Source: Gammaproteobacteria bacterium RIFOXYD12_FULL_61_37 (GTDB lineage Bacteria; Pseudomonadota; Gammaproteobacteria; Chromatiales; Chromatiaceae). Taken from it: a stretch of 64,000 nucleotides of DNA. Of this stretch, positions 1-64,000 are shown in pieces. The DNA lies in contig MGZB01000016.1 in assembly GCA_001801995.1 (NCBI GenBank), forward strand, positions 1 through 64,000, in the 5' to 3' direction. Each line of letters begins with the position of its first letter. Position 1 is the first letter of the stretch. The translations under genes and the position numbers were made by a program. The notes beneath the pieces are model-generated. The model was not told the DNA's origin. It was given only the letters and a program-made list of their open reading frames with translations, and ran no database searches.

Positions 1-180
1 TGGGGCGTAGCTTCACGTTCATGGGCTGGCAAAAAACTTATCCTAAAACCTCTCCTTTGCTCCTGTTGTCAACCTGTTTTTTAATGCGATCGCCCTATCC
101 TGGGATGGCATCGGTCTGGACATCGAAGTAAATCTCGGGCAAGCGGCAACAACCGTTTTTTTGGCTGCGAATGACAAGCA

Positions 181-357
181 AAGCCTAGTGCAGAGATCCT
201 GCGGCGATTCTGGACCATGCTGGCGCACAACCAGGGCGGAATGCTCAACTTGTCGCAACTTGGCTGGAATCTGATGGTGGATACCAAAACGGACGGCCGC
301 TACCTCGACCTACTGGTGGATCTGCTGCTGGTGCGACGTTTGGCACCCTGGAACAGC
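181..357 (+). pseudogene. Relic of a DUF4143-type AAA ATPase gene
   Basis: Frame 1 reads as a continuous piece resembling the DUF4143 region of the AAA_14/DUF4143 ATPases. Recognisable blocks are LRRFWTMLAHNQGG, then LSQL, then GRYLDLLVDLLLVRRLAPW. In intact members this region follows an AAA domain and continues into a conserved block near KRLVKSPKVY. Here a TGA stop at 172-174 lies just upstream and the similarity ends abruptly after LAPW. No Walker motifs occur nearby and no start codon makes sense, so I read it as a decayed fragment. Bases 1-180 and 358-528 hold no gene I can support. Family recognition is from memory of the motif pattern. Confidence 0.55.
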
Positions 358-528
358 TATTGCGGTTGCAAACCAGCGGGGGGCAATGAGGCAGTGAGAT
401 CATTCCAACGTCGGTCACTCCATGCATAAGGCATGATCTATCCAGACCATCACGGAATTTTAGTGTTCCTTATGGATGTCCCTGACTATCCTGACTGGTA
501 ATCCACCCTTCAGCATGCAGGAGACCCC
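358..528. other. Gene-free stretch before cbbQ
   Basis: No convincing coding frame or recognised element lies here. The only clear signal is the ribosome binding site AGGAG just ahead of the ATG at 529. Confidence 0.5.
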
Positions 529-1341
529 ATGAGCCACGCCATCGACCCATACCGGATCAGCGAGGAACCCTTTTACCAGCCCCAGGCCGACGAGATCGAA
601 CTCTACGAGGCCGCCTACGCAGAGCGGTTGCCGGTGATGATCAAGGGGCCGACCGGCTGCGGCAAATCGCGCTTTGTGGAATACATGGCTTGGCGATTGG
701 GCCGGCCGCTGATCACTGTGGCCTGCAACGAGGACATGACTGCATCCGACCTTGTGGGCCGTTATCTGCTGGATGCCGGTGGCACCCGCTGGCTGGACGG
801 CCCCCTGACCACCGCCGCCCGCATCGGCGCCATTTGCTATCTGGACGAGATCGTCGAGGCGCGCCAGGACACTACCGTGGTGATCCACCCCCTCACCGAC
901 CACCGCCGCCAGCTCCCCCTGGACAAGAAGGGCGAGCTGGTCCATGCCCACCCCGATTTCCAGTTGGTCATCTCCTACAACCCAGGCTATCAGTCCTTGA
1001 TGAAGGACCTGAAGCAGTCCACCAAACAGCGCTTCGCGGGCATGGATTTCGACTACGCCCCGCCCCCGGTCGAGGCCGGCATCCTTGTCCGGGAGACCGG
1101 CATCGATGAGGAAACCGCCATGAAGCTGGTCAAGATCGGCGCCACCGCCCGCAACCTCAAGGGCCACGGCTTGGACGAGGGCATCTCCACCCGCCTGCTG
1201 GTCTACGCGGCTCAACTGATAAAGCGCGGCATCAAGCCCAACGCCGCCTGCCGCATGGCCCTGGTGCGGCCGATCACCGACGACATGGATATTCGCATCA
1301 CGCTGGATCATGCCATCGACGTTGTTTTTGGTCAGGCTTGA
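529..1341 (+). CDS. cbbQ: CbbQ/NirQ/NorQ-family MoxR AAA+ ATPase
   Basis: A 270-residue AAA+ ATPase of the CbbQ/NirQ/NorQ/GpvN group. These ATPases work with a von Willebrand factor A (VWA) protein to remodel and activate a target enzyme, either Rubisco (CbbQ) or nitric oxide reductase (NorQ). Walker A is [10 protein letters not shown] at about residues 39-48 and Walker B is AICYLDE at about 101-107. The ATG has a strong AGGAG site. The next gene encodes a long VWA partner of CbbO type, which favours the Rubisco-activase assignment. A second ATPase of this family sits inside the nor operon at 29026-29856. No Rubisco gene is in the window, so the choice of cbbQ over norQ is inference. Confidence 0.8.
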
Positions 1342-1367
1342 GATTTGAACTGAATCAAGGTCACCCC

Positions 1368-3728
1368 ATGCAGCCAACCCCTCCGGCGCCTTCCTCAAGC
1401 CTAAAGCCCCAAACCTCAAGCCTGGTCGATCTCTATCGCCCTCAACTAACCTGCAACTTCGGCCAACTGGAGGATGTCTTTCCCGACTGCATCGCGGAGG
1501 CGGTGGCGCTGCTCTCGCCCCAGGGGGTGAAGGACTATCTGGACGGGGCTTCGCTGATCTGCCGGATCGGGCGGGGGTTCGAGCCGGTGCTGATCTATCT
1601 GGAGGAGATGCCCCAGGTGGCCAGCCAGCTCGGCGAGGGGACCCTGGAGCTGGTCTCGCGCACGGTATGGCGGTTGTCGCGGGGGACCAACGGCAAGGCG
1701 ATTCCCCATTTCCTCCAGACCATCGCCGAGGCAGCCCGCCGCCTGGGGAGCGAGGAGTCGCTCGAACGCTATGTGGACCTCATGATGGGCCTGGCAAACC
1801 GGACCAGCACCTCGATCCACGGCAATCAGAACGCCACCTTTCCCAGCCCCGGCCTGCCCCTGTTCCTGGACCAGGTCCCCTTCCTGCTCAGTCAGCTCTC
1901 CCTTGAGGGGCTGAAGAACTGGGTGGAGTACGGCATCCACAACTACAACGGCCATCCGGAGCGTCAGAAGGACTATTTCGGCCTGCAATCGGCCGACAGC
2001 CGGGCGATCCTCCAGCGGGAGCGCCGCGGCACCCTGTTCATGGACAGGGAGCGCCAGCTCGACCTCTACATGAAGGCGCTCTGGGAGACCAAGACACAGT
2101 ACGTCCCCTATTCCGAGGGCTGGGACGAGCTTCGCAAGCCGGTGCCCTATTACGACCACCTGGGCATCCGGGTCCCGGATGTCTACGATGATATCCGAGC
2201 CCCCCTCTCCAACTCTCCCCCGGACAGCGGGGGAAAGGGCAAACGTCTCCCTGCGGGAGAGATCCTTGTATCCGGCATCGACCGCTACCGCGCCCTGCTG
2301 GCCCACATCGCCGCCCACCGGCGCTGGAGCGAACCGCTTATCGCCGATAATTTCAGCCCCTTCCAGCGGGTCGCCATCGAGACCTTCGAGGACTCGCGCG
2401 TGGAGTGGCTGGCCATGGCTCAATACCCCGGCCTGCGGCGCATCTGGCTGGCCCTGCATCCCCGGCCCGGCGAGGAGGACTGCGACCCGGAACGGGAATC
2501 CTGCATTCGCCATCGTCTGGCGATGTTCTCCCGTGCCCTGCTCGACCCCAATCACGGCTACCGGAACGCCGATCTGCTGGAGTTCGCCGCCAAATTCCAT
2601 GAACTGATGCAATCGAAGGACAACAGCACCAAGGCCGTCGCGGGGCTGGCAGTCTCCTACATCGCCCGCACCCGCCGCCAGGCCGATCTATCCCCCAATG
2701 TCTATTTCACCGACACCCTGATCGACTACCGCGACGACAACCGCCATCTGTGGCGCTACATCGAGGAGGGCGACGAGGAGGAACGATTCGACGAAGAGCG
2801 CAAACTGCCGCCAGAGGAGAAGGAGACAGACCGCCTGCCGCCGCGCCACTACCCCGAGTGGGATTACCAGACCAAGACCTACCGCCCCGACTGGGTCAGC
2901 CTCTACGAGAGCCTGCACCCCGCCGGCGATCCCATGCGCATCGACGCCCTGCTCTCCAAGCACGAGCAACTGACCAAGCGGCTGAAACAGGTCATGGACC
3001 TGCTCAAGCCTCAGCACTTCGTCCGCGTCCGCTATCAGGAGGAAGGGAGCGAGCTGGATCTGGACGTGGCCCTCCGCTCCCTGATCGACCTCCGGGCCGG
3101 CAGCCAGCCCGACCCGCGCATCAACATGAGCCACCGTAACGACGGCCGCGACATCGCCGTCATGCTGCTGCTGGACCTGTCACAGTCCCTGAGAGAGATC
3201 CCGGAAGGCTGCACCCAGACTCTGCTGGAACTGAGCCAGGAGGCGGTGGCCCTCATGGCCTGGGCGGTCGATCAACTGGGGGACGAATTCGCCATCGCCG
3301 GATTCTCTTCCAACAGCCGCCACGAGGTGCGCTACCAGCACATCAAGGGCTACTCCGAACGCTGGGACGACCGGGTCAAGGCCCGCCTGGCGGCCATGGA
3401 GGCCGGCTACTCCACCCGCATGGGCGCTGCCCTGCGCCATGCCGCTCACTACCTCAAGACGCGCAAGGCCGACAAGAAGCTCCTGCTCGTCCTCACCGAC
3501 GGCGAGCCCTCGGACATCGACGCCAGCGACCCGCGACTCCTGATCCATGACGCCCACAAGGCCGTGCAGGAGCTGGATCAACAGGGCATCTATACCTACT
3601 GCATCAACCTCGACCCCAACGCCGACGACTACGTGAAGGAGATCTTCGGCCACCAATACACGGTCATCGACCGGGTCGAGCGGCTGCCCGAGAAGCTGCC
3701 AAGGCTGTTCATGAGCTTGACGCGGTGA
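1368..3728 (+). CDS. cbbO: CbbO/NorD-family VWA protein, partner of CbbQ
   Basis: A VWA-domain protein of 786 residues, 26 bp downstream of the ATPase and surely co-transcribed. In characterised systems CbbO is the adaptor that docks the CbbQ hexamer on Rubisco. The C-terminal VWA domain keeps the metal-ion site DLSQS (DxSxS) at about residues 602-606, and a threonine/aspartate region LVLTDGEPSDID follows. The long N-terminal part and overall length fit CbbO better than the roughly 600-residue NorD. I chose the ATG at 1368, since the frame opens earlier only at a TTG at 1338 inside the cbbQ stop. Residues about 278-300 are a proline/glycine-rich segment encoded by a palindromic repeat (see 2200-2265) that looks inserted in frame. 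Confidence 0.78.
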   Translation: MQPTPPAPSSSLKPQTSSLVDLYRPQLTCNFGQLEDVFPDCIAEAVALLSPQGVKDYLDGASLICRIGRGFEPVLIYLEEMPQVASQLGEGTLELVSRTVWRLSRGTNGKAIPHFLQTIAEAARRLGSEESLERYVDLMMGLANRTSTSIHGNQNATFPSPGLPLFLDQVPFLLSQLSLEGLKNWVEYGIHNYNGHPERQKDYFGLQSADSRAILQRERRGTLFMDRERQLDLYMKALWETKTQYVPYSEGWDELRKPVPYYDHLGIRVPDVYDDIRAPLSNSPPDSGGKGKRLPAGEILVSGIDRYRALLAHIAAHRRWSEPLIADNFSPFQRVAIETFEDSRVEWLAMAQYPGLRRIWLALHPRPGEEDCDPERESCIRHRLAMFSRALLDPNHGYRNADLLEFAAKFHELMQSKDNSTKAVAGLAVSYIARTRRQADLSPNVYFTDTLIDYRDDNRHLWRYIEEGDEEERFDEERKLPPEEKETDRLPPRHYPEWDYQTKTYRPDWVSLYESLHPAGDPMRIDALLSKHEQLTKRLKQVMDLLKPQHFVRVRYQEEGSELDLDVALRSLIDLRAGSQPDPRINMSHRNDGRDIAVMLLLDLSQSLREIPEGCTQTLLELSQEAVALMAWAVDQLGDEFAIAGFSSNSRHEVRYQHIKGYSERWDDRVKARLAAMEAGYSTRMGAALRHAAHYLKTRKADKKLLLVLTDGEPSDIDASDPRLLIHDAHKAVQELDQQGIYTYCINLDPNADDYVKEIFGHQYTVIDRVERLPEKLPRLFMSLTR
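2200..2265. repeat. Palindromic repeat inserted in frame in cbbO
   Basis: A GC-rich block with two hairpins: CCCCC / GGGGG around a 7-nt loop near 2216-2233, and TCTCCC-TGC-GGGAGA near 2247-2261. It opens with a CCCCTCTCC motif typical of small dispersed palindromic elements of proteobacteria. It is translated without breaking the reading frame, giving a low-complexity piece (APLSNSPPDSGGKGK and onward) between the conserved blocks ending VPDVYDD and starting SGIDRYRALL. The dispersed nature is inferred, as only this clear copy is in the window. Confidence 0.6.
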
Positions 3729-4095
3729 ACAGTAGATAAGCTGCAAGACTCTTGCATTAGCCGCCAGCGGTTGGTGGCCCCGGCGGGGATGGGATGGTCT
3801 CACCTTAGGCCCTTTACCCCTTTTTTCTTCTCTTGCTCTACGGGGTCCAGGGGCGGAGACCCTGGCGCTAAATTTTCCAGGGCCGTAGGCTGTGCATGGC
3901 GTCTACGGAGCTGTTCGGAGTTCTAAAGGCAACACCTTTGGACTCCAGCACGGTAGGTTAATGGGTTGAGGCACGAAGCCCTACCTAGGTTCCAGCGTCC
4001 CGAGACCCACACATGCCTCCGGTATCCGGCAACCCGCGATGCTGGAGCGTTGCTGGCGGACCGGCAGGGAGCGGTGACGTAAGGGGCGGCATGCC
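3729..4095. other. Intergenic region with palindrome, no gene
   Basis: The region between cbbO and the pyrE promoter has no plausible coding frame. It contains a perfect 6-bp hairpin, CCAGGG / CCCTGG with a 7-nt loop, at 3847-3865. Further on, around 3945-3995, is a stretch of the kind often seen in dispersed bacterial repeats (GTAGGTTAATGGGTTGAGGC). A pyrimidine-rich run (3818-3838) precedes the hairpin. No RNA gene is recognised. Confidence 0.4.
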
Positions 4096-4124
4096 AAGAC
4101 ATCCCAACGGCGGCCCGGTATCAT
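4096..4124 (+). promoter_or_regulatory. Candidate sigma70 promoter of pyrE
   Basis: AAGACA (4096-4101), a 17-bp spacer and TATCAT (4119-4124) fit the sigma70 consensus at 4/6 and 5/6 positions. It would give a leader of about 30 nt before the pyrE ATG. Motif match only. Confidence 0.4.
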
Positions 4125-4159
4125 CGCCGGCCAAGGCACAAATACAGGAGCAAGGTCAT

Positions 4160-4804
4160 ATGCAGCCGTATCAACGGGAATTTCTCGATTTCGCCCTCGG
4201 CATCGGGGTGTTGCGCTTTGGCGAGTTCACCCTCAAGTCCGGGCGCATCAGTCCCTATTTTTTCAATGCCGGGTTGTTTAATACGGGGGCCAGCCTAGCT
4301 CGGCTGGGGCGGTATTACGCCCAGACCATTGTCGATTCCGGCATGGAGTTCGATCTGATCTACGGCCCGGCCTACAAGGGAATACCTCTGGCGGCGGTGA
4401 CTGCCGCCGCCCTGTACGATCATCATGGGCTTGATCTGCCCTACGCCTTCAACCGCAAGGAGGCCAAGGACCACGGCGAAGGCGGGGTCATCGTCGGCCA
4501 TCCGCTCCAGGGGAAGCGGGTCCTGATCATCGACGACGTGATCTCGGCCGGGACCTCGGTGCGGGAATCCTTCGACATCATCAAGGCCGGGGATGCCGTG
4601 GCCGCTGGGGTGGTGATCGCCCTCGACCGGCAAGAGCGCGGCAAGGGGGAGAAATCGGCCATTCAGGAGGTGCAGCAGGATTACGGCGTCCCCGTCGCCG
4701 CCATTGTGCGGCTGGAACAGCTCATCGAATACCTGGCGGAGAAAGGGCAGGCGGAGGATCTGGCCAGGATCAGTGCCTACCGGGACCAGTACGGGGTGAG
4801 TTGA
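4160..4804 (+). CDS. pyrE: Orotate phosphoribosyltransferase
   Basis: Joins orotate to PRPP to make orotidine 5'-monophosphate in pyrimidine synthesis. The 214-residue product matches the usual length (E. coli 213). The phosphoribosyltransferase signature [13 protein letters not shown] lies at about residues 120-132, and the N-terminal block [16 protein letters not shown] is typical of PyrE. The frame is open from 4013, but the ATG at 4160 is chosen because PyrE homology begins there and a CAGGAG site lies 9 nt upstream. A single gene with its own likely promoter. Confidence 0.95.
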
Positions 4805-4954
4805 GGCATCTCACCCCAGGATCAGCTTGGCCCCCATCGTCAGGATCCGGGGTGGCGAAGGCGTGATTATAATTCTACCTTTGTCGTATGGAGCTGCCTT
4901 GTTGGGGCATCCTCCGGCAGGTAGAGACGCCGCAAGGCAACCGAGAGCGAAACA

Positions 4955-5977
4955 ATGAACATGAAACTCCTTCCGATACTGACCCTTGCCCTGCTGATCT
5001 GCTCGCCCCTCCAGGCGGGCAAGCTTTATCGCTGGATCGATGATCAGGGCAAGATTTTTTATTCCGACAAGGTCCCTCCCACCGAGGTGCAGCACAAGCT
5101 CGACACCCTTAACGAGCAAGGCATCGTTGTCGACAGGGTGGGCGCGGCCAAGACTAAGGAGGAGCTGGCTCGCGAGGCCGAACTGGAAAAGCGGCGCCAA
5201 GAGCAGCAACAGCTGATCGAAGAACAGGAAAAGGCGGACCGCGTGTTGCTCCGCACCTTCCGCACCGAGGACGACATCATCATGGCGCGCAACGGAAAGC
5301 TGGCCTCCATCGATGCCAAGTTACAGATTGTGCGAGGCAATATCCGGCGCCAAAAAAGCCAGTTGGCGGAATTCCAGCTCGCCGCTGCCGATATGGAAAG
5401 GGCCGGCCAGACGGTCTCGCCGAATCAGTTGAAGGAGATCGAAAACACCCGGAACCAGATCAATAGCGACTACCAGGGCATCATCGCCCAGGAAGAGTTG
5501 AAGCAGCAGATCCGTGAAAAATACGCGGCCGACCTGGCGCGGTTCCGCGAGTTGAGGAATTTGAAGCCGGATCAAGGCGTGTTGCCCGAGAAGGCAGATA
5601 GCCCCAATTCCATGCTGGACACCCTCGTGACCTGTTCCATCGACTGCGACGAACGCTGGCAAAAGGCCGAGACCTATGTCCGCGAGCACGCGACGACCCG
5701 CATGCAACTGCTGGGCAGAAACATCATCATGACTCACCCGCCAATCAAGGATCAGGACATCAGCCTGACGGTCTCCCGGATCAAACGGGAGGGTTCGACC
5801 GAGGAATTCTTCCTCGACATCCAGTGCAAGGACAGTACGCCGGGCGAGGAGCACTGCAAGAGTCCGGCGGTTCAGGAGATACGCAAGGGATTCAGGGCGC
5901 TTGGGCAGGGCACACCCGCCCCGGTGGAGAGCGCGCCCCAGGAGGGAGGCGAGGCTAAGCCCTCACCGGGAAACTGA
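4955..5977 (+). CDS. Secreted DUF4124-domain coiled-coil protein
   Basis: A 340-residue protein with an N-terminal signal peptide (hydrophobic core ILTLALLICSPLQA, cleavage near residue 21). A short DUF4124 domain follows, recognised by KLYRWIDDQGKIFYSDKVPP at about 22-41. Next comes a long charged region rich in E, Q, K and R (about 60-200) that should form coiled coil, then a C-terminal domain with four cysteines (CSIDC near 225-230 and a later pair). DUF4124 proteins are common in the gammaproteobacterial envelope and have no agreed function. The end overlaps the convergent slmA gene by 15 bp. Confidence 0.75.
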   Translation: MNMKLLPILTLALLICSPLQAGKLYRWIDDQGKIFYSDKVPPTEVQHKLDTLNEQGIVVDRVGAAKTKEELAREAELEKRRQEQQQLIEEQEKADRVLLRTFRTEDDIIMARNGKLASIDAKLQIVRGNIRRQKSQLAEFQLAAADMERAGQTVSPNQLKEIENTRNQINSDYQGIIAQEELKQQIREKYAADLARFRELRNLKPDQGVLPEKADSPNSMLDTLVTCSIDCDERWQKAETYVREHATTRMQLLGRNIIMTHPPIKDQDISLTVSRIKREGSTEEFFLDIQCKDSTPGEEHCKSPAVQEIRKGFRALGQGTPAPVESAPQEGGEAKPSPGN

Positions 5978-6565
5978 AGGATGGAAGAGGGAATCGGCCA
6001 GCAGCCGCCACTGCTCGTCCCAGGAGTGTAGGGGCGAGACCCTGAAGTGGGTCCTCAGATACTGATGCATGCGGCCCTCGACCCAGGTCAGCAAGAGGTT
6101 GGCGCTGAGCTCGGCCTTTAGGTCTCGCGGGGCATCCTGGCGCATGGCGGTCTCGCGCAGGACTTGCTTCAACTGGGTCTCCAGGCGGGTGAAAAATTGC
6201 TCGACCCGATCCAGCAGGCGCTCCTGCTCTCCCACCAGGGCATCGCCCAACAGGATGCGGGTGATGCCGGGGTTTTTCTCGGCAAAGCCCAGCACTAGAA
6301 AGAGGAGACGGGAACAGCGTTCGGCGCTGTCCTTCTCCTCCTCCAGTATCCGGTTGATGCGGGAAAAGACCGTCTCCTCGGCGAATTCGATCAGGGCCTC
6401 GTACATACGCGCCTTGCTGGCGAAGTGGCGGTAGAGCGCCGCCTCGGAAACGCCGCATTGCTTCGCCAGGACGGCGGTCGTGATGCGCTCGCCGGGGTTC
6501 TGCTCCAGCAGGCGCGCCAGGGCTTCGAGGATCTGCTGCTTGCGGTCGTTCCGGTCCGTTGTCAT
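5963..6565 (-). CDS. slmA: Nucleoid occlusion factor SlmA (TetR family)
   Basis: A 200-residue TetR-family DNA-binding protein. SlmA binds sites spread over the chromosome and blocks FtsZ ring assembly over the nucleoid. The N-terminal helix-turn-helix (about residues 28-55, AKQCGVSEAALYRHFASKARMY) is the classic TetR type with the SlmA pattern. The C-terminal half (LLLTWVEGRMHQYLRTHF) also matches SlmA. It lies 3 bp downstream of argB, at the end of the coaBC-dut-algC-argB-slmA series that is standard in Gammaproteobacteria. Confidence 0.92.
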   Translation of the reverse strand: MTTDRNDRKQQILEALARLLEQNPGERITTAVLAKQCGVSEAALYRHFASKARMYEALIEFAEETVFSRINRILEEEKDSAERCSRLLFLVLGFAEKNPGITRILLGDALVGEQERLLDRVEQFFTRLETQLKQVLRETAMRQDAPRDLKAELSANLLLTWVEGRMHQYLRTHFRVSPLHSWDEQWRLLADSLFHPSVSR

Positions 6566-6568
6566 CGG

Positions 6569-7540
<972 letters not shown>

Positions 7541-10111
7541 TTAAAATGGCGGTTGCAGGCCGGGCACGGCCTTTCTCAGCAGGTCTCGGAATTGTTCCTG
7601 GATGCGTTCCAGGGATGCCGCATCCACGGCCTCGAACCGGAACGTCAAATTCGGTGTGGTGTTGGAGGCGCGCACCAGACCCCAGCCCTCGGGGAACTCC
7701 ACGCGCAGGCCATCCAGGGTGATCAGATTGGCATCGTCGAAGGTGGCTGCGTCGATGATCTTTTTCATGATGGCTGCTTGCGATCCCTCGGACACCTCCA
7801 GGTGGATCTCCGGGGTGCTCACGTCCTCCGGCAATTCCGCAAAAATCGCGGCGCTGGGGCGCGAATCGATGGCGATGATTTCCAGTAAGCGGGCGGTGGC
7901 GTAAAGGGCATCGTCGAAACCGTACCAGCGCTCCTTGATGAAGATGTGGCCGGTCATTTCGCCCCCTAAAAGAGCCCCCGTCTCACGCATCTTAGCCTTG
8001 ACCAGGGAGTGGCCGGTCTTCCACAAAACCGGACGCCCGCCCATATTCAACACGCGAGGCGCAATATGACGGCTGGACTTGATGTCATAGATCACGTCCG
8101 CGCCGGGGTTGCGCGCGAGGATATCGTCGGCCAGCAGCATGAGAAGCCGATCGGGCCAGATGATCTTGCCGTTTGAATCGACGATGCCGATGCGATCACC
8201 ATCGCCGTCGTAAGCAACGCCCAAATCGGCGCCTTCCAAACGGACGGCGTCGATGAGGTCCGTCAGATTTTCCGGTTTGCTGGGATCAGGATGATGGTTG
8301 GGGAAGGTTCCATCGACCTGGGTGAAAAGCTCCTTCACATCGCATCCCAGTGCGCGCAGAAGATCGGGCGCAACCCGCCCGGCTACGCCGTTGCCGCAAT
8401 CCACGACCACCCGCAAGCTGCGTTGCAAGGTCAGGTTGTTGCACACCCGCTGGATGTAATCGGGGATCAACGACTGCTCCAGACGCGAGCCGTTGCCGAT
8501 CAGAAATCGTCCCTCCACGGCGCGTTCGTGGAGTGCCTTGAGGGCTTGGCCATGGAGACTGATGCCGTTTATGACGATCTTCAGCCCATTGTATTCGGGT
8601 GGGTTGTGGCTCCCAGTTACCATGATGCCGGTGTTGCTGCCCAGAAAATGGGTAGCGAAATAGAGCAAAGGGGTGGGGGCTAGACCGATATCGACCACAT
8701 CGCGACCGGTGGAGGTCAGTCCGCGGGCAAGGGCATCCAGCAGCGCCTCGCTGGAGGTTCTGCCGTCGCGGGCGACGATCACGGTTTGCTGGCCCTTTTC
8801 GTAGGCCTCGCTGCCGATGGCCTTGCCGATATCGTAAACCGCCTCCTCCGTCAGGGTCTTGCCGACGATGCCGCGAATGTCATAGGCACGGAAGATGGTC
8901 GGCGAAATGGCGTTTTCCAACTGCACCCGTTTCTGGCTGGGCACCGGCATTACCTCCGGCGTGGCTTCGGCAGGCAAGGCATCCTCGCCGCGAAGCGCCC
9001 TTGGCTCGGGGCCGGTTTTCGGCGGCGCGGTCTTCTCCTGCTTACTGCCTCCCTTGACACTGATGGCCGTCTTCTTGGCGACGGTCAACAACAGTTGCGT
9101 GGCGCCGTGGAGCTCCCTGATACGAGCCTGCGCCAAGGGGGGACGGCGGCCACTGAAGAGGGCTACCAGGGTATGCTGAAAATCGCGCCTGTCCTGCTGG
9201 ATGTTCTTGCTCAACGACTTTTTGATAAACAACAGCATCGCGGCGCCGGCGGCCAAGATAAGGGGCAGTAGCAACCAAAAGGCCCAGTCGAGCCAAGCGG
9301 GGCCGGGATTGAGTCCCTGGGCGTCAATCAGCCAGATGGAGCCTGGTACGGGGACTGCCTTTCGCTCGTTGATGACGAGGCTTGCTTGTTCGTTGTTGGA
9401 GACAACCCTGACCGGTTTATCCCTTGGGACGATCTGTAAAAGTCCAACCGCAGTTGCCGCAGGGATTTCCTTGATGATCCGCGCCAACCAATCATGGCGC
9501 AGGGCGAAATACATGTAACCCAATAGTCCTCCGCCGGCGTCGCTGACCGGGAATGCCACCGCGATATGACTGTCCTGGCTGGCCGGGTTGTGCAGCTCGA
9601 ACTGGGTTTCCTTTCCGTTCCGGTCTATCTGGCGGAAGAGGTCAAGAGAGGCGTACCCCAAGGGCGGAGTGGCCTTGAGATCGGGCACGTCATAACCCTT
9701 GGGCAGCACCAGGATTTTTTGTGCCTCTTCCGCTTGGGGGCGCAACGTCCACTCGATATGGGTCTTGAGCATCTCACCTTGATTGGATGCCAGCAGGGTT
9801 GCCACGCTGGGGTCCTTGGCGAGCAGGCGTAGTTTCCGCTTCTGGGTATCCAGCCGCTCGGCGATCCGGTCCGCCGTGATCTGGGTGATGACGCGGGTGC
9901 GATCTTCCTCGTGGTTAGCAAGCTTGAACTCCACCAGGATGAAGGACACAAACCAAGCGGCGGCAAACAGCCCGGATAGGAGGAGATAGAGAAGGGTCAG
10001 GTAGGAATCAAAGGGGCGGCCAGGCTCTGACGCCTTTTTTGCCGGGGCGGGAGAACTGGGAGATTCCTCGGCTTCGAGGGCAGGCTCCAGCGGATTCTTC
10101 TTACTGAACAT
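7541..10111 (-). CDS. algC: Membrane-anchored phosphomannomutase/phosphoglucomutase
   Basis: Interconverts the 6- and 1-phosphates of mannose and glucose for exopolysaccharide and LPS sugar supply. The catalytic half (from about residue 400, SPTIFRAYDIRG) has the phosphoserine loop TGSHNP near 500, the metal loop DGDGDRIG near 635 and the sugar-binding loop GGEMTGH near 717. The first 400 residues are an added region: a transmembrane helix at about 38-60, a roughly 220-residue periplasmic sensor-like domain and a second helix near 275-298. Long AlgC forms of this shape are, as I recall, known in Gammaproteobacteria. The start is the ATG at 10111 with GAGGGGAAAGGG upstream, rather than the TTG at 10129. 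Confidence 0.88.
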   Translation of the reverse strand: MFSKKNPLEPALEAEESPSSPAPAKKASEPGRPFDSYLTLLYLLLSGLFAAAWFVSFILVEFKLANHEEDRTRVITQITADRIAERLDTQKRKLRLLAKDPSVATLLASNQGEMLKTHIEWTLRPQAEEAQKILVLPKGYDVPDLKATPPLGYASLDLFRQIDRNGKETQFELHNPASQDSHIAVAFPVSDAGGGLLGYMYFALRHDWLARIIKEIPAATAVGLLQIVPRDKPVRVVSNNEQASLVINERKAVPVPGSIWLIDAQGLNPGPAWLDWAFWLLLPLILAAGAAMLLFIKKSLSKNIQQDRRDFQHTLVALFSGRRPPLAQARIRELHGATQLLLTVAKKTAISVKGGSKQEKTAPPKTGPEPRALRGEDALPAEATPEVMPVPSQKRVQLENAISPTIFRAYDIRGIVGKTLTEEAVYDIGKAIGSEAYEKGQQTVIVARDGRTSSEALLDALARGLTSTGRDVVDIGLAPTPLLYFATHFLGSNTGIMVTGSHNPPEYNGLKIVINGISLHGQALKALHERAVEGRFLIGNGSRLEQSLIPDYIQRVCNNLTLQRSLRVVVDCGNGVAGRVAPDLLRALGCDVKELFTQVDGTFPNHHPDPSKPENLTDLIDAVRLEGADLGVAYDGDGDRIGIVDSNGKIIWPDRLLMLLADDILARNPGADVIYDIKSSRHIAPRVLNMGGRPVLWKTGHSLVKAKMRETGALLGGEMTGHIFIKERWYGFDDALYATARLLEIIAIDSRPSAAIFAELPEDVSTPEIHLEVSEGSQAAIMKKIIDAATFDDANLITLDGLRVEFPEGWGLVRASNTTPNLTFRFEAVDAASLERIQEQFRDLLRKAVPGLQPPF

Positions 10112-10125
10112 GGCACCCTTTCCCC

Positions 10126-10581
10126 TCAATGACGGCCGGAATGGCCGAATCCACCCTCTCCCCGCTGGGAGCTGTCGAATTCCTCGACGATGTCAAAGAT
10201 GGCCTGGATAACAGGAATGAAAACAAGCTGCGCGATACGCTCCCCGACCTCGATACGAAAAGGTGTCTGGCCCCGATTCCAACAGGAGACCAAGATCTGG
10301 CCCTGATAGTCGGAATCGATCAGGCCCACCAGGTTCCCGAGCACGACGCCATGTTTATGGCCGAGGCCCGAGCGGGGCAGGACCACCGCCGCCATGCCCT
10401 TGTCCTCCATGTGCAGGGCGATGCCGGAGGGGATCAATGCCGTCTGGCCCGGCATCAGTTCCAGCGGCTGATCCAGCATGGCGCGCAGATCCATGCCGGC
10501 CGAACCAGGAGTGGCGTAGTGCGGCAGCGGAAACTCCTTACCCAGGCGCTGGTCTAGGATCTTCAACTGGACGGGTTGCAT
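10126..10581 (-). CDS. dut: dUTP diphosphatase (dUTPase)
   Basis: Hydrolyses dUTP to dUMP and pyrophosphate, keeping uracil out of DNA and feeding thymidylate synthesis. The 151-residue protein has the trimeric dUTPase motifs in order: [10 protein letters not shown] (motif 1), [15 protein letters not shown] (motif 2), GLIDSDYQG (motif 3), GERIAQLVF (motif 4) and a glycine-rich tail [10 protein letters not shown] (motif 5). The frame is open to 10671, but homology starts at MQPVQLK, giving a start at 10581 that overlaps the end of coaBC by 19 bp. This overlap suggests translational coupling. Confidence 0.95.
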
Positions 10582-11774
10582 GCGAAAAAGCGCTCCTCGA
10601 TAAAAGAGACCAGGGCTGCGGCCAGCTCCCGTTTGGGCATCATGGGCAGCTCGGCCTGGCCATCGGCCCATAGCAGGGTCAAGGCATTATTATTGTCCTC
10701 GAACCCCCCCTGGGGACCACCGACCAGATTGGCGGCCAGCAGATCCACCCCTTTGCACCGGCGTTTCTCCTCGCCCAGCCGCCGGATGTCTTCGGTCTCG
10801 GCGGCGAAACCGACGCAGAAAGGCCGCGAACCGGGCGGCAGGGCCGCGACCTCGGTAAGTATGTCCGGGTTCCGCGTCAACGACAATGTCATGTTGGCAT
10901 CGGTTTTCTTGATCTTGCCCGAGGCGGCATGTTCCGGCCGATAGTCCGCCACGGCGGCGCAGGCGACGAAAAGACCGGGCGGGGCCTGACTGATCCGTGC
11001 CATCACCGCGTCCCGCATCTGCAATGCCGTCTCGACCCGTATCAGCTCCACCCCCGGCGGGGCGGGCAAGGCGACCGGGCCGCTGACCAGCGTGACCGAA
11101 GCCCCGGCAGATCGAAGCGCCTCGGCCAAAGCGTAGCCCATCTTGCCGGAACTGCGGTTGCTGATGAATCGGACCGGGTCCAGCGGCTCGCGAGTCGGGC
11201 CCGCCGTCACCAGCGCGGACTGTCCCTGGAGGGGACCGGTTTGGAACGTCTCGCGGAGCCGGTCGATGATCTCGTCCGGGTCGAGCATGCGTCCCTCCCC
11301 GGATTCGCCGCAGGCCAACTCACCCTGACCGGGACCCAGCAGGCGGATGCCGCGTGATTCAAGGACCTGGCGGTTGGACTGGGTTGCGGGATTGAGCCAC
11401 ATGGCCGTGTTCATGGCCGGGGCAAGTCTGATGGGAACCCGAGCGGCCAGACAGACCGCCGACAGGATGTCATCGGCCAGGCCATGGGCGATCCGGGCCA
11501 TGAAATGGGCGGTAGCCGGGGCGATTAGGATCTGGTCCGGCCAGCGGGCCAGACGGATATGCCCCATGGCGCTCTCCTGATCGGCGTCCAGCAGATTCGT
11601 AGCGACAGGATGGCCCGAGAGCGCCTGGAAGGTGAGCGGCCCCACGAAGCGCGCCGCAGCCGCCGTCATCATCACGCGCACCTCGAAGCCCTCCCTTTGC
11701 AGCAGGCGAACCAGTTCGGCCGATTTATATGCGGCAACCCCGCCGCATACGCCGAGCAGGATATTTTTTTTCAA
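10563..11774 (-). CDS. coaBC: Bifunctional phosphopantothenoylcysteine decarboxylase/synthetase
   Basis: Carries out two consecutive steps of coenzyme A synthesis: joining cysteine to 4'-phosphopantothenate (CoaB) and decarboxylating the product (CoaC). The N-terminal CoaC domain (about 1-180) is a flavoprotein with [11 protein letters not shown], the PAMN motif (APAMNTAMW) and the lid cysteine in [12 protein letters not shown]. The CoaB domain (about 185-400) has [17 protein letters not shown]. The start is a TTG at 11774; no ATG fits the homology. First gene of the leftward coaBC-dut-algC-argB-slmA series. Confidence 0.95.
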
Positions 11775-11975
11775 ATCGATTCTCGTCCAGGGAAGAAAGA
11801 TTCCCTACAGAGTACAAGAAACCGCCCGGAGGGCGAAAGCGGATACTCACTCCGCCCCACTGAAAGGATGGGCTTGGCCGGAGAAAATGGTTGTTCTATC
11901 CTTCATCGGCAATTCAACCGCCCAGTCAGGGAGGATAGGCCGGTATAATCCCATTATTTCAACAGGTCGGATTAG

Positions 11976-12908
11976 ATGCAGCTCATCCGCGGTCTTCACA
12001 ATCTGCGCACCGGGCACCGGGAGTGCGTGGCGACGATCGGCAATTTTGACGGGGTCCATCGCGGCCATCAGGCCGTCTTTGACAGGCTGTTGTCAGAGGG
12101 ACTCGAAATGGGCGTACCGGCGACGGTAATTACCTTTGAGCCCCAGCCACTGGAATTTTTTGCCCCGGCCAGGGCTCCCGCCCGCCTGACCCGCTTCCGG
12201 GAAAAGGTACTGGCGATCCGGGATGCCGGCATCCAACGGCTTCTGTTGCTGGAATTCGGCCAGAAACTGGCGGCCATGAACGCCGAGGGCTTTGTCCGGC
12301 ACATCCTGGTCGATGGGCTGGGTGTCCGGCATCTCTACATAGGCGATGATTTCCGCTTCGGCAAGGGCCGCGAGGGGGATGTGGACCTGCTCCGTCGCGT
12401 CGGTGCCGAGGCGGGTTTCAGCGTGGACCATTTGCCGACGGTCGCCCTGGATGGGGCACGAATCAGCAGCACCCGCATCCGAGAGGCACTGGAGCAGGGT
12501 GATCTGGCAACGGCTGCGGCCTGCCTGGGCCGGAATTACCGCATCGGCGGCCGTGTCTCCCATGGGGACAAGCGGGGCCGCAACCTGGGTTTCCCGACTG
12601 CCAACATCAATCTGCATCGACTCATCAGCCCCTTGAGCGGGGTCTTTGCTGTCCGCGTCTTTGGCCTGGAGGGTGAAGTGCTGCCGGGAGTCGCCAATAT
12701 CGGCGTGCGCCCCACGGTGGCGGGCGACGGCCGCTATCTGCTGGAGGTCCATCTCTTCGACTTCGCCCGCGAGATCTATGGCCGCCACCTGGAGGTAGAG
12801 TTCGTACAGCGGATTCGTGAGGTGCGGCGCTTCGACTCCTTCGAGCAGTTACGGCGCCAGATCGACCATGACGCCTATGAGGCACGGCATATCCTCGGCC
12901 TGGCCTGA
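11976..12908 (+). CDS. ribF: Bifunctional riboflavin kinase/FAD synthetase
   Basis: Converts riboflavin to FMN and then FAD. The 310-residue protein has the adenylyltransferase domain first (VATIGNFDGVHRGHQ at about 19-33, with the HxGH-like nucleotide site) and the riboflavin kinase domain after residue 185 (GDKRGRNLGFPTANI). It leads ribF-ileS-lspA, a common gammaproteobacterial order. A TATAAT at 11944-11949 could be its -10 element, although I see no good -35. It is divergent from coaBC across 201 bp. Confidence 0.95.
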   Translation: MQLIRGLHNLRTGHRECVATIGNFDGVHRGHQAVFDRLLSEGLEMGVPATVITFEPQPLEFFAPARAPARLTRFREKVLAIRDAGIQRLLLLEFGQKLAAMNAEGFVRHILVDGLGVRHLYIGDDFRFGKGREGDVDLLRRVGAEAGFSVDHLPTVALDGARISSTRIREALEQGDLATAAACLGRNYRIGGRVSHGDKRGRNLGFPTANINLHRLISPLSGVFAVRVFGLEGEVLPGVANIGVRPTVAGDGRYLLEVHLFDFAREIYGRHLEVEFVQRIREVRRFDSFEQLRRQIDHDAYEARHILGLA

Positions 12909-12986
12909 GTCTGATTTGGCCGTACAATACGAAACTTTACGACCAAAGGCCCCGCACCGGGCCGCCACCCATTTGAAGGTAATTCC

Positions 12987-15815
12987 GTGAGCAACTACAA
13001 GGACACCCTGAACCTGCCGAACACCGGCTTTCCCATGAAGGCCAATCTGGCCCAGCGTGAGCCCGAAATGCTGGCGGCCTGGCAAGAGAAGGGTCTCTAT
13101 CGAATGATCCGGGAGACCTGCGCCGGGCGTCCCAAGTTCATCCTCCACGACGGCCCGCCCTACGCCAACGGTGAGATCCACATCGGCCACGCGGTCAACA
13201 AGGTGCTGAAGGACATCATCGTCAAGGGCCGGACCCTGGACGGCTTCGACGCCCCCTATGTGCCGGGCTGGGACTGCCACGGCCTGCCCATCGAGTTACA
13301 GGTGGAGAAGGAGGTGGGCAAGCCGGGCCGCAAGGTAACCCCCGCCCAGTTCCGCCAAGCCTGTCGCGACTACGCCACCAAGCAAGTGAAGCGCCAGCGA
13401 GATGACTTCATACGCCTTGGGGTGCTTGGCGACTGGGACCATCCCTATCTGACCATGGACTACGGGACCGAGGCCGGTATCGTCCGCGCCCTGGGCCGAA
13501 TCGTGGCCAATGGCCATGTGCAGAAGGGTTACAAGCCGGTCCACTGGTGTACCGACTGCGGTTCGGCCCTGGCCGAGGCAGAGGTGGAATACATGGATAA
13601 GGAGTCCTTCGCCATCGATGTCCGTTTCCGTGTTCTGGACGAGGAATCCCTCTTCGCCCACTGCCATAGCGTGCCCGATGGTCACGGTGAAGGCCCCGTC
13701 TCTGTGGTGATCTGGACCACGACCCCCTGGACCCTGCCCGCCAATCAGGCGGTTGCCCTCAATCCCGGGCTGGAATATGCCCTAGTGCAGACCGATGGAC
13801 CACTCGGCAAAGAGCGGCTGCTGGTGGCCGAGGGACTGCTGGCCGGCACCCTGGACCGCTGGGGCATGGCCTCCTACCGCGTCATCGCCTACGGCCAGGG
13901 CGCCGCCTTCGAGGGGCTTCGGCTCCAGCACCCCTTCTATGACCGCGAGGTGCCGGTGATCCTGGGTGAGCATGTCACCCTGGAGGCCGGGACCGGTGCC
14001 GTCCATACCGCGCCCGGTCACGGCCTGGACGACTACATCGTTGGCCAGCGTTACCATTTGGCGGTGGACAACCCGGTCGGCGGCGATGGCCGCTTCGTCG
14101 AGGGTACCCCCCTGTTCGAGGGAGAGCACGTCTTCACCGCAAACGAGAAGGTGATCGCGGTGCTCAAGGCGAAGGGAGCCTTGGTGGCCGAGGCGCGCCT
14201 GAAGCACAGCTACCCCCACTGCTGGCGCCACAAGACCCCGATCATCTTCCGTGCCACCCCCCAGTGGTTCATCGGCATGGAGCGCAAGGGCCTGCGCGAG
14301 GCTGCCCTGCGTGAGATCGGCCAAGTTCACTGGATGCCCGACTGGGGCCGTGCCCGCATCGAGGGGATGGTGGCCAACCGTCCCGACTGGTGCATCTCGC
14401 GCCAGCGCACCTGGGGGGTGCCCATCGCCCTCTTTGTCCACAAACAGACCAGCGCGCTGCACCCCGAGTCCCCCCGCCTCATCGAGGCGGTGGCCAAGCG
14501 GATCGAGACCGGCGGTATCCAGGCCTGGTTCGATCTCAAGCCTGAGGAGCTGCTGGGCGAGGAGGCCGATCAATACGAGAAGGTAAGCGACACCCTGGAT
14601 GTCTGGTTTGATTCCGGCGTGACCCACGCCTGCGTCCTGGAGCAGCGGGAGGGCCTGGCAAGCCCCGCCGATCTCTATCTGGAGGGCTCCGACCAGCATC
14701 GCGGCTGGTTCCAGTCCTCCCTCATCTCCTCGGTGGCCATGACCAACCGCGCGCCTTACAAGGAGGTCCTGACCCACGGCTTCACCGTCGATGCCGAGGG
14801 GCGCAAGATGTCCAAGTCCCTGGGTAATGTGGTGCGGCCCCAGGACGTGATGAAGACCCTGGGGGCCGACATCATCCGCCTCTGGGTGGCGGCAACCGAC
14901 TACCGTAGCGAGATGTCGGTCTCCGACGAGATCTTGAAGCGCATGTCCGATGCCTACCGGCGCATCCGCAATACCGGCCGTTATCTCCTGTCGAACCTGG
15001 CCGGTTTCGATCCAGCCACGGACCTGGTGGCACCCGGCGAGATGCTGGCCCTCGACCGCTGGGCGGTGGACCGGGCCTATCAGTTGCAGCAGGAGATCGT
15101 CCAGGCCTACCGCGACTACCAGTTCCACCTGATCTACCAGAAGGTCCACAACTTCTGCGTCACCGACCTGGGCGGCTTCTACCTGGACGTGACCAAGGAC
15201 CGCCAATACACCTGCCGGGCCGACAGCCGCGCCCGCCGCTCGGCTCAGACGGCCATGTACCACATCGCCGAGGCCTTCGTCCGTTGGCTGGCCCCGGTAC
15301 TGAGCTTCACCGCCGACGAGATGTGGGGCTATCTGCCCGGCGAGCGCCGCGAATCGGTCTTCCTGGAGACCTGGTACGAGGGGCTCTTTGCCCTGGCCGA
15401 GGGTGAAGCCATGGGGCGCGCCTTCTGGGACGGGGCGCTGTCCGTTCGCGCCGCAGCCTCCAAGCACCTGGAGAATGCTCGCAAGGAGGGCGGTATCGGC
15501 GGTTCCCTGGACGCCGAGCTGGATCTCTATTGCGACCCGGCAACGGGAGAGATGCTGTCCGCCCTGGGCGATGAGCTGCGCTTCGTCCTGATCAGCTCCC
15601 ATGCCCGGCTCCATCCCCTGGAGAAGGCGCCGACCGATGCCCTGGAAACCGAGCTGCCGGGCCTGCGGCTGACCGTCAAGGCATCGGGACACGTCAAGTG
15701 TGTGCGCTGCTGGCATCACCGGGAGGATGTGGGTATCAACGAGGCACACCCCGAGCTTTGCGGACGCTGCGTCGAGAACGTCGCCGGTAACGGCGAGTCG
15801 CGACGCTTCGCTTAA
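12987..15815 (+). CDS. ileS: Isoleucyl-tRNA synthetase
   Basis: Charges tRNA-Ile with isoleucine. The 942-residue product is full length for the bacterial enzyme. It has the HIGH motif in [11 protein letters not shown] near residue 65, the editing domain in the middle, KMSKSLGNV near residue 607 and a C-terminal zinc-finger pair (CVRCW and CGRC, about residues 905-930). It starts at GTG 12987 with an AAGG site upstream; homology to the family begins at this codon. Lies 78 bp after ribF and 14 bp before lspA, so very likely one transcript. Confidence 0.97.
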
Positions 15816-15829
15816 AGGACATCGATTCC

Positions 15830-16297
15830 ATGCGCGTATGGCTCTGGCTTTCCCTTCTGGTGGTTGCCCTGGACCAGGGGACCAAATACTGGGTCCAATC
15901 GGCGATGACCGAAGAGGAGTATCTGCCGCTGACCGGCTTTTTCAACCTGCTCCTGGTCTATAACGAAGGGGCTGCCTTCAGCTTTCTCAGCGGCGCGGGT
16001 GGCTGGCAGCGCTGGTTCTTCGTCGGCCTGGCACTGGTGATCTCCCTGGTGCTCTACAATTGGCTCGATAACCTGAAGCGGCATGAGCGTTCCGCCGCCG
16101 CCGCCCTGACGCTGATACTCGGCGGGGCCTGGGGGAATCTGATTGACCGGGCGCTGTATGGCCGCGTGACCGATTTCATCGATCTCTACTACGGCACATG
16201 GCACTGGCCCGCCTTCAATCTGGCGGACAGCGCCATTACCCTGGGGGTCGTCATACTGCTGATGGGCCTCATGAAGACCCCGGCACGGGGTTGTTGA
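15830..16297 (+). CDS. lspA: Lipoprotein signal peptidase (signal peptidase II)
   Basis: Inner-membrane aspartic protease that cleaves the signal peptide of diacylated prolipoproteins. The 155-residue protein has four predicted membrane helices. The two catalytic aspartates fall in GNLIDRALYGRVTDFID and FNLADSAITLG, near residues 116-130 and 134-138. It follows ileS by 14 bp. The fkpB and ispH genes that often come next are absent here. Confidence 0.95.
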   Translation: MRVWLWLSLLVVALDQGTKYWVQSAMTEEEYLPLTGFFNLLLVYNEGAAFSFLSGAGGWQRWFFVGLALVISLVLYNWLDNLKRHERSAAAALTLILGGAWGNLIDRALYGRVTDFIDLYYGTWHWPAFNLADSAITLGVVILLMGLMKTPARGC

Positions 16298-16324
16298 ACT
16301 TTCTCCTAACAACGGGGGTATCCG

Positions 16325-17239
16325 ATGCGTTGGCGTAGCGGAAGAAGAAGTGACAATGTGGAAGATCAGCGCTCCGAAGGCGGCGGGGTTGACGGCGGTG
16401 GCGGGGGGAGCCCCCTGCTGCCGATACTCCTGCGTCTTGGCGGACGCAGAGGTGGAATCTGGACCTTCGTCGTCATTGCCGCCCTCATGTATTTCACCGG
16501 CGGCGACCTGGGAGGGCTTTTAAACGGCCTGACCGGGGTGCAGGTCGGGCCGGCCCCCTCCTCCCGTCAAGGCACGGTACAGGAGACTGCGACAGAGAAG
16601 GAGCTGGTGGAATTCGTCAAGGTGGTGCTTGCCGATACGGAAGACACCTGGAACAGCCAGTTCCGAAACATGGGAAGGCAATACCAGGAACCCCGGCTGG
16701 TGCTGTTCAGGGGCGCCGTCCGTTCCGCCTGCGGCAAGGCGGAGGCCGCGATGGGACCTTTTTACTGCCCTGGTGATCAGAAGGTCTATATCGACTTGAG
16801 CTTCTACGAGGACCTCAAGAAAAGGCACAACTCCCCCGGCGACTTCGCCCAGGCCTACGTCATCGCCCATGAAATCGGCCACCATGTGCAGAATATGCTG
16901 GGGATCATGGGGAAGGTGGAGCAGACCATGGACCGGGTAAGCAAGGTGGAAGGCAACCGGCTCTCGGTACGCCAGGAGTTGCAGGCGGATTGCTTCGCCG
17001 GCGTATGGGCTCACCATGCCAACAAGGCGCGGAACATCCTGGAGCAGGGCGATATAGATGAAGCCATCAACGCCGCCAGCGCCATCGGCGACGACCGCTT
17101 GCAGAAGCAGTCAACGGGCTATGTGGCCCCTGATTCCTTCACCCACGGCACCTCCGCCCAGAGGGTAAAGTGGTTCAGAATCGGCATCGAGAACGGCAGC
17201 TTGAATAGCTGCAATACCTTTGACGCAAAGAATCTCTGA
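16325..17239 (+). CDS. ypfJ: YpfJ-family neutral zinc metallopeptidase
   Basis: A 304-residue membrane-anchored protein with the zinc protease motif HEIGHHVQ at about residues 182-189. One transmembrane helix (GIWTFVVIAALMYFTGG) lies near residue 42-58, after a charged, glycine-rich N-terminal tail typical of YpfJ. Further family blocks are QELQADCFAGVWAH and a C-terminal THGTSAQRVKWF. The substrate of this family is unknown to me. It follows lspA by 27 bp and is closed by a strong terminator. Confidence 0.88.
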   Translation: MRWRSGRRSDNVEDQRSEGGGVDGGGGGSPLLPILLRLGGRRGGIWTFVVIAALMYFTGGDLGGLLNGLTGVQVGPAPSSRQGTVQETATEKELVEFVKVVLADTEDTWNSQFRNMGRQYQEPRLVLFRGAVRSACGKAEAAMGPFYCPGDQKVYIDLSFYEDLKKRHNSPGDFAQAYVIAHEIGHHVQNMLGIMGKVEQTMDRVSKVEGNRLSVRQELQADCFAGVWAHHANKARNILEQGDIDEAINAASAIGDDRLQKQSTGYVAPDSFTHGTSAQRVKWFRIGIENGSLNSCNTFDAKNL

Positions 17240-17254
17240 TTCTTTTCCAATCCA

Positions 17255-17286
17255 CAAAAAAGGCCGCGCGATGCGGCCTTTTTCAA
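17255..17286. terminator. Rho-independent terminator, likely bidirectional
   Basis: AAAAAAGGCCGC, a short loop and GCGGCCTTTTTT form a 6-bp GC stem flanked by A-run and T-run, so it can stop transcription from both sides. It lies between the convergent ypfJ and rpoH genes. Confidence 0.85.
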
Positions 17287-17359
17287 TTACCCCAGACTTT
17301 TCATAATTTGCCCTGATGAACGCGCCGGTTTACGAAATATCCGGGCTCGGGCAGGCGTC

Positions 17360-18211
17360 CTACTCCATCCGCTGACGAATCTTTTCCATGGCATTCTTCT
17401 CGATCTGGCGGATGCGTTCGGCTGATACCCCATATTCGTCTGCCAGCTCGTGGAGTGTCCGCTTGTCGTCGGTCAACCAGCGGGCCTGGAGTATGGCGTG
17501 GCTGCGCGGGTCCAAGCACTCCAGGGCGGAATGGAGCCTTGAGAGCCGATACTCCTCGGAATCCTGGCGTTCCAGCATGGCCAGGGGTTCCATGCGAGTG
17601 TCGCGCAGGTAAGCGGAAGGAGTCGTACCCAGGGCATCTTCATCGTCGCTGTCCGGGGTGTCGTAGGCGATGTCCTGGCCGGAGAGGCGGCTCTCCATCT
17701 CCATGACCTCGGCCGGCTTGACCCCCAGTTCTTTGGCAACCTCCGCCACCTCTTCCTGGTCGAACCAGCCCAGTCGCTTCTTGGCGCTACGCAGGTTGAA
17801 GAAAAGCTTGCGCTGGGCCTTGGTGGTCGCGACCTTGACGATGCGCCAGTTGCGCAGGATGAATTCGTGTATCTCGGCCCGTATCCAGTGTACGGCGAAG
17901 GAGACCAGCCGGACCCCCTGGTCCGGGTCAAAACGGCGTACCGCCTTCATCAGGCCGACGGTTCCCTCTTGGATAAGATCGTTCAGCGCCAGGCCATAGC
18001 CGGAGTAACCGCGTGCTATACGCACCACGAAGCGCAGATGAGAAAGAACCAAGGCACGCGCGGCAACAAGGTCGCCTTGATCGCGAAGGCGCAGTGCGAA
18101 ATCGCGCTCCTCCTCGGGGGACAGCATGGGCAACTGATAGGAGGCGCTGATGTAGGCGTCGATACTGCCGGTGGGCACCATGGCGGTAGAGAAGGAAAGT
18201 TCCCTAGTCAT
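17360..18211 (-). CDS. rpoH: Heat-shock sigma factor RpoH (sigma-32)
   Basis: Directs RNA polymerase to heat-shock promoters (chaperones, proteases). The 283-residue protein has sigma region 2 ([18 protein letters not shown]), the diagnostic RpoH box QRKLFFNLR at about residues 133-141, and a region 4.2 helix-turn-helix ending [14 protein letters not shown]. It stands downstream of ftsYEX on the same strand, the conserved gammaproteobacterial arrangement. Unusually, a CIRCE-like operator (18288-18314) overlaps its likely promoter, implying HrcA repression. Confidence 0.95.
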
Positions 18212-18284
18212 GTCGCTCTATACCTCACTAAATTACTCTATTATTAATGCTACACCCTGGATCGGGTTTAGGCAACTGAGGACA

Positions 18285-18314
18285 ATTCTAGCACTCGCCC
18301 AAAGAGAGTGCTAA
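18285..18314 (-). promoter_or_regulatory. Candidate sigma70 promoter of rpoH
   Basis: On the minus strand TTAGCA (18314-18309), an 18-bp spacer and TAGAAT (18290-18285) make a plausible promoter. Transcription would start near 18278, leaving a 65-70 nt leader before the ATG. The -35 element is the outer half of the CIRCE inverted repeat, so a repressor bound there should block polymerase. Confidence 0.5.
18288..18314. promoter_or_regulatory. CIRCE operator (HrcA binding site)
   Basis: The sequence CTAGCACTC, nine bases, GAGTGCTAA matches the CIRCE consensus TTAGCACTC-N9-GAGTGCTAA at 17 of 18 arm positions with exact spacing. CIRCE is the target of the heat-shock repressor HrcA. It lies upstream of rpoH, between rpoH and ftsX. 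Confidence 0.9.
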
Positions 18315-18352
18315 TGCTTTGATTGGGAAAGATAAAAAAAGTTCGCCAAAGA

Positions 18353-19294
18353 TCAGGCCGGTTCGATGCGTTTGAGATGGCGGCCCACCGCGATGGCCGC
18401 GCCCAGCAATCCCAGGATCGGACTGCCGACGAGAAAGCCAAGCAGTGTGGTTGAATCCAGTGCGGAAAAGGTGAAGCCGCTGTTGTAGAGGATCGTCAGT
18501 TGCAATAGCGGCTCCTGGATCAGAAAGGCCGATAGCAGGACCAGCAGCAATGCGAAAAGGCCGCCGAGGAGGCCGAACCAGAAGCCGCTGTAGAGAAAGG
18601 GGCGGCGAATGAAGGCGTTGGTGGCCCCGATGAGCTTGGTGATCTCGATCTCCTCGTGCCGGTTCTGGATCTCCAGGCGGATGGTGTTCCCGATCACCAG
18701 GAGCACCGCCATGCTCAACAGCCCGGCCAGGATCAGTACCCCCCTCTGGGCGATCCGGGTGATGGCGGCAAAGCGCTTGACCCATTCCAGGTCGATCTGC
18801 GCATGATCGACCAGCGCTTCCTTTTTCAGTTGCTCGACCAATTTCTCCACGGAGACGGGATTGCCGCCCTGCTCCTTCGGCTGGATCAGGACGACCGCCG
18901 GCAGGGGATTTTCCTGAAGCAGGCCAAGCACGTCGTCGAAACCGCTGAAGCGCCGGAACTCCGCCAGGGACTCATCCGCCGTGACGAACTTCACCTTGCT
19001 CACCTCGGCCATCTCGCCAATGCGCTCGGCCAGGCGGCGCCCGCCGCTCTCGGGCGCCTCTTTCTTGAGAAAGAGCGAGATGCTGCTGGAACCATCCCAG
19101 TTGTCGCTCAGAAGCTGGAGGTTGGAGAGGATCAGGTGCAACCCGGCGGGCATCGCCAGGGCGATGCCGATGACGGCGGTGGTCATGAGGCTGCCGGCGG
19201 GATTGCGACTGAGGCGCCCAAGGCTGGCCAGTGCGGTTTGCAGATGGTGGGCCAGCAGGATTCGGAGCGGGGTGAAATGCTTGAAGAGGCTCAT
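18353..19294 (-). CDS. ftsX: Cell division protein FtsX
   Basis: Membrane half of the FtsEX complex, which couples ATP binding to activation of cell-wall amidases at the septum. The 313-residue protein has an N-terminal cytoplasmic segment, four membrane helices (near 35-57, about 185-205, 240-260, 285-305) and a large periplasmic loop between the first two. Family blocks include GATNAFIRRPFLYSG. The start overlaps the ftsE stop by 4 bp (ATGA), indicating coupled translation. Confidence 0.93.
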   Translation of the reverse strand: MSLFKHFTPLRILLAHHLQTALASLGRLSRNPAGSLMTTAVIGIALAMPAGLHLILSNLQLLSDNWDGSSSISLFLKKEAPESGGRRLAERIGEMAEVSKVKFVTADESLAEFRRFSGFDDVLGLLQENPLPAVVLIQPKEQGGNPVSVEKLVEQLKKEALVDHAQIDLEWVKRFAAITRIAQRGVLILAGLLSMAVLLVIGNTIRLEIQNRHEEIEITKLIGATNAFIRRPFLYSGFWFGLLGGLFALLLVLLSAFLIQEPLLQLTILYNSGFTFSALDSTTLLGFLVGSPILGLLGAAIAVGRHLKRIEPA

Positions 19295-19971
19295 CGGTTG
19301 AGCGCTCCCGGCGGCAGGTCATGGGTCAGAGCCCCCTGGTCCAGGACCAGGATGCGCTTGCCCATGCGCCGGATCAGGCTCACATCGTGGCTGGCGATCA
19401 ACAGGGTGACGCCCACCTGATTGAAGCGCTCGAACAGCTTCATGATCTCGGCCGAGAGCCGGGGATCGAGGTTGCCGGTGGGCTCGTCGGCCAGCAATAC
19501 CGGCGGGCGGGTGACCACGGCACGGGCGATGCCCACCCGCTGCTGCTCGCCGCCCGAGAGGGTGATGGGCATGGACCTTTCTTTCTTCAAAAGCCCCACC
19601 TGGTCCAGGGCAGCCCGCACCCGTCTTCCGATCTCCTCGCGTCCGACACCCGCGACGACCAGGGGAAGTGCGACGTTGTCGAAAACTGGCCGGTCATGCA
19701 ACAGGCGGTGGTCTTGAAAGATCATCCCAACCTTGCGCCGGTGGTAAGGGATCTCGGATGGGCGCATCTGGGCCAGGTTGCGGTTGTCCACGATGACCTG
19801 GCCACGGGTGCAGCGCTCCAGCAAGCCAGTCAGTTTCAGCAGGGTGCTCTTGCCGGCGCCGGAAGGGCCAGTGAGAAAGACCATCTCGCCCGGCTCGATA
19901 TGGAAGCTGACATCTTTCAGCCCCTCGTACCCGCTGGGATAGCGCTTGGTGACTTGCTCGTAGCGGATCAT
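19291..19971 (-). CDS. ftsE: Cell division ATP-binding protein FtsE
   Basis: ATPase of the FtsEX complex. The 226-residue ABC protein shows Walker [10 protein letters not shown] at about 36-44, the Q-loop region [10 protein letters not shown], the signature LSGGEQQR at about 138-145 and Walker [13 protein letters not shown] near 156-167. It follows ftsY by 8 bp and overlaps ftsX, in the order ftsY-ftsE-ftsX. Confidence 0.95.
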
Positions 19972-19979
19972 TCCGGGAA

Positions 19980-20981
19980 CTATTGGTCGAACAGGGCCTC
20001 GACGAAGGCGTCGGGGTCGAAGGGACGCAGATCATCGATGCCCTCGCCGACGCCGATGTAACGGATCGGCACCCCGGCCCGCCGCGCCAGTGCGAAGACC
20101 ACGCCGCCCTTGGCGGTGCCGTCCAGCTTGGTCAAGACAATACCGGTAAGGCCAACCGCCTGATCGAACTCCAGTGCTTGGTTGACAGCGTTCTGGCCCG
20201 TGGTGGCATCGACCACCAGCAGAATCTCGTGGGGGGCTGTATCGTCCACCTTTTTGATTACCCGAACGATCTTCACCAGTTCGTCCATGAGGTTGGTCTT
20301 AGTATGCAGGCGGCCTGCGGTATCGACGATCAAGATGTCCATGCCACGCGCGGCGGCGGCCTGGGTGGCATCGAAACAGACCGAAGCGGAGTCGGCACCC
20401 GTATGCTGGGCAATGACCGGAACCTCGTTGCGCTCGCCCCAGACCTGCAACTGCTCCACGGCAGCGGCGCGGAAGGTGTCGCCCGCCGCCAGCATCACCT
20501 TGTTGCCCTCTTGGCGGAAGCGTTTGGCCAGCTTGCCGATGGTAGTGGTCTTGCCGGCGCCGTTGATGCCGACCATCATCAGTACACGGGGTCTGCCGGG
20601 GGCGGGCTCGCCAAAGGGACGGTCGCAGGCGTTGAGGATGCCGCTCAGCAACCTTTTCAGCGCGGCGGTCAGTAGTTGGGGATCGGTCAGCTCCTTGCGT
20701 TCGACCTGGGCAGTCAGCGCCTTGATGATCTCATGGGTCGCCTCGACGCCCACATCGGCGGTCAGCAGCAGGGTCTCGATCTCTTCCAGGATATCCCGGT
20801 CGATCCTTTTGCCGCCGAGGAGGCTGGTCAAACCGCCACCCAGGCTCTGCCGGGTCTTGCCGAGGCCTTTCCGGAGCCTTTGCAAAAGGCCGGCGGGAGA
20901 TTCATCTTCCAGCGGAGGGGATGCCAGGGGCGCTTTCGACTCCGGCTTTCCCTCGATTTTGCGCTTGCCGAATCCAAACAT
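19980..20981 (-). CDS. ftsY: Signal recognition particle receptor FtsY
   Basis: Receptor GTPase that brings SRP-bound ribosomes to the membrane. The 333-residue protein has a rather short acidic N-terminal region, then the NG domain with GTPase motifs GINGAGKTTTIGK (about 139-151), DTAGR and TKLDGTAKGG near the C-terminus. The first residues MFGFGKRK are typical of FtsY. It leads ftsYEX and is divergent from the M16 peptidase genes across 123 bp. Confidence 0.96.
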   Translation of the reverse strand: MFGFGKRKIEGKPESKAPLASPPLEDESPAGLLQRLRKGLGKTRQSLGGGLTSLLGGKRIDRDILEEIETLLLTADVGVEATHEIIKALTAQVERKELTDPQLLTAALKRLLSGILNACDRPFGEPAPGRPRVLMMVGINGAGKTTTIGKLAKRFRQEGNKVMLAAGDTFRAAAVEQLQVWGERNEVPVIAQHTGADSASVCFDATQAAAARGMDILIVDTAGRLHTKTNLMDELVKIVRVIKKVDDTAPHEILLVVDATTGQNAVNQALEFDQAVGLTGIVLTKLDGTAKGGVVFALARRAGVPIRYIGVGEGIDDLRPFDPDAFVEALFDQ

Positions 20982-21104
20982 TTCTAATCGGTCTCGGGAA
21001 CCCTGGTACGGGCAGGTTGTCGGAATATTGCAGGTTTTTTGTAATCAACCACCTCCCCATCCTATCATCTCCCACTCGCCAAATCCCCATGACGGAGTCG
21101 TTTA

Positions 21105-22484
21105 ATGCGTAGAGTCATCCCCTGGTTACTGCTCGTGCAGACCCTGCCCCTCTGGGCCGCCCCCCCGCCCGTTCAGGAGCGCCTGCTCGAAAACGGCATG
21201 AAGGTCATCGTCAAGGAGGACCACCGCGCACCCATTGCTGTGACCCAAGTCTGGTACAAGGTGGGCGCCAGCTACGAACCGCGCGGCATCACCGGGATAT
21301 CCCACGCCCTGGAGCACATGATGTTCAAGGGGACGGAAAGGCACGGCCCCAACCAATTCTCCCAGATCATCTCCGAGCAGGGCGGGCAGGAGAACGCCTT
21401 CACCGGCGACGACTACACGGCCTACTTCCAGACACTGGCCAGCGACCGCTTGGCGATCTCCTTCGAGCTGGAGGCAGACCGGATGCGCAATCTGCTCCTG
21501 AAGCAGGAGGAGTTCGCCAAGGAGATCAAGGTGGTGCAGGAGGAACGCCGGCTGCGCACCGAGGACAAGCCCAAGGCACTGACTTATGAGCAGTTCAATG
21601 CCGCTGCCTACCGGGTCTCCCCCTACCGGAATCCCGTCATCGGCTGGATGAACGACCTGGATAACATGCGGGTCGAAGATCTGCGCGAATGGTATGGCCG
21701 CTGGTACTCGCCCAACAACGCGACCCTGGTGGTGGTCGGGGACGTGGAGCCGGAACGGATCTTCCAGATGGCCCAACTCCATTTCGGCAAGCTGAAGCCC
21801 TCGGAGCTGAAGACGCTCAAGCCCGAATCGGAGCCCACCCAGCTCGGCGAGGCCCGCATCCGGGTCAAGGCCCCGGCCCAGCAGCCCTATCTGCTCATGG
21901 GCTACAAGACCCCGGTGGTCGGCCGGGAGGTTAAGGGGGATGGCGAATGGGAGCCCTACGCGCTGGAGATGCTGGCCGCCGTCCTCGACGGGGGTGGCAG
22001 CGCCCGGTTCGCCCGTGAATTGGTTCGCGGCGAACGGGTCGCCGTGGCGGCGAGCGTGGATTACGAAGCCTTTGGCCGCCTGCCGGGCATGCTGACGCTC
22101 GACGGCATCCCCGCCGAGGGCCACAACATGGCCGAGCTGGAAAAAGCCCTGCGGCAGCAGGTCGACCGCCTCAAGAAGGAGCCGGTGTCAGAGAAGGAGA
22201 TGGAGCGAGTCCGTAACCAATTGCTGGCGACCAAGGTCTACGAGAGGGATACCGTCTTCTATCAGGCGATGCGGATCGGCATGATGGAGACCATCGGGCT
22301 CGATTGGCGCCTGGCGGAAAATTACGTGGAGCGGATGAAGCAGATAACCCCGGAGCAGGTGATGAAGGCAGCGCAAAAATATCTCAACGATGACAATCTG
22401 ACGGTAGCCGAACTTGATCCCCAGCCGATCAAGGACAAAGGCTTCGCCAAGCCGCTGATCTCGGGGGGCCGTCATGGGATCTAA
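21105..22484 (+). CDS. M16 family zinc peptidase (active subunit)
   Basis: A 459-residue exported peptidase of the insulinase/mitochondrial processing peptidase family. It has a signal peptide (LLLVQTLPLWA, cleaved near residue 18) and the inverted zinc motif HALEH (HxxEH) near residues 67-71, with downstream glutamates in the ELEADRM block. It overlaps the next M16 gene by 11 bp. Such pairs usually form a heterodimer in which one partner keeps the zinc site. Substrate unknown. Confidence 0.88.
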   Translation: MRRVIPWLLLVQTLPLWAAPPPVQERLLENGMKVIVKEDHRAPIAVTQVWYKVGASYEPRGITGISHALEHMMFKGTERHGPNQFSQIISEQGGQENAFTGDDYTAYFQTLASDRLAISFELEADRMRNLLLKQEEFAKEIKVVQEERRLRTEDKPKALTYEQFNAAAYRVSPYRNPVIGWMNDLDNMRVEDLREWYGRWYSPNNATLVVVGDVEPERIFQMAQLHFGKLKPSELKTLKPESEPTQLGEARIRVKAPAQQPYLLMGYKTPVVGREVKGDGEWEPYALEMLAAVLDGGGSARFARELVRGERVAVAASVDYEAFGRLPGMLTLDGIPAEGHNMAELEKALRQQVDRLKKEPVSEKEMERVRNQLLATKVYERDTVFYQAMRIGMMETIGLDWRLAENYVERMKQITPEQVMKAAQKYLNDDNLTVAELDPQPIKDKGFAKPLISGGRHGI

Positions 22485-23802
22485 CCGCAGGATGACGCGA
22501 TGGCTGGCCTTGATCTGCCTGGCACTGCCCATCGGCAACCCCTGGGCTGCACCCAAGATCGAAAGCTGGAACACGGAAAACGGCGCAAAGGTGCTCTTCG
22601 TCCCCTCCCCCGGCCTGCCGATGGTCGATGTCCGGGTGGTGTTCGATGCCGGCAGCGCCCGCGACGACGGCAAGCCCGGATCGGCAGTACTGACCAATGG
22701 CCTCTTGACCGAATCGGCGGGCAAATGGAGCGCCGACGAGGTGGCAGAGCGGATGGAAGCCGTCGGGGCGGAGCTGAGCAACGGTGCCCAGCGGGACATG
22801 GCCTGGGTTGCGCTCCGCAGTCTGACCGAGAAAAAGGTCCTGGATACCGCCCTGGAGACCCTGGCAGCGGTCCTAGCCGAACCCCGTTTCGAAAGGGGCG
22901 ACGTGGAACGCCTGCGCCTGACCATGCTGTCGTCGCTGAAGCAGGAGGCGGAGTCACTTGCAAACATCGGCGAAAAGGCCTTCTACGAGACGGTCTATCA
23001 GGGCCACCCCTACGCCTCCAACCCCAACGGCACCCCGGAGTCGGTCAATGGCTTGACGGAGGAGGCGCTGAAGGCGTTCTACCGGCGCTACTATGTTGCC
23101 GCCAACGCCGTCGTCGCCATCGTCGGCGATCTTAGCCTGGACGAGGCCAAGGACGTGGCGCGGCGGGCATTGGCCGGCTTGCCGGCGGGCAGTAAGGCGA
23201 TTCCCCTGCCGGAACCTGCCATCCCTGACAAGGCAGTGGAAAGGCGGATAAATCACCCCTCTACCCAGACCCATATCTTCCTGGGACAGCCCGGCATGAA
23301 GCGGGGCGATCCCGACTATTTTCCCCTCTATGTGGGCAACCACATCCTGGGCGGCAACGGACTTGTTTCCATCCTCAGCGAGGAGGTAAGGGAAAAGCGC
23401 GGGCTCTCCTACAGCGTCTCCAGCCATTTCATGCCCATGAGTCAGTTGGGTCCCTTCCAGATCACTGCCCAAACGCAGAACAGCCAGGCCGATGAGGCGG
23501 TGAGGGTGATGCGGGATACCTTGCGCCGCTTCATGGAGGAAGGGCCGGCCGAGAAAGAGCTGGAGTCCGCCAAGCGCAATATCAGCGGTGGCTTTCCCAT
23601 GCAGATCGCCAGCAACGGCAAGATCGTGCAGTATCTGGCCATGATCGGTTTCTACGGCCTGCCCCTCGATTACCTGGACAGACTGGTACCCAATGTGATG
23701 GAGGTGACGAAGGAACAGATCCGTGATGCCTTCCGCCGCCGCTTGGCGCCGGAACGCTTCATCACCATCACCGTGGGCAAAAGCGGCGACGGGAAGGATT
23801 GA
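22474..23802 (+). CDS. M16 family peptidase-like partner without zinc site
   Basis: A 442-residue exported M16 homologue with a signal peptide (WLALICLALPIGNPWA). The position of the HxxEH motif is occupied by LTNGLLTESAGKWSADEV, so the zinc ligands are lost. The family blocks GHPYASNPNGTPESV and LREEVREKRGLSYSV-like (EEVREKRGLSYSVSS) are kept. It probably acts as the non-catalytic, substrate-binding partner of the preceding gene. A later ATG at 22492 is an alternative start. Confidence 0.87.
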   Translation: MGSNRRMTRWLALICLALPIGNPWAAPKIESWNTENGAKVLFVPSPGLPMVDVRVVFDAGSARDDGKPGSAVLTNGLLTESAGKWSADEVAERMEAVGAELSNGAQRDMAWVALRSLTEKKVLDTALETLAAVLAEPRFERGDVERLRLTMLSSLKQEAESLANIGEKAFYETVYQGHPYASNPNGTPESVNGLTEEALKAFYRRYYVAANAVVAIVGDLSLDEAKDVARRALAGLPAGSKAIPLPEPAIPDKAVERRINHPSTQTHIFLGQPGMKRGDPDYFPLYVGNHILGGNGLVSILSEEVREKRGLSYSVSSHFMPMSQLGPFQITAQTQNSQADEAVRVMRDTLRRFMEEGPAEKELESAKRNISGGFPMQIASNGKIVQYLAMIGFYGLPLDYLDRLVPNVMEVTKEQIRDAFRRRLAPERFITITVGKSGDGKD

Positions 23803-23803
23803 G

Positions 23804-24388
23804 GTGGTGCAGCGCACCAGCCAGGCCAATCGGGTCCGCATCATCGGCGGCTCTCATCGGGGCAGGCACATCTCCTTCCCGGATGCCGCCGGACTCAGGC
23901 CAACGCCAGACCGGGTGCGCGAGACACTGTTCAACTGGGTGCAGCCCTTTATCCCCGGCAGCCGGTGCCTGGATCTCTTCGCCGGCAGTGGCGCCCTCGG
24001 CTTTGAGGCAGCCTCGCGCGGGGCCGAGAGCGTGACCCTGGTAGAGCGCAACCCTGAGGTTGCAGGATATCTGAGGCAGAACGCCCAGGCTCTGGGGCTG
24101 CCCAATGTGGAGGTGTTGACGGCCGACGCCCTTGGCTGGCTGGCATCGGTGAACGGCGGCTTCGATCTGGTATTCGTCGATCCCCCCTTCGCCGCCCAAC
24201 TCCTGGAACCCGTGCTGCGCTGCCTGGTGCGTCCCGGCCTGCTGCGGGAGGGGACGAGGATCTACCTGGAGGGAGACGCGGCTGAACCCTTCCCCCCCCT
24301 GCCGGGAGGCTTGGTCCCATTGCGGGAAAAAGTGGCGGGACAGGTGCGCTATGGTCTGGTCCAGCATCAGCGTCTTATGCCGCAATGA
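23804..24388 (+). CDS. rsmD: 16S rRNA (guanine966-N2)-methyltransferase RsmD
   Basis: Methylates G966 of 16S rRNA. The 194-residue protein has RIIGGSHRGRHI at its start, the target-binding LRPTPDRVRETLFNW block, the SAM-binding loop LDLFAGSGALGFEA and the catalytic-type VDPPF motif near residue 125-129. The open frame reaches back to 23723, but homology starts at the tandem GTG codons 23804/23807, right behind the M16 stop and a GGAAGG site. Confidence 0.93.
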   Translation: MVQRTSQANRVRIIGGSHRGRHISFPDAAGLRPTPDRVRETLFNWVQPFIPGSRCLDLFAGSGALGFEAASRGAESVTLVERNPEVAGYLRQNAQALGLPNVEVLTADALGWLASVNGGFDLVFVDPPFAAQLLEPVLRCLVRPGLLREGTRIYLEGDAAEPFPPLPGGLVPLREKVAGQVRYGLVQHQRLMPQ

Positions 24389-25250
<862 letters not shown>

Positions 25251-25418
25251 TTTCGCCCGTTCAGCGGCTGATTCTTTAATTGCCGGTTCCCGGCAGCCTT
25301 CGAGGCCCTCGCAAAATTGCCTTCAGCGGCGGTTTTCAGGGCCTCTCTTCATTCCGCGCAGAAATCTCGCCATTCTTGGTCAATACTTCGGAAGAGCCCC
25401 TTTTTTCCGGAGCAAGTC

Positions 25419-25856
25419 ATGGCCCTCTATTCTCATATCCTTTTGGCAGTGGATTTTTCCGACGGCGGGCAGGCGGCGGCCGAGAAAGCTGCCCAGCTTG
25501 CGGAATTGTTCGATGCCCGCCTGAGCCTAATCCATGTGGTCGAGTTTCTTGGCCTCAGCCTCAATCCCGAATTCCCCATCCCCGACGATCTGGAGCTGGA
25601 GAAGCGCCTGGTCGAATCCGCCGGTCAGCGCCTGCGAGAACTGGCCCAGAAGCTGGGACGCGCCGATGCCGGTATCCAGGTGGAGGTTGGTTCGCCCAAG
25701 CACGAGATCTGCAGGGTGGCGGAGGAGACGGCGGCCGACCTGATTATCGTCGGCAGCCACGGGCGGCGCGGCCTGCAACTCCTGCTGGGCTCCACAGCCA
25801 ACGGAGTGCTGCATCTGGCGCCTTGCGATGTGCTGGCAGTCTCGGTAGGGCGCTGA
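25419..25856 (+). CDS. Universal stress protein UspA family
   Basis: A 145-residue single-domain Usp protein, beginning YSHILLAVDFSDGG. The ATP-binding loop pattern GSHGRRGLQLLLGSTANGVL lies near residues 109-128, so it should be an ATP-binding member. The start is the ATG at 25419 rather than an earlier codon in frame. The next gene begins 1 bp after its stop, suggesting an operon with the radical SAM gene. The role under stress is general to the family and not specified here. Confidence 0.88.
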   Translation: MALYSHILLAVDFSDGGQAAAEKAAQLAELFDARLSLIHVVEFLGLSLNPEFPIPDDLELEKRLVESAGQRLRELAQKLGRADAGIQVEVGSPKHEICRVAEETAADLIIVGSHGRRGLQLLLGSTANGVLHLAPCDVLAVSVGR

Positions 25857-25857
25857 G

Positions 25858-26961
25858 ATGGACGCAGGGGAGGAAGCCAGCGGCGATGATGTCTGGCCGA
25901 CCCGATACTGGCATGCCCTGGACGACGGAAGGCTGGAGTGCGATCTCTGCCCGCGCCATTGCCGCATCAAGGAAGGGCAGCGCGGGCTCTGCTTCGTGCG
26001 CGCCAATCAACAGGGCAAGGTGGTTCTGACCAGCTATGGCCGCTCCAGCGGCTACGTCATCGACCCCATCGAGAAGAAGCCCCTCAACCACTTCCTGCCG
26101 GGGACGCCCATCCTCTCCTTCGGCACCGCCGGATGCAATCTGAGCTGCAAGTTCTGCCAGAACTGGGACATCAGCAAGTCGCGCCAGATGGACACGCTGA
26201 TGGACCGGGCCGCGCCCGAGACCATCGCCCGCGCCGCCAAGGCCCTGGGTTGCCGTAGCGTCGCCTATACCTACAACGACCCGGTGATCTTCCACGAATA
26301 CGCCATCGACGTGGCCCGCGCCTGCCGGGAGCTGGGAATCAAGTCGGTGGCGGTGACGGCGGGCTACGTGGAGCCCGAGCCCCGCGCCGAGTTCTACCGC
26401 TGGATGGATGCCGCCAATGTGGACCTCAAGGGCTTCACCGACGCCTTCTACCACCAGCTTTGCGGCAGCCACTTGCAGCCGGTCCTGGACACCCTGGTCT
26501 ATCTGAAGCGGGAAACGGCCGTCTGGATCGAGACCACCACGCTTCTGATCCCCGGCGAGAACGACTCCGACGAGGAGCTGGAGGCCATGACCCGCTGGGT
26601 GGTGAAGGAGCTGGGGCCAGATGTCCCCATGCACTTCAGTGCCTTCCACCCGGACTGGAAGATGCTCGACAAGCCGCCGACCCCGCCCGCCACCCTGACT
26701 CGTGCCCGGAACATCGCCTTGAGGAATGGCGTCCGCTATGCCTATGTGGGCAACATCCACGACCCCGCCGCCGACAGTACCTATTGCCACGGCTGCGGCA
26801 AGCAACTGATCGGCCGCGACTGGTACCGGCTGACTGCCTGGCACCTGACCACCGAGGGCCGCTGCCCCCATTGCGGGACTGTCTGTTCAGGCGTCTTCGA
26901 GGCACAGCCGGGGAACTGGGGACCCCGCTTCCAGCGGGTCCGGCTGGCGGATTTTCACTGA
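25858..26961 (+). CDS. amrS: AmmeMemoRadiSam-system radical SAM enzyme
   Basis: A 367-residue radical SAM protein like pyruvate formate-lyase activases. It has an N-terminal cysteine region CDLCPRHC (about 28-35), the cluster motif CNLSCKFC (about 96-103) and a C-terminal zinc-ribbon-like segment with CHGC and CPHC. This pattern is that of AmrS, the radical SAM component of the AmmeMemoRadiSam system. Its usual AMMECR1 (AmrA) and Memo (AmrB) partners are not next to it. The target reaction is not known to me. The end overlaps the convergent ubiE by 7 bp. Confidence 0.85.
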   Translation: MDAGEEASGDDVWPTRYWHALDDGRLECDLCPRHCRIKEGQRGLCFVRANQQGKVVLTSYGRSSGYVIDPIEKKPLNHFLPGTPILSFGTAGCNLSCKFCQNWDISKSRQMDTLMDRAAPETIARAAKALGCRSVAYTYNDPVIFHEYAIDVARACRELGIKSVAVTAGYVEPEPRAEFYRWMDAANVDLKGFTDAFYHQLCGSHLQPVLDTLVYLKRETAVWIETTTLLIPGENDSDEELEAMTRWVVKELGPDVPMHFSAFHPDWKMLDKPPTPPATLTRARNIALRNGVRYAYVGNIHDPAADSTYCHGCGKQLIGRDWYRLTAWHLTTEGRCPHCGTVCSGVFEAQPGNWGPRFQRVRLADFH

Positions 26962-27686
26962 TACCCCTTGTGCCCCACATGGATGCAGGCGATGCCCATC
27001 GACAGATTCCGGTAGCCGACATTTAGCATCCCGGCCTGTTCCATGAGCCCTTTCATCTCCTCCTGGTCGGGGAAACGCCGGATGGACTCGACCAGATAGG
27101 CATAGGCTGCGGGCTGGCGGGCGATCATGGCCCCTAGGCGGGGGATGACCAAGAAGGAATAGAGGTTGTAGAAGGGACGAATCAAGGCCCAGGGCTTGGA
27201 GAACTCCAGACAGAGACAGCGACCGCCGGGCTTGAGCACCCGATGGATCTCCTCCAACGCTAGGGACATGCGGGTCATGTTGCGGATGCCGAAGGCGATG
27301 GTCAGGGTATCGACCGAATTGGCGGCCAGGGGCAATGCCTCCCCGGCCCCCGCCAGATAGCCCAGCAGGGCCGGTCCGCGCTGGCGGCCAGCATTCATCA
27401 TCTCCCGGCTGGGATCGACGATGACCACACGACGGTCCGTACCAGCTAGGGCGCGGGCCACATCGCCCGTGCCGCCCGCCAGATCGACGATCAACTGGCC
27501 TGGCGCCGGGGCCGCCATGCGACAGAGCCGCCGTTTCCAGAGGCGGTGAATGCCGAAGCTCATGAAGTCGTTCATCAGATCGTAGCGGCCGGCGACGACC
27601 TGGAAGACATGACGGATGCGGCGCTCCCGTTGCTCGGGGCTGACCGGCTGATAACCGAAGCTCTGATCCAGCTTATTCCCGCTCAT
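26955..27686 (-). CDS. ubiE: Ubiquinone/menaquinone C-methyltransferase
   Basis: SAM-dependent C-methylation step of ubiquinone and menaquinone synthesis. The 243-residue protein has the SAM-binding loop VDLAGGTGDVA, the family motif IAFGIRNM near residue 130 and LEFSKP further on. It overlaps the preceding iron-sulfur gene by 14 bp and is therefore likely transcribed as the tail of the nor operon, an unusual place for ubiE. Confidence 0.92.
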   Translation of the reverse strand: MSGNKLDQSFGYQPVSPEQRERRIRHVFQVVAGRYDLMNDFMSFGIHRLWKRRLCRMAAPAPGQLIVDLAGGTGDVARALAGTDRRVVIVDPSREMMNAGRQRGPALLGYLAGAGEALPLAANSVDTLTIAFGIRNMTRMSLALEEIHRVLKPGGRCLCLEFSKPWALIRPFYNLYSFLVIPRLGAMIARQPAAYAYLVESIRRFPDQEEMKGLMEQAGMLNVGYRNLSMGIACIHVGHKGYQ

Positions 27687-28623
27687 CTCTCTTGCCCATG
27701 GATTCGGGGTAGCCCCTGCCCGTCACCACTGGCAGGGCATCGGTACCGCTGACCCAGTGCAACAATCCTCTCCGCTCGCCCTTCTTCAGGCGGCAGGCGG
27801 AGATGCATTCGGCGCACTCGGTACAGGTGAACATCTTGCGTTTCAGGGTACGGGGTTTCAGCCGCATGGGACAAGCGTTGTCGCAGGCATTATTGCAGTC
27901 AGCGCACTCCCTGGCCCGGCGGGTATCGAAGCCGACCACCATGGCCCGGTCGTTGGCCATCCAGGCCAGGCTCTGGAAGAGCCCCACGGCGCAGCCGAAG
28001 CGGCAGAAGAGGTGGCGGGCCAGGGTAAATTCGATGGCGAAGAGAACGGTCCCCACCGCGAGGAACCGGAGCTGGTTGGGGGTCAGCTCCCCGTTGAAGA
28101 GGTTGCTGTAGATCTCGGACGGCGGCAGCAGATAGGTCAAAAGGGCCAGCGCCCAGGCAAAGCTGAAGACCAGCACGGCGACTAGCGCCGCCAGCCAGTA
28201 ACGCCGGTCGGGAGTGAAGATGCGTCCGTCGGCCTGCAATTGGGGCAGGGGTTTGCGCTCCCACAGGCTCGGTCTGCCCGAGGCTCGCCACATGAGATGA
28301 TTGACGACTTCGACCACCGAGAAGTGGGGACAGAACCAGCCGCAATAGAGCCGGCCAAAGCACCAGGCAATCCAGAGAAACAAACCGGCGCCACCGAATA
28401 GAGGCAGGAAGCCCCGCCAGAAAATATTTAAGGCGGCTTGTCCTATGCCCTCGCTCCCCGAGAGGAACCCGTCGATACCCAGTGTCCAGTTCTGCCCAAA
28501 GAGGATGAAATGGCCGAGGGAAAGATCGAGCCGGAAGATGTCCAGCGGTGGCGCGGCGACGAAAAGGACGAAGAAGCCGGCCTGAAACCAGGCCCGGCGA
28601 CGCTGCAAGGGCAAGCGGCTCAT
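27673..28623 (-). CDS. NapH/CcoG-like polyferredoxin membrane protein
   Basis: A 316-residue membrane protein with about five helices and two 4Fe-4S motif sets, recalling NapH, NosR C-terminal and CcoG. Cysteine pairs typical of the NapH/NosR family are seen in YCGWFCPH and FCRFGCAVG. Cluster motifs are CADCNNACDNACP and CTECAECISAC. The start is the ATG at 28623, which overlaps the previous stop as ATGA. Being inside the nor operon, it may pass electrons to NO reduction or to assembly of the enzyme; that is inference. Confidence 0.8.
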   Translation of the reverse strand: MSRLPLQRRRAWFQAGFFVLFVAAPPLDIFRLDLSLGHFILFGQNWTLGIDGFLSGSEGIGQAALNIFWRGFLPLFGGAGLFLWIAWCFGRLYCGWFCPHFSVVEVVNHLMWRASGRPSLWERKPLPQLQADGRIFTPDRRYWLAALVAVLVFSFAWALALLTYLLPPSEIYSNLFNGELTPNQLRFLAVGTVLFAIEFTLARHLFCRFGCAVGLFQSLAWMANDRAMVVGFDTRRARECADCNNACDNACPMRLKPRTLKRKMFTCTECAECISACRLKKGERRGLLHWVSGTDALPVVTGRGYPESMGKRDERE

Positions 28624-29042
28624 TGCCAGCGGATTTCCCGGCATCCCCGTGCCAAGGGCCGCCCCACCAGTGGATAGCGCCAGCACTGGCCCGCCATGGC
28701 CTTGGCCAGGCCATAGGCCCCGAAAACTACAAGCGTGGAGTGACAGAGGGTGAAGTAGAGAATGAGGATGACCCAGGTGTGAGCGCCATGCATGCCGCCG
28801 AGCACCAGAATCAGCGAGGCTACCAGGATGAGTAGGAGTCCAGCCCAGAGGCTGGCGGAGAGGGTTTGTTCCAAATGCGAACGAGCCAGTGGCGGAACAT
28901 CTCTCCGGCGATGGAGAAAGAGCAACAGGAGCAGGGCGAAAGCGAAGCCCGGCGCTATCAGCAAATTTGCCAAGTAAAGGATCTCGGCGACGACCGCAAT
29001 CGCCGCCCCCGGGACCGCGCGCCCCTCATCCGAGGGTTGCAT
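28620..29042 (-). CDS. Small four-helix membrane protein in nor operon
   Basis: A 140-residue hydrophobic protein with four predicted membrane helices (about 16-43, 66-84, 88-105, 108-118). The layout, with a polar SHLEQTL segment after the first helix and RYPLVGRPL near the end, faintly resembles DUF4870/Tic20-like proteins. I do not recognise it with certainty. It overlaps norQ by 17 bp and the polyferredoxin gene by 4 bp, so it is a cotranslated member of the operon. Confidence 0.6.
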   Translation of the reverse strand: MQPSDEGRAVPGAAIAVVAEILYLANLLIAPGFAFALLLLLFLHRRRDVPPLARSHLEQTLSASLWAGLLLILVASLILVLGGMHGAHTWVILILYFTLCHSTLVVFGAYGLAKAMAGQCWRYPLVGRPLARGCREIRWQ

Positions 29043-29856
29043 GGACCACCTCCGTCAGTGCCTCGATGGTCTCCTCGTCGTCGGAGAGGGGCTGCACCAG
29101 CGCCGCGATGCAGGCATCCACCATGGAGAAGCCATGCTTGATCAGGGTGGCTGCGTAGACCAGCAGGCGGGTGGAGGCCGGCTCCTCAAGATCGTGGTCC
29201 TTCAGTGCACGCAAGGCATTGGCCAGCTTGACCAGCCGGGCCGCCAGATCGGATTCGATGCCGGTCTCCCCTCGCAGGATCTCGATCTCCCGTTCCGGGG
29301 CGGGAAACCCGAAGCTCATGGCCACGAAGCGCTGGCGGGTAGAGGGTTTCATACCCTTGAGCAGGTTCTGATAGCCTGGATTGAAGGAGACCACCAGCAT
29401 GAAACCGGGCGGGGCGCTCAGGGTCTCGCCGGTACGTTCCAGGGGCAGGATGCGGCGGTCATCGGTGAGGGGATGGAGTACAACAGTGGTGTCCTTGCGC
29501 GCCTCCACCACCTCGTCCAGATAGCAGATGGCCCCTTCGCGCACGGCGCGGGTCAGGGGACCGTCGCACCAGAAGGTGCCGTTCTCGCCGATCAGGTGGC
29601 GTCCCACCAGATCGGCGGCGGTGAGGTCGTCATGGCAGGCCACCGTATAGAGCGGACGACCGAGCCTTGCGGCCATGAATTGGACAAAACGGGTCTTGCC
29701 GCAGCCGGTAGGCCCCTTGATCATGACCGGCAATTGGTGCCGCCAGGCCTGCTCGAACAGGGCGACCTCGTTGGATTGGGAGAGATAGAAGGGGAGCGAC
29801 TCCTCCCGCTTTATCTTCTTGACGGAAGTCGGCATCTCCATCGGATCATCCTCCAT
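29026..29856 (-). CDS. norQ: NorQ, MoxR AAA+ ATPase for NO reductase activation
   Basis: A 276-residue ATPase of the CbbQ/NirQ/NorQ family, 60 kb-scale sister of the CbbQ at 529-1341. Walker A is GPTGCGKTRF at about residues 45-54 and Walker B is AICYLDEVVEARKD near 107-120. In Paracoccus, NorQ and the VWA protein NorD are needed to insert iron at the NorB active site. The gene overlaps norF by 11 bp. No norD is next to it; the partner could be the VWA protein at 1368-3728 or lie elsewhere. Confidence 0.88.
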   Translation of the reverse strand: MEDDPMEMPTSVKKIKREESLPFYLSQSNEVALFEQAWRHQLPVMIKGPTGCGKTRFVQFMAARLGRPLYTVACHDDLTAADLVGRHLIGENGTFWCDGPLTRAVREGAICYLDEVVEARKDTTVVLHPLTDDRRILPLERTGETLSAPPGFMLVVSFNPGYQNLLKGMKPSTRQRFVAMSFGFPAPEREIEILRGETGIESDLAARLVKLANALRALKDHDLEEPASTRLLVYAATLIKHGFSMVDACIAALVQPLSDDEETIEALTEVVHATLG

Positions 29857-30130
29857 AGGACAGAATAAAGGCTATCGTAATCAGCGCGCCGGGCACGAAC
29901 AGCCAGATAATGATTGGCCAGCGCCATATACCCTGCACAAAATGCAGCCCCATGAACCAATCGCCGACCATCTGCCCCTTGATTAGGGCGAACAACAGGA
30001 CCAGGAGCGACAGTTCCAGCCCACCCTGGGCGGTCATGCCGATGCCCCAGGTAACCAGGGTCAGCGCCACCATGATCAGATAGACGAGAGTACAGGGCCG
30101 TATCCAGCGTTTTCGTGGAATGTCTTGCAT
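29846..30130 (-). CDS. norF: NorF-like small membrane subunit
   Basis: A 94-residue protein with three membrane helices, resembling prokaryotic cytochrome c oxidase subunit IV and the NorF proteins of denitrifiers. The helix pattern (CTLVYLIMVALTLVTWGIG, LSLLVLLFALIKGQMVGDWF, IIIWLFVPGALITIAFIL) supports this. It lies 3 bp after norE and overlaps norQ, matching the norE-norF pair of Paracoccus. The protein is accessory, not catalytic. Confidence 0.75.
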   Translation of the reverse strand: MQDIPRKRWIRPCTLVYLIMVALTLVTWGIGMTAQGGLELSLLVLLFALIKGQMVGDWFMGLHFVQGIWRWPIIIWLFVPGALITIAFILSYGG

Positions 30131-30133
30131 CTC

Positions 30134-30697
30134 CTACCTCATCACATAAATCAGCGGAAAGAGGATCAACCAGACCAGATCGACCATGTGCCAATAACTG
30201 GCCCCGGTCTCCACGCCAGTATGCTCATCCGCGCTGTAGCCCCCCCGGCCCACCTTCAGAGCCACCGCCGCCAGTATCACCATCCCCAGGATGACGTGCA
30301 TGAAGTGGAAGAAGGTCAGGGAGAGATAAAACATGTAAAAGGTATTGCTGCTCAGAGTGACACCGGCACTGAAATGGTGTGCGTATTCGCCACCCTTGAT
30401 CACAATGAAGAACGCGCCCATGGCGATCGCGGCCCACAGCCAGCGCTTACAGCCTTTTGAGTCGTCCTCCCGGATATCCGCTACCGCCCTTACCACGAAG
30501 TAGCTTGAGGTTATCAGGGCCAGGGTATTGAGTAGCGCCGCGTTGCGGTCCAGGGTCATCTGGTAGTAATTGAAAAGTTCGACGTTTTTCAGCCGGGTAA
30601 AGGCATAGGCCCCGAAGAAGGCGGCAAAGACCAGCAGTTCCGCCAGGATGAAGATCCAGATGGCCAGATCGCCGGGGGGATATTTATTCTTCTGCAT
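30134..30697 (-). CDS. norE: NorE, cytochrome c oxidase subunit III family
   Basis: A 187-residue protein with five membrane helices related to heme-copper oxidase subunit III. Diagnostic parts are ILAELLVFAAFFGAYAF, YMFYLSLTFFHFMHVILG and the final SYWHMVDLVWLILFPLIYV. NorE is an accessory factor of cytochrome c-type NO reductase. The start is taken at ATG 30697; a GTG at 30706 is possible. It lies about 160 bp after norB with a hairpin in between. Confidence 0.85.
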   Translation of the reverse strand: MQKNKYPPGDLAIWIFILAELLVFAAFFGAYAFTRLKNVELFNYYQMTLDRNAALLNTLALITSSYFVVRAVADIREDDSKGCKRWLWAAIAMGAFFIVIKGGEYAHHFSAGVTLSSNTFYMFYLSLTFFHFMHVILGMVILAAVALKVGRGGYSADEHTGVETGASYWHMVDLVWLILFPLIYVMR

Positions 30698-30764
30698 AGG
30701 CCCCACTAAAAAAAGAAACCCGGTCAGCTCGGTAGTTCCAGTGCCTTGCTGCCGGGAAACAGGG

Positions 30765-30803
30765 GGTAAGACTCACAGACCACATTCAGAGAGTCCCCTT
30801 ACC
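30765..30803 (-). other. Intercistronic hairpin between norB and norE
   Basis: GGTAAG and GACTC pair with GAGTC and CTTACC around a 16-nt loop, with a 3-nt bulge. It has no following T-run in either direction. It could be an RNA processing or stability element that sets different levels of norCB and the accessory genes. Confidence 0.4.
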
Positions 30804-30855
30804 ACGCGAATATCCTTATCCGCGTCAGTAATCAAAACCCTTCCATCCAGCCGGA

Positions 30856-32696
<1,841 letters not shown>

Positions 32697-32762
32697 GGTT
32701 CTCTCCCTCCGGTTTTCAGTTATTCGGAGAATGCATTGAATCGACCCTGCCACCTGCCCTCC

Positions 32763-32776
32763 TTGACATTCATCAA
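32763..32776. promoter_or_regulatory. Dnr/FNR box between norC and dnr
   Basis: TTGAC-ATTC-ATCAA fits the FNR/Dnr consensus TTGAT-N4-ATCAA with one mismatch. Reading toward norC, TTCAAT lies exactly 22 bp beyond the box, the distance of a class II FNR-type promoter centred at -41.5, giving a start near 32728 and a 32-nt leader. It could also control the divergent dnr gene. Confidence 0.75.
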
Positions 32777-32875
32777 ATCGTTTGCGGCTCGGCGCGGAGA
32801 AGATCGTCCCCTCCCAATCTCCCACTGAAAAATTGGGTTTTTGGCGTTGAAACAGTCCATCAAGCCGGAACGACC

Positions 32876-33607
32876 ATGATCGACGATCTGAAAAGGGGCA
32901 TACTCTTCGAGCGCTTGAGCGAGAAGCAGTTGCAACGCATCGCCCAAAGGGCTCATCGAATCCATTTACAAGCGGGGCAATCCCTGTTCGAACAGGGCGA
33001 CCCGGCCGATCGTTTCTATCTGGTCCTCAAAGGCCAGATCAAGCTCTATCGCCTCTCACCTGCTGGTGACGAAAAGGTGATCGAGGTCGTCAAGCCCGGC
33101 AGCACCTTTGCCGAGGCGCTGATGTTTTTCGACCACCCCCACTACCCTGTGGGCGCCGAATCCCTCCGTGAATCGGAGGTCATCAGCATCGATGCCAGGG
33201 ACTTCGCCGGCATGCTGCGGGAATCGGTGGAGACCTGCTTCCTGATGATGGGCGACATGAGCCAGCGCCTGCGCGGACTCATCCGCGAGATCGATGACAT
33301 CAGCCTGCACAGCGCCACCTGCCGAGTGGCGGGTTATCTGCTGACCCACAGCCCCGAAAACGGCGAGCCGTTCAAGCTTGAGATCCCCAAGCAGATCCTG
33401 GCCTCGCGCCTATCGGTCAAGGCCGAAACCTTCTCTCGTATCATCAAGCAGCTCAACGAGCAGAATATCCTCGAAGTCAGCGGCAGCACGGTGCATATCC
33501 GCAACAGAGACGCCCTTGAGACCTTGGCCGATACTTGTGCCTATACCAAGGACTCACTGGAATCCACCTTTCGACATCCTTGCCCGCCCCCGGCGGGAAA
33601 GGCTTGA
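32876..33607 (+). CDS. dnr: Dnr-type Crp/FNR transcription regulator
   Basis: A 243-residue regulator with an N-terminal cyclic-nucleotide-like beta barrel (residues about 20-140), a dimer helix and a C-terminal helix-turn-helix whose recognition helix has ETFSR, the ExxSR pattern that reads TTGAT half-sites. The N-terminal part has no cysteine cluster, so it is of the Dnr/NnrR type, thought to sense NO through heme, rather than an oxygen-sensing FNR. Located divergent to norC across a Dnr box, it very likely activates the nor operon. Start at ATG 32876; an earlier start would add an unrelated stretch. Confidence 0.88.
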   Translation: MIDDLKRGILFERLSEKQLQRIAQRAHRIHLQAGQSLFEQGDPADRFYLVLKGQIKLYRLSPAGDEKVIEVVKPGSTFAEALMFFDHPHYPVGAESLRESEVISIDARDFAGMLRESVETCFLMMGDMSQRLRGLIREIDDISLHSATCRVAGYLLTHSPENGEPFKLEIPKQILASRLSVKAETFSRIIKQLNEQNILEVSGSTVHIRNRDALETLADTCAYTKDSLESTFRHPCPPPAGKA

Positions 33608-33797
33608 TATGAGCCCCAAGACACCGGCCTGAAACTCCGCGCGTTGACGGGTGCGATATCAATTCCTTGCTTTCCCGGAACCTGACCACTGTTTGCGTGT
33701 AGCCCCTTTTTTTATAACCCTTCATAATCCAGGTGCCTGGAAACTAGGCCCAATTCATTCCTGTCAACGAAATGCCGTAAGAAACGGAAGCTTTTGC

Positions 33798-34940
33798 ATG
33801 CGCCTCAACACATTGCTACTGCTACTTGTCCTTCCGATAAGTTTCAGCACCTTTGCTGCCACAGGTTTTGATCAATCGTCACCGACCTTGGCATCCAATA
33901 AAGCTATAGCGACCACCCAGCGCGAGGGAGATCCCAGGCCCTCCTATCCGCCATCCTATGAAAAGGGGGCAGTGCAACCATGGGACGTATTGAAGAGCCT
34001 GCAAATCGACGGTGGCCTCGCAAAGAGAATCATGGCGCTGAACCCGGACAATGTCAGCGAGCAGGATATTCGCGCCACCCTGACCAAGGCCCCGGCTCCG
34101 CGCATCCTCAACATCCACGGGGGCATCTACCCCGTCTATCTGCGGACAGTCAATTTTTCCCAGTTCCTCATCGGCATGGGCTATCCCGAAGCCATGATCA
34201 GGATGCCAAAGGATGGGAGCTATTCGTTCAGTCCCTACGGCAGCAGCACTGAACTGGCGGGATATTTCGCCTGGTACTATGAGAGGGAAGGGATGAGGCC
34301 CATGGTCCTTGGATACAGCCTGGGCGGTTTCCATGTGATCAAAGTGCTCTATGCGCTGGCTGGCGAGCTGGGGGAGGCTCCCGCGATCTACAATCCGCTC
34401 ACGGGCCGCCCGGAAAACCGCAAACATATCATCGACCCGCTGACCGGTCGGCGCCTTGGCATGGACAAGCTCAAGGTGTCCTACGCCCATGCCGTCGGTG
34501 CTGGCGGTGCGGCAAGGATCATACCGAATCAGTGGCTTATCGGAGCTAAGCTCAGGACCATCCCGGACACCGTCGAGGAATTCACGGGTTATTTCATGGA
34601 GGGAGACCTGATCGGGGCCGATTTGCTGGACAGTCTGAACCAGTACCAAGCCATCGGCTCGGCCCAGGTACGCACCATCCATCTACCGGCTGGGCATACC
34701 CACCACCGAATCATGGATAGCCTGCACCTGACGAAAAGCAAGAAGTTGCGGGATTGGATAAATGCCTACAAACCAACCGATAAGCAGCCTTCCCCGCCTC
34801 CCACCGGTGAAAAAGCGGACAACATCCTATTCGCGGCCGACGTCTGGTTCCATGTCAAAAGACATTGGGTTCTGGAACTTCAACAGCTCATCAAAGCCAA
34901 GAACGCCATGAAACAAGGGCTTGCTGTGGCCTCGCATTAG
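33798..34940 (+). CDS. Exported alpha/beta hydrolase-like protein
   Basis: A 380-residue exported protein with a signal peptide (TLLLLLVLPISFSTFA, cleaved after about 21 residues). A nucleophile elbow GYSLGGFH lies near residues 173-180 (Ser about 175), and an acidic/His tail GHTHH follows near 297-301, so it should be a serine hydrolase of alpha/beta type, perhaps lipase-like. I do not recognise a named family. It ends against the convergent ICMT-like gene (4-bp overlap). The start is ATG 33798; the open frame begins earlier at 33651. Confidence 0.6.
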   Translation: MRLNTLLLLLVLPISFSTFAATGFDQSSPTLASNKAIATTQREGDPRPSYPPSYEKGAVQPWDVLKSLQIDGGLAKRIMALNPDNVSEQDIRATLTKAPAPRILNIHGGIYPVYLRTVNFSQFLIGMGYPEAMIRMPKDGSYSFSPYGSSTELAGYFAWYYEREGMRPMVLGYSLGGFHVIKVLYALAGELGEAPAIYNPLTGRPENRKHIIDPLTGRRLGMDKLKVSYAHAVGAGGAARIIPNQWLIGAKLRTIPDTVEEFTGYFMEGDLIGADLLDSLNQYQAIGSAQVRTIHLPAGHTHHRIMDSLHLTKSKKLRDWINAYKPTDKQPSPPPTGEKADNILFAADVWFHVKRHWVLELQQLIKAKNAMKQGLAVASH

Positions 34941-35521
34941 AAGATCCCAGGAATCAGCCGCGCCGTCTTTTCCGCGTAGGCGCGGTATTCCTCTCCGAAT
35001 TCATCCATCATCATTTGCTCCTCCCGGCCTGAGCGGCGCATATAGAGAAACCCCACCGATACCAAACTCGCCGGGCCCACAATGAAGTTGGGAATCAGTA
35101 ATGCCTGCGCCAGCGCCCAAAGCCAGAAGGAGGCGTACATTGGATGCCGGATGTAGCGATAGACACCGGCGGTTACCAGGCTATGCCTTTCGCGTATCTC
35201 CAGCGTAACCGACCAATTACCGCCCAGATCACTGTGGCTTTGGCGAAACAGCCATAAAAAGGCGGCAAGCACCACTGCACCGAGCAAACCCATTGACGGC
35301 TGAAACGGGTAATTTGCGAAGCGGAACAGGGACGTCGCCCAATGCGTCACCGGCATAATCGCCAGCGTGACAATGGAAAACAGCAGCAGCAGGCGTTCTT
35401 CCAAATCCTTGTGATGGCGTATCACCTTCAACCCCCGTGCGCGGCGCTGGTAAGGGTAGCGGATGACCCACCAGGCCAACAGACCGGCGATCCAGACTAG
35501 GGCGGCGGCAATCTCGTTCAT
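34937..35521 (-). CDS. ICMT-like membrane methyltransferase
   Basis: A 194-residue protein with about five membrane helices in the isoprenylcysteine carboxyl methyltransferase/PEMT family. The C-terminal SAM-binding motifs are present: YRYIRHPMYASF near 118-129 and REEQMMMDEFGEEYRAY near 165-181. Bacterial members methylate small or lipid substrates that are mostly unknown. Its start overlaps the upstream hydrolase stop by 4 bp, so the two are translationally coupled. Confidence 0.8.
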   Translation of the reverse strand: MNEIAAALVWIAGLLAWWVIRYPYQRRARGLKVIRHHKDLEERLLLLFSIVTLAIMPVTHWATSLFRFANYPFQPSMGLLGAVVLAAFLWLFRQSHSDLGGNWSVTLEIRERHSLVTAGVYRYIRHPMYASFWLWALAQALLIPNFIVGPASLVSVGFLYMRRSGREEQMMMDEFGEEYRAYAEKTARLIPGIF

Positions 35522-36711
35522 GCATCAATCTCCTCATTCCCGGCAGGACCCAGGATACGGCGCAACGCACGCTCGTATAACGGCAACGGCCCGCAACAGA
35601 TCATAAAAAAGTCATAGTGATAGCGCCGGGTATTGCCCATAACGTACTGGTAGTGGACCCGGAAAGGATTGAACCTGATCCGCTTATAGAAACCCGGTGA
35701 CAGCATATCCCGGAAACGTACCCGGACAACAATGGGGAAGGCCTCTCGGTGGAGGGATTCCAGCCCCATTTCCCGGACGGGATCGCTTTTATAGAAATTG
35801 ATGATATCGGTCAAAGATTGGTACTCGACCCAACCCATGTCCGGTTCCGATGCCATTCGTTGCAAACGGGCGCGATAGGCTGTGGCGGCGGGATGCATGC
35901 CGACCTTCAACGCGGTCGAGCCCAGCGTGAGTACAGAAACTCGCGCGCCACGCCGGGCCAAGCCTGCATCGAGCTTAAGGGCCTTGGCGGCGATATCGAG
36001 CGCAAGGACACAACCCGTGCTGTGACCGATGATCAGAATCTCGTCGAAATACCCTCTGGCGGCTCGATCCACAACCATTCTTGCGTAGGATTCGGTCCTC
36101 TCCGCCACATCCCCCCTGGACTCATGCAGGTATTGCCTTGAAAAGATCCAGAGGTCCATCAAATGGCTTAAAAACAACCGATCACCTGGCCAGCGGATCA
36201 GGGTATAGGCAACAACCGGAAAGGCACCAGCAGCGGCCAGGCCAGACCCGCGGAAATCCAGCCCGGCGATCCACGCAACGGCACAGCCCGCTATGGCAAA
36301 AACGACCGACAGCAGGAAGGCCGGATAAAGGAAGTAGAGAACAAATCGCCAACTCGTCCGGCTAAAACGGAGCAAGGCGCCGGAGAAGGCGAAGTCCCAC
36401 AGGGTGATCAGGTAGAGAATCAATCGCTGCCACAGGGGACGGGCAAAATCCCTGCGCACGATGTCTTCCCAATTGCAGACCGAGAATTCGGTCTCCACCT
36501 CCCAGCGCTGCCCACGGGTGCGTATTTTTTTAGTGCCGAGCGTCCCGTTTTCCGAAAGGACCAGCTCCGATTGGTCCACCTCGACCCCCCAGGTGCTGGA
36601 GAACCTTTTTGCCAAATCACGGGAGATCCTTGCAAAATTCTCTTCGATTGATTTGGGTGTGTAGCCACCAACCAAGAAAACGCAACGCCTGACCACGCCT
36701 GAACCGTTCAT
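35518..36711 (-). CDS. Membrane alpha/beta hydrolase
   Basis: A 397-residue protein with two or three membrane helices (about 105-155 and 160-175, including LYFLYPAFLLSVVFAIAGCAVAW-like stretches) before a hydrolase-like C-terminal half. GHSTG near residue 228 is a serine nucleophile elbow, preceded by FDEILIIGHS. The N-terminal 90 residues begin CVFLVGGYTPKS. No known family is recognised. It lies 161 bp downstream of the carbamoyltransferase fusion and is coupled to the ICMT-like gene. Confidence 0.6.
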   Translation of the reverse strand: MNGSGVVRRCVFLVGGYTPKSIEENFARISRDLAKRFSSTWGVEVDQSELVLSENGTLGTKKIRTRGQRWEVETEFSVCNWEDIVRRDFARPLWQRLILYLITLWDFAFSGALLRFSRTSWRFVLYFLYPAFLLSVVFAIAGCAVAWIAGLDFRGSGLAAAGAFPVVAYTLIRWPGDRLFLSHLMDLWIFSRQYLHESRGDVAERTESYARMVVDRAARGYFDEILIIGHSTGCVLALDIAAKALKLDAGLARRGARVSVLTLGSTALKVGMHPAATAYRARLQRMASEPDMGWVEYQSLTDIINFYKSDPVREMGLESLHREAFPIVVRVRFRDMLSPGFYKRIRFNPFRVHYQYVMGNTRRYHYDFFMICCGPLPLYERALRRILGPAGNEEIDA

Positions 36712-36872
36712 GGCATGAAACCCCGGATCACAACCGCAACGAACGGGGGCAGAGGAAACTTCTCAATCCACAAGGAAAACAATACCGTTGTCCAAATTTT
36801 GGATTATACCCAGGTATTCCGGCACGGGGCATCCCGCCCCATGGGCGGTTGGGTCGCAATTCTCGCGTGACT

Positions 36873-39800
36873 CTACTTCCGCAAATAGGAGCTGAGGCAA
36901 GTCGGCGTGGTTTTGGTCGACATCTCGGCGATGGCGGCCATCCAGAATGGCCCTTCCTCCTCAGCCTCATGCCTGGGTGGCGCTACGACTATACGCGCGG
37001 AATGGGTCGATTTGGCCCTTGCTTCCCTCGCCACTTGGGGCGAAGCGGTAAGGCGCAGCACCCCTTTGCCCACAAGGTCCTCCACCCAGGCGCGATTGCC
37101 GGCGTGGATATAAGTGAAGGCGGGAGGAGTGCTCTCGGTGATGCTTTGCAGTTCCAGCAAGGTCGCCTTATCGATGCTGTAGGTGGTGTAGTAGGGGTCG
37201 CCTTCCACGTACAGCTCAATGCGGGTGCGGGAGTCATTCAATCCTCTGTCGATCCGCACCCGTAGCGCAGAAGCAATGTCGATTCGGTATCCCTGCTTTC
37301 CCGCCTTGCTCAGAAGCTCCCGCTGAACGAAGTAATTGCTTACCTGGGCGTGGATGGGCGTATCCGGGTTATGGATGCAGCGGCTGAAATAACTGATGCC
37401 CTCCATTTCCGGCCGGCGATGCACCAGGATATAGCCGAAGTTCACAGCCGCAAGTTTCGAGTCGCGGAAGTTATCTACCCATCGTTCCAACTCGGCGTTG
37501 TATTCCTCGACGGACTGCCCGAAGGGCCAGTGGCAGTGGGGAACGGAGAACAGAATCTCGTCGCGGTCCGCCGTGTGCAGCACGAGCATATCGGCCCCTC
37601 CACCCTGCCACCAGTCGCTGAGCTTGGCGCGGTAGCCCTTCAAATCCACCAAGTCCGTGACGATATGCAAGCGCCCGCTCGGATTCAGATGATCCACAGC
37701 TTCGGCGACAATGCGCCGGAGTATGGCCTCGCCCTCTGACCCGCCATCGCGGAAGGTCAGCCCATCCGCATGGGGACTGGGAACGAAGGGCGGGTTGGCC
37801 AACAGGATATCGAATCGTTCTCCCGCCACCGCCGCGTAGAGATCACCCTGGGCGAAGCGGACATTGTCGATGCCGTTCAACTGGGCATTGAAACGGGCAA
37901 AACGGACCGCCCTGGGTTGCAGATCGACCCCAACGACAGCGCTTGCATAACGGCTCGCCACCAGCGCCTGCACCCCCGATCCCGTGCAGAGATCCAACAC
38001 CTTTCCGGCAGGCCCGCGCGGGGCAGTATGGACCAGCCCCATACTGTCGAGGCCGATGTACATGACCGGCTGTTCGGCGATGGCATCCTCGGGGTAGAGC
38101 ATATAGCGATGATCTGTGGCGATATAGAGATCATCCACACAGAAGATGTCGATCCGCGAGGACCAGAGCCCACCCCTCGGCACAAGGATTCCCAGCCGGA
38201 CCAGGCTGTCGAACAACCCCTCGCCGAAGAGCAGCCTTGCACCACTTTCGCTGACCGATCCCCTCAACAGAAACAGCCGTACCAAATCGCCGAATTCATT
38301 CCTCGGCAATTTGTACTGATCAAAGTAATGCAGGTGGGTCGGCTCGATCATTTGCAGCGAACTGACGCCCAAGACCTTCCCAATGGCGTTCTCCCGATAT
38401 TCCGCCCGTTCCAGCACCCGGCGCAGGGCCTCCAGCCTTTCTCCGATCCGGAATTCGGGATCGGCGAAGGGCTCCAGGGTCAATTCGTAATTGAGAAGAG
38501 GCACATCTTCCCGGCCCAGAGAGACATCGGCGATGGGGGGAAACTTTATTCTCCGCGCTTGCAGCCGCAAGCGGGCCTGCTCCACCCGCTCGCGGGCCTC
38601 TCTCCTGGTCAGTTGCTGTTCGAGACGCAGTTCCTCCATCCGGCCGGTACCGGCGCAAACGGCCAGCAGCCATTTCACCTCGCCATAGGAAAGCCTGAGC
38701 GGCGGCGCACGGCCACTAAGGTCGATCAGGTCGCTTTTTCCGAGAGGATCGAGAATCAGCACGGCATCCTCGGACAACCGGGTGCGTACCGTCCCGCCGA
38801 AAGGGGCATCGCGGAAGAGCAGGCTGGTTTCTTTGTAGCGCGCCCCGAGACGGGAGAGCTCGCGCAACTCTTCGTCCGACCAGGGACAGCGCTCCGTTTC
38901 ACCGAAAAAGAGTGCCCGGTCCAGTTGCCGCATGAGGTCATCCACGGCCGGCTGCCCTGCGGGCAACCCCTGGGGAAGGGCACTGTCGCTGGCCTGGGCA
39001 AGATGCTGCCGGTAATCGAGCAGGGACTGGCCGCGCTTGGAGATCCAGATATCCTCGATGCAGAGGTAATCGATGCTGGTTCCGATGAAGGTCGCCACGG
39101 CCTCCTCCGGGGTCTCGACGATGGGCTGTCCGGCCACGTTGAAACTGGTATTCAACAGCACTGGCGGCCCGCCGCGCCGGTCGGCCAGTTCCCGGCAGAG
39201 GCCATGAAAATAGGGATTCTCGTCCGGGGTCACGGTCTGAACCCGGCCGGTTCCATCATAATGGGTCACGGAGGGTATTTTGGCGCGGTACTCTTCCTTG
39301 ATATCGGAGACCAGGAGCATGAAAGGAGCCGGCACCTCCTGCTCGAACACGATCGACACATCCTCCAGGGGAATCACCGGGGCGAAGGGACGGAATGCCT
39401 CGCGGAACTTGACCCTGGCATTGACGACATCCTTCATCCTGGCGAAGGTGGGATCGGCTAGGATCGAGCGATGCCCCAGGGCGCGCGGCCCGAATTCGGA
39501 ACCACCCTCGAAGCGGGCAAGGATATTCCCGCGCGCCAGCACCTCGGCGCTGCGGGGAATGACCTGGTCCGGCGTCAATATCTCAACCCTAATCTGATCG
39601 TCATACTTGCCGGCGGCCTCCAGAATCGCCTCCCTCGAATAGGGAGACCCGAGGGTCCCCACCTTCAGGGGCGGCCGCTGCGGCGATGCATCATGCCCGG
39701 CATAGGCCCAGAGCGCGCAGCCTGCTGCGATACCGGCATCACCTGCGGCCGGAAAGATGAAGATGTCATCCAAATCCAGTTGCCGGTAGAGCTTGTAATT

Positions 39801-40709
39801 GGCCACCGAGTTGAGAGCAACCCCGCCCGCCAGACAAACCTTCTTCATGCCGGCATCACGCAAGGCAATATCGGCGACATGGATCACTGCATCCTCGATC
39901 TCCCGCTGCACCTTATAGGCCAGATCAACCAGATAGGGACGCAGGTAAGGCTTGCCTACGCCATCGTCGTAGCGTTTTTCCAGTGCCGCGACCTCCAGGA
40001 AGATGTCGTAGGCTGAAACCGCCAAGCTACAGTTACCGGGCCTTCTTCTTACCCAGGGATGCCAATGCTCCTGGTGTGAGCCATAGGGAGCCAACCCCAT
40101 CAGTTTGCCCGCCTCGGGGACGCTGACCGAACCACCCACCTCGGTGGTGAAGCCTGCCTTACGGCTGATATATTCGTAGACGAACCCTAGGGTGGAAAGA
40201 CCGGCCAGATGCGCCTCGACCCCCTCGGAATGATAGGGGAGCAGCCTGCCCTCGCGCCCCAGGTAAAGGGAATAGGATTCAATCGATCGATCCGGCAGGG
40301 TGCTGCCGCTGGCATCGACCACCATCACGAGGGCTTCGTCAAACCCCGAGGGCCAATAGGCAGAATAGGCATGCGCCAGATGGTGACTGGGAATTGCCCG
40401 GAAACGAGATTCCAGCCGCGCACCCAGCCCGCGCCGTAAAATCTCTCGGGAGTGGTCATCTCCGGGCATGTTGGCGCTGATGGTCGCCAACTCCTCCAGC
40501 CCGATTCCGCAGTGATCCAGGCAGTAATGAATGGCCTCAAGGGGCAACTGCACCTGACGAGGATCATCAATGGATTGGTGCATCACGCCGATGCTGTGCT
40601 TGCGCCGGTCCAGCCGCTCCTGCTGGATAGCCACCTGTATTTCACCATTCCTCACGATGGCCGCCGACCGGTCGTGTCCCAGATTTATACCCAGATGGAA
40701 ATCAATCAT
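36873..40709 (-). CDS. Carbamoyltransferase-methyltransferase fusion protein
   Basis: A 1278-residue two-enzyme protein. Residues 1-590 form a NodU/CmcH/TobZ-type O-carbamoyltransferase: GINLGHDRSAA at the start, the metal-binding block HHLAHAYSAYWPSG near 108-121, GGSEFGPRALGHRS near 398-411 and NTSFNVAGQPIVETPEEA near 525-542. About 600-800 is a poorly known linker region. A class I SAM methyltransferase (DUF7059-like N-terminal helix part, then VLDLCTGSGVQALVAS near 903 and LLANPPFVPSP near 975) follows, then some 220 residues I cannot place. The start is ATG 40709; the earlier one is not supported. The substrate is unknown. Other members with this fusion are known to me only vaguely. Confidence 0.78.
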   Translation of the reverse strand: MIDFHLGINLGHDRSAAIVRNGEIQVAIQQERLDRRKHSIGVMHQSIDDPRQVQLPLEAIHYCLDHCGIGLEELATISANMPGDDHSREILRRGLGARLESRFRAIPSHHLAHAYSAYWPSGFDEALVMVVDASGSTLPDRSIESYSLYLGREGRLLPYHSEGVEAHLAGLSTLGFVYEYISRKAGFTTEVGGSVSVPEAGKLMGLAPYGSHQEHWHPWVRRRPGNCSLAVSAYDIFLEVAALEKRYDDGVGKPYLRPYLVDLAYKVQREIEDAVIHVADIALRDAGMKKVCLAGGVALNSVANYKLYRQLDLDDIFIFPAAGDAGIAAGCALWAYAGHDASPQRPPLKVGTLGSPYSREAILEAAGKYDDQIRVEILTPDQVIPRSAEVLARGNILARFEGGSEFGPRALGHRSILADPTFARMKDVVNARVKFREAFRPFAPVIPLEDVSIVFEQEVPAPFMLLVSDIKEEYRAKIPSVTHYDGTGRVQTVTPDENPYFHGLCRELADRRGGPPVLLNTSFNVAGQPIVETPEEAVATFIGTSIDYLCIEDIWISKRGQSLLDYRQHLAQASDSALPQGLPAGQPAVDDLMRQLDRALFFGETERCPWSDEELRELSRLGARYKETSLLFRDAPFGGTVRTRLSEDAVLILDPLGKSDLIDLSGRAPPLRLSYGEVKWLLAVCAGTGRMEELRLEQQLTRREARERVEQARLRLQARRIKFPPIADVSLGREDVPLLNYELTLEPFADPEFRIGERLEALRRVLERAEYRENAIGKVLGVSSLQMIEPTHLHYFDQYKLPRNEFGDLVRLFLLRGSVSESGARLLFGEGLFDSLVRLGILVPRGGLWSSRIDIFCVDDLYIATDHRYMLYPEDAIAEQPVMYIGLDSMGLVHTAPRGPAGKVLDLCTGSGVQALVASRYASAVVGVDLQPRAVRFARFNAQLNGIDNVRFAQGDLYAAVAGERFDILLANPPFVPSPHADGLTFRDGGSEGEAILRRIVAEAVDHLNPSGRLHIVTDLVDLKGYRAKLSDWWQGGGADMLVLHTADRDEILFSVPHCHWPFGQSVEEYNAELERWVDNFRDSKLAAVNFGYILVHRRPEMEGISYFSRCIHNPDTPIHAQVSNYFVQRELLSKAGKQGYRIDIASALRVRIDRGLNDSRTRIELYVEGDPYYTTYSIDKATLLELQSITESTPPAFTYIHAGNRAWVEDLVGKGVLRLTASPQVAREARAKSTHSARIVVAPPRHEAEEEGPFWMAAIAEMSTKTTPTCLSSYLRK

Positions 40710-40792
40710 GGCATTCTTCTTTATATAGTCTTGATTATTGGGGAGGTTGGAATCGACTTTAGACTGACACAGCATAGTCAATATTTACTCCA

Positions 40793-40820
40793 TTGACAGG
40801 CATCCACAATCGGCTATAAC
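40793..40820 (+). promoter_or_regulatory. Strong sigma70-like promoter, rightward
   Basis: TTGACA (40793-40798, perfect), a 16-bp spacer and TATAAC (40815-40820) make a good promoter. It would give a leader of about 160 nt for the gene at 40986. An inverted repeat GTCAAT / ATTGAC with 9-nt spacing overlaps the -35 region. Confidence 0.55.
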
Positions 40821-40925
40821 CAGAGGTATAAATTCAGCATTATGTCAATGAAATATGCGCTTTCCGGGATCAGGATAAGTAGCGCTGGAGCAAGCGGATA
40901 CTTTTCAGATTTTTCCTACAAGATC

Positions 40926-40953
40926 TTCAGAAAAAGTCGTGTTTCGATATATT
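40926..40953 (+). promoter_or_regulatory. Second candidate promoter, rightward
   Basis: TTCAGA (40926-40931), 16 bp, TATATT (40948-40953). It would start transcription near 40960 with a short leader before the ATG at 40986. It is weaker in its -35 than the upstream candidate. Confidence 0.4.
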
Positions 40954-40985
40954 ATCCAACCTCCTGTTAACCTGGAAATCACTGC

Positions 40986-41585
40986 ATGAAACCCTCCGCG
41001 ACCGCACTAATTCTGATCGGCTACCAAAAGGACTATTTTGAAAAACAGGGGGCGCTCCATAGGGTAATTGAGGCATCCGTCGACGAGGTGCTGAGCAATA
41101 CGATCAACTTGGTCGAGCACCTGGTGCCCACCCCAGTCACCATCATCTCGACGCCGATCATTTTTACCCCCGCATACACGGAACTCGTTGATCCCATAGG
41201 TATCCTGAAGCTAATCCGTGAAGTAGGCGCCTTCAAACAGGGGACCAGCGGCGCCGAGACGATCGGAGACCTCACCCGGTTTGGAGACCGCATCCTTGAG
41301 GTGCCCGGCAAGCGAGGGCTGAATGCCTTTCACGCTACCCAGCTTCAGCAGGAGATGGAGCGGCGCGGCATAGCCAACGTGGTCTTGGCCGGCGTAGTAA
41401 CATCCATCTGCATCGACTCTACGGCTCGCTCGGCCTTCGAGCTGGGCTACCAGGTTTCCGTACTCTCGGACTGCACGGCGGGACGGTCGGCCTACGAGCA
41501 GGAGTTTTACTGCAACGACGTACTACCCCTCTATGCCAAGGTCTTGACCAGCCATGAGCTCCTGGACGAACTACAGCCTGGCTGA
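40986..41585 (+). CDS. Isochorismatase-fold protein lacking the catalytic Asp
   Basis: A 199-residue protein of the isochorismatase/cysteine hydrolase superfamily, which usually uses an Asp-Lys-Cys triad. The Lys (K109, in PGKRGLNAF) and Cys (C142, in VTSICIDSTARSAF) are present. The Asp of the standard LxxIDxQ motif is replaced by Gly (LILIGYQKDYF, G12), so ordinary hydrolysis is doubtful. It is 3 bp ahead of a PAS-GGDEF-EAL gene whose GTG start lacks an obvious ribosome site, suggesting coupled translation. Role unknown; perhaps a small-molecule binding protein that acts with the c-di-GMP enzyme. Confidence 0.75.
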   Translation: MKPSATALILIGYQKDYFEKQGALHRVIEASVDEVLSNTINLVEHLVPTPVTIISTPIIFTPAYTELVDPIGILKLIREVGAFKQGTSGAETIGDLTRFGDRILEVPGKRGLNAFHATQLQQEMERRGIANVVLAGVVTSICIDSTARSAFELGYQVSVLSDCTAGRSAYEQEFYCNDVLPLYAKVLTSHELLDELQPG

Positions 41586-41588
41586 CCC

Positions 41589-43331
41589 GTGGAACCGAGC
41601 AAAGAAGAACTCCTGACCCAGTCCCAATACCGGATGCTCGAACGCCTCCGGGAAGCGGAAGAGCGCTGGCGTTTTGCCCTGGAGGGCTCGGGCGACGGGG
41701 TCTGGGACTGGAATCTTCAGAGCGGCGAGACGGTGCTGTCCAAGCGCTGGAAGGAGATGATCGGCTACAGCGAAGAAGAGTTCGATGGGCAGAGCGGGGA
41801 CTGGATGGCCTTCATCCATCCCGGCGATCAGGACCGCGTCCGGGATGGGTTAGGGAAATACCTGGAGGGGAAAATCCCGCAATACATCGACGAGTTCAGG
41901 CTTAGCTGCAAGGATGGCAGCTTGAAATGGATACTTGCCCGCGCCATGGCGGTCAGCCGTAACATCGACGGCAAACCGCTCCGCATCATCGGCACCCATT
42001 CCGATATCACTGATCGCAAGCGTGCGGAGGAGACCATTCAGCGGCAGGCCTATTACGACGAACTCACCCAGCTTCCCAACCGCAACCTCTTTCGCGACCG
42101 CCTCCAGCACGAAATCAAAAGGATGCATCGCGCGGGCCTGAAGCTGGCGCTGCTGTTTATCGATCTGGACGATTTCAAGCAAATCAACGACACACTAGGA
42201 CACCCTGCCGGGGATGGGCTGCTTGCAGAGGCTGCACAGCGGATATCCGGCTGTGTTCGGGAGTCCGACACGGTGGCCCGCTTCGGCGGCGACGTATTCG
42301 CGGTCATTCTGGCGGGTCTGGACGAAAGCGACGATGTGGAACGGGTGGCCCAGGAGATCAATGCCGGCCTGACGGCCCCTTACAGGCTTGGCGAGGAGAA
42401 TGTCGTAATCTCGGCCAGCATCGGCATCACCCTCTTTCCCTGCGACGCCACGGACGTGGATGACCTGTGGAAAAACGCCGATCAAGCCATGTATGCCGCC
42501 AAAAATGCAGGCCGGGGGCGCTTCAGTTTCTTCACCCCGGCCATGCAGACGGCGGCGCGCGCCCGGCTTCGCCTGATCAATGACATGCGACTGGCGCTGG
42601 AGAACCATCAGTTCGAGGTCTATTACCAGCCCATCGTGAACCTGAGCACGGGTGGGATCATCAAGGCAGAGGCCCTGATCCGCTGGCACCATCCCGAGCG
42701 CGGCATGGTGAGCCCAGTCGAATTCATCCCGGTGGCCGAGGATTCCGGACTGATTGTCGCCATCGGCGATTTCGTCCTTTCACAGACCGCACGACACCTG
42801 AGCCGCTGGAGAAACCAGCATGACGCCAGATTACAGATCAGTGTGAATGTTTCCCCTGTGCAGTTCCGCACCCCCGGCGAGCCATACGCACAAATAGTCT
42901 CCTGCCTTACTGAGCAAGGGCTACCCGCTGAATCCCTCTCCATCGAGATCACCGAGGGTCTGCTGCTTGACACGACATCAAGCATCAGCGAAAGCCTGCT
43001 TCAAATCCGGGATGCCGGGGTCCAGGTCGCGATCGACGATTTCGGAACGGGCTATTCTTCCCTCTCCTACCTTAGGCGATTCCACATCGACTACCTGAAG
43101 ATCGACCAGTCCTTCGTGCGCAACCTGGCATCCGATCCCAATGACATGGCCATAGCCGAAGCCATCATCGTCATGGCGCAGAAACTGGGCCTCCGGGTAA
43201 TCGCCGAAGGCGTTGAAACGGAGGCCCAGCGCAACCTGCTGGCCATGGCCGGGTGCGACTACGCCCAAGGCTATCTCTTTTCCAGGCCCGTGCCCGCAAA
43301 CGAGTTTGAAGCACTCTTGATGCGCGGTTGA
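41589..43331 (+). CDS. PAS-GGDEF-EAL protein with degenerate GGDEF
   Basis: A 580-residue cyclic-di-GMP signalling protein. It has a PAS domain (about 20-130, FALEGSGDGVWDWN) with PAC region, a GGDEF domain (about 150-320) and an EAL domain (about 330-575). The cyclase signature reads RFGGDVF instead of GG(D/E)EF, so the catalytic Glu is Val and the cyclase is probably dead. The EAL motif EALIRW and DDFGTGYSSL are kept, so phosphodiesterase activity is likely. It starts at GTG 41589 and forms an operon with the isochorismatase-like gene. Confidence 0.88.
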   Translation: MEPSKEELLTQSQYRMLERLREAEERWRFALEGSGDGVWDWNLQSGETVLSKRWKEMIGYSEEEFDGQSGDWMAFIHPGDQDRVRDGLGKYLEGKIPQYIDEFRLSCKDGSLKWILARAMAVSRNIDGKPLRIIGTHSDITDRKRAEETIQRQAYYDELTQLPNRNLFRDRLQHEIKRMHRAGLKLALLFIDLDDFKQINDTLGHPAGDGLLAEAAQRISGCVRESDTVARFGGDVFAVILAGLDESDDVERVAQEINAGLTAPYRLGEENVVISASIGITLFPCDATDVDDLWKNADQAMYAAKNAGRGRFSFFTPAMQTAARARLRLINDMRLALENHQFEVYYQPIVNLSTGGIIKAEALIRWHHPERGMVSPVEFIPVAEDSGLIVAIGDFVLSQTARHLSRWRNQHDARLQISVNVSPVQFRTPGEPYAQIVSCLTEQGLPAESLSIEITEGLLLDTTSSISESLLQIRDAGVQVAIDDFGTGYSSLSYLRRFHIDYLKIDQSFVRNLASDPNDMAIAEAIIVMAQKLGLRVIAEGVETEAQRNLLAMAGCDYAQGYLFSRPVPANEFEALLMRG

Positions 43332-43444
43332 TCAGAGGTTGTGAAAATGCCTCTCACTCCATTGACCATGGACAACCCCTTGAGGGCACCCCTTTGGTAG
43401 GATTTCGAGGTCGCGCGCCCAATCAGCCTTGAAGGAGAAAAACG

Positions 43445-43960
43445 ATGCCCATCGCTTTGAGTGCACTCAAGCAGGCCTGCGGGCGGTCCCACCGGGCAGC
43501 CCTTACCCGCACCCGAAGCGAGGCCAAGTCCAAGAGGCAGCCAACCGCCTACCTCTCCTATTCCCCAAAGGATGAGGAGATCGCCAGGGGACTACAGGTC
43601 TTGTTCAGCGAGAACGGCTGGAACGTCCATATCGATTGGGATAAAACTAACAATACGGACATTCCCGATATGCGAACGGCATCCTCAATCAAAGATAAAA
43701 TAGTCGCCCTCGACTGGTTTATATTTCTCGGAACGCCCAACTCAACCGGCTCCCCTTGGCTTCCATGGGAACTTGGATTCGCCGATGGGAAGAAATCACA
43801 AGACAAGGTAATCATCGTCTCCACAACCGACGAAGCCGGGAGATGTTATGGCGATGAATATACCCAACTCTATCGGCATATCAACCAGACAAAGACCGGA
43901 ACCTTGGCGGTCTATAATGCCGGCATGACCACGGGAGGGGGATTCCTGAGATACCTGTAA
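43445..43960 (+). CDS. TIR-domain protein
   Basis: A 171-residue protein consisting of an N-terminal basic stretch of about 35 residues and a TIR-like domain. TIR features are AYLSYSPKDEEIARGL near 37-52, WFIFLGTPNSTGSPWLPWELGFADG near residues 95-114, and the conserved glutamate at about E109 in WELG. Many bacterial TIR proteins cleave NAD+ or make signal nucleotides in anti-phage defence. No obvious partner (SIR2-like, Thoeris ThsA or effector gene) is adjacent. A strong AAGGAG site precedes the ATG. Base use is more AT-rich than neighbours, hinting at transfer. Confidence 0.7.
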   Translation: MPIALSALKQACGRSHRAALTRTRSEAKSKRQPTAYLSYSPKDEEIARGLQVLFSENGWNVHIDWDKTNNTDIPDMRTASSIKDKIVALDWFIFLGTPNSTGSPWLPWELGFADGKKSQDKVIIVSTTDEAGRCYGDEYTQLYRHINQTKTGTLAVYNAGMTTGGGFLRYL

Positions 43961-44114
43961 ACGGTCGTGAGGATTCCGGCAGACTGATGTGCGCCGCAAC
44001 CCAGGCAACCCGGACGTAGCAAAGTAGAAACAGGCGTTTTTTGCCTAATCTCAAGTACCGGACCGGTCCGGGATGCTATTTCAGGCGGTAACACGCACGG
44101 AATGGTTCCCCTTC

Positions 44115-45329
44115 ATGAAAAGAGTCGCTCTCCTTGCCTGGTTGTTGACCAGCCTCCTGTTGCCCCGCCTGGGATACGGCTACCCGCCCTTACAATTGTA
44201 TGTCTCCCTGACCCCCAGCGGAGGGGTTCTCAAACCAGAGCCCGGCATCTATTCCGGGCCGGTGGTGATCGATCGCCCCATGACGCTGGATGGCGACGGC
44301 AAGGTCACCCTGGATGGCGGGGGAGAAGGAACGGTCCTCCAGATCAAGTCGGACGGCGTGAAGGTGCGCGGTCTGCGCATCACCCATTCCGGCGAGTCCC
44401 ACGATCAAGTGGACGCAGGCATCCTGCTGGACGGGGCCAACAACAGCCTCATCGAGGACAACCAACTCGACGACGTGCTATTCGGTATCCACCTGAAGAA
44501 GGCCTATGACAATCGGGTCCGGGCCAATCGCATCACCTCGAAACCCACCGAGCCTACCTTGCGCGGCGAGGGAATTCGCCTCTGGTACAGCAGCGACAAC
44601 CGCATCGAGGAAAACCGGATCGAGCGAGTAAGAGACCTGGTCTTCACCAACTCGCCCGATAACCAGATCCTCGGCAACCGCATCACCGACAGCCGGGTAG
44701 CCATGGAGTTCGTCTTCTCACCGGGCAACCGGGTGGAGGGAAACGAGATCGAGGGCAATGCCACCGGCATCGTGGTGATCTACTCGCCAGACCTGGTCAT
44801 CAAAGGCAACCACCTGCGTCACCTCCGCAACTTCGCCAGCACGGCCCTGGCGGTCAAGGAAAGCTCGAAGGTCGTCATCGAGGGAAACGAGATCCTCCAT
44901 TGCGCCGTCGGGCTGACGGCCAACTCGCCGATCCACCCGGAGAACGTCTTTTATCTGCGGGACAACCACTTCGCCTACAACGATATCGGGCTCTATTTCT
45001 ACGGCGAAAAGGGCGGTCATCTGATCCATGGCAACCACTTCGAGGAGAACCTGCAACCGGTAGCGGTGAGCGGCCCCACCAGCGCCTTCCTGCATGACTG
45101 GCGCGGCAACCGCTGGGACGACTATCAGGGCTTCGACCGCGACGGTAACGGCACCGGGGACCAGCCCCACGAAGTATATCTCTTTGCCGACCGCCTCTGG
45201 ATGGACCGCCCCATGGCCCGTTTTTTCCGCGCATCCCCCCCGCTGGAATTCCTCGACTTCATTGAGCGCCTCGCCCCCTTTTCCAAACCCGATCTCATTC
45301 TGCGCGACCCCGCCCCTCGCATGCGCTGA
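44115..45329 (+). CDS. nosD: NosD-like right-handed beta-helix protein
   Basis: A 404-residue exported protein with a signal peptide (VALLAWLLTSLLLPRLGYG) and a right-handed parallel beta-helix of many LxxNxI-like turns (IEDNQLD, VRANRIT, IEENRIE, ILGNRIT and so on). The tail GNRWDDYQGFDRDGNGTGDQPHEV is typical of NosD, the periplasmic protein that helps deliver copper to nitrous oxide reductase. nosRZFYL are not adjacent, so it is either an orphan NosD or a relative with another role. It starts at ATG 44115, not the earlier start of the frame. Confidence 0.75.
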   Translation: MKRVALLAWLLTSLLLPRLGYGYPPLQLYVSLTPSGGVLKPEPGIYSGPVVIDRPMTLDGDGKVTLDGGGEGTVLQIKSDGVKVRGLRITHSGESHDQVDAGILLDGANNSLIEDNQLDDVLFGIHLKKAYDNRVRANRITSKPTEPTLRGEGIRLWYSSDNRIEENRIERVRDLVFTNSPDNQILGNRITDSRVAMEFVFSPGNRVEGNEIEGNATGIVVIYSPDLVIKGNHLRHLRNFASTALAVKESSKVVIEGNEILHCAVGLTANSPIHPENVFYLRDNHFAYNDIGLYFYGEKGGHLIHGNHFEENLQPVAVSGPTSAFLHDWRGNRWDDYQGFDRDGNGTGDQPHEVYLFADRLWMDRPMARFFRASPPLEFLDFIERLAPFSKPDLILRDPAPRMR

Positions 45330-45370
45330 GAGGTAGTCAAAATGCCCCTGGCCGTCGCCGGGGATGCGTC

Positions 45371-45384
45371 TTGATTATCGTCAA
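45371..45384. promoter_or_regulatory. FNR/Dnr-like box upstream of nrdD
   Basis: TTGAT-TATC-GTCAA matches the FNR/Dnr consensus with one mismatch in the second half. TATCCT lies 21 bp downstream at 45406-45411, the correct place for a -10 element, putting the start near 45418, just ahead of the first NrdR-like box. Confidence 0.65.
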
Positions 45385-45421
45385 GCCAGAGGGCCAGCGG
45401 GGGCGTATCCTTGCCTAACAA

Positions 45422-45437
45422 ACACCATATATGGTGT
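45422..45437. promoter_or_regulatory. NrdR box 1 of nrdD
   Basis: ACACCATATATGGTGT is a perfect 16-bp palindrome (18 bp with flanks) and fits the NrdR box consensus ACACWATATATWGTGT well. NrdR represses ribonucleotide reductase genes. Confidence 0.8.
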
Positions 45438-45453
45438 TCATGCTGCACATCTG

Positions 45454-45469
45454 TCGCAATATATTGAAA
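45454..45469. promoter_or_regulatory. NrdR box 2 of nrdD
   Basis: CAATATATTG at its centre is a perfect palindrome and fits the core of the NrdR consensus; the outer bases are less well kept. The centre is 32 bp from box 1, three helical turns, the spacing seen for paired NrdR boxes. Confidence 0.7.
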
Positions 45470-45496
45470 CACGCCGACTATTACAGAGAGAGATCC

Positions 45497-47539
45497 ATGC
45501 CGGTACCGACGGTTCAGACAGTCAGACCACCCCTCTTGGTGCGGCGCCGTGACGGCGGTTCAGCCACCTTCGACGACGGGCGCATCCTCTCGGCCATCCG
45601 CCGTGCCGGCGAGGCCACCGGAGAGTTCGGCGAAGACGAGACCCTCCTGCTCACCGCCCAGGTGGTTAAAGTGCTGGCCCATGGCCATTTTCCGGACGGC
45701 ATGCCAGAGATCGAGCGCATCCAGGACATCGTCGAGCAAAGCCTGATCTCCGCCAACCACCTCAAGACCGCCCGTGCCTATATCGTCTACCGCGAGCAGC
45801 ATACCCGGCTGCGCGCCGACAAGCGCACCCTGGTGGATGTGGCCTCCTCGGTGAACGAGTATCTGGAACAGGCCGACTGGCGGGTTAATGCCAACGCCAA
45901 TCAGGGCTATTCCCTGGGCGGGCTGATCCTCAATACCTCAGGCAAGATGATAGCCAACTACTGGCTGTCCCATGTCTACCCACCCGAGATCGGCCTGGCC
46001 CACCGCGACGGGGATGTCCATATCCACGACCTGGACATGCTGTCCGGCTATTGCGCCGGCTGGTCGCTCCGCACCCTGCTGCACGAGGGTCTGAACGGTG
46101 TGCCGGGCAAGGTGGAGGCGGGGCCGCCCCGGCACATGTCCAGTGCCGTGGGCCAGATCGTCAACTTCCTCGGCACCTTGCAAAACGAGTGGGCGGGCGC
46201 CCAGGCCTTCAGTTCCTTCGACACCTACATGGCCCCCTTCGTGCGCAAGGACCGGCTGGGTTACACCGAGGTCAAGCAATACGTCCAGGAACTGATCTAC
46301 AACCTCAACGTCCCCTCGCGCTGGGGCACCCAGACCCCCTTTACCAACCTCACCTTCGACTGGGTCTGCCCGGAGGATCTGCGCGAACAGATCCCGGTGG
46401 TCGGCGGCGAGGAGATGCCCTTCAGCTACGGCGACCTCCAGGTCGAGATGGACCTGATCAACCGCGCCTACATCGAGGTGATGACGGCGGGCGACGCCAA
46501 GGGCCGGGTCTTCACCTTCCCGATCCCCACCTACAACATCACCCCGGATTTTCCCTGGGAATCGGAAAACGCCGAGCTTCTGTTCGCCATGACGGCGAAA
46601 TACGGGCTGCCCTACTTCCAGAACTTTCTCAACTCCGAGCTGACCCCCAACATGGTGCGCAGCATGTGCTGCCGCCTCCAGCTCGACCTGCGGGAGCTGC
46701 TGAAGCGGGGCAACGGCCTCTTCGGCTCGGCGGAGCAGACCGGCTCCCTGGGGGTGGTGACGATCAATTGCGCCCGTCTGGGGTTCCTGCATAGGGGCGA
46801 CGAGGCGGGGCTCTACCAGCGACTGGATCAACTGCTGGAACTGGCGCGCAACAGCCTGGAAATCAAACGCAAGGTGATCGGCCGCTACCTGGATGCAGGC
46901 CTCTTCCCCTACACCAAGCGCTATCTCGGCACATTGCGGAATCACTTCTCCACCATCGGCGTCAACGGCGTCAACGAGATGATCCGCAACTTCAGCGATG
47001 ACAGGGATGACATCACCAGCCCCTGGGGCCGCGCCTTCGCCCTGCAGCTGCTGGACCACATCCGGGGGCGCATGGTGGCCTTCCAGGAGGAGACGGGGCA
47101 CCTCTACAACATGGAGGCCACACCCGCCGAGGGGGCCGCCCACCGCTTTGCCCGCGAAGACCTCAAGCGTTATCCAGCCATCCTCCAGGCAGGCTCGCCC
47201 GACGCCCCCTACTACACCAACTCCACCCAGTTGCCGGTAGGTTACACCGACGACCCCTTCCAGGCGCTCGGAATGCAGGAGGCACTGCAATGCAAATATA
47301 CCGGCGGCACCGTGCTGCACCTTTACCTGGGCGAGCGGGTCTCCAGCCCGGAGGCCTGCAAGCGGCTGGTCCGACGGGTACTGGAAAACTACCGCCTGCC
47401 CTACGTCACGGTAACCCCAACCTTTTCCATCTGCCCCCGGCACGGCTACATCGCCGGGGAACACCCATACTGCCCTCGTTGCGACGAGGAATTGATCGCC
47501 AAGAAACAACAGGAGGCCAAGGCCCATGCAAACCACTGA
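45497..47539 (+). CDS. nrdD: Anaerobic ribonucleotide reductase large chain, lacks glycyl-radical end
   Basis: Class III reductase that makes deoxynucleotides without oxygen. The 680-residue protein has an N-terminal ATP-cone (about 14-100), the catalytic barrel with a CCR-containing block near 390-400, and a C-terminal zinc site (CPRHGYIAGEHPYCPRC). The usual C-terminal glycyl-radical motif (RVxGY) is missing from this chain; it is found on the next small gene. Start ATG 45497 behind AGAGAG; earlier codons are not homologous. The upstream region has an FNR/Dnr-like box and tandem NrdR boxes. Confidence 0.92.
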   Translation: MPVPTVQTVRPPLLVRRRDGGSATFDDGRILSAIRRAGEATGEFGEDETLLLTAQVVKVLAHGHFPDGMPEIERIQDIVEQSLISANHLKTARAYIVYREQHTRLRADKRTLVDVASSVNEYLEQADWRVNANANQGYSLGGLILNTSGKMIANYWLSHVYPPEIGLAHRDGDVHIHDLDMLSGYCAGWSLRTLLHEGLNGVPGKVEAGPPRHMSSAVGQIVNFLGTLQNEWAGAQAFSSFDTYMAPFVRKDRLGYTEVKQYVQELIYNLNVPSRWGTQTPFTNLTFDWVCPEDLREQIPVVGGEEMPFSYGDLQVEMDLINRAYIEVMTAGDAKGRVFTFPIPTYNITPDFPWESENAELLFAMTAKYGLPYFQNFLNSELTPNMVRSMCCRLQLDLRELLKRGNGLFGSAEQTGSLGVVTINCARLGFLHRGDEAGLYQRLDQLLELARNSLEIKRKVIGRYLDAGLFPYTKRYLGTLRNHFSTIGVNGVNEMIRNFSDDRDDITSPWGRAFALQLLDHIRGRMVAFQEETGHLYNMEATPAEGAAHRFAREDLKRYPAILQAGSPDAPYYTNSTQLPVGYTDDPFQALGMQEALQCKYTGGTVLHLYLGERVSSPEACKRLVRRVLENYRLPYVTVTPTFSICPRHGYIAGEHPYCPRCDEELIAKKQQEAKAHANH

Positions 47540-47690
47540 ATTCTCCCTGAAACCCGAGGAACGGACACCCTGCGAGATCTGGACCCGCGTCATGGGTTAC
47601 CACCGGCCCGTCTCCGGCTGGAACCCCGGCAAGAAATCCGAACACCGCGAGCGGCTGTACTTCAGGCAGACTGCAAACCTGACATCCTGA
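47526..47690 (+). CDS. Separate glycyl-radical subunit of NrdD
   Basis: A 54-residue protein overlapping nrdD by 14 bp in another frame. It contains CEIWTRVMGYHRPVSGWNPG, which matches the glycyl-radical region at the C-terminus of normal NrdD, with the likely radical Gly at residue 24. The ATG at 47526 is inside the nrdD end, so the two are translated as a coupled pair. As I recall, small proteins of this kind occur in other Proteobacteria. A sequencing error or a programmed frameshift joining both frames is the alternative. Confidence 0.78.
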   Translation: MQTTEFSLKPEERTPCEIWTRVMGYHRPVSGWNPGKKSEHRERLYFRQTANLTS

Positions 47691-47700
47691 TTTTCGCGCA

Positions 47701-47804
47701 AAGGCGCAAAGACGCGAAGGCTATTTCAGGAATGCCTTATCCCGGCAGCTAAGAAATTGAATTGAGCTGCATACAGCATTGCTCTTAGCGTCTTTGCGTC
47801 CTTG
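47701..47804. repeat. Small inverted-repeat element between nrdD and nrdG
   Basis: AAGGCGCAAAGACGCGAAGG (47701-47720) is mirrored by CTTAGCGTCTTTGCGTCCTTG read backwards (47784-47804). Such CGCAAAGACGC palindromes are seen as dispersed repeats in many proteobacterial genomes. No coding capacity. Confidence 0.65.
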
Positions 47805-47821
47805 CCCGAGATGAATGGAAG

Positions 47822-48475
47822 ATGAACATCCTACGTGTCGGTGGATTCCAACCCTTCACCACCATCGATTATCCGGGGGAACTGGCTGCTGTAGTCTTCT
47901 GTCAGGGCTGTCCCTGGCGCTGCCGTTACTGCCATAACCGCCACCTTCTGTCGCGACGTGGCAGTGAGGAGATCCCCTGGTCCGGCGTCCTCGATTTTCT
48001 GCACCGCCGGGCGGGTTTGCTAGACGCGGTCGTCTTTTCCGGCGGGGAACCCACCTTGCAGCGGGGGTTGCCCGATGCCATCAGGGAGGTCCGGGTACTG
48101 GGGTTCAAGGTGGGACTTCATACCGCTGGCTGTTATCCGAAGCGGCTGGCGGCAGTGCTTCCCATGCTCGACTGGGTGGGATTGGATATCAAGGCCCTGC
48201 CGGAGGACTATCCGGCCCTCACCGGGGTTCTCCGTAGCGGGGAACAGGCCTGGCAAAGCCTGCGGCTCCTGCTCGACTCAGGCATCGCCCATGAGGTCCG
48301 GATAACCATCCACCCCACTTTTCTGCCGCAGGCACGGTTAATGCAACTGATTGCAGCATTAGGGCAAGAAGGCGCCCTTCGTCCGGTGTTTCAGAAGTGC
48401 CAGTGGTGCGAAGCCCTGGACCAGGATCTGGCCTGGCGGGATGTTCAAAATAACGCAACTATCTTGGCCATTTGA
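47822..48475 (+). CDS. nrdG: Anaerobic ribonucleotide reductase activating protein NrdG
   Basis: Radical SAM activase that installs the glycyl radical on class III ribonucleotide reductase. The 217-residue protein has the cluster motif CPWRCRYC at about 31-38 and the SAM-binding FSGGEPTLQ near residue 73-81. In this locus its substrate is presumably the small 54-residue protein together with NrdD. It begins behind a small repeat element and is probably co-transcribed with nrdD. Confidence 0.9.
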   Translation: MNILRVGGFQPFTTIDYPGELAAVVFCQGCPWRCRYCHNRHLLSRRGSEEIPWSGVLDFLHRRAGLLDAVVFSGGEPTLQRGLPDAIREVRVLGFKVGLHTAGCYPKRLAAVLPMLDWVGLDIKALPEDYPALTGVLRSGEQAWQSLRLLLDSGIAHEVRITIHPTFLPQARLMQLIAALGQEGALRPVFQKCQWCEALDQDLAWRDVQNNATILAI

Positions 48476-48525
48476 AACATAGGGACATTAGTGAAAACTA
48501 ATATTAAGAAACGCTTGTTGCATAC

Positions 48526-48539
48526 CTGATTCAAATCAA
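48526..48539. promoter_or_regulatory. Possible FNR/Dnr box upstream of tetraheme gene
   Basis: CTGAT-TCAA-ATCAA matches the FNR/Dnr consensus with one mismatch. It lies about 150 bp upstream of the ATG at 48687. No clear -10 element is found at the class II distance, so support is weak. Confidence 0.35.
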
Positions 48540-48686
48540 TAAAATCAGCTGGGGTGATTTACCTTTTTACTCTCATATGGATGAATCACCACATACCAAA
48601 CGCGCCGGCAACAAGATCGGCATAAAGATAAATAGGGGGGACTTGGTCGTGCGAACCAGGTGCCCCGTGGAGGATGAAGGCGAGAT

Positions 48687-49274
48687 ATGAAGATTTTCTT
48701 CGTAGTGGTAATTTTTGTGCTTGGTATGGGCGCGGTTGGTGCTATGAATGGCGTTTTTTCCTATACCAACGAAATGGATTTCTGCACCTCCTGTCACTCC
48801 ATGAAGACCAATCTGGAGGAATATCAGGAAACCGTCCATTTCAGAAATGCCTCCGGCGTCAGGGCCACCTGCTCCGATTGCCATGTCCCCAAGTCCTTCT
48901 TCCCCAAACTGGCCGCCAAGATCGTAGCAGTCCGCGACATTTACCATGAGCTGGCCGGCACCATAGACACCAAGGAAAAATACGACGCCCGCCGGTGGCA
49001 CCTGGCCAACCGGGTGTGGGACCGCATGAAGCAGAGTGATTCGCGCGAATGCCGGACCTGCCACGCCTTCGACTCCATGGATTTCAGTGCGCAAAACCAG
49101 ACGGCCCGCAAGAAACATCCACGGGCGAAAATGGAAGGCAAAACCTGTATCGACTGTCATCAGGGCATAGCCCACATCCAGCCCGACGAGCCCGACCTCG
49201 AAGAGAAATCTGAAGAGAAAACCGAGGATAAGGCGGACGCGGGGCAACCCAGCGCTGAGACGGGGAAGATATGA
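48687..49274 (+). CDS. NapC/NirT-family tetraheme cytochrome c
   Basis: A 195-residue membrane-anchored cytochrome with one N-terminal helix (FFVVVIFVLGMGAVGAM) and four heme motifs, CTSCH, CSDCH, CRTCH and CIDCH. NapC/NirT proteins oxidise quinol and pass electrons to periplasmic oxidoreductases. The C-terminal tail after residue 165 is acidic and Glu/Lys-rich. It is coupled by a 4-bp overlap to the ankyrin gene. The likely redox partner is not clear: it could serve quinol-linked reduction or sulfide oxidation with the flavocytochrome c downstream. Confidence 0.87.
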   Translation: MKIFFVVVIFVLGMGAVGAMNGVFSYTNEMDFCTSCHSMKTNLEEYQETVHFRNASGVRATCSDCHVPKSFFPKLAAKIVAVRDIYHELAGTIDTKEKYDARRWHLANRVWDRMKQSDSRECRTCHAFDSMDFSAQNQTARKKHPRAKMEGKTCIDCHQGIAHIQPDEPDLEEKSEEKTEDKADAGQPSAETGKI

Positions 49275-50209
49275 AATCTTTCAGACTTATCCTGCTCCTG
49301 GCCGTATCCCTTTTCGCCCAGCACCTGCTCGCCGAGGATTTCGACAATGAGCTCCAGCGGGCCGCAGTGGTAGGAGATGTGGATGAGATTGGGAGGTTGC
49401 TCGCGCTGGGCGCCAACCCGAAGAGCGCGAACAAATACGGCAAATCCGCCCTCATGTTCGCCGTCGAGGAAGGCAACGCCGAGGCCGCACAGCTGTTGCT
49501 GGACAAGGGCGCGGATGTCAGCGCCAAGAGCGTAGCCGGCTGCACCGCCCTGACCTTTGCTGCCGAGGGCGGCCACCTGGGGCTTGCAGAGCTGCTGCTA
49601 TCCAAGGGCGCCATCAAGGAAACCAAGACCCGCACCGGCTGGGATGCCTTGATGTTCGCCGGCCGCTATGGACATGCCGAGGTCGTCTCTTTACTCATTT
49701 CCCAGGGCGCCAACGTCAATACCTCCGATAAGGACGGCATGACGGTCTTGATGGCGGCGGCCGACAAGGGGCATTATCAGGTGGTGAAGATCCTGCTGAA
49801 GGCCGGCGCGGACATCCATGTCCGCGACCGCCATAACGCATCGGCCTTCATCATTGCCGCCGGGCACGGACGGCTCCCGATCCTGGCGATGTTGTTGGCG
49901 GCGGGGGTCAATGTGAATGAGCAGGACGAAGATGGCGCAACAGCTCTCCACTGGGCCGCGGAAAAGGGAAATGTCAACACGGTCGCGGTATTGCTTGACC
50001 GGGGGGCGGAGATAAATCACCAAGACCAGGGCGGCATGACGCCCTTGATGGTGGCGGCCGTTAACGGCCAGGAGAAGGTGGTCAGGGTTCTTCTCGAAAA
50101 GGGGGCAGACACCGGAATTAAGGACGCCAGCGGGGCCACGGCCCTGGACCAGTCGAGGAAAACAAATCAGGAGGGAGTCGCCGAAATTTTGTCCAAAGCG
50201 AGCAAGTAG
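49271..50209 (+). CDS. Exported ankyrin-repeat protein
   Basis: A 312-residue protein with a signal peptide (LILLLAVSLFAQHLLA) and about eight ankyrin repeats (for example GKSALMFAVEEGNAEAAQLLL and GMTPLMVAAVNGQEKVVRVLL). It overlaps the tetraheme cytochrome gene by 4 bp (ATGA) and lies 85 bp before fccA. Ankyrin repeats bind proteins, so it may be a periplasmic scaffold for the cytochromes and sulfide dehydrogenase. Ankyrin proteins outside the cytoplasm are uncommon, though known. Confidence 0.85.
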   Translation: MKSFRLILLLAVSLFAQHLLAEDFDNELQRAAVVGDVDEIGRLLALGANPKSANKYGKSALMFAVEEGNAEAAQLLLDKGADVSAKSVAGCTALTFAAEGGHLGLAELLLSKGAIKETKTRTGWDALMFAGRYGHAEVVSLLISQGANVNTSDKDGMTVLMAAADKGHYQVVKILLKAGADIHVRDRHNASAFIIAAGHGRLPILAMLLAAGVNVNEQDEDGATALHWAAEKGNVNTVAVLLDRGAEINHQDQGGMTPLMVAAVNGQEKVVRVLLEKGADTGIKDASGATALDQSRKTNQEGVAEILSKASK

Positions 50210-50294
50210 ATTCGATGGAAAGGCTTCGGCCTTCGAGAAGGACCTTGCATATAACCACAAGCGAAAATATGAAATCTGACGGAGGATTTGTGTG

Positions 50295-50885
50295 ATGCAG
50301 AAAAAAGCCTTATTAAGCGCGCTGATGGCGTGTGGCTTGGCACTGAGCGGTCCTGCGCTGGCGGATACCGCCAGCGGCAGCATGCTAGGCAATACCTGCG
50401 CCGGCTGCCACGGCCCCGATGGCATCAGCCAAGGGCCAGCCACGCCGTCCATTGCGGGCGTTTCCAGTGAATATTTCATCGAGGCCATGAAGGCCTACAA
50501 GGAGGGCACGCGCCCTGCCACAGTCATGACCCGCATCGCCAAGGGCTATTCCGAGGAGGAAATCAAGGCCATGGCGGACTTCTTCTCCACGAAGAAATTC
50601 CACGCTGCCAAGCAGCAGTCCGACGCAGGCCTCGCCAAGAAGGGCGCCAATCTGCACAAGAAGTTCTGCGAAAAATGCCACGAAGACGGTGGCACCGCTT
50701 CCTCGGATGACGCCGGTATTCTGGCGGGCCAATGGACACCCTACCTGAGCTATGCCATTGAAGACTTCATGAGCGGCAAGCGCGAGATGCCCGAGAAAAT
50801 GAAGAAAAAGGTTGATGAAATGCATGGCAAGTCTGGTGACGACGGCTTCAAGCAGTTGTTGAACTTCTATGCCGGACAGAAATAA
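50295..50885 (+). CDS. fccA: Flavocytochrome c diheme cytochrome subunit
   Basis: Cytochrome subunit of flavocytochrome c sulfide dehydrogenase. The 196-residue protein has a signal peptide ([16 protein letters not shown]) and two cytochrome c domains with CAGCH near residue 36 and CEKCH near 125. It takes electrons from the flavin of FccB and passes them on to a soluble acceptor. The ATG at 50295 follows a GGAGG site; a GTG one codon upstream is also possible. fccB follows at 13 bp. Confidence 0.88.
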
Positions 50886-50898
50886 GGGGAGGCGTGAA

Positions 50899-52191
50899 AT
50901 GAGCAATTATAATCGTAGAGACTTTCTCAAACTGACTGGCGGCGCGGTTGCCGCATCCTTTGCCATGGGCTACGGCTCCTTCGCCATCGGAGGCGCGGCC
51001 AAGAAGGTGGTCGTGGTCGGCGGCGGCGTAGGCGGCTGCACCGCAGCCAAATACATCCGCACGGCGGACAAGGGCATCGAAGTCACCCTGATCGAACCCA
51101 ACAAGCACTACCACACCTGTTTCATGAGCAATGAAGTACTGGGTGGGGAACGGGCCATGGACACGCTTCGTTTCGGTTATGAGGGACTCAAGTCCCATGG
51201 CGTCAAGGTGGTCCACGACAAGGTCAGCGGCATCGACGCAACCGCCAAAACCGTTACCACCGAAGGCGGCCAGACTTTCAATTTCGACCGTTGCGTCGTC
51301 TCCCCCGGCATCGACTTCAAGTTCGAAGCCATCGAAGGCTACAGTGCCGCCGTGGCGGAAACCATTCCCCATGCCTGGAAGGCGGGTCCCCAGACCGAAA
51401 CCCTGCGCAAGCAGTTGGAGTCCATGAAGGATGGAGGTACCGTGGTCATCGCCGCGCCGCCGAATCCTTACCGTTGCCCCCCCGGCCCCTATGAGCGGGC
51501 ATCCATGATCGCCCACTACCTGAAGGCCCACAAGCCGAAGTCCAAGGTCATCATCCTTGACCCCAAGGACAAATTCGCCAAGCAGGGACTTTTCATCGCC
51601 GGCTGGAAGAAGCATTACGGCTATGAGACAGACAAGGCCATGATCTCCTGGGTGACCGGGGCCGGTGCTGAAAAGCTGAACCCGGCCGCCATGACCATAT
51701 CTTCGGCGGTGGAGGACATCAAGGCTGATGTCATCAACATCATCCCCCCGCAGAAGGCCGGCCAAATCGCTGTTACTGCCGGCCTGGTCAATGACAAGGG
51801 ATGGTGCCCTGTCGACGGCAAGACTTTCGAGTCTTCCATCCACAAGGGCGTCCATGTCATCGGCGACGCCTCCATCGCAGACCCCATGCCGAAGTCGGCC
51901 TACTCCGCCAACTCCCAGGCCAAGGTTTGCGCCTCCGCCGTAGTAGCCATGCTGAATGGCCTGGAAGCGCCGCAGCCCTCCTATGTCAACACCTGCTACT
52001 CCATGATCACCCCAGAAGATGCCATCTCCGTAGCGGCCGTATACAACTTGGTCGATGGCAAGATCAACGCCGTCAAGGACGCCGGCGGCCTGACTCCTGA
52101 CTACGACAAGACCACCATGGAGATGCGTGCCCGCGAAGTTAAGTACGCCCACTCCTGGTTCAAGAACATCACGCACGACGTATTCGGCTGA
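50899..52191 (+). CDS. fccB: Flavocytochrome c sulfide dehydrogenase flavoprotein
   Basis: Oxidises sulfide to sulfur or polysulfide in the periplasm. The 430-residue protein begins with a Tat signal ([13 protein letters not shown], cleaved near residue 31). It has the FAD-binding [10 protein letters not shown], the flavin-linking Cys74 in [10 protein letters not shown], and Cys193 (PYRCPPG) and Cys366 (NTCYS) as the likely redox-active disulfide. The spacing between Cys74 and Cys193 equals that of Cys42 and Cys161 in Allochromatium vinosum. The folded, cofactor-loaded protein is exported by Tat. Confidence 0.94.
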
Positions 52192-52220
52192 TCCTTACCC
52201 GATCCGCAGAGTTACTCTTG

Positions 52221-52248
52221 AAGGGCATCGCAAGATGCCCTTTTTTTT
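52221..52248 (+). terminator. Rho-independent terminator after fccB
   Basis: GGGCATC-GCAA-GATGCCC forms a perfect 7-bp stem with a GNRA-type loop, followed by eight T. It ends the fccAB transcript. Confidence 0.92.
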
Positions 52249-52310
52249 CGCTAAAAATTTGAAAAGTGAGCGTATCAGTATAATCAGGACCCCGAGGAAG
52301 GAGAGATTTC

Positions 52311-52934
52311 ATGAAACCGAGATGCCTGATAACCCTAATTAGCCTGGCCACACTGGCCGTCCTTCCCATCTCTGACGCCTCTGCCGGACCAGAGGAACTA
52401 GCCAATGAGAAGTGTGGCAACTGCCACGGCGATGAGGGTGTCAGCACCGACGGCAGGGTACCCAGCATCGCCGGGTTCTCGGCCCGGGCCATCGAAGACA
52501 TGCTGGAATCCTACGCCTCCGGCGACCGTATCGCTGTCCGCTACAAGCCCGTGGGAGGGAACGAAACTGACATGGCCGAGATCGTCAAGACGTTGAATGC
52601 GGACGACAAAAAGGACCTCGCCGGATTCTTCTCACGGCAAGCGTTCAAGCCCCATCCCCAAACGGCAGATACCGCCATGGCGGACGAGGGCGCCAAAATC
52701 CACGATGAAAAATGTGAAAAATGCCATTCGGACGGCGGGGTCAACGCCTCCGATGATGCCGCGATCCTGGGTGGCCAGTGGCGGGACTATCTGGAAAAGG
52801 GCTTTGAACGGCTAACCAGCGGCGAGCGGCCCATGCCTGACAAGATGAGAAAGCGGTTCGAGAAACTGACCGAAGGGGAGAAAAAGCAGTTGATTGAATA
52901 CTATGTCAGTGGTGGTGGTAAGAAAACGAGGTAA
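52311..52934 (+). CDS. Diheme cytochrome c, FccA-like
   Basis: A 207-residue exported cytochrome with a signal peptide (LITLISLATLAVLPISDASA) and two heme motifs, CGNCH near residue 35 and CEKCH near 135. It resembles FccA and cytochrome c4 in overall layout (two related domains). Being downstream of the fccAB terminator, it probably has its own promoter. It may be an electron acceptor for sulfide dehydrogenase or a duplicate of FccA. Confidence 0.82.
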   Translation: MKPRCLITLISLATLAVLPISDASAGPEELANEKCGNCHGDEGVSTDGRVPSIAGFSARAIEDMLESYASGDRIAVRYKPVGGNETDMAEIVKTLNADDKKDLAGFFSRQAFKPHPQTADTAMADEGAKIHDEKCEKCHSDGGVNASDDAAILGGQWRDYLEKGFERLTSGERPMPDKMRKRFEKLTEGEKKQLIEYYVSGGGKKTR

Positions 52935-53104
52935 GGCGATTGCCGGAAATTAATATCCCGGATTGCGCCAGATTTTCATTCCCCTGCAAGGCGCCACAAG
53001 CGGCGCATAGTCGAACGATGTAACGCCTGGGGCAACGACGCAGGGGGGCGAAAAGACAAATAAGATGGGATATTTATTGACAGAAATCGCCTAAAGCTTC
53101 CGGC

Positions 53105-53806
53105 TCAATCACGCACCGTCCTGGCAACGCACCAGACATCCACCCGCTTCACCCCTGCCTTTTTCAACAGCTTCGCCAATTCGTTCACCGTACTCCCGGT
53201 GGTCACCACATCGTCCAGCAGGACGACATGCCGGGCCTGGATGGGTCCTATCAGCGCGAAAACGCCCTTTACGTTCTTTGCCCGCTCCTCGCGGGGCAGT
53301 GCCGTCTGCGGGCCGGTTGCCTTGAGACGTACGCAACTTCTGTAAGCGACCGGCAAGCTGAGATATTTTGCCAAGGGTCTCGCCAACTCCAAGGCCTGGT
53401 TGTAACCCCGTTCCTTCAACCGCGTATCGTGCAGAGGGACGGGGATCAGGGTCTCGGGCAGTTCCACCCCCTTTTTCCTGATCTGTTCAGCCAGGAGTTC
53501 GGCCAGCAGCCGGCCCGCTTGCAAGCGGGAGTGGAATTTGAGTCCGGAGACCAGATCGGCAATGGCCCCTTCGTAGCTAAAAGGGGCGAAGCACCGGTCG
53601 AAGCGGGGAGGTGACTTCTGGCATTGGCCGCAGACCCCGGCTTGAGGCATGGGAAGAGCGCAACGGCTACAGCCCTGCTCGATATATGGCAGGTCCCCTT
53701 TGCATTCCCGGCAGATATCCCCGCCCCTTTCCCCGGTCGTGCCGCACAGGATGCAGCTCGGGGGGAAGAGCCAGGATTGGATCTCATTGATCCAGTTGTT
53801 AACCAT
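53105..53806 (-). CDS. comF: ComF family phosphoribosyltransferase-like protein
   Basis: A 233-residue protein with an N-terminal zinc-finger part (CILCG, CRECKG, CSRCA, CGQCQ) and a C-terminal phosphoribosyltransferase domain with [17 protein letters not shown] near residues 200-216. In competent bacteria ComF is needed for DNA uptake; in many others it is called GntX. The start is ATG 53806. The family occurs next to bioB in Gammaproteobacteria, as here, where the two are divergent across 122 bp. Confidence 0.85.
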
Positions 53807-53928
53807 CAATCTTCTTCCTTGTTGACAGCCCACCTTGCCACAACGATGATTTCGCATTTTCCGCGATTCTCGGTCCAGTGGGAAATGCAGTCGCGGGTGA
53901 TGTAATCCAAAAATTCGAGGGGTTCGGC

Positions 53929-54930
53929 ATGATTGAGGCAGTCGCGCGGCATAATTGGAAGCTGGAAGAGATCGAGGCCCTTTTCGGCCAGACCTTCAAC
54001 GATCTCCTCTTCCGCGCCCAGCAGGTCCATCGCGCCCATTTTGACCCCAACGCCATCCAGGTCAGTTCGCTGTTGAGCATCAAAACCGGGGCCTGTTCAG
54101 AGGACTGCGGTTATTGTTCCCAAAGCGCCAAACACTCAACCGAGGCCGGGCGGGAGAAATTGCTGCCGGTGCAGGACGTGGTAAACGCGGCCCAGGCAGC
54201 CAAGGATAAAGGGGCGACCCGCTTCTGCATGGGCGCGGCTTGGCGCAACCCGACCGACACCAACCTGGAGCGGGTCGTCGCAATGGTGCGGGCGGTCCAT
54301 GATCTGGGCCTGGAGACCTGTGTCACCCTAGGCATGCTGGAAGAGAAACAGGCCCAGCGCCTCAAGGAGGCCGGCCTCGATTACTACAACCACAATCTGG
54401 ACACCTCGCCGGAATTCTACGGCAACGTCATCACCACCCGCACCTTCCAGGACCGGCTCGATACCTTGAAGCATGTGCGCGATGTGGGCATTAACGTTTG
54501 TTCCGGCGGAATCCTCGGGATGGGCGAATCCCGCCGCGACCGGGCCAGCATGCTGCGCGAGCTGGCCAATCTTCCCAAGCACCCCGAGTCTGTGCCCATC
54601 AACATGCTGGTGCGAATCGAAGGCACGCCGCTCCAGAACGCAGAGGCGCTGGACCCGCTGGAGTTCGTGCGTACCATTGCCGTTGCTCGAATCCTGATGC
54701 CGGCTTCCCATGTACGCCTCTCCGCCGGACGGGCCGAGATGAGCGACGAGATGCAGGCCCTCTGCTTCCTGGCTGGGGCCAACTCGGTATTCTACGGCGA
54801 CCGCCTGCTCACCACCGACAACCCTGAGACCGACCGCGATCTCCAACTCTTCGAGCGCCTCGGCCTTCAGATGCAGGCGCAAGTGGAGAGCGAGGTCAAG
54901 GCATCCAAGATCTGCCACGGCGGGCATTGA
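53929..54930 (+). CDS. bioB: Biotin synthase
   Basis: Radical SAM enzyme that inserts sulfur into dethiobiotin. The 333-residue protein has [12 protein letters not shown] (CxxxCxxC) at about 55-62 and the blocks [21 protein letters not shown] and [10 protein letters not shown]. The ATG at 53929 lies after GAGGGG and is preferred over an open-frame start at 53878. It is first in a compact bioBFHCD cluster, sharing a stop/start overlap with bioF. Confidence 0.96.
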
Positions 54931-56096
54931 TGGCCTGGGATCTCAAGGCTGGATTGGAAAGGCGCCGGGCGGAGCACCTCTATCGCCGCCGCCGCGTTCT
55001 CGGCTCGCCCCAGGGGAGGGAGATCACACTGGACGGCCAGAGATTGCTGGCCTTTTGCAGCAACGATTACCTTGGTTTGTCGCACCATCCCCAAGTGATC
55101 GAAGCCTTTCGGAAGGGCGCCGAACGCCATGGGGTGGGCAGCGGCGCGGCCCACCTGATCACGGGCCACGGCACCGCTCATCAAAAACTGGAAGAAGAAC
55201 TGGCCGAATTCGTCGGCTATCCCCGCGCCCTCCTCTTCTCCACCGGCTATATGGCCAACCTGGGCGTCATCTCCGCCCTGCTGGGACGCGGTGACAACCT
55301 GTTCGAGGACCGGCTCAACCACGCCTCGTTAATCGACGGCGGGCTGTTGTCAGGTGCTAGGCTCAAGCGCTATCCCCACGCCAGCGCCGAGGCGCTGGCA
55401 CGGCAACTGGCCGCCGCCGGGAAGGGCGAAAGACTGGTGGCAACCGACGGGGTATTCAGCATGGACGGCGATCTGGCACCCTTGCCGCAACTGGCCCGGA
55501 CCTGCGCGGAGCATGGCGCCTGGCTCATGGTCGATGACGCCCACGGCATCGGCGTGATCGGACCCGATGGCCGGGGCAGCCTGGCCCACTTCGGCCTGGG
55601 GCCTACCGAGGTCCCGATCCTGATGGGGACACTGGGCAAGGCCTTTGGCGTCTTCGGCGCCTTCGTCGCCGGTTCCGAGGATCTGATCGAGAACCTGATC
55701 CAGCAGGCCAGGCCCTATATTTACACCACAGCCCTGCCACCGGCGGTAGCTGAGGCCGTTCGAGCTGCCCTCAAGCTGGTGAAGGCGGAGCAGTGGCGGC
55801 GGGACCATCTCGCCGCCCTCGTGCAGCGATTCCATGCCGGGGCAGAACGGCTCGGGCTCATGTTGCTGCCTTCACATACCTCTATCCAGCCCCTCCTGCT
55901 CGGCGAGCCGGAGCGGGCCATCTATTGGAGCGTCGAATTAGAGCGGCTCGGCATCCTGGCAACGGCCATCCGTCCGCCCACCGTTCCGGCTGGCAGCGCC
56001 CGTCTACGCATAACCTTCAGCGCCGACCACCTGGAAGCTGATGTGGACACCTTGCTGGCGGCACTGGACTCCGTTAAGCAAAAGGAGGGTTTGTGA
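54930..56096 (+). CDS. bioF: 8-amino-7-oxononanoate synthase
   Basis: PLP enzyme joining pimeloyl-ACP and alanine. The 388-residue product has [25 protein letters not shown], the [11 protein letters not shown] block and the PLP lysine in [15 protein letters not shown]. The ATG overlaps the bioB stop as TGATG. Second gene of the biotin cluster. Confidence 0.95.
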
Positions 56097-56827
56097 TCTC
56101 CGATTTGGTCCTGCTCCACGGCTGGGGCATGAACGCCGCTGTCTGGACCGATGTTGCCGACCGGCTGGCCCAGGACTACCGCCTGCACTTGCTGGAACTG
56201 CCGGGCCACGGCGAAAGCCCGTTCAGAAAGGAGGAGACGCTTGAAGACTGGGCCAGGGCCTGCCTGAACATGGCACCCGAGCGGGCCTGCTGGATCGGCT
56301 GGTCCCTGGGGGGACAAGTGGCGCTCCAGGCGGCACTGCTCGCGCCCGATCGCGTTGCGGGCCTGTTGCTCACAGCCAGCGTCCCGCGATTCGCGCGGGG
56401 CGATGGCTGGCCCCATGCCACGCCCATCGGCACCCTCGGCCAATTCGCCGAGGCACTCGACCGGGACTATCTCGGCACCATCCACCGCTTCCTGGCCCTC
56501 CAGGTGCGGGGCAGCGAACAGGGTATGGAGGTCCTGCGCCGACTGAAGGGCGATCTGGCGGCCCGCCCCCAGGCAGACCCGGCGGCCCTGTCCGCCGGCC
56601 TGCGCCTCTTGCGCGAGAGCGACCTGCGTGGCCGGATCGCCGGCATCCAGTGTCCACTCGCGTTTATCTTCGGCGAGCGCGACGCCCTGGTCCCCATCGG
56701 GGTAGCGGACGACCTGGAGGCCCTCATTCCCCAGGCACGGATCGTCCGGCTGGCCGACGCGGCACACGCCCCCTTCCTCTCCCATCCCGGCCCCTGGTCC
56801 GCATTCGTGCGGGAGAATCTTCCGTGA
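56093..56827 (+). CDS. bioH: Pimeloyl-ACP methyl ester esterase BioH
   Basis: Serine hydrolase that removes the methyl group from pimeloyl-ACP methyl ester, completing pimelate synthesis. The 244-residue protein has LLHGWGMN for the oxyanion region, the nucleophile elbow GWSLGG near residue 70, an Asp in FGERDALVP and a His in [11 protein letters not shown]. It starts with GTG 56093, overlapping the bioF stop by 4 bp (GTGA). Confidence 0.93.
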
Positions 56828-56836
56828 CCCCATTTC

Positions 56837-56960
56837 AACCGCCAAGGGCGCAAGGAACGCGTAGGAAAACGGGGGATTACATCCGCCAACACACTCAGCT
56901 GCAGGGTCGGATGTGAAATACGTTATCTCATCGTATTCCTTAGCGCTCTTTACGGCTAAG
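56837..56960. repeat. Small inverted-repeat element between bioH and bioC
   Basis: The left arm AACCGCCAAGGGCGCAAGG is matched imperfectly by the reversed right arm CCTTAGCGCTCTTTACGG. It is similar in style to the element at 47701-47804. It splits bioH from bioC by 146 bp in an otherwise compact cluster. Confidence 0.55.
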
Positions 56961-56973
56961 CGAGGTATTTAGG

Positions 56974-57837
56974 ATGAATGGCACCGACAAGCGGCGGGCG
57001 CGCCGCGCCTTCGATCAGGCCGCCGCTTCCTACGACAAGGTAGCGCGATTGCAGTTGGAGATGGGAGAGCGCCTCCTGGGCCGGCTGGACTATATTCGCA
57101 TCGAACCCAGGACCATTCTCGACATTGGCGCCGGGACTGGGATGATGGCGGAGCGCCTGGCCCGCCGCTACCCCAAGGCCAAGGTCTTGGCCGCTGATTT
57201 CGCCCATGGGATGCTGTTGCGGGCTCGCCGCCGGGGTCCCCTTTTCCGAAAGCCCCGCTGTCTTTGCGCCGACGCCGAGCGCCTGCCACTCACCAATGGC
57301 TGCGTGGATCTGATCATCTCCAACGCCATGCTGCAATGGTGCGATGACCCGGCACGGGTGTTCAGTGAATGGCTACCGGTGTTGCGTCCGGGTGGACTGC
57401 TCATGTTCACCAGCTTCGGCCCTGACACCCTCAAGGAACTGCGAAGCGCCTGGGCGGCGGTTGACGGCCTCCCCCATGTCAGCCGTTTTTTCGACATGCA
57501 CGAGCTGGGCGATGCCCTACTTGGCATTGGCTGGGAGGGAGCGGTGATGGACATCGACCGCTTTACTCTCACCTATGCTGATGCCGGGCAACTCATGCGG
57601 GACATCAAGTCCCTCGGCGCAAGCAACGCAGCAACCGGCCGCCACCCTGGACTGACCGGCAAGGACAGGATGCGGGCCATGATCGAGTCCTACGAGCCAT
57701 TCCGCCAGGACGGGCTGCTCCCCGCCAGCTACGAGGTCATCTACGGCCATGCCTGGGCGCCCGCTCAGAGGCGAATTGGCAATGTCGCCCAAATACCCCT
57801 GACGGGACTGGCCGACAGGCAGCGCCATGGGGGCTAG
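56974..57837 (+). CDS. bioC: Malonyl-ACP O-methyltransferase BioC
   Basis: Methylates malonyl-ACP, which starts pimelate synthesis by fatty acid enzymes. The 287-residue protein has the N-terminal RRAFDQAAASYD, SAM motif LDIGAGTGMMAERLA, and the downstream SNAMLQWCDDP and FTSFGPDTLKEL blocks of BioC. The C-terminus overlaps bioD by 11 bp. An ATG at 56974 follows GAGGTATTTAGG. Confidence 0.93.
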   Translation: MNGTDKRRARRAFDQAAASYDKVARLQLEMGERLLGRLDYIRIEPRTILDIGAGTGMMAERLARRYPKAKVLAADFAHGMLLRARRRGPLFRKPRCLCADAERLPLTNGCVDLIISNAMLQWCDDPARVFSEWLPVLRPGGLLMFTSFGPDTLKELRSAWAAVDGLPHVSRFFDMHELGDALLGIGWEGAVMDIDRFTLTYADAGQLMRDIKSLGASNAATGRHPGLTGKDRMRAMIESYEPFRQDGLLPASYEVIYGHAWAPAQRRIGNVAQIPLTGLADRQRHGG

Positions 57838-58540
57838 GGGGCTCTTCGTCACCGGCACCGATACCGGCATCGGCAAGACTGAGGTCTCCCTGGCGCTGAT
57901 GGCCGCCCTGCAACGGCAGGGACAGCGCGTGCTCGGCATGAAGCCTGTGGCCTCGGGGGCGAAATCGTCCGGGCAAGGGTTGCGTAACCAGGACGCCGAG
58001 CGCCTGCGGGCACAAGGGACTTTCAACGTCCCCTATGATTGGGTAAACCCCTATGCCTTCGCCCCCCCCATCGCACCCCATCTCGCGGCGAGCGAGACGG
58101 GCATCCCCATCGAATTCACCGGAATCCGGCATGCCTACCAGGCCCTGGCCAGCCAAACGGACTGGGTCGTCGTCGAGGGCGTTGGCGGCTGGCGCGTGCC
58201 GCTGGGGGCTGAGGGCGGTGTCGCGGAGCTGGCCAAGGCATTGGGCCTGCCGGTGATCCTGGTGGTGGGGATGCGGCTCGGCTGCATCAACCAGGCCCTG
58301 CTCACGACCGAGTCGATCCTCGCCCATGGCAGTGAATTCCTGGGCTGGATCGCCAATTGCCTCGATCCGGCGATGGAGCGCCTGGAAGAAAACATTTCCA
58401 CCCTGGAGCGGGAGATCCTTGCCCCCCTACTGGGCAGGGTGCGGCACAGATATCACCCGGCCCCCAATGCCCTGGCCTGCGATCTGGAGGGGTTCGCCGC
58501 CCTGCAATCCCCTCTTTCGCAATCGGGGCGAGGCGTGTAA
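57827..58540 (+). CDS. bioD: Dethiobiotin synthetase
   Basis: Closes the ureido ring of dethiobiotin from 7,8-diaminopelargonate, CO2 and ATP. The 237-residue protein has the Walker-type loop VTGTDTGIGKTEVS at about residues 8-21, KPVASGA, and EGVGGWRVPL. The tail after about residue 225 (SPLSQSGRGV) is encoded by a repeat-like CCCCTCTTTCGCAATCGGGG and may be an added end. Missing from the cluster is bioA, which must be elsewhere. Confidence 0.93.
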   Translation: MGARGLFVTGTDTGIGKTEVSLALMAALQRQGQRVLGMKPVASGAKSSGQGLRNQDAERLRAQGTFNVPYDWVNPYAFAPPIAPHLAASETGIPIEFTGIRHAYQALASQTDWVVVEGVGGWRVPLGAEGGVAELAKALGLPVILVVGMRLGCINQALLTTESILAHGSEFLGWIANCLDPAMERLEENISTLEREILAPLLGRVRHRYHPAPNALACDLEGFAALQSPLSQSGRGV

Positions 58541-58585
58541 CTTGAGCGTCCATTTGGACCGAATTCTCACAGGCGCCTCTACGAC

Positions 58586-60997
58586 ATGGCAAAAGAAACG
58601 GAACCTGAGCAGCAATGTTTCCACTGCGGTCAACCGGTTCCGCCGGATTGTGATTACCGGACAACCATCCTGGGTGTGGAACGCGCCATGTGTTGCCTGG
58701 GCTGTCACTCTGTCGCCCAGGCCATCGTGGCTGGTGGCCTGGAGAACTTCTACCTGCACCGAACCGCCCCCTCCAACCGGGTAGAGGATCTGGTGCCGGA
58801 GGAGCTTCGTCAAATGGAACTCTACGACCAGCCCCGCCTGCAAGGCTCTTTCGTCAGCGTGGACGAAGAGAACCTACGCTCCGCCTCCTTGATTCTGGAG
58901 GGTATCACCTGTGCCGCCTGCGTCTGGCTCAATGAAAGGCATGTGGGCGGGCTGCCCGGTGTGCTGGACTTCAACGTCAACTACTCAACCCACCGTGCCC
59001 GCGTGCGCTGGGACGACTCGCGCATCCATTTGAGCGATATCCTCAAGGCCGTCGCCGCCATCGGCTACGTGGCCCATCCCTTCGACCCCGGCCGTCAGGA
59101 GGCTGTGTTCCGGAAGGAACGATCCATCGCCCTGCGGCGGCTGGCGGTGGCTGGGCTCGGCACCATGCAGGTGATGATGCTCGCCGTGCCCCTCTATAGT
59201 GGCGCCGACGGGGAAATGATGCACTTCCTGCGCCTGATCAGCATGATCATCACGATCCCAGTGCTCATCTACTCGGCCCAAAGTTTTTTCATCGCCGCCT
59301 GGCGGGACCTGAAGCACCGTCAGGTAGGCATGGATGTGCCGGTCTCTCTCGCCATCGCCGGGGCCTTCGGCGCCAGCGCCTGGTCCACGCTGACAGGGGG
59401 CGGCGAGGTCTATTTCGAATCGGTCTGCATGTTCGCCTTCTTTTTGCTTACCAGCCGCTTCCTGGAGATGAGCGCGCGCCAGCGCGCCGGGCAGGCGGCG
59501 GAGAGTCTGGTCAAGATGCTGCCCTCGACCGCCATCCGCCTGACCGATGCCGGTCAGGAAGCAGTCGCTGTGGCCGATCTGGCGCCGGGCGACCGGGTGT
59601 TGGTGAAGCCGGGTGAGACCGTGCCGGTGGACGGCGTGGTGATCGAGGGAACCAGCTCCGTCGATGAGTCCCTCCTGACGGGGGAGAGCCTCCCCAGGGC
59701 CAAGGAGCCCAGCGACCCGCTGATCGGCGGCAGCCTCAACGTAGAGAGCCCCCTGGTCCTTCGCGTCGAGAAGGTGGGCGAGGATACCCTGGTCTCGGCC
59801 ATCGTCCGGCTGCTGGATCGTGCCCAGGCGGAGAAGCCGCGAATCGCCCTCGTCGCCGACCGCATCGCCGGCGGGTTCCTCTCTGCCCTGCTGCTCCTCT
59901 CCGTCGCCGTGGCCCTCTGGTGGGTGATGCACGATCCCAGCCGCGCCTTCGTCGTAACCCTTTCGGTGCTGGTGGTCAGTTGCCCCTGCGCCCTCTCCCT
60001 CGCGACACCGGCCGCCGTCACCGCCGCCACCGGCGCCCTGACCCGGAAGGGCCTCTTGATTACACGCGGCCATGCCCTGGAGACCCTGGCCAGGGCCACC
60101 CACATCGTCTTCGACAAGACCGGGACCCTGACCCAGGGCCGCTTGAGCCTGATATCCGTGATCCCTATCACCGAGGGGATGACCCCGGAAAAGGCGCTGG
60201 CTATTGCCGCTGCCCTGGAGAGCCGTTCCGAACACCCTGTCGCCCGGCTGCTGTCCCTCTCATCCGGCGCCGTTCTGGATGTCACGGAACTGGAGTCCAA
60301 ACCGGGCCACGGCGTGGAGGGCCGGGTTGAGGGGGTTCGTTTCCGTATCGGCAGCCTTCGCTACGTAGCCGAACTGAGCGGCGCCGCCGACACCCTGCCG
60401 GAGGGCGCCGGGACCACCCGAATCGCCCTGGGCCATGAGCAGGGCATCGCGGCCTGGTTCGAACTCAGCGACAGCCTGCGCGAGGATGCCGTCCTGACCT
60501 TGCGCGAGCTTCGTTCCCTGGGGCTCCAGCCCCTGATCCTCAGCGGGGACGTGCCGGGGGCGGTGGCCGCCGTCGCCGGAAACCTCGGTATAGACGACTA
60601 CCAGGGGGGCCTCCGGCCAGAGGAGAAGCTGGACCGGGTCCGCACCATCCAAGCGCAAGGCGGGGTGGTCGTCATGGTGGGGGACGGTGTCAACGACGCC
60701 CCCGTGCTGGCCGGCTCCGAGGTCTCGCTGGCGGTCGGCGGGGGCTCCCAACTGGCCCACGCCAGCGCCGACATGATCCTGCTCTCGGAGCAACTGCGGC
60801 ATATTCCGGAGGGAATCCGCACAGCCCGGCGAACCCTGGCCATCATCCGGCAGAACCTCGGCTGGGCGCTGCTCTATAATGCGATCGCCATCCCCCTGGC
60901 CGCAGCGGGTTTCATCCTGCCCTGGGTCGCCTCCCTCGGCATGTCGATCAGTTCCCTCATCGTGGTGGTGAATTCATTGCGCCTGCGATCCGGCTGA
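58586..60997 (+). CDS. ccoI: Copper-transporting P-type ATPase CcoI
   Basis: P1B-type ATPase that supplies copper for assembly of cbb3-type cytochrome c oxidase (FixI). The 803-residue protein has an N-terminal cysteine-rich region (CFHCG, CCLGCH), an HMA domain with GITCAAC near residue 108, TGES in the actuator, the CPC motif (VVSCPCALSLATPA) near residue 468, the phosphorylation site DKTGT near 511 and GDGVNDAP near 701. The CcoI pattern, and ccoS next to it, separate it from CopA. ccoNOQP are not in the window. Confidence 0.93.
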   Translation: MAKETEPEQQCFHCGQPVPPDCDYRTTILGVERAMCCLGCHSVAQAIVAGGLENFYLHRTAPSNRVEDLVPEELRQMELYDQPRLQGSFVSVDEENLRSASLILEGITCAACVWLNERHVGGLPGVLDFNVNYSTHRARVRWDDSRIHLSDILKAVAAIGYVAHPFDPGRQEAVFRKERSIALRRLAVAGLGTMQVMMLAVPLYSGADGEMMHFLRLISMIITIPVLIYSAQSFFIAAWRDLKHRQVGMDVPVSLAIAGAFGASAWSTLTGGGEVYFESVCMFAFFLLTSRFLEMSARQRAGQAAESLVKMLPSTAIRLTDAGQEAVAVADLAPGDRVLVKPGETVPVDGVVIEGTSSVDESLLTGESLPRAKEPSDPLIGGSLNVESPLVLRVEKVGEDTLVSAIVRLLDRAQAEKPRIALVADRIAGGFLSALLLLSVAVALWWVMHDPSRAFVVTLSVLVVSCPCALSLATPAAVTAATGALTRKGLLITRGHALETLARATHIVFDKTGTLTQGRLSLISVIPITEGMTPEKALAIAAALESRSEHPVARLLSLSSGAVLDVTELESKPGHGVEGRVEGVRFRIGSLRYVAELSGAADTLPEGAGTTRIALGHEQGIAAWFELSDSLREDAVLTLRELRSLGLQPLILSGDVPGAVAAVAGNLGIDDYQGGLRPEEKLDRVRTIQAQGGVVVMVGDGVNDAPVLAGSEVSLAVGGGSQLAHASADMILLSEQLRHIPEGIRTARRTLAIIRQNLGWALLYNAIAIPLAAAGFILPWVASLGMSISSLIVVVNSLRLRSG

Positions 60998-61066
60998 CCA
61001 GCGCGGCCTACCGGATGGCCCTACAATCCAGGGATCGACCGGTCCCAATACCAGCGGAGAGATGAT

Positions 61067-61273
61067 GTGAGCAGCCTCTATTTTCTGATCCCCTTAGCGC
61101 TGATTATGCTGGCGGGCGCCATCTGGGCCTTTGTCTGGTCCGTGCGTAGCGGGCAGTTCGAGGATATGGAAGGACCCGCCCACCGCATTCTGATGGATGA
61201 CGACGATCCCATGATCCCCTTGGACTCCCGGAGCAGGCCTGGCCGGAAGGCCGGAAAAGGCGATCAGGCATAG
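61067..61273 (+). CDS. ccoS: cbb3 oxidase maturation protein CcoS
   Basis: Small membrane protein needed for cofactor insertion into cbb3 oxidase. The 68-residue protein has one N-terminal helix (LIPLALIMLAGAIWAFVWSV), then SGQFEDMEGPAHRILMDDDD, the CcoS hallmark. It begins with GTG 61067 behind GGAGAG and follows ccoI by 69 bp. Confidence 0.9.
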   Translation: MSSLYFLIPLALIMLAGAIWAFVWSVRSGQFEDMEGPAHRILMDDDDPMIPLDSRSRPGRKAGKGDQA

Positions 61274-61290
61274 CGCCACGGGAGGCCCTG

Positions 61291-63147
61291 ATGAAATCGA
61301 AGCTGGTCCTTCTCTTGGCGGTATCCACCCTTACCTTTGGTGCCGCCCTGAACGGCAGCAACCCTCCCGGCAGAATACTCTCCGTTGAATTCCTGGAAAC
61401 GCCCGACGCCCCTGCCGAGGTGGAGGCCATGGCCAAGACAAGGACTACCGCAAAGGCCCTGGTGACCTACGCGAATGGCGTCCGGAAGGAATTTCCGCTG
61501 ACCTATCACACCCTATTCAGCGTCAAAGACAAAGTGGGGGGCAACCCCCATCCCGCCGGGCAGGCCTACGACCACCGGATGCAACCCTTGACGGACCCCT
61601 TCGGGCAGCCTGTCATCCTGGAAACGCCCGATGCCAACAGCCTGCTTGACCTGGACGGGAACCTCTTCCTCATCAGCCACCTGGAGTACGACTGGCTGCT
61701 TTCCAATGGCGCCGGGGCCTCTTCAACGCCCAACTGGTATCGCCGCGTCCCCACCGGCATGATCCTGACCGGACTTGATCAAAGCAGCGACGGCAGGTTG
61801 TCGGTGAGGTCCCAGCGCCCCATCGATTTCTCCCCAGTCAACGGCACCTGGATCAATTGTTTCGGCTCCCAGACCCCATGGAATACACACCTGGGGTCGG
61901 AGGAAGACTACGACCTCCAGTACAACCCGTTGACCCCCAGTTACAGCGTCACTTCCTCCGGCCTCAAGGCGATGACCGAACTCTATTGGGGGAACACCAG
62001 GACCGCCCGCCCATATCACTACGGCTTCATTCCCGAGGTACGGGTGGACAAGGAGGGAGGGGTCAACCTGGTGAAGCACTACGCCATGGGCCGCGCCTCC
62101 TGGGAGATGGCCCTGGTCATGACTGACGGCAGGACCGTCTATTCCGGTGACGACGGTACCCACGGGCTGTTGGCCATGTTCATCGCCGACAAAGCCGGAG
62201 ACCTTTCAGCCGGAACCCTTTACGCCGCCCGGTGGGGCCAGACATCGGCCGATGGAGGTGGAAAGGCCGACCTGGCCTGGGTCAGGCTGGGCCACGCCAC
62301 CGACGCAGGGATCAGGGCCATTATCGAGACGGGGACAGATTTCAATGGCATCTTCGACGCCGTTGCGGCCCAGGGCGGTGCTTGTCCCGAGGGTTACAAC
62401 CGCATCCGCGCAGGTTCATCCGCCGATGAGTGCCTGAGGGTAAGGCCCGGCATGGAGCAGGCCGCCGCCTTTCTGGAAACCCGCCGCTATGCCGCCTTGC
62501 AGGGCGCGACCACCGAATTCACCAAAATGGAAGGCATTGCCCGTAACACCAAGGACAACAAACTCTATATGGCCATGTCCCGCATCGAAGGTAGCATGAA
62601 GGCCGAAGCCGGAGCCCCCGCCGACCACATCCAACTGCCGGAGAACAAGGCGGGCGCCACCTACACAGTTGAATTGGCCGGCGGACAACGGCCGGTCAAT
62701 GGCGGCGAGGTCATCGATTCCCATCAGACCGCCGTTCGCATGTACGTGGAGCCCGCCCTGCTGGGCAGGCCCGTTGCGCCCGATGACCAAGGAAATACCG
62801 CCGACCTAAATACTGTCGCCAACACGGACAACCTCTTCTTTTCCGAGAAGATGCGGACCCTCTTTATCGGCGAGGACTCAAGCCTCCACCTCAACAACCG
62901 CCTCTGGGCCTACAACATCGACACGAAAAAATTGACCCGCATCCTCTCCGCCGCAGCCGGGGCCGAGATCACGGGCTTGCAAGTCCTGGACAGCCTCAAC
63001 GGTCACGCCTACATCATGAGCAACAGCCAGCACTGGGGTGATATCTCCGACGGTGTGCCTGCCGGATTGAAGTCGCAGCTTTCGGCCAGGATCGACAGAT
63101 TCCACGCCCCCGTGGGCTATATCGGTGGACTTCCGGGTTTCGAGTAG
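61291..63147 (+). CDS. PhoX-like (DUF839) exported phosphatase
   Basis: A 618-residue exported protein with a Sec-type signal peptide (LVLLLAVSTLTFGAA) and strong PhoX/DUF839 motifs: GTWINCFGSQTPWNTHLG near 190-207, GRASWEMALVMTDGRTVY near 267-284, EFTKMEGIARN near 409-419 and FIGEDSSLHLNNRLWAYN near 527-544. PhoX is a calcium/iron alkaline phosphatase of the periplasm, normally Tat-exported; the Sec signal here is a variation. It begins 17 bp after ccoS, so co-transcription is likely. Whether it is a phosphatase is inference. Confidence 0.78.
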   Translation: MKSKLVLLLAVSTLTFGAALNGSNPPGRILSVEFLETPDAPAEVEAMAKTRTTAKALVTYANGVRKEFPLTYHTLFSVKDKVGGNPHPAGQAYDHRMQPLTDPFGQPVILETPDANSLLDLDGNLFLISHLEYDWLLSNGAGASSTPNWYRRVPTGMILTGLDQSSDGRLSVRSQRPIDFSPVNGTWINCFGSQTPWNTHLGSEEDYDLQYNPLTPSYSVTSSGLKAMTELYWGNTRTARPYHYGFIPEVRVDKEGGVNLVKHYAMGRASWEMALVMTDGRTVYSGDDGTHGLLAMFIADKAGDLSAGTLYAARWGQTSADGGGKADLAWVRLGHATDAGIRAIIETGTDFNGIFDAVAAQGGACPEGYNRIRAGSSADECLRVRPGMEQAAAFLETRRYAALQGATTEFTKMEGIARNTKDNKLYMAMSRIEGSMKAEAGAPADHIQLPENKAGATYTVELAGGQRPVNGGEVIDSHQTAVRMYVEPALLGRPVAPDDQGNTADLNTVANTDNLFFSEKMRTLFIGEDSSLHLNNRLWAYNIDTKKLTRILSAAAGAEITGLQVLDSLNGHAYIMSNSQHWGDISDGVPAGLKSQLSARIDRFHAPVGYIGGLPGFE

Positions 63148-63209
63148 GCCGACCTATCTCTTACCGCACCGGTCGGGGTTGTGAGGCACCAAATAGGAAC
63201 TTAAAAGGC

Positions 63210-64000
63210 TCAATGGCTCGTCCCCTCGGAGCGAGTGATTTTGTTGTGGACGTTATATTTGCCGGAGGGCTTGACCATGGGCAGGCGCTTTACCTCTTTC
63301 AGGCTGTTTGCGTCGTAGATCACTACCGCGCCGTCCATCTCCCAGATGCTCAAGAGAGCATGGCGCCCATCCTTGTCGAACTCTACATGGGCAGCGGTCT
63401 TGCCCGGTTCGGGGCGAAGGGTATCGACGATCTTCAGCTTCTGCTTGTCGATGATATGCACGGCATCCTTGCTGGTGCCCAGGGAAACATCCGCCCAGGC
63501 GTAGGGGGAATTTTCGTGGCTGCGCATGAAAAAGCCGGGACCCAGGGTCTTCAGCTCCTTGATGACCTTCCATTTCCGCATGTCGATGATGGAAATCGTG
63601 CTTTCCTTGAGGTTGGGGGTTGCCATGACGCGGTTCCCCTTGTAGTTCCAAGTGATGCCCGATCCGAGATGCGGCATCCCCGGCAGCTTGAGCTTGTGCG
63701 TAACTCGCCCTATATCGAGGTCCACCACCTGGATTCCCCCCTGGCGCGAGGAGCCGATCAGGGTGCTGTAGTCCGGGCTGAAGAGGAAGTCATCCAGGTA
63801 GTCGCTGACCTTGATCTTCCGTATGGGAAAGGGTTCCACCTCAGTGTTCTCGCCGGAATCCTCATTGAAGTCATGCACCCAGGTACCGAATCCCTTGGGT
63901 GGGTGGTCCTGGTAGTTGATCTCCCAGACCTCGGGGAGGTCCTTGAGGGCGACCACGAAGCTGTGCCGGGGGTCGGCGGTATAGACCGCGCTGACGCGGG
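63210..64000 (-). CDS. nirS: Cytochrome cd1 nitrite reductase NirS, C-terminal part
   Basis: The last 263 residues of a NirS-type protein; its start lies beyond the right edge. The d1 propeller is recognised by FVVALKDLPEVWEINY, DYLDDFLFSPDYSTL, GMPHLGSGITWNYKG and the final GKYNVHNKITRSEGTSH. NirS reduces nitrite to NO with heme d1, upstream of NO reductase. Related NirN and NirF proteins also have d1 propellers, but the tail and the match through to the last residue favour NirS. Convergent to the PhoX-like gene. Confidence 0.88.
   Translation of the reverse strand, partial: RVSAVYTADPRHSFVVALKDLPEVWEINYQDHPPKGFGTWVHDFNEDSGENTEVEPFPIRKIKVSDYLDDFLFSPDYSTLIGSSRQGGIQVVDLDIGRVTHKLKLPGMPHLGSGITWNYKGNRVMATPNLKESTISIIDMRKWKVIKELKTLGPGFFMRSHENSPYAWADVSLGTSKDAVHIIDKQKLKIVDTLRPEPGKTAAHVEFDKDGRHALLSIWEMDGAVVIYDANSLKEVKRLPMVKPSGKYNVHNKITRSEGTSH

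Follow-up and report, generated by a model that had tools for sequence, protein, structure and literature searches.

We identified an operator of the repressor HrcA that is probably built into the promoter of rpoH, the gene of the heat-shock sigma factor sigma-32, in a gammaproteobacterium of the family Chromatiaceae, where the repressor would gate transcription by both sigma-70 and sigma-E. We assign this reading a probability of about 0.87. Accounts of heat-shock control usually present it as either repressor-based (HrcA/CIRCE) or sigma-based (sigma-32), the two standing side by side where both occur. If our reading is true, a conserved HrcA operator in the rpoH promoter, with bases common to the sigma-E promoter, puts both systems in one hierarchy and makes GroE capacity an input to sigma-32 synthesis. 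The sequence-only reading of the window (the whole stretch of 64,000 nucleotides analysed here) had placed HrcA, if it binds here, above sigma-32 in such a hierarchy, and the site, the presence of hrcA and the comparison with relatives support this order, with HrcA predicted to bind and repress.

The rpoH gene occupies positions 17360-18211 of the minus strand and matches the equivalog model NCBIfam TIGR02392 (rpoH_proteo) with 401 bits, the cut-off being 323. The gene order is ftsY-ftsE-ftsX-rpoH, and RpoH, FtsX, FtsE and FtsY all score above their NCBIfam equivalog cut-offs; ftsX, taken from the open reading frame list, lies at 18353-19294 on the minus strand (TIGR00439). Inside the 141-bp gap between ftsX and rpoH, a pattern scan of the window with the CIRCE consensus TTAGCACTC-N9-GAGTGCTAA found a palindrome at 18288-18314 on the minus strand, matching 17 of the 18 arm bases with exact N9 spacing. 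The plus strand reads CTAGCACTC-GCCCAAAGA-GAGTGCTAA and the rpoH-sense minus strand TTAGCACTC-TCTTTGGGC-GAGTGCTAG, giving an operator TTAGCACTC-N9-GAGTGCTAG with one mismatch in 18 that extends from -103 to -77 relative to the rpoH start codon, with 76 nt between the two. The near-perfect CIRCE claimed earlier at 18285-18314 was borne out, the palindrome proper being 18288-18314 and the longer interval also including the end of TAGAAT (18290-18285). Allowing at most three mismatches, we found this one match in the 64-kb window, where 0.01 were expected, and 1 of 100 shuffles had a match. An action of the site on another gene was considered and rejected: ftsX precedes the site on the same strand, and rpoH is the first gene after it. 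The rpoH leader by the start codon (18211-18255, with GTGTAGCATTAATA and TTAGTGAGGTATAGAGCGAC) is nearly identical in a sister genome, which exceeds the needs of a ribosome-binding site. A neutral zinc metallopeptidase of the YpfJ/KPN_02809 family (16325-17239) stands tail to tail with rpoH.

Judged by sequence and conservation, the CIRCE palindrome overlaps the predicted promoter of rpoH. A promoter scan of 18100-18500 returned a single sigma-70-like site, TTAGCA-18-TAGAAT with TG before the -10. This putative promoter (18285-18314, minus strand) has its -35 TTAGCA at 18314-18309, an 18-nt spacer and an extended -10 TGCTAGAAT (hexamer 18290-18285), scores 9/12 with the TG, and spans CIRCE, whose outer arms on the rpoH strand supply TTAGCA and TAGAAT. 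Shuffled sequences average 0.4 such sites; taken by itself the promoter is thus weak evidence, and the case for it rests on conservation. Transcription by sigma-70 would be expected to start approximately 7 nt after TAGAAT, beyond the inverted repeat. A candidate sigma-E promoter precedes the operator at 18318-18345 on the minus strand, with -35 CGAACTT (18345-18339, 6/7), a 16-nt spacer and -10 TCAAA (18322-18318), the consensus elements being GGAACTT and TCAAA as given in PMC4890791. Its start would be expected inside the left CIRCE arm. This element lies 15 bp further upstream than is usual in genomes carrying the operator and ends 3 nt before it, so that HrcA would block the start region and not the -10. 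A canonical rpoE is present in the genome (TIGR02939, 302 bits, cut-off 236). Downstream of the operator, a possible second promoter TTGCCT-N17-TAGCAT (18247-18275, minus strand), weak at 8/12 and read from the sequence below the scan threshold, has identical letters and spacing in the aligned sister genome; it could yield HrcA-independent rpoH mRNA.

A search for hrcA, whose absence the sequence-only reading had named as one of its refuters, found the gene on another contig (TIGR00331, 325 bits, cut-off 197), with both the C-terminal domain (PF01628, E 1.4e-66) and the HrcA DNA-binding domain (PF03444, 25.3 bits, cut-off 21). The 3.47-Mb genome holds two CIRCE sites with up to three mismatches, one before groES and one before rpoH, and a reversed control pattern gave none. 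The second site lies 63 bp before groES (L002), hence the canonical companion target of HrcA, groESL, is present. It is preceded by CTTGACT-N11-GCCCAT, which resembles a sigma-32 promoter when read against the consensus in PMC545781. The dnaK upstream region contains CTTGAAA-N13-ACCCAT, and no CIRCE with up to five mismatches was found at either hrcA or dnaK (L001, L281, L282). As only two sites with up to three mismatches were found, and none at dnaK, HrcA is predicted to act directly on groESL and rpoH in this genome, and on dnaK by way of sigma-32. The hrcA gene itself (G000:C17:3782-4441) adjoins a ferritin-like gene, according to the reading of open reading frames, and dnaK is on contig C2, unlike the usual hrcA-grpE-dnaK order.

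Conservation of the site was evident in the sister genome G209, whose RpoH is 88% identical. There the operator lies equally far upstream, again has the TAG end and is accompanied by TAGAAT, and its spacer differs; that the spacer has changed and the arms and sigma-70 hexamers have not is as expected of a working operator. A sigma-E-like element in the same place is weaker (CGAACTA-N17-TCAAA, 5/7 in the -35) and falls below the mechanical rule used for such elements. Further rpoH upstream regions came from three partly overlapping samples: named loci, the own family and other families of the class. The named sample consists of the best 80 of 574 loci, one with only 82 bp upstream. The own family, the only family returned by the order searches, is represented by 72 genomes, namely 30 best-scoring loci (the window's genome included), 40 picked for other genera and 2 obtained via the class search; four of its genomes had two RpoH matches, of which one was used each, a choice that bears on G199, counted as site-less. 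The class sample covers 95 genomes from 89 other families, made up of 27 best-scoring loci and 68 picked, one per further listed family. It was drawn from the best 150 or so matches of a class search of 276 genomes, 262 with a match, and thus leans to RpoH like that of our genome; it leaves out about 110 genomes with unlisted RpoH matches and about 50 listed ones from families already taken, and the alpha class lies outside the samples.

With the site defined as CIRCE with up to three mismatches within 350 bp of rpoH, it was found in 45 of these best 80 named loci, 43/72 genomes of the own family and 78/95 genomes of the class sample (72/89 families), and in 0/72 and 0/95 reversed sequences of the latter two. 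Named carriers include Ectothiorhodospira magna, Plasticicumulans lactativorans, Silanimonas, Pseudoxanthomonas taiwanensis and Thiohalomonas denitrificans, and named non-carriers include Thiocapsa, Thiohalocapsa, Allochromatium, Chromatium weissei, Halorhodospira abdelmalekii, Wenzhouxiangella, Legionella impletisoli, Stutzerimonas and Azomonas. When upstreams with 40 identical bases in common were joined and the 82-bp one was omitted, 218 distinct upstreams remained. The comparison with relatives, proposed earlier as a check, was positive: 149 of the 218 carry CIRCE, with 0, 1, 2 and 3 mismatches in 62, 60, 20 and 7 of them, while the best match has 6 to 9 mismatches in the other 69 and 4 or 5 in none. 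None of 872 shuffled sequences was better than 5 mismatches. The recurrence of the site in so many related bacteria suggests that one heat-shock system may control the other.

The anatomy of these promoters provided insights into how the operator is placed. We aligned 155 CIRCE-bearing rpoH promoters on the operator, position 0 being its first base in the rpoH sense. Besides the CIRCE letters, three blocks are conserved across the 155 sites, GGAACTT (-16 to -10), T-[AC]-A (9 to 11) and AAT (27 to 29), and these blocks can be read as two promoters, one for sigma-E and one for sigma-70. The sigma-E layout is GGAACTT, 16 nt and TCTNA, with the left CIRCE arm ending in the TC of the latter; 102/155 sites have AAC at -14 to -12 together with TC at 7-8, and 17 more have AAC one base further up (99/149 and 17/149 when one site per cluster is taken). 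By a mechanical rule, 98 of the 149 distinct upstreams with CIRCE have a sigma-E element, as do 38 of the 69 without it, the controls giving 4 to 8 of 218 in each of four shuffle sets and 2 in reversed sequences; in 81 of the 98, the left CIRCE arm provides the TC of the sigma-E -10. Hence rpoH commonly has a sigma-E promoter whether or not CIRCE is there, and the operator sits on it.

The sigma-70 layout is TT[AG]GCA at 0-5, 18 nt and a hexamer at 24-29, most commonly TAAAAT (54/155), the last base being T in 85%. The third arm base is changed from A to G, which makes a better -35 (TTGGCA), in 54 left arms versus 7 right arms of the 155 sites, or 51 versus 7 when one site per cluster is counted (149 sites, with kinship uncorrected). 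HrcA alone would predict equal variation in both arms, hence this bias speaks for the left arm as a -35. Meanwhile, 19 CIRCE sites at groES in the own family, assigned by a loose protein motif, are without the rpoH flanks: position 29 is A or G in 19/19, and their promoter-like letters lie upstream of the operator. A general flanking pattern of CIRCE was rejected on these grounds. The earlier proposal that the outer arm forms the -35, with TAGAAT at the other end, gains support from the conserved bases outside the palindrome and from the arm asymmetry, neither seen at the 19 groES sites. Substitutions of the inner G of GAGTGC (GACTGC, GATTGC) number 26 in the right arm versus 3 changes in the left (149 sites); the left-arm inner G may be held by the sigma-E -10.

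The distribution of the site was compared with that of hrcA in 80 of the 95 class genomes, comprising all 17 site-less and 63 of the 78 site-bearing ones. Site and gene were both present in 61 and both absent in 13, with the site alone in 2 and hrcA alone in 4 (Fisher p 7e-10, relatedness ignored). The two class genomes with a site and without an hrcA match are G290 and G274, the latter with a degenerate site (3 mismatches). On a quick RpoH tree we count 12 changes of the site and 11 of hrcA, with 2 independent pairs on supported branches and 12 on all branches; a sign test on the 2 is not significant, and the association is strong only when kinship is left uncorrected. Within the own family, 70/72 genomes have an hrcA match, a few of these being fragments; G017 and G038 (the latter 62% complete) have the site without a match. 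The 29 site-less genomes of the family all have an hrcA match and CIRCE elsewhere. Given these 29 genomes and the 69 of 218 upstreams without the site, the link between HrcA and rpoH is not obligatory. By genus, 24 have the site, 21 are without it and none is mixed, many genera being one genome. In some genera that keep hrcA, rpoH has left, or never joined, the predicted HrcA regulon, and such natural presence and absence within one family offers a ready comparison for the gain or loss of this wiring.

Taken together, these results make rpoH look like a node of sigma-70 and sigma-E under an HrcA gate. We infer binding, repression, start sites and the GroE loop from the sequence, and propose that in the unstressed cell HrcA, kept active by GroEL/ES, would sit on CIRCE, covering the sigma-70 -35 to -10 region and blocking the start region of the adjoining sigma-E promoter, whereby rpoH would be held down. 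Heat, or GroE being drawn off by unfolded protein, would free the operator, and rpoH would then be transcribed by sigma-70 and, under envelope stress, by sigma-E. The resulting sigma-32 would raise groESL and dnaK, and restored GroE would re-activate HrcA, closing a loop that is known for HrcA elsewhere. In Campylobacter, HrcA binding is lost on heating and helped by GroE, according to PMC8533110.

Other explanations of the site were weighed against this reading. HrcA may bind and yet matter little, with rpoH mRNA coming mostly from TTGCCT-N17-TAGCAT or from ftsYEX read-through and sigma-32 set by translation or stability as in Escherichia coli. The preservation of that weak promoter-like element downstream of CIRCE in the sister genome is consistent with this, as is the scan of 18100-18500, which found no terminator-like site, and E. 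coli rpoH is as a rule controlled after transcription. We nevertheless consider a minor role of HrcA unlikely, for it would hardly explain why 72 of the 89 sampled other families have preserved the operator together with the promoter under it. That the palindrome arose by chance has a negligible probability, with only 0.01 matches expected in the window, and is refuted by conservation in the sister genome, the class sample and the 218 distinct upstreams.

The inverted repeat could also act as RNA: transcripts with an upstream start would carry it as a hairpin in their 5′ leader, where it would affect rpoH mRNA stability or translation, and the expected sigma-E start (approximately 18311-18313) would place most of the repeat in the mRNA. 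The expected sigma-70 start, on the other hand, falls beyond the repeat, no Rfam family matched in 17900-18500, and across relatives it is the CIRCE letters that are kept, with most arm positions near-invariant (a figure inflated by selection for CIRCE likeness) and a variable spacer; we regard an RNA role as quite improbable. Use of the palindrome by a protein other than HrcA would account for the four genomes that have the site without a detected hrcA, but the sites keep to the 18 letters of CIRCE and its N9 spacing, the same motif forms the groES operator of this genome, and 13 of the 17 site-less class genomes are also without hrcA. Such a protein is very improbable in our judgement, and control by HrcA is the reading that we retain.

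HrcA/CIRCE controls the groESL and dnaK operons in Bacillus subtilis, Campylobacter, Agrobacterium and others. This control of chaperone operons is covered in part by PMC8533110 and PMC11764788. The arrangement described here has the same operator, the same repressor family and a site at the promoter, but its predicted target is a sigma-factor gene instead of a chaperone, and the flanks differ from those of the groES sites in the own family. The closest precedent is the prediction by Rodionov et al. 2004 of a perfect CIRCE upstream of rpoH of Geobacter sulfurreducens, at -51 (PMC545781). As in our genome, that site was inferred from sequence and occurs beside a groESL site, with hrcA-grpE-dnaK-dnaJ also bearing CIRCE there. 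Geobacter sulfurreducens is, however, a delta-proteobacterium, and the portion of PMC545781 at hand lists the rpoH site for one studied genome and describes no sigma-E/sigma-70 interlock. Here, unlike in Geobacter, groESL is the sole further HrcA target found, and the arrangement is seen repeatedly across the gamma class. The sequence-only reading is supported on the overlap of operator and promoter, but had missed both the sigma-E promoter at the site and the 2004 prediction.

The P3 promoter of E. coli rpoH is sigma-E-dependent. In Vibrio alginolyticus, sigma-E was located at rpoH by ChIP and EMSA, as reported in PMC4890791. In those bacteria as here, sigma-E would act on rpoH via elements of the GGAACTT/TCAAA type, whereas here an HrcA operator overlaps the predicted sigma-E -10 or start region. 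A profile search found no hrcA match in the E. coli control genome, in line with the earlier statement that E. coli rpoH is not under HrcA. The RpoH and HrcA systems also coexist in Agrobacterium tumefaciens, both acting on groE, but their roles there are independent by the title of a study cited in PMC11764788, while in our genome the predicted target of HrcA is rpoH itself. Our search of the accessible literature found no description of HrcA control of gamma-proteobacterial rpoH or of a sigma-E link, and Permina and Gelfand 2003 (on gamma-proteobacteria, by its title) may report such sites. CIRCE at rpoH having been predicted in Geobacter, what the present comparison would add is the recurrence in the gamma class and the apparent sigma-E interlock.

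Based on these findings, we tentatively postulate, at somewhat less than even odds, that HrcA control of rpoH is an old design of the whole gamma-proteobacterial class, lost in some lineages, among them the enteric ones used as textbook models. In that scheme rpoH would be a three-input node, its sigma-70 and sigma-E promoters interlocked with one HrcA operator; a GroE-sensing repressor would gate both the cytoplasmic and the envelope routes to sigma-32, and the translational control of E. coli would be derived.

The number of CIRCE sites also varies among these bacteria. Tandem CIRCE-like sites (up to three mismatches), 31-34 bp or about three helical turns apart, occur in 11 of the 149 distinct carriers (L049, L136, L137, L143, L144, L145, L156, L165, L166, L179 and L186), and a twelfth, L239, has a spacing of 42 bp. 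This suggests paired HrcA binding in some lineages. Meanwhile, G199 has seven CIRCE sites with up to two mismatches, versus 1-5 in nearly all of the other 209 genomes searched, and perhaps has a larger HrcA regulon.
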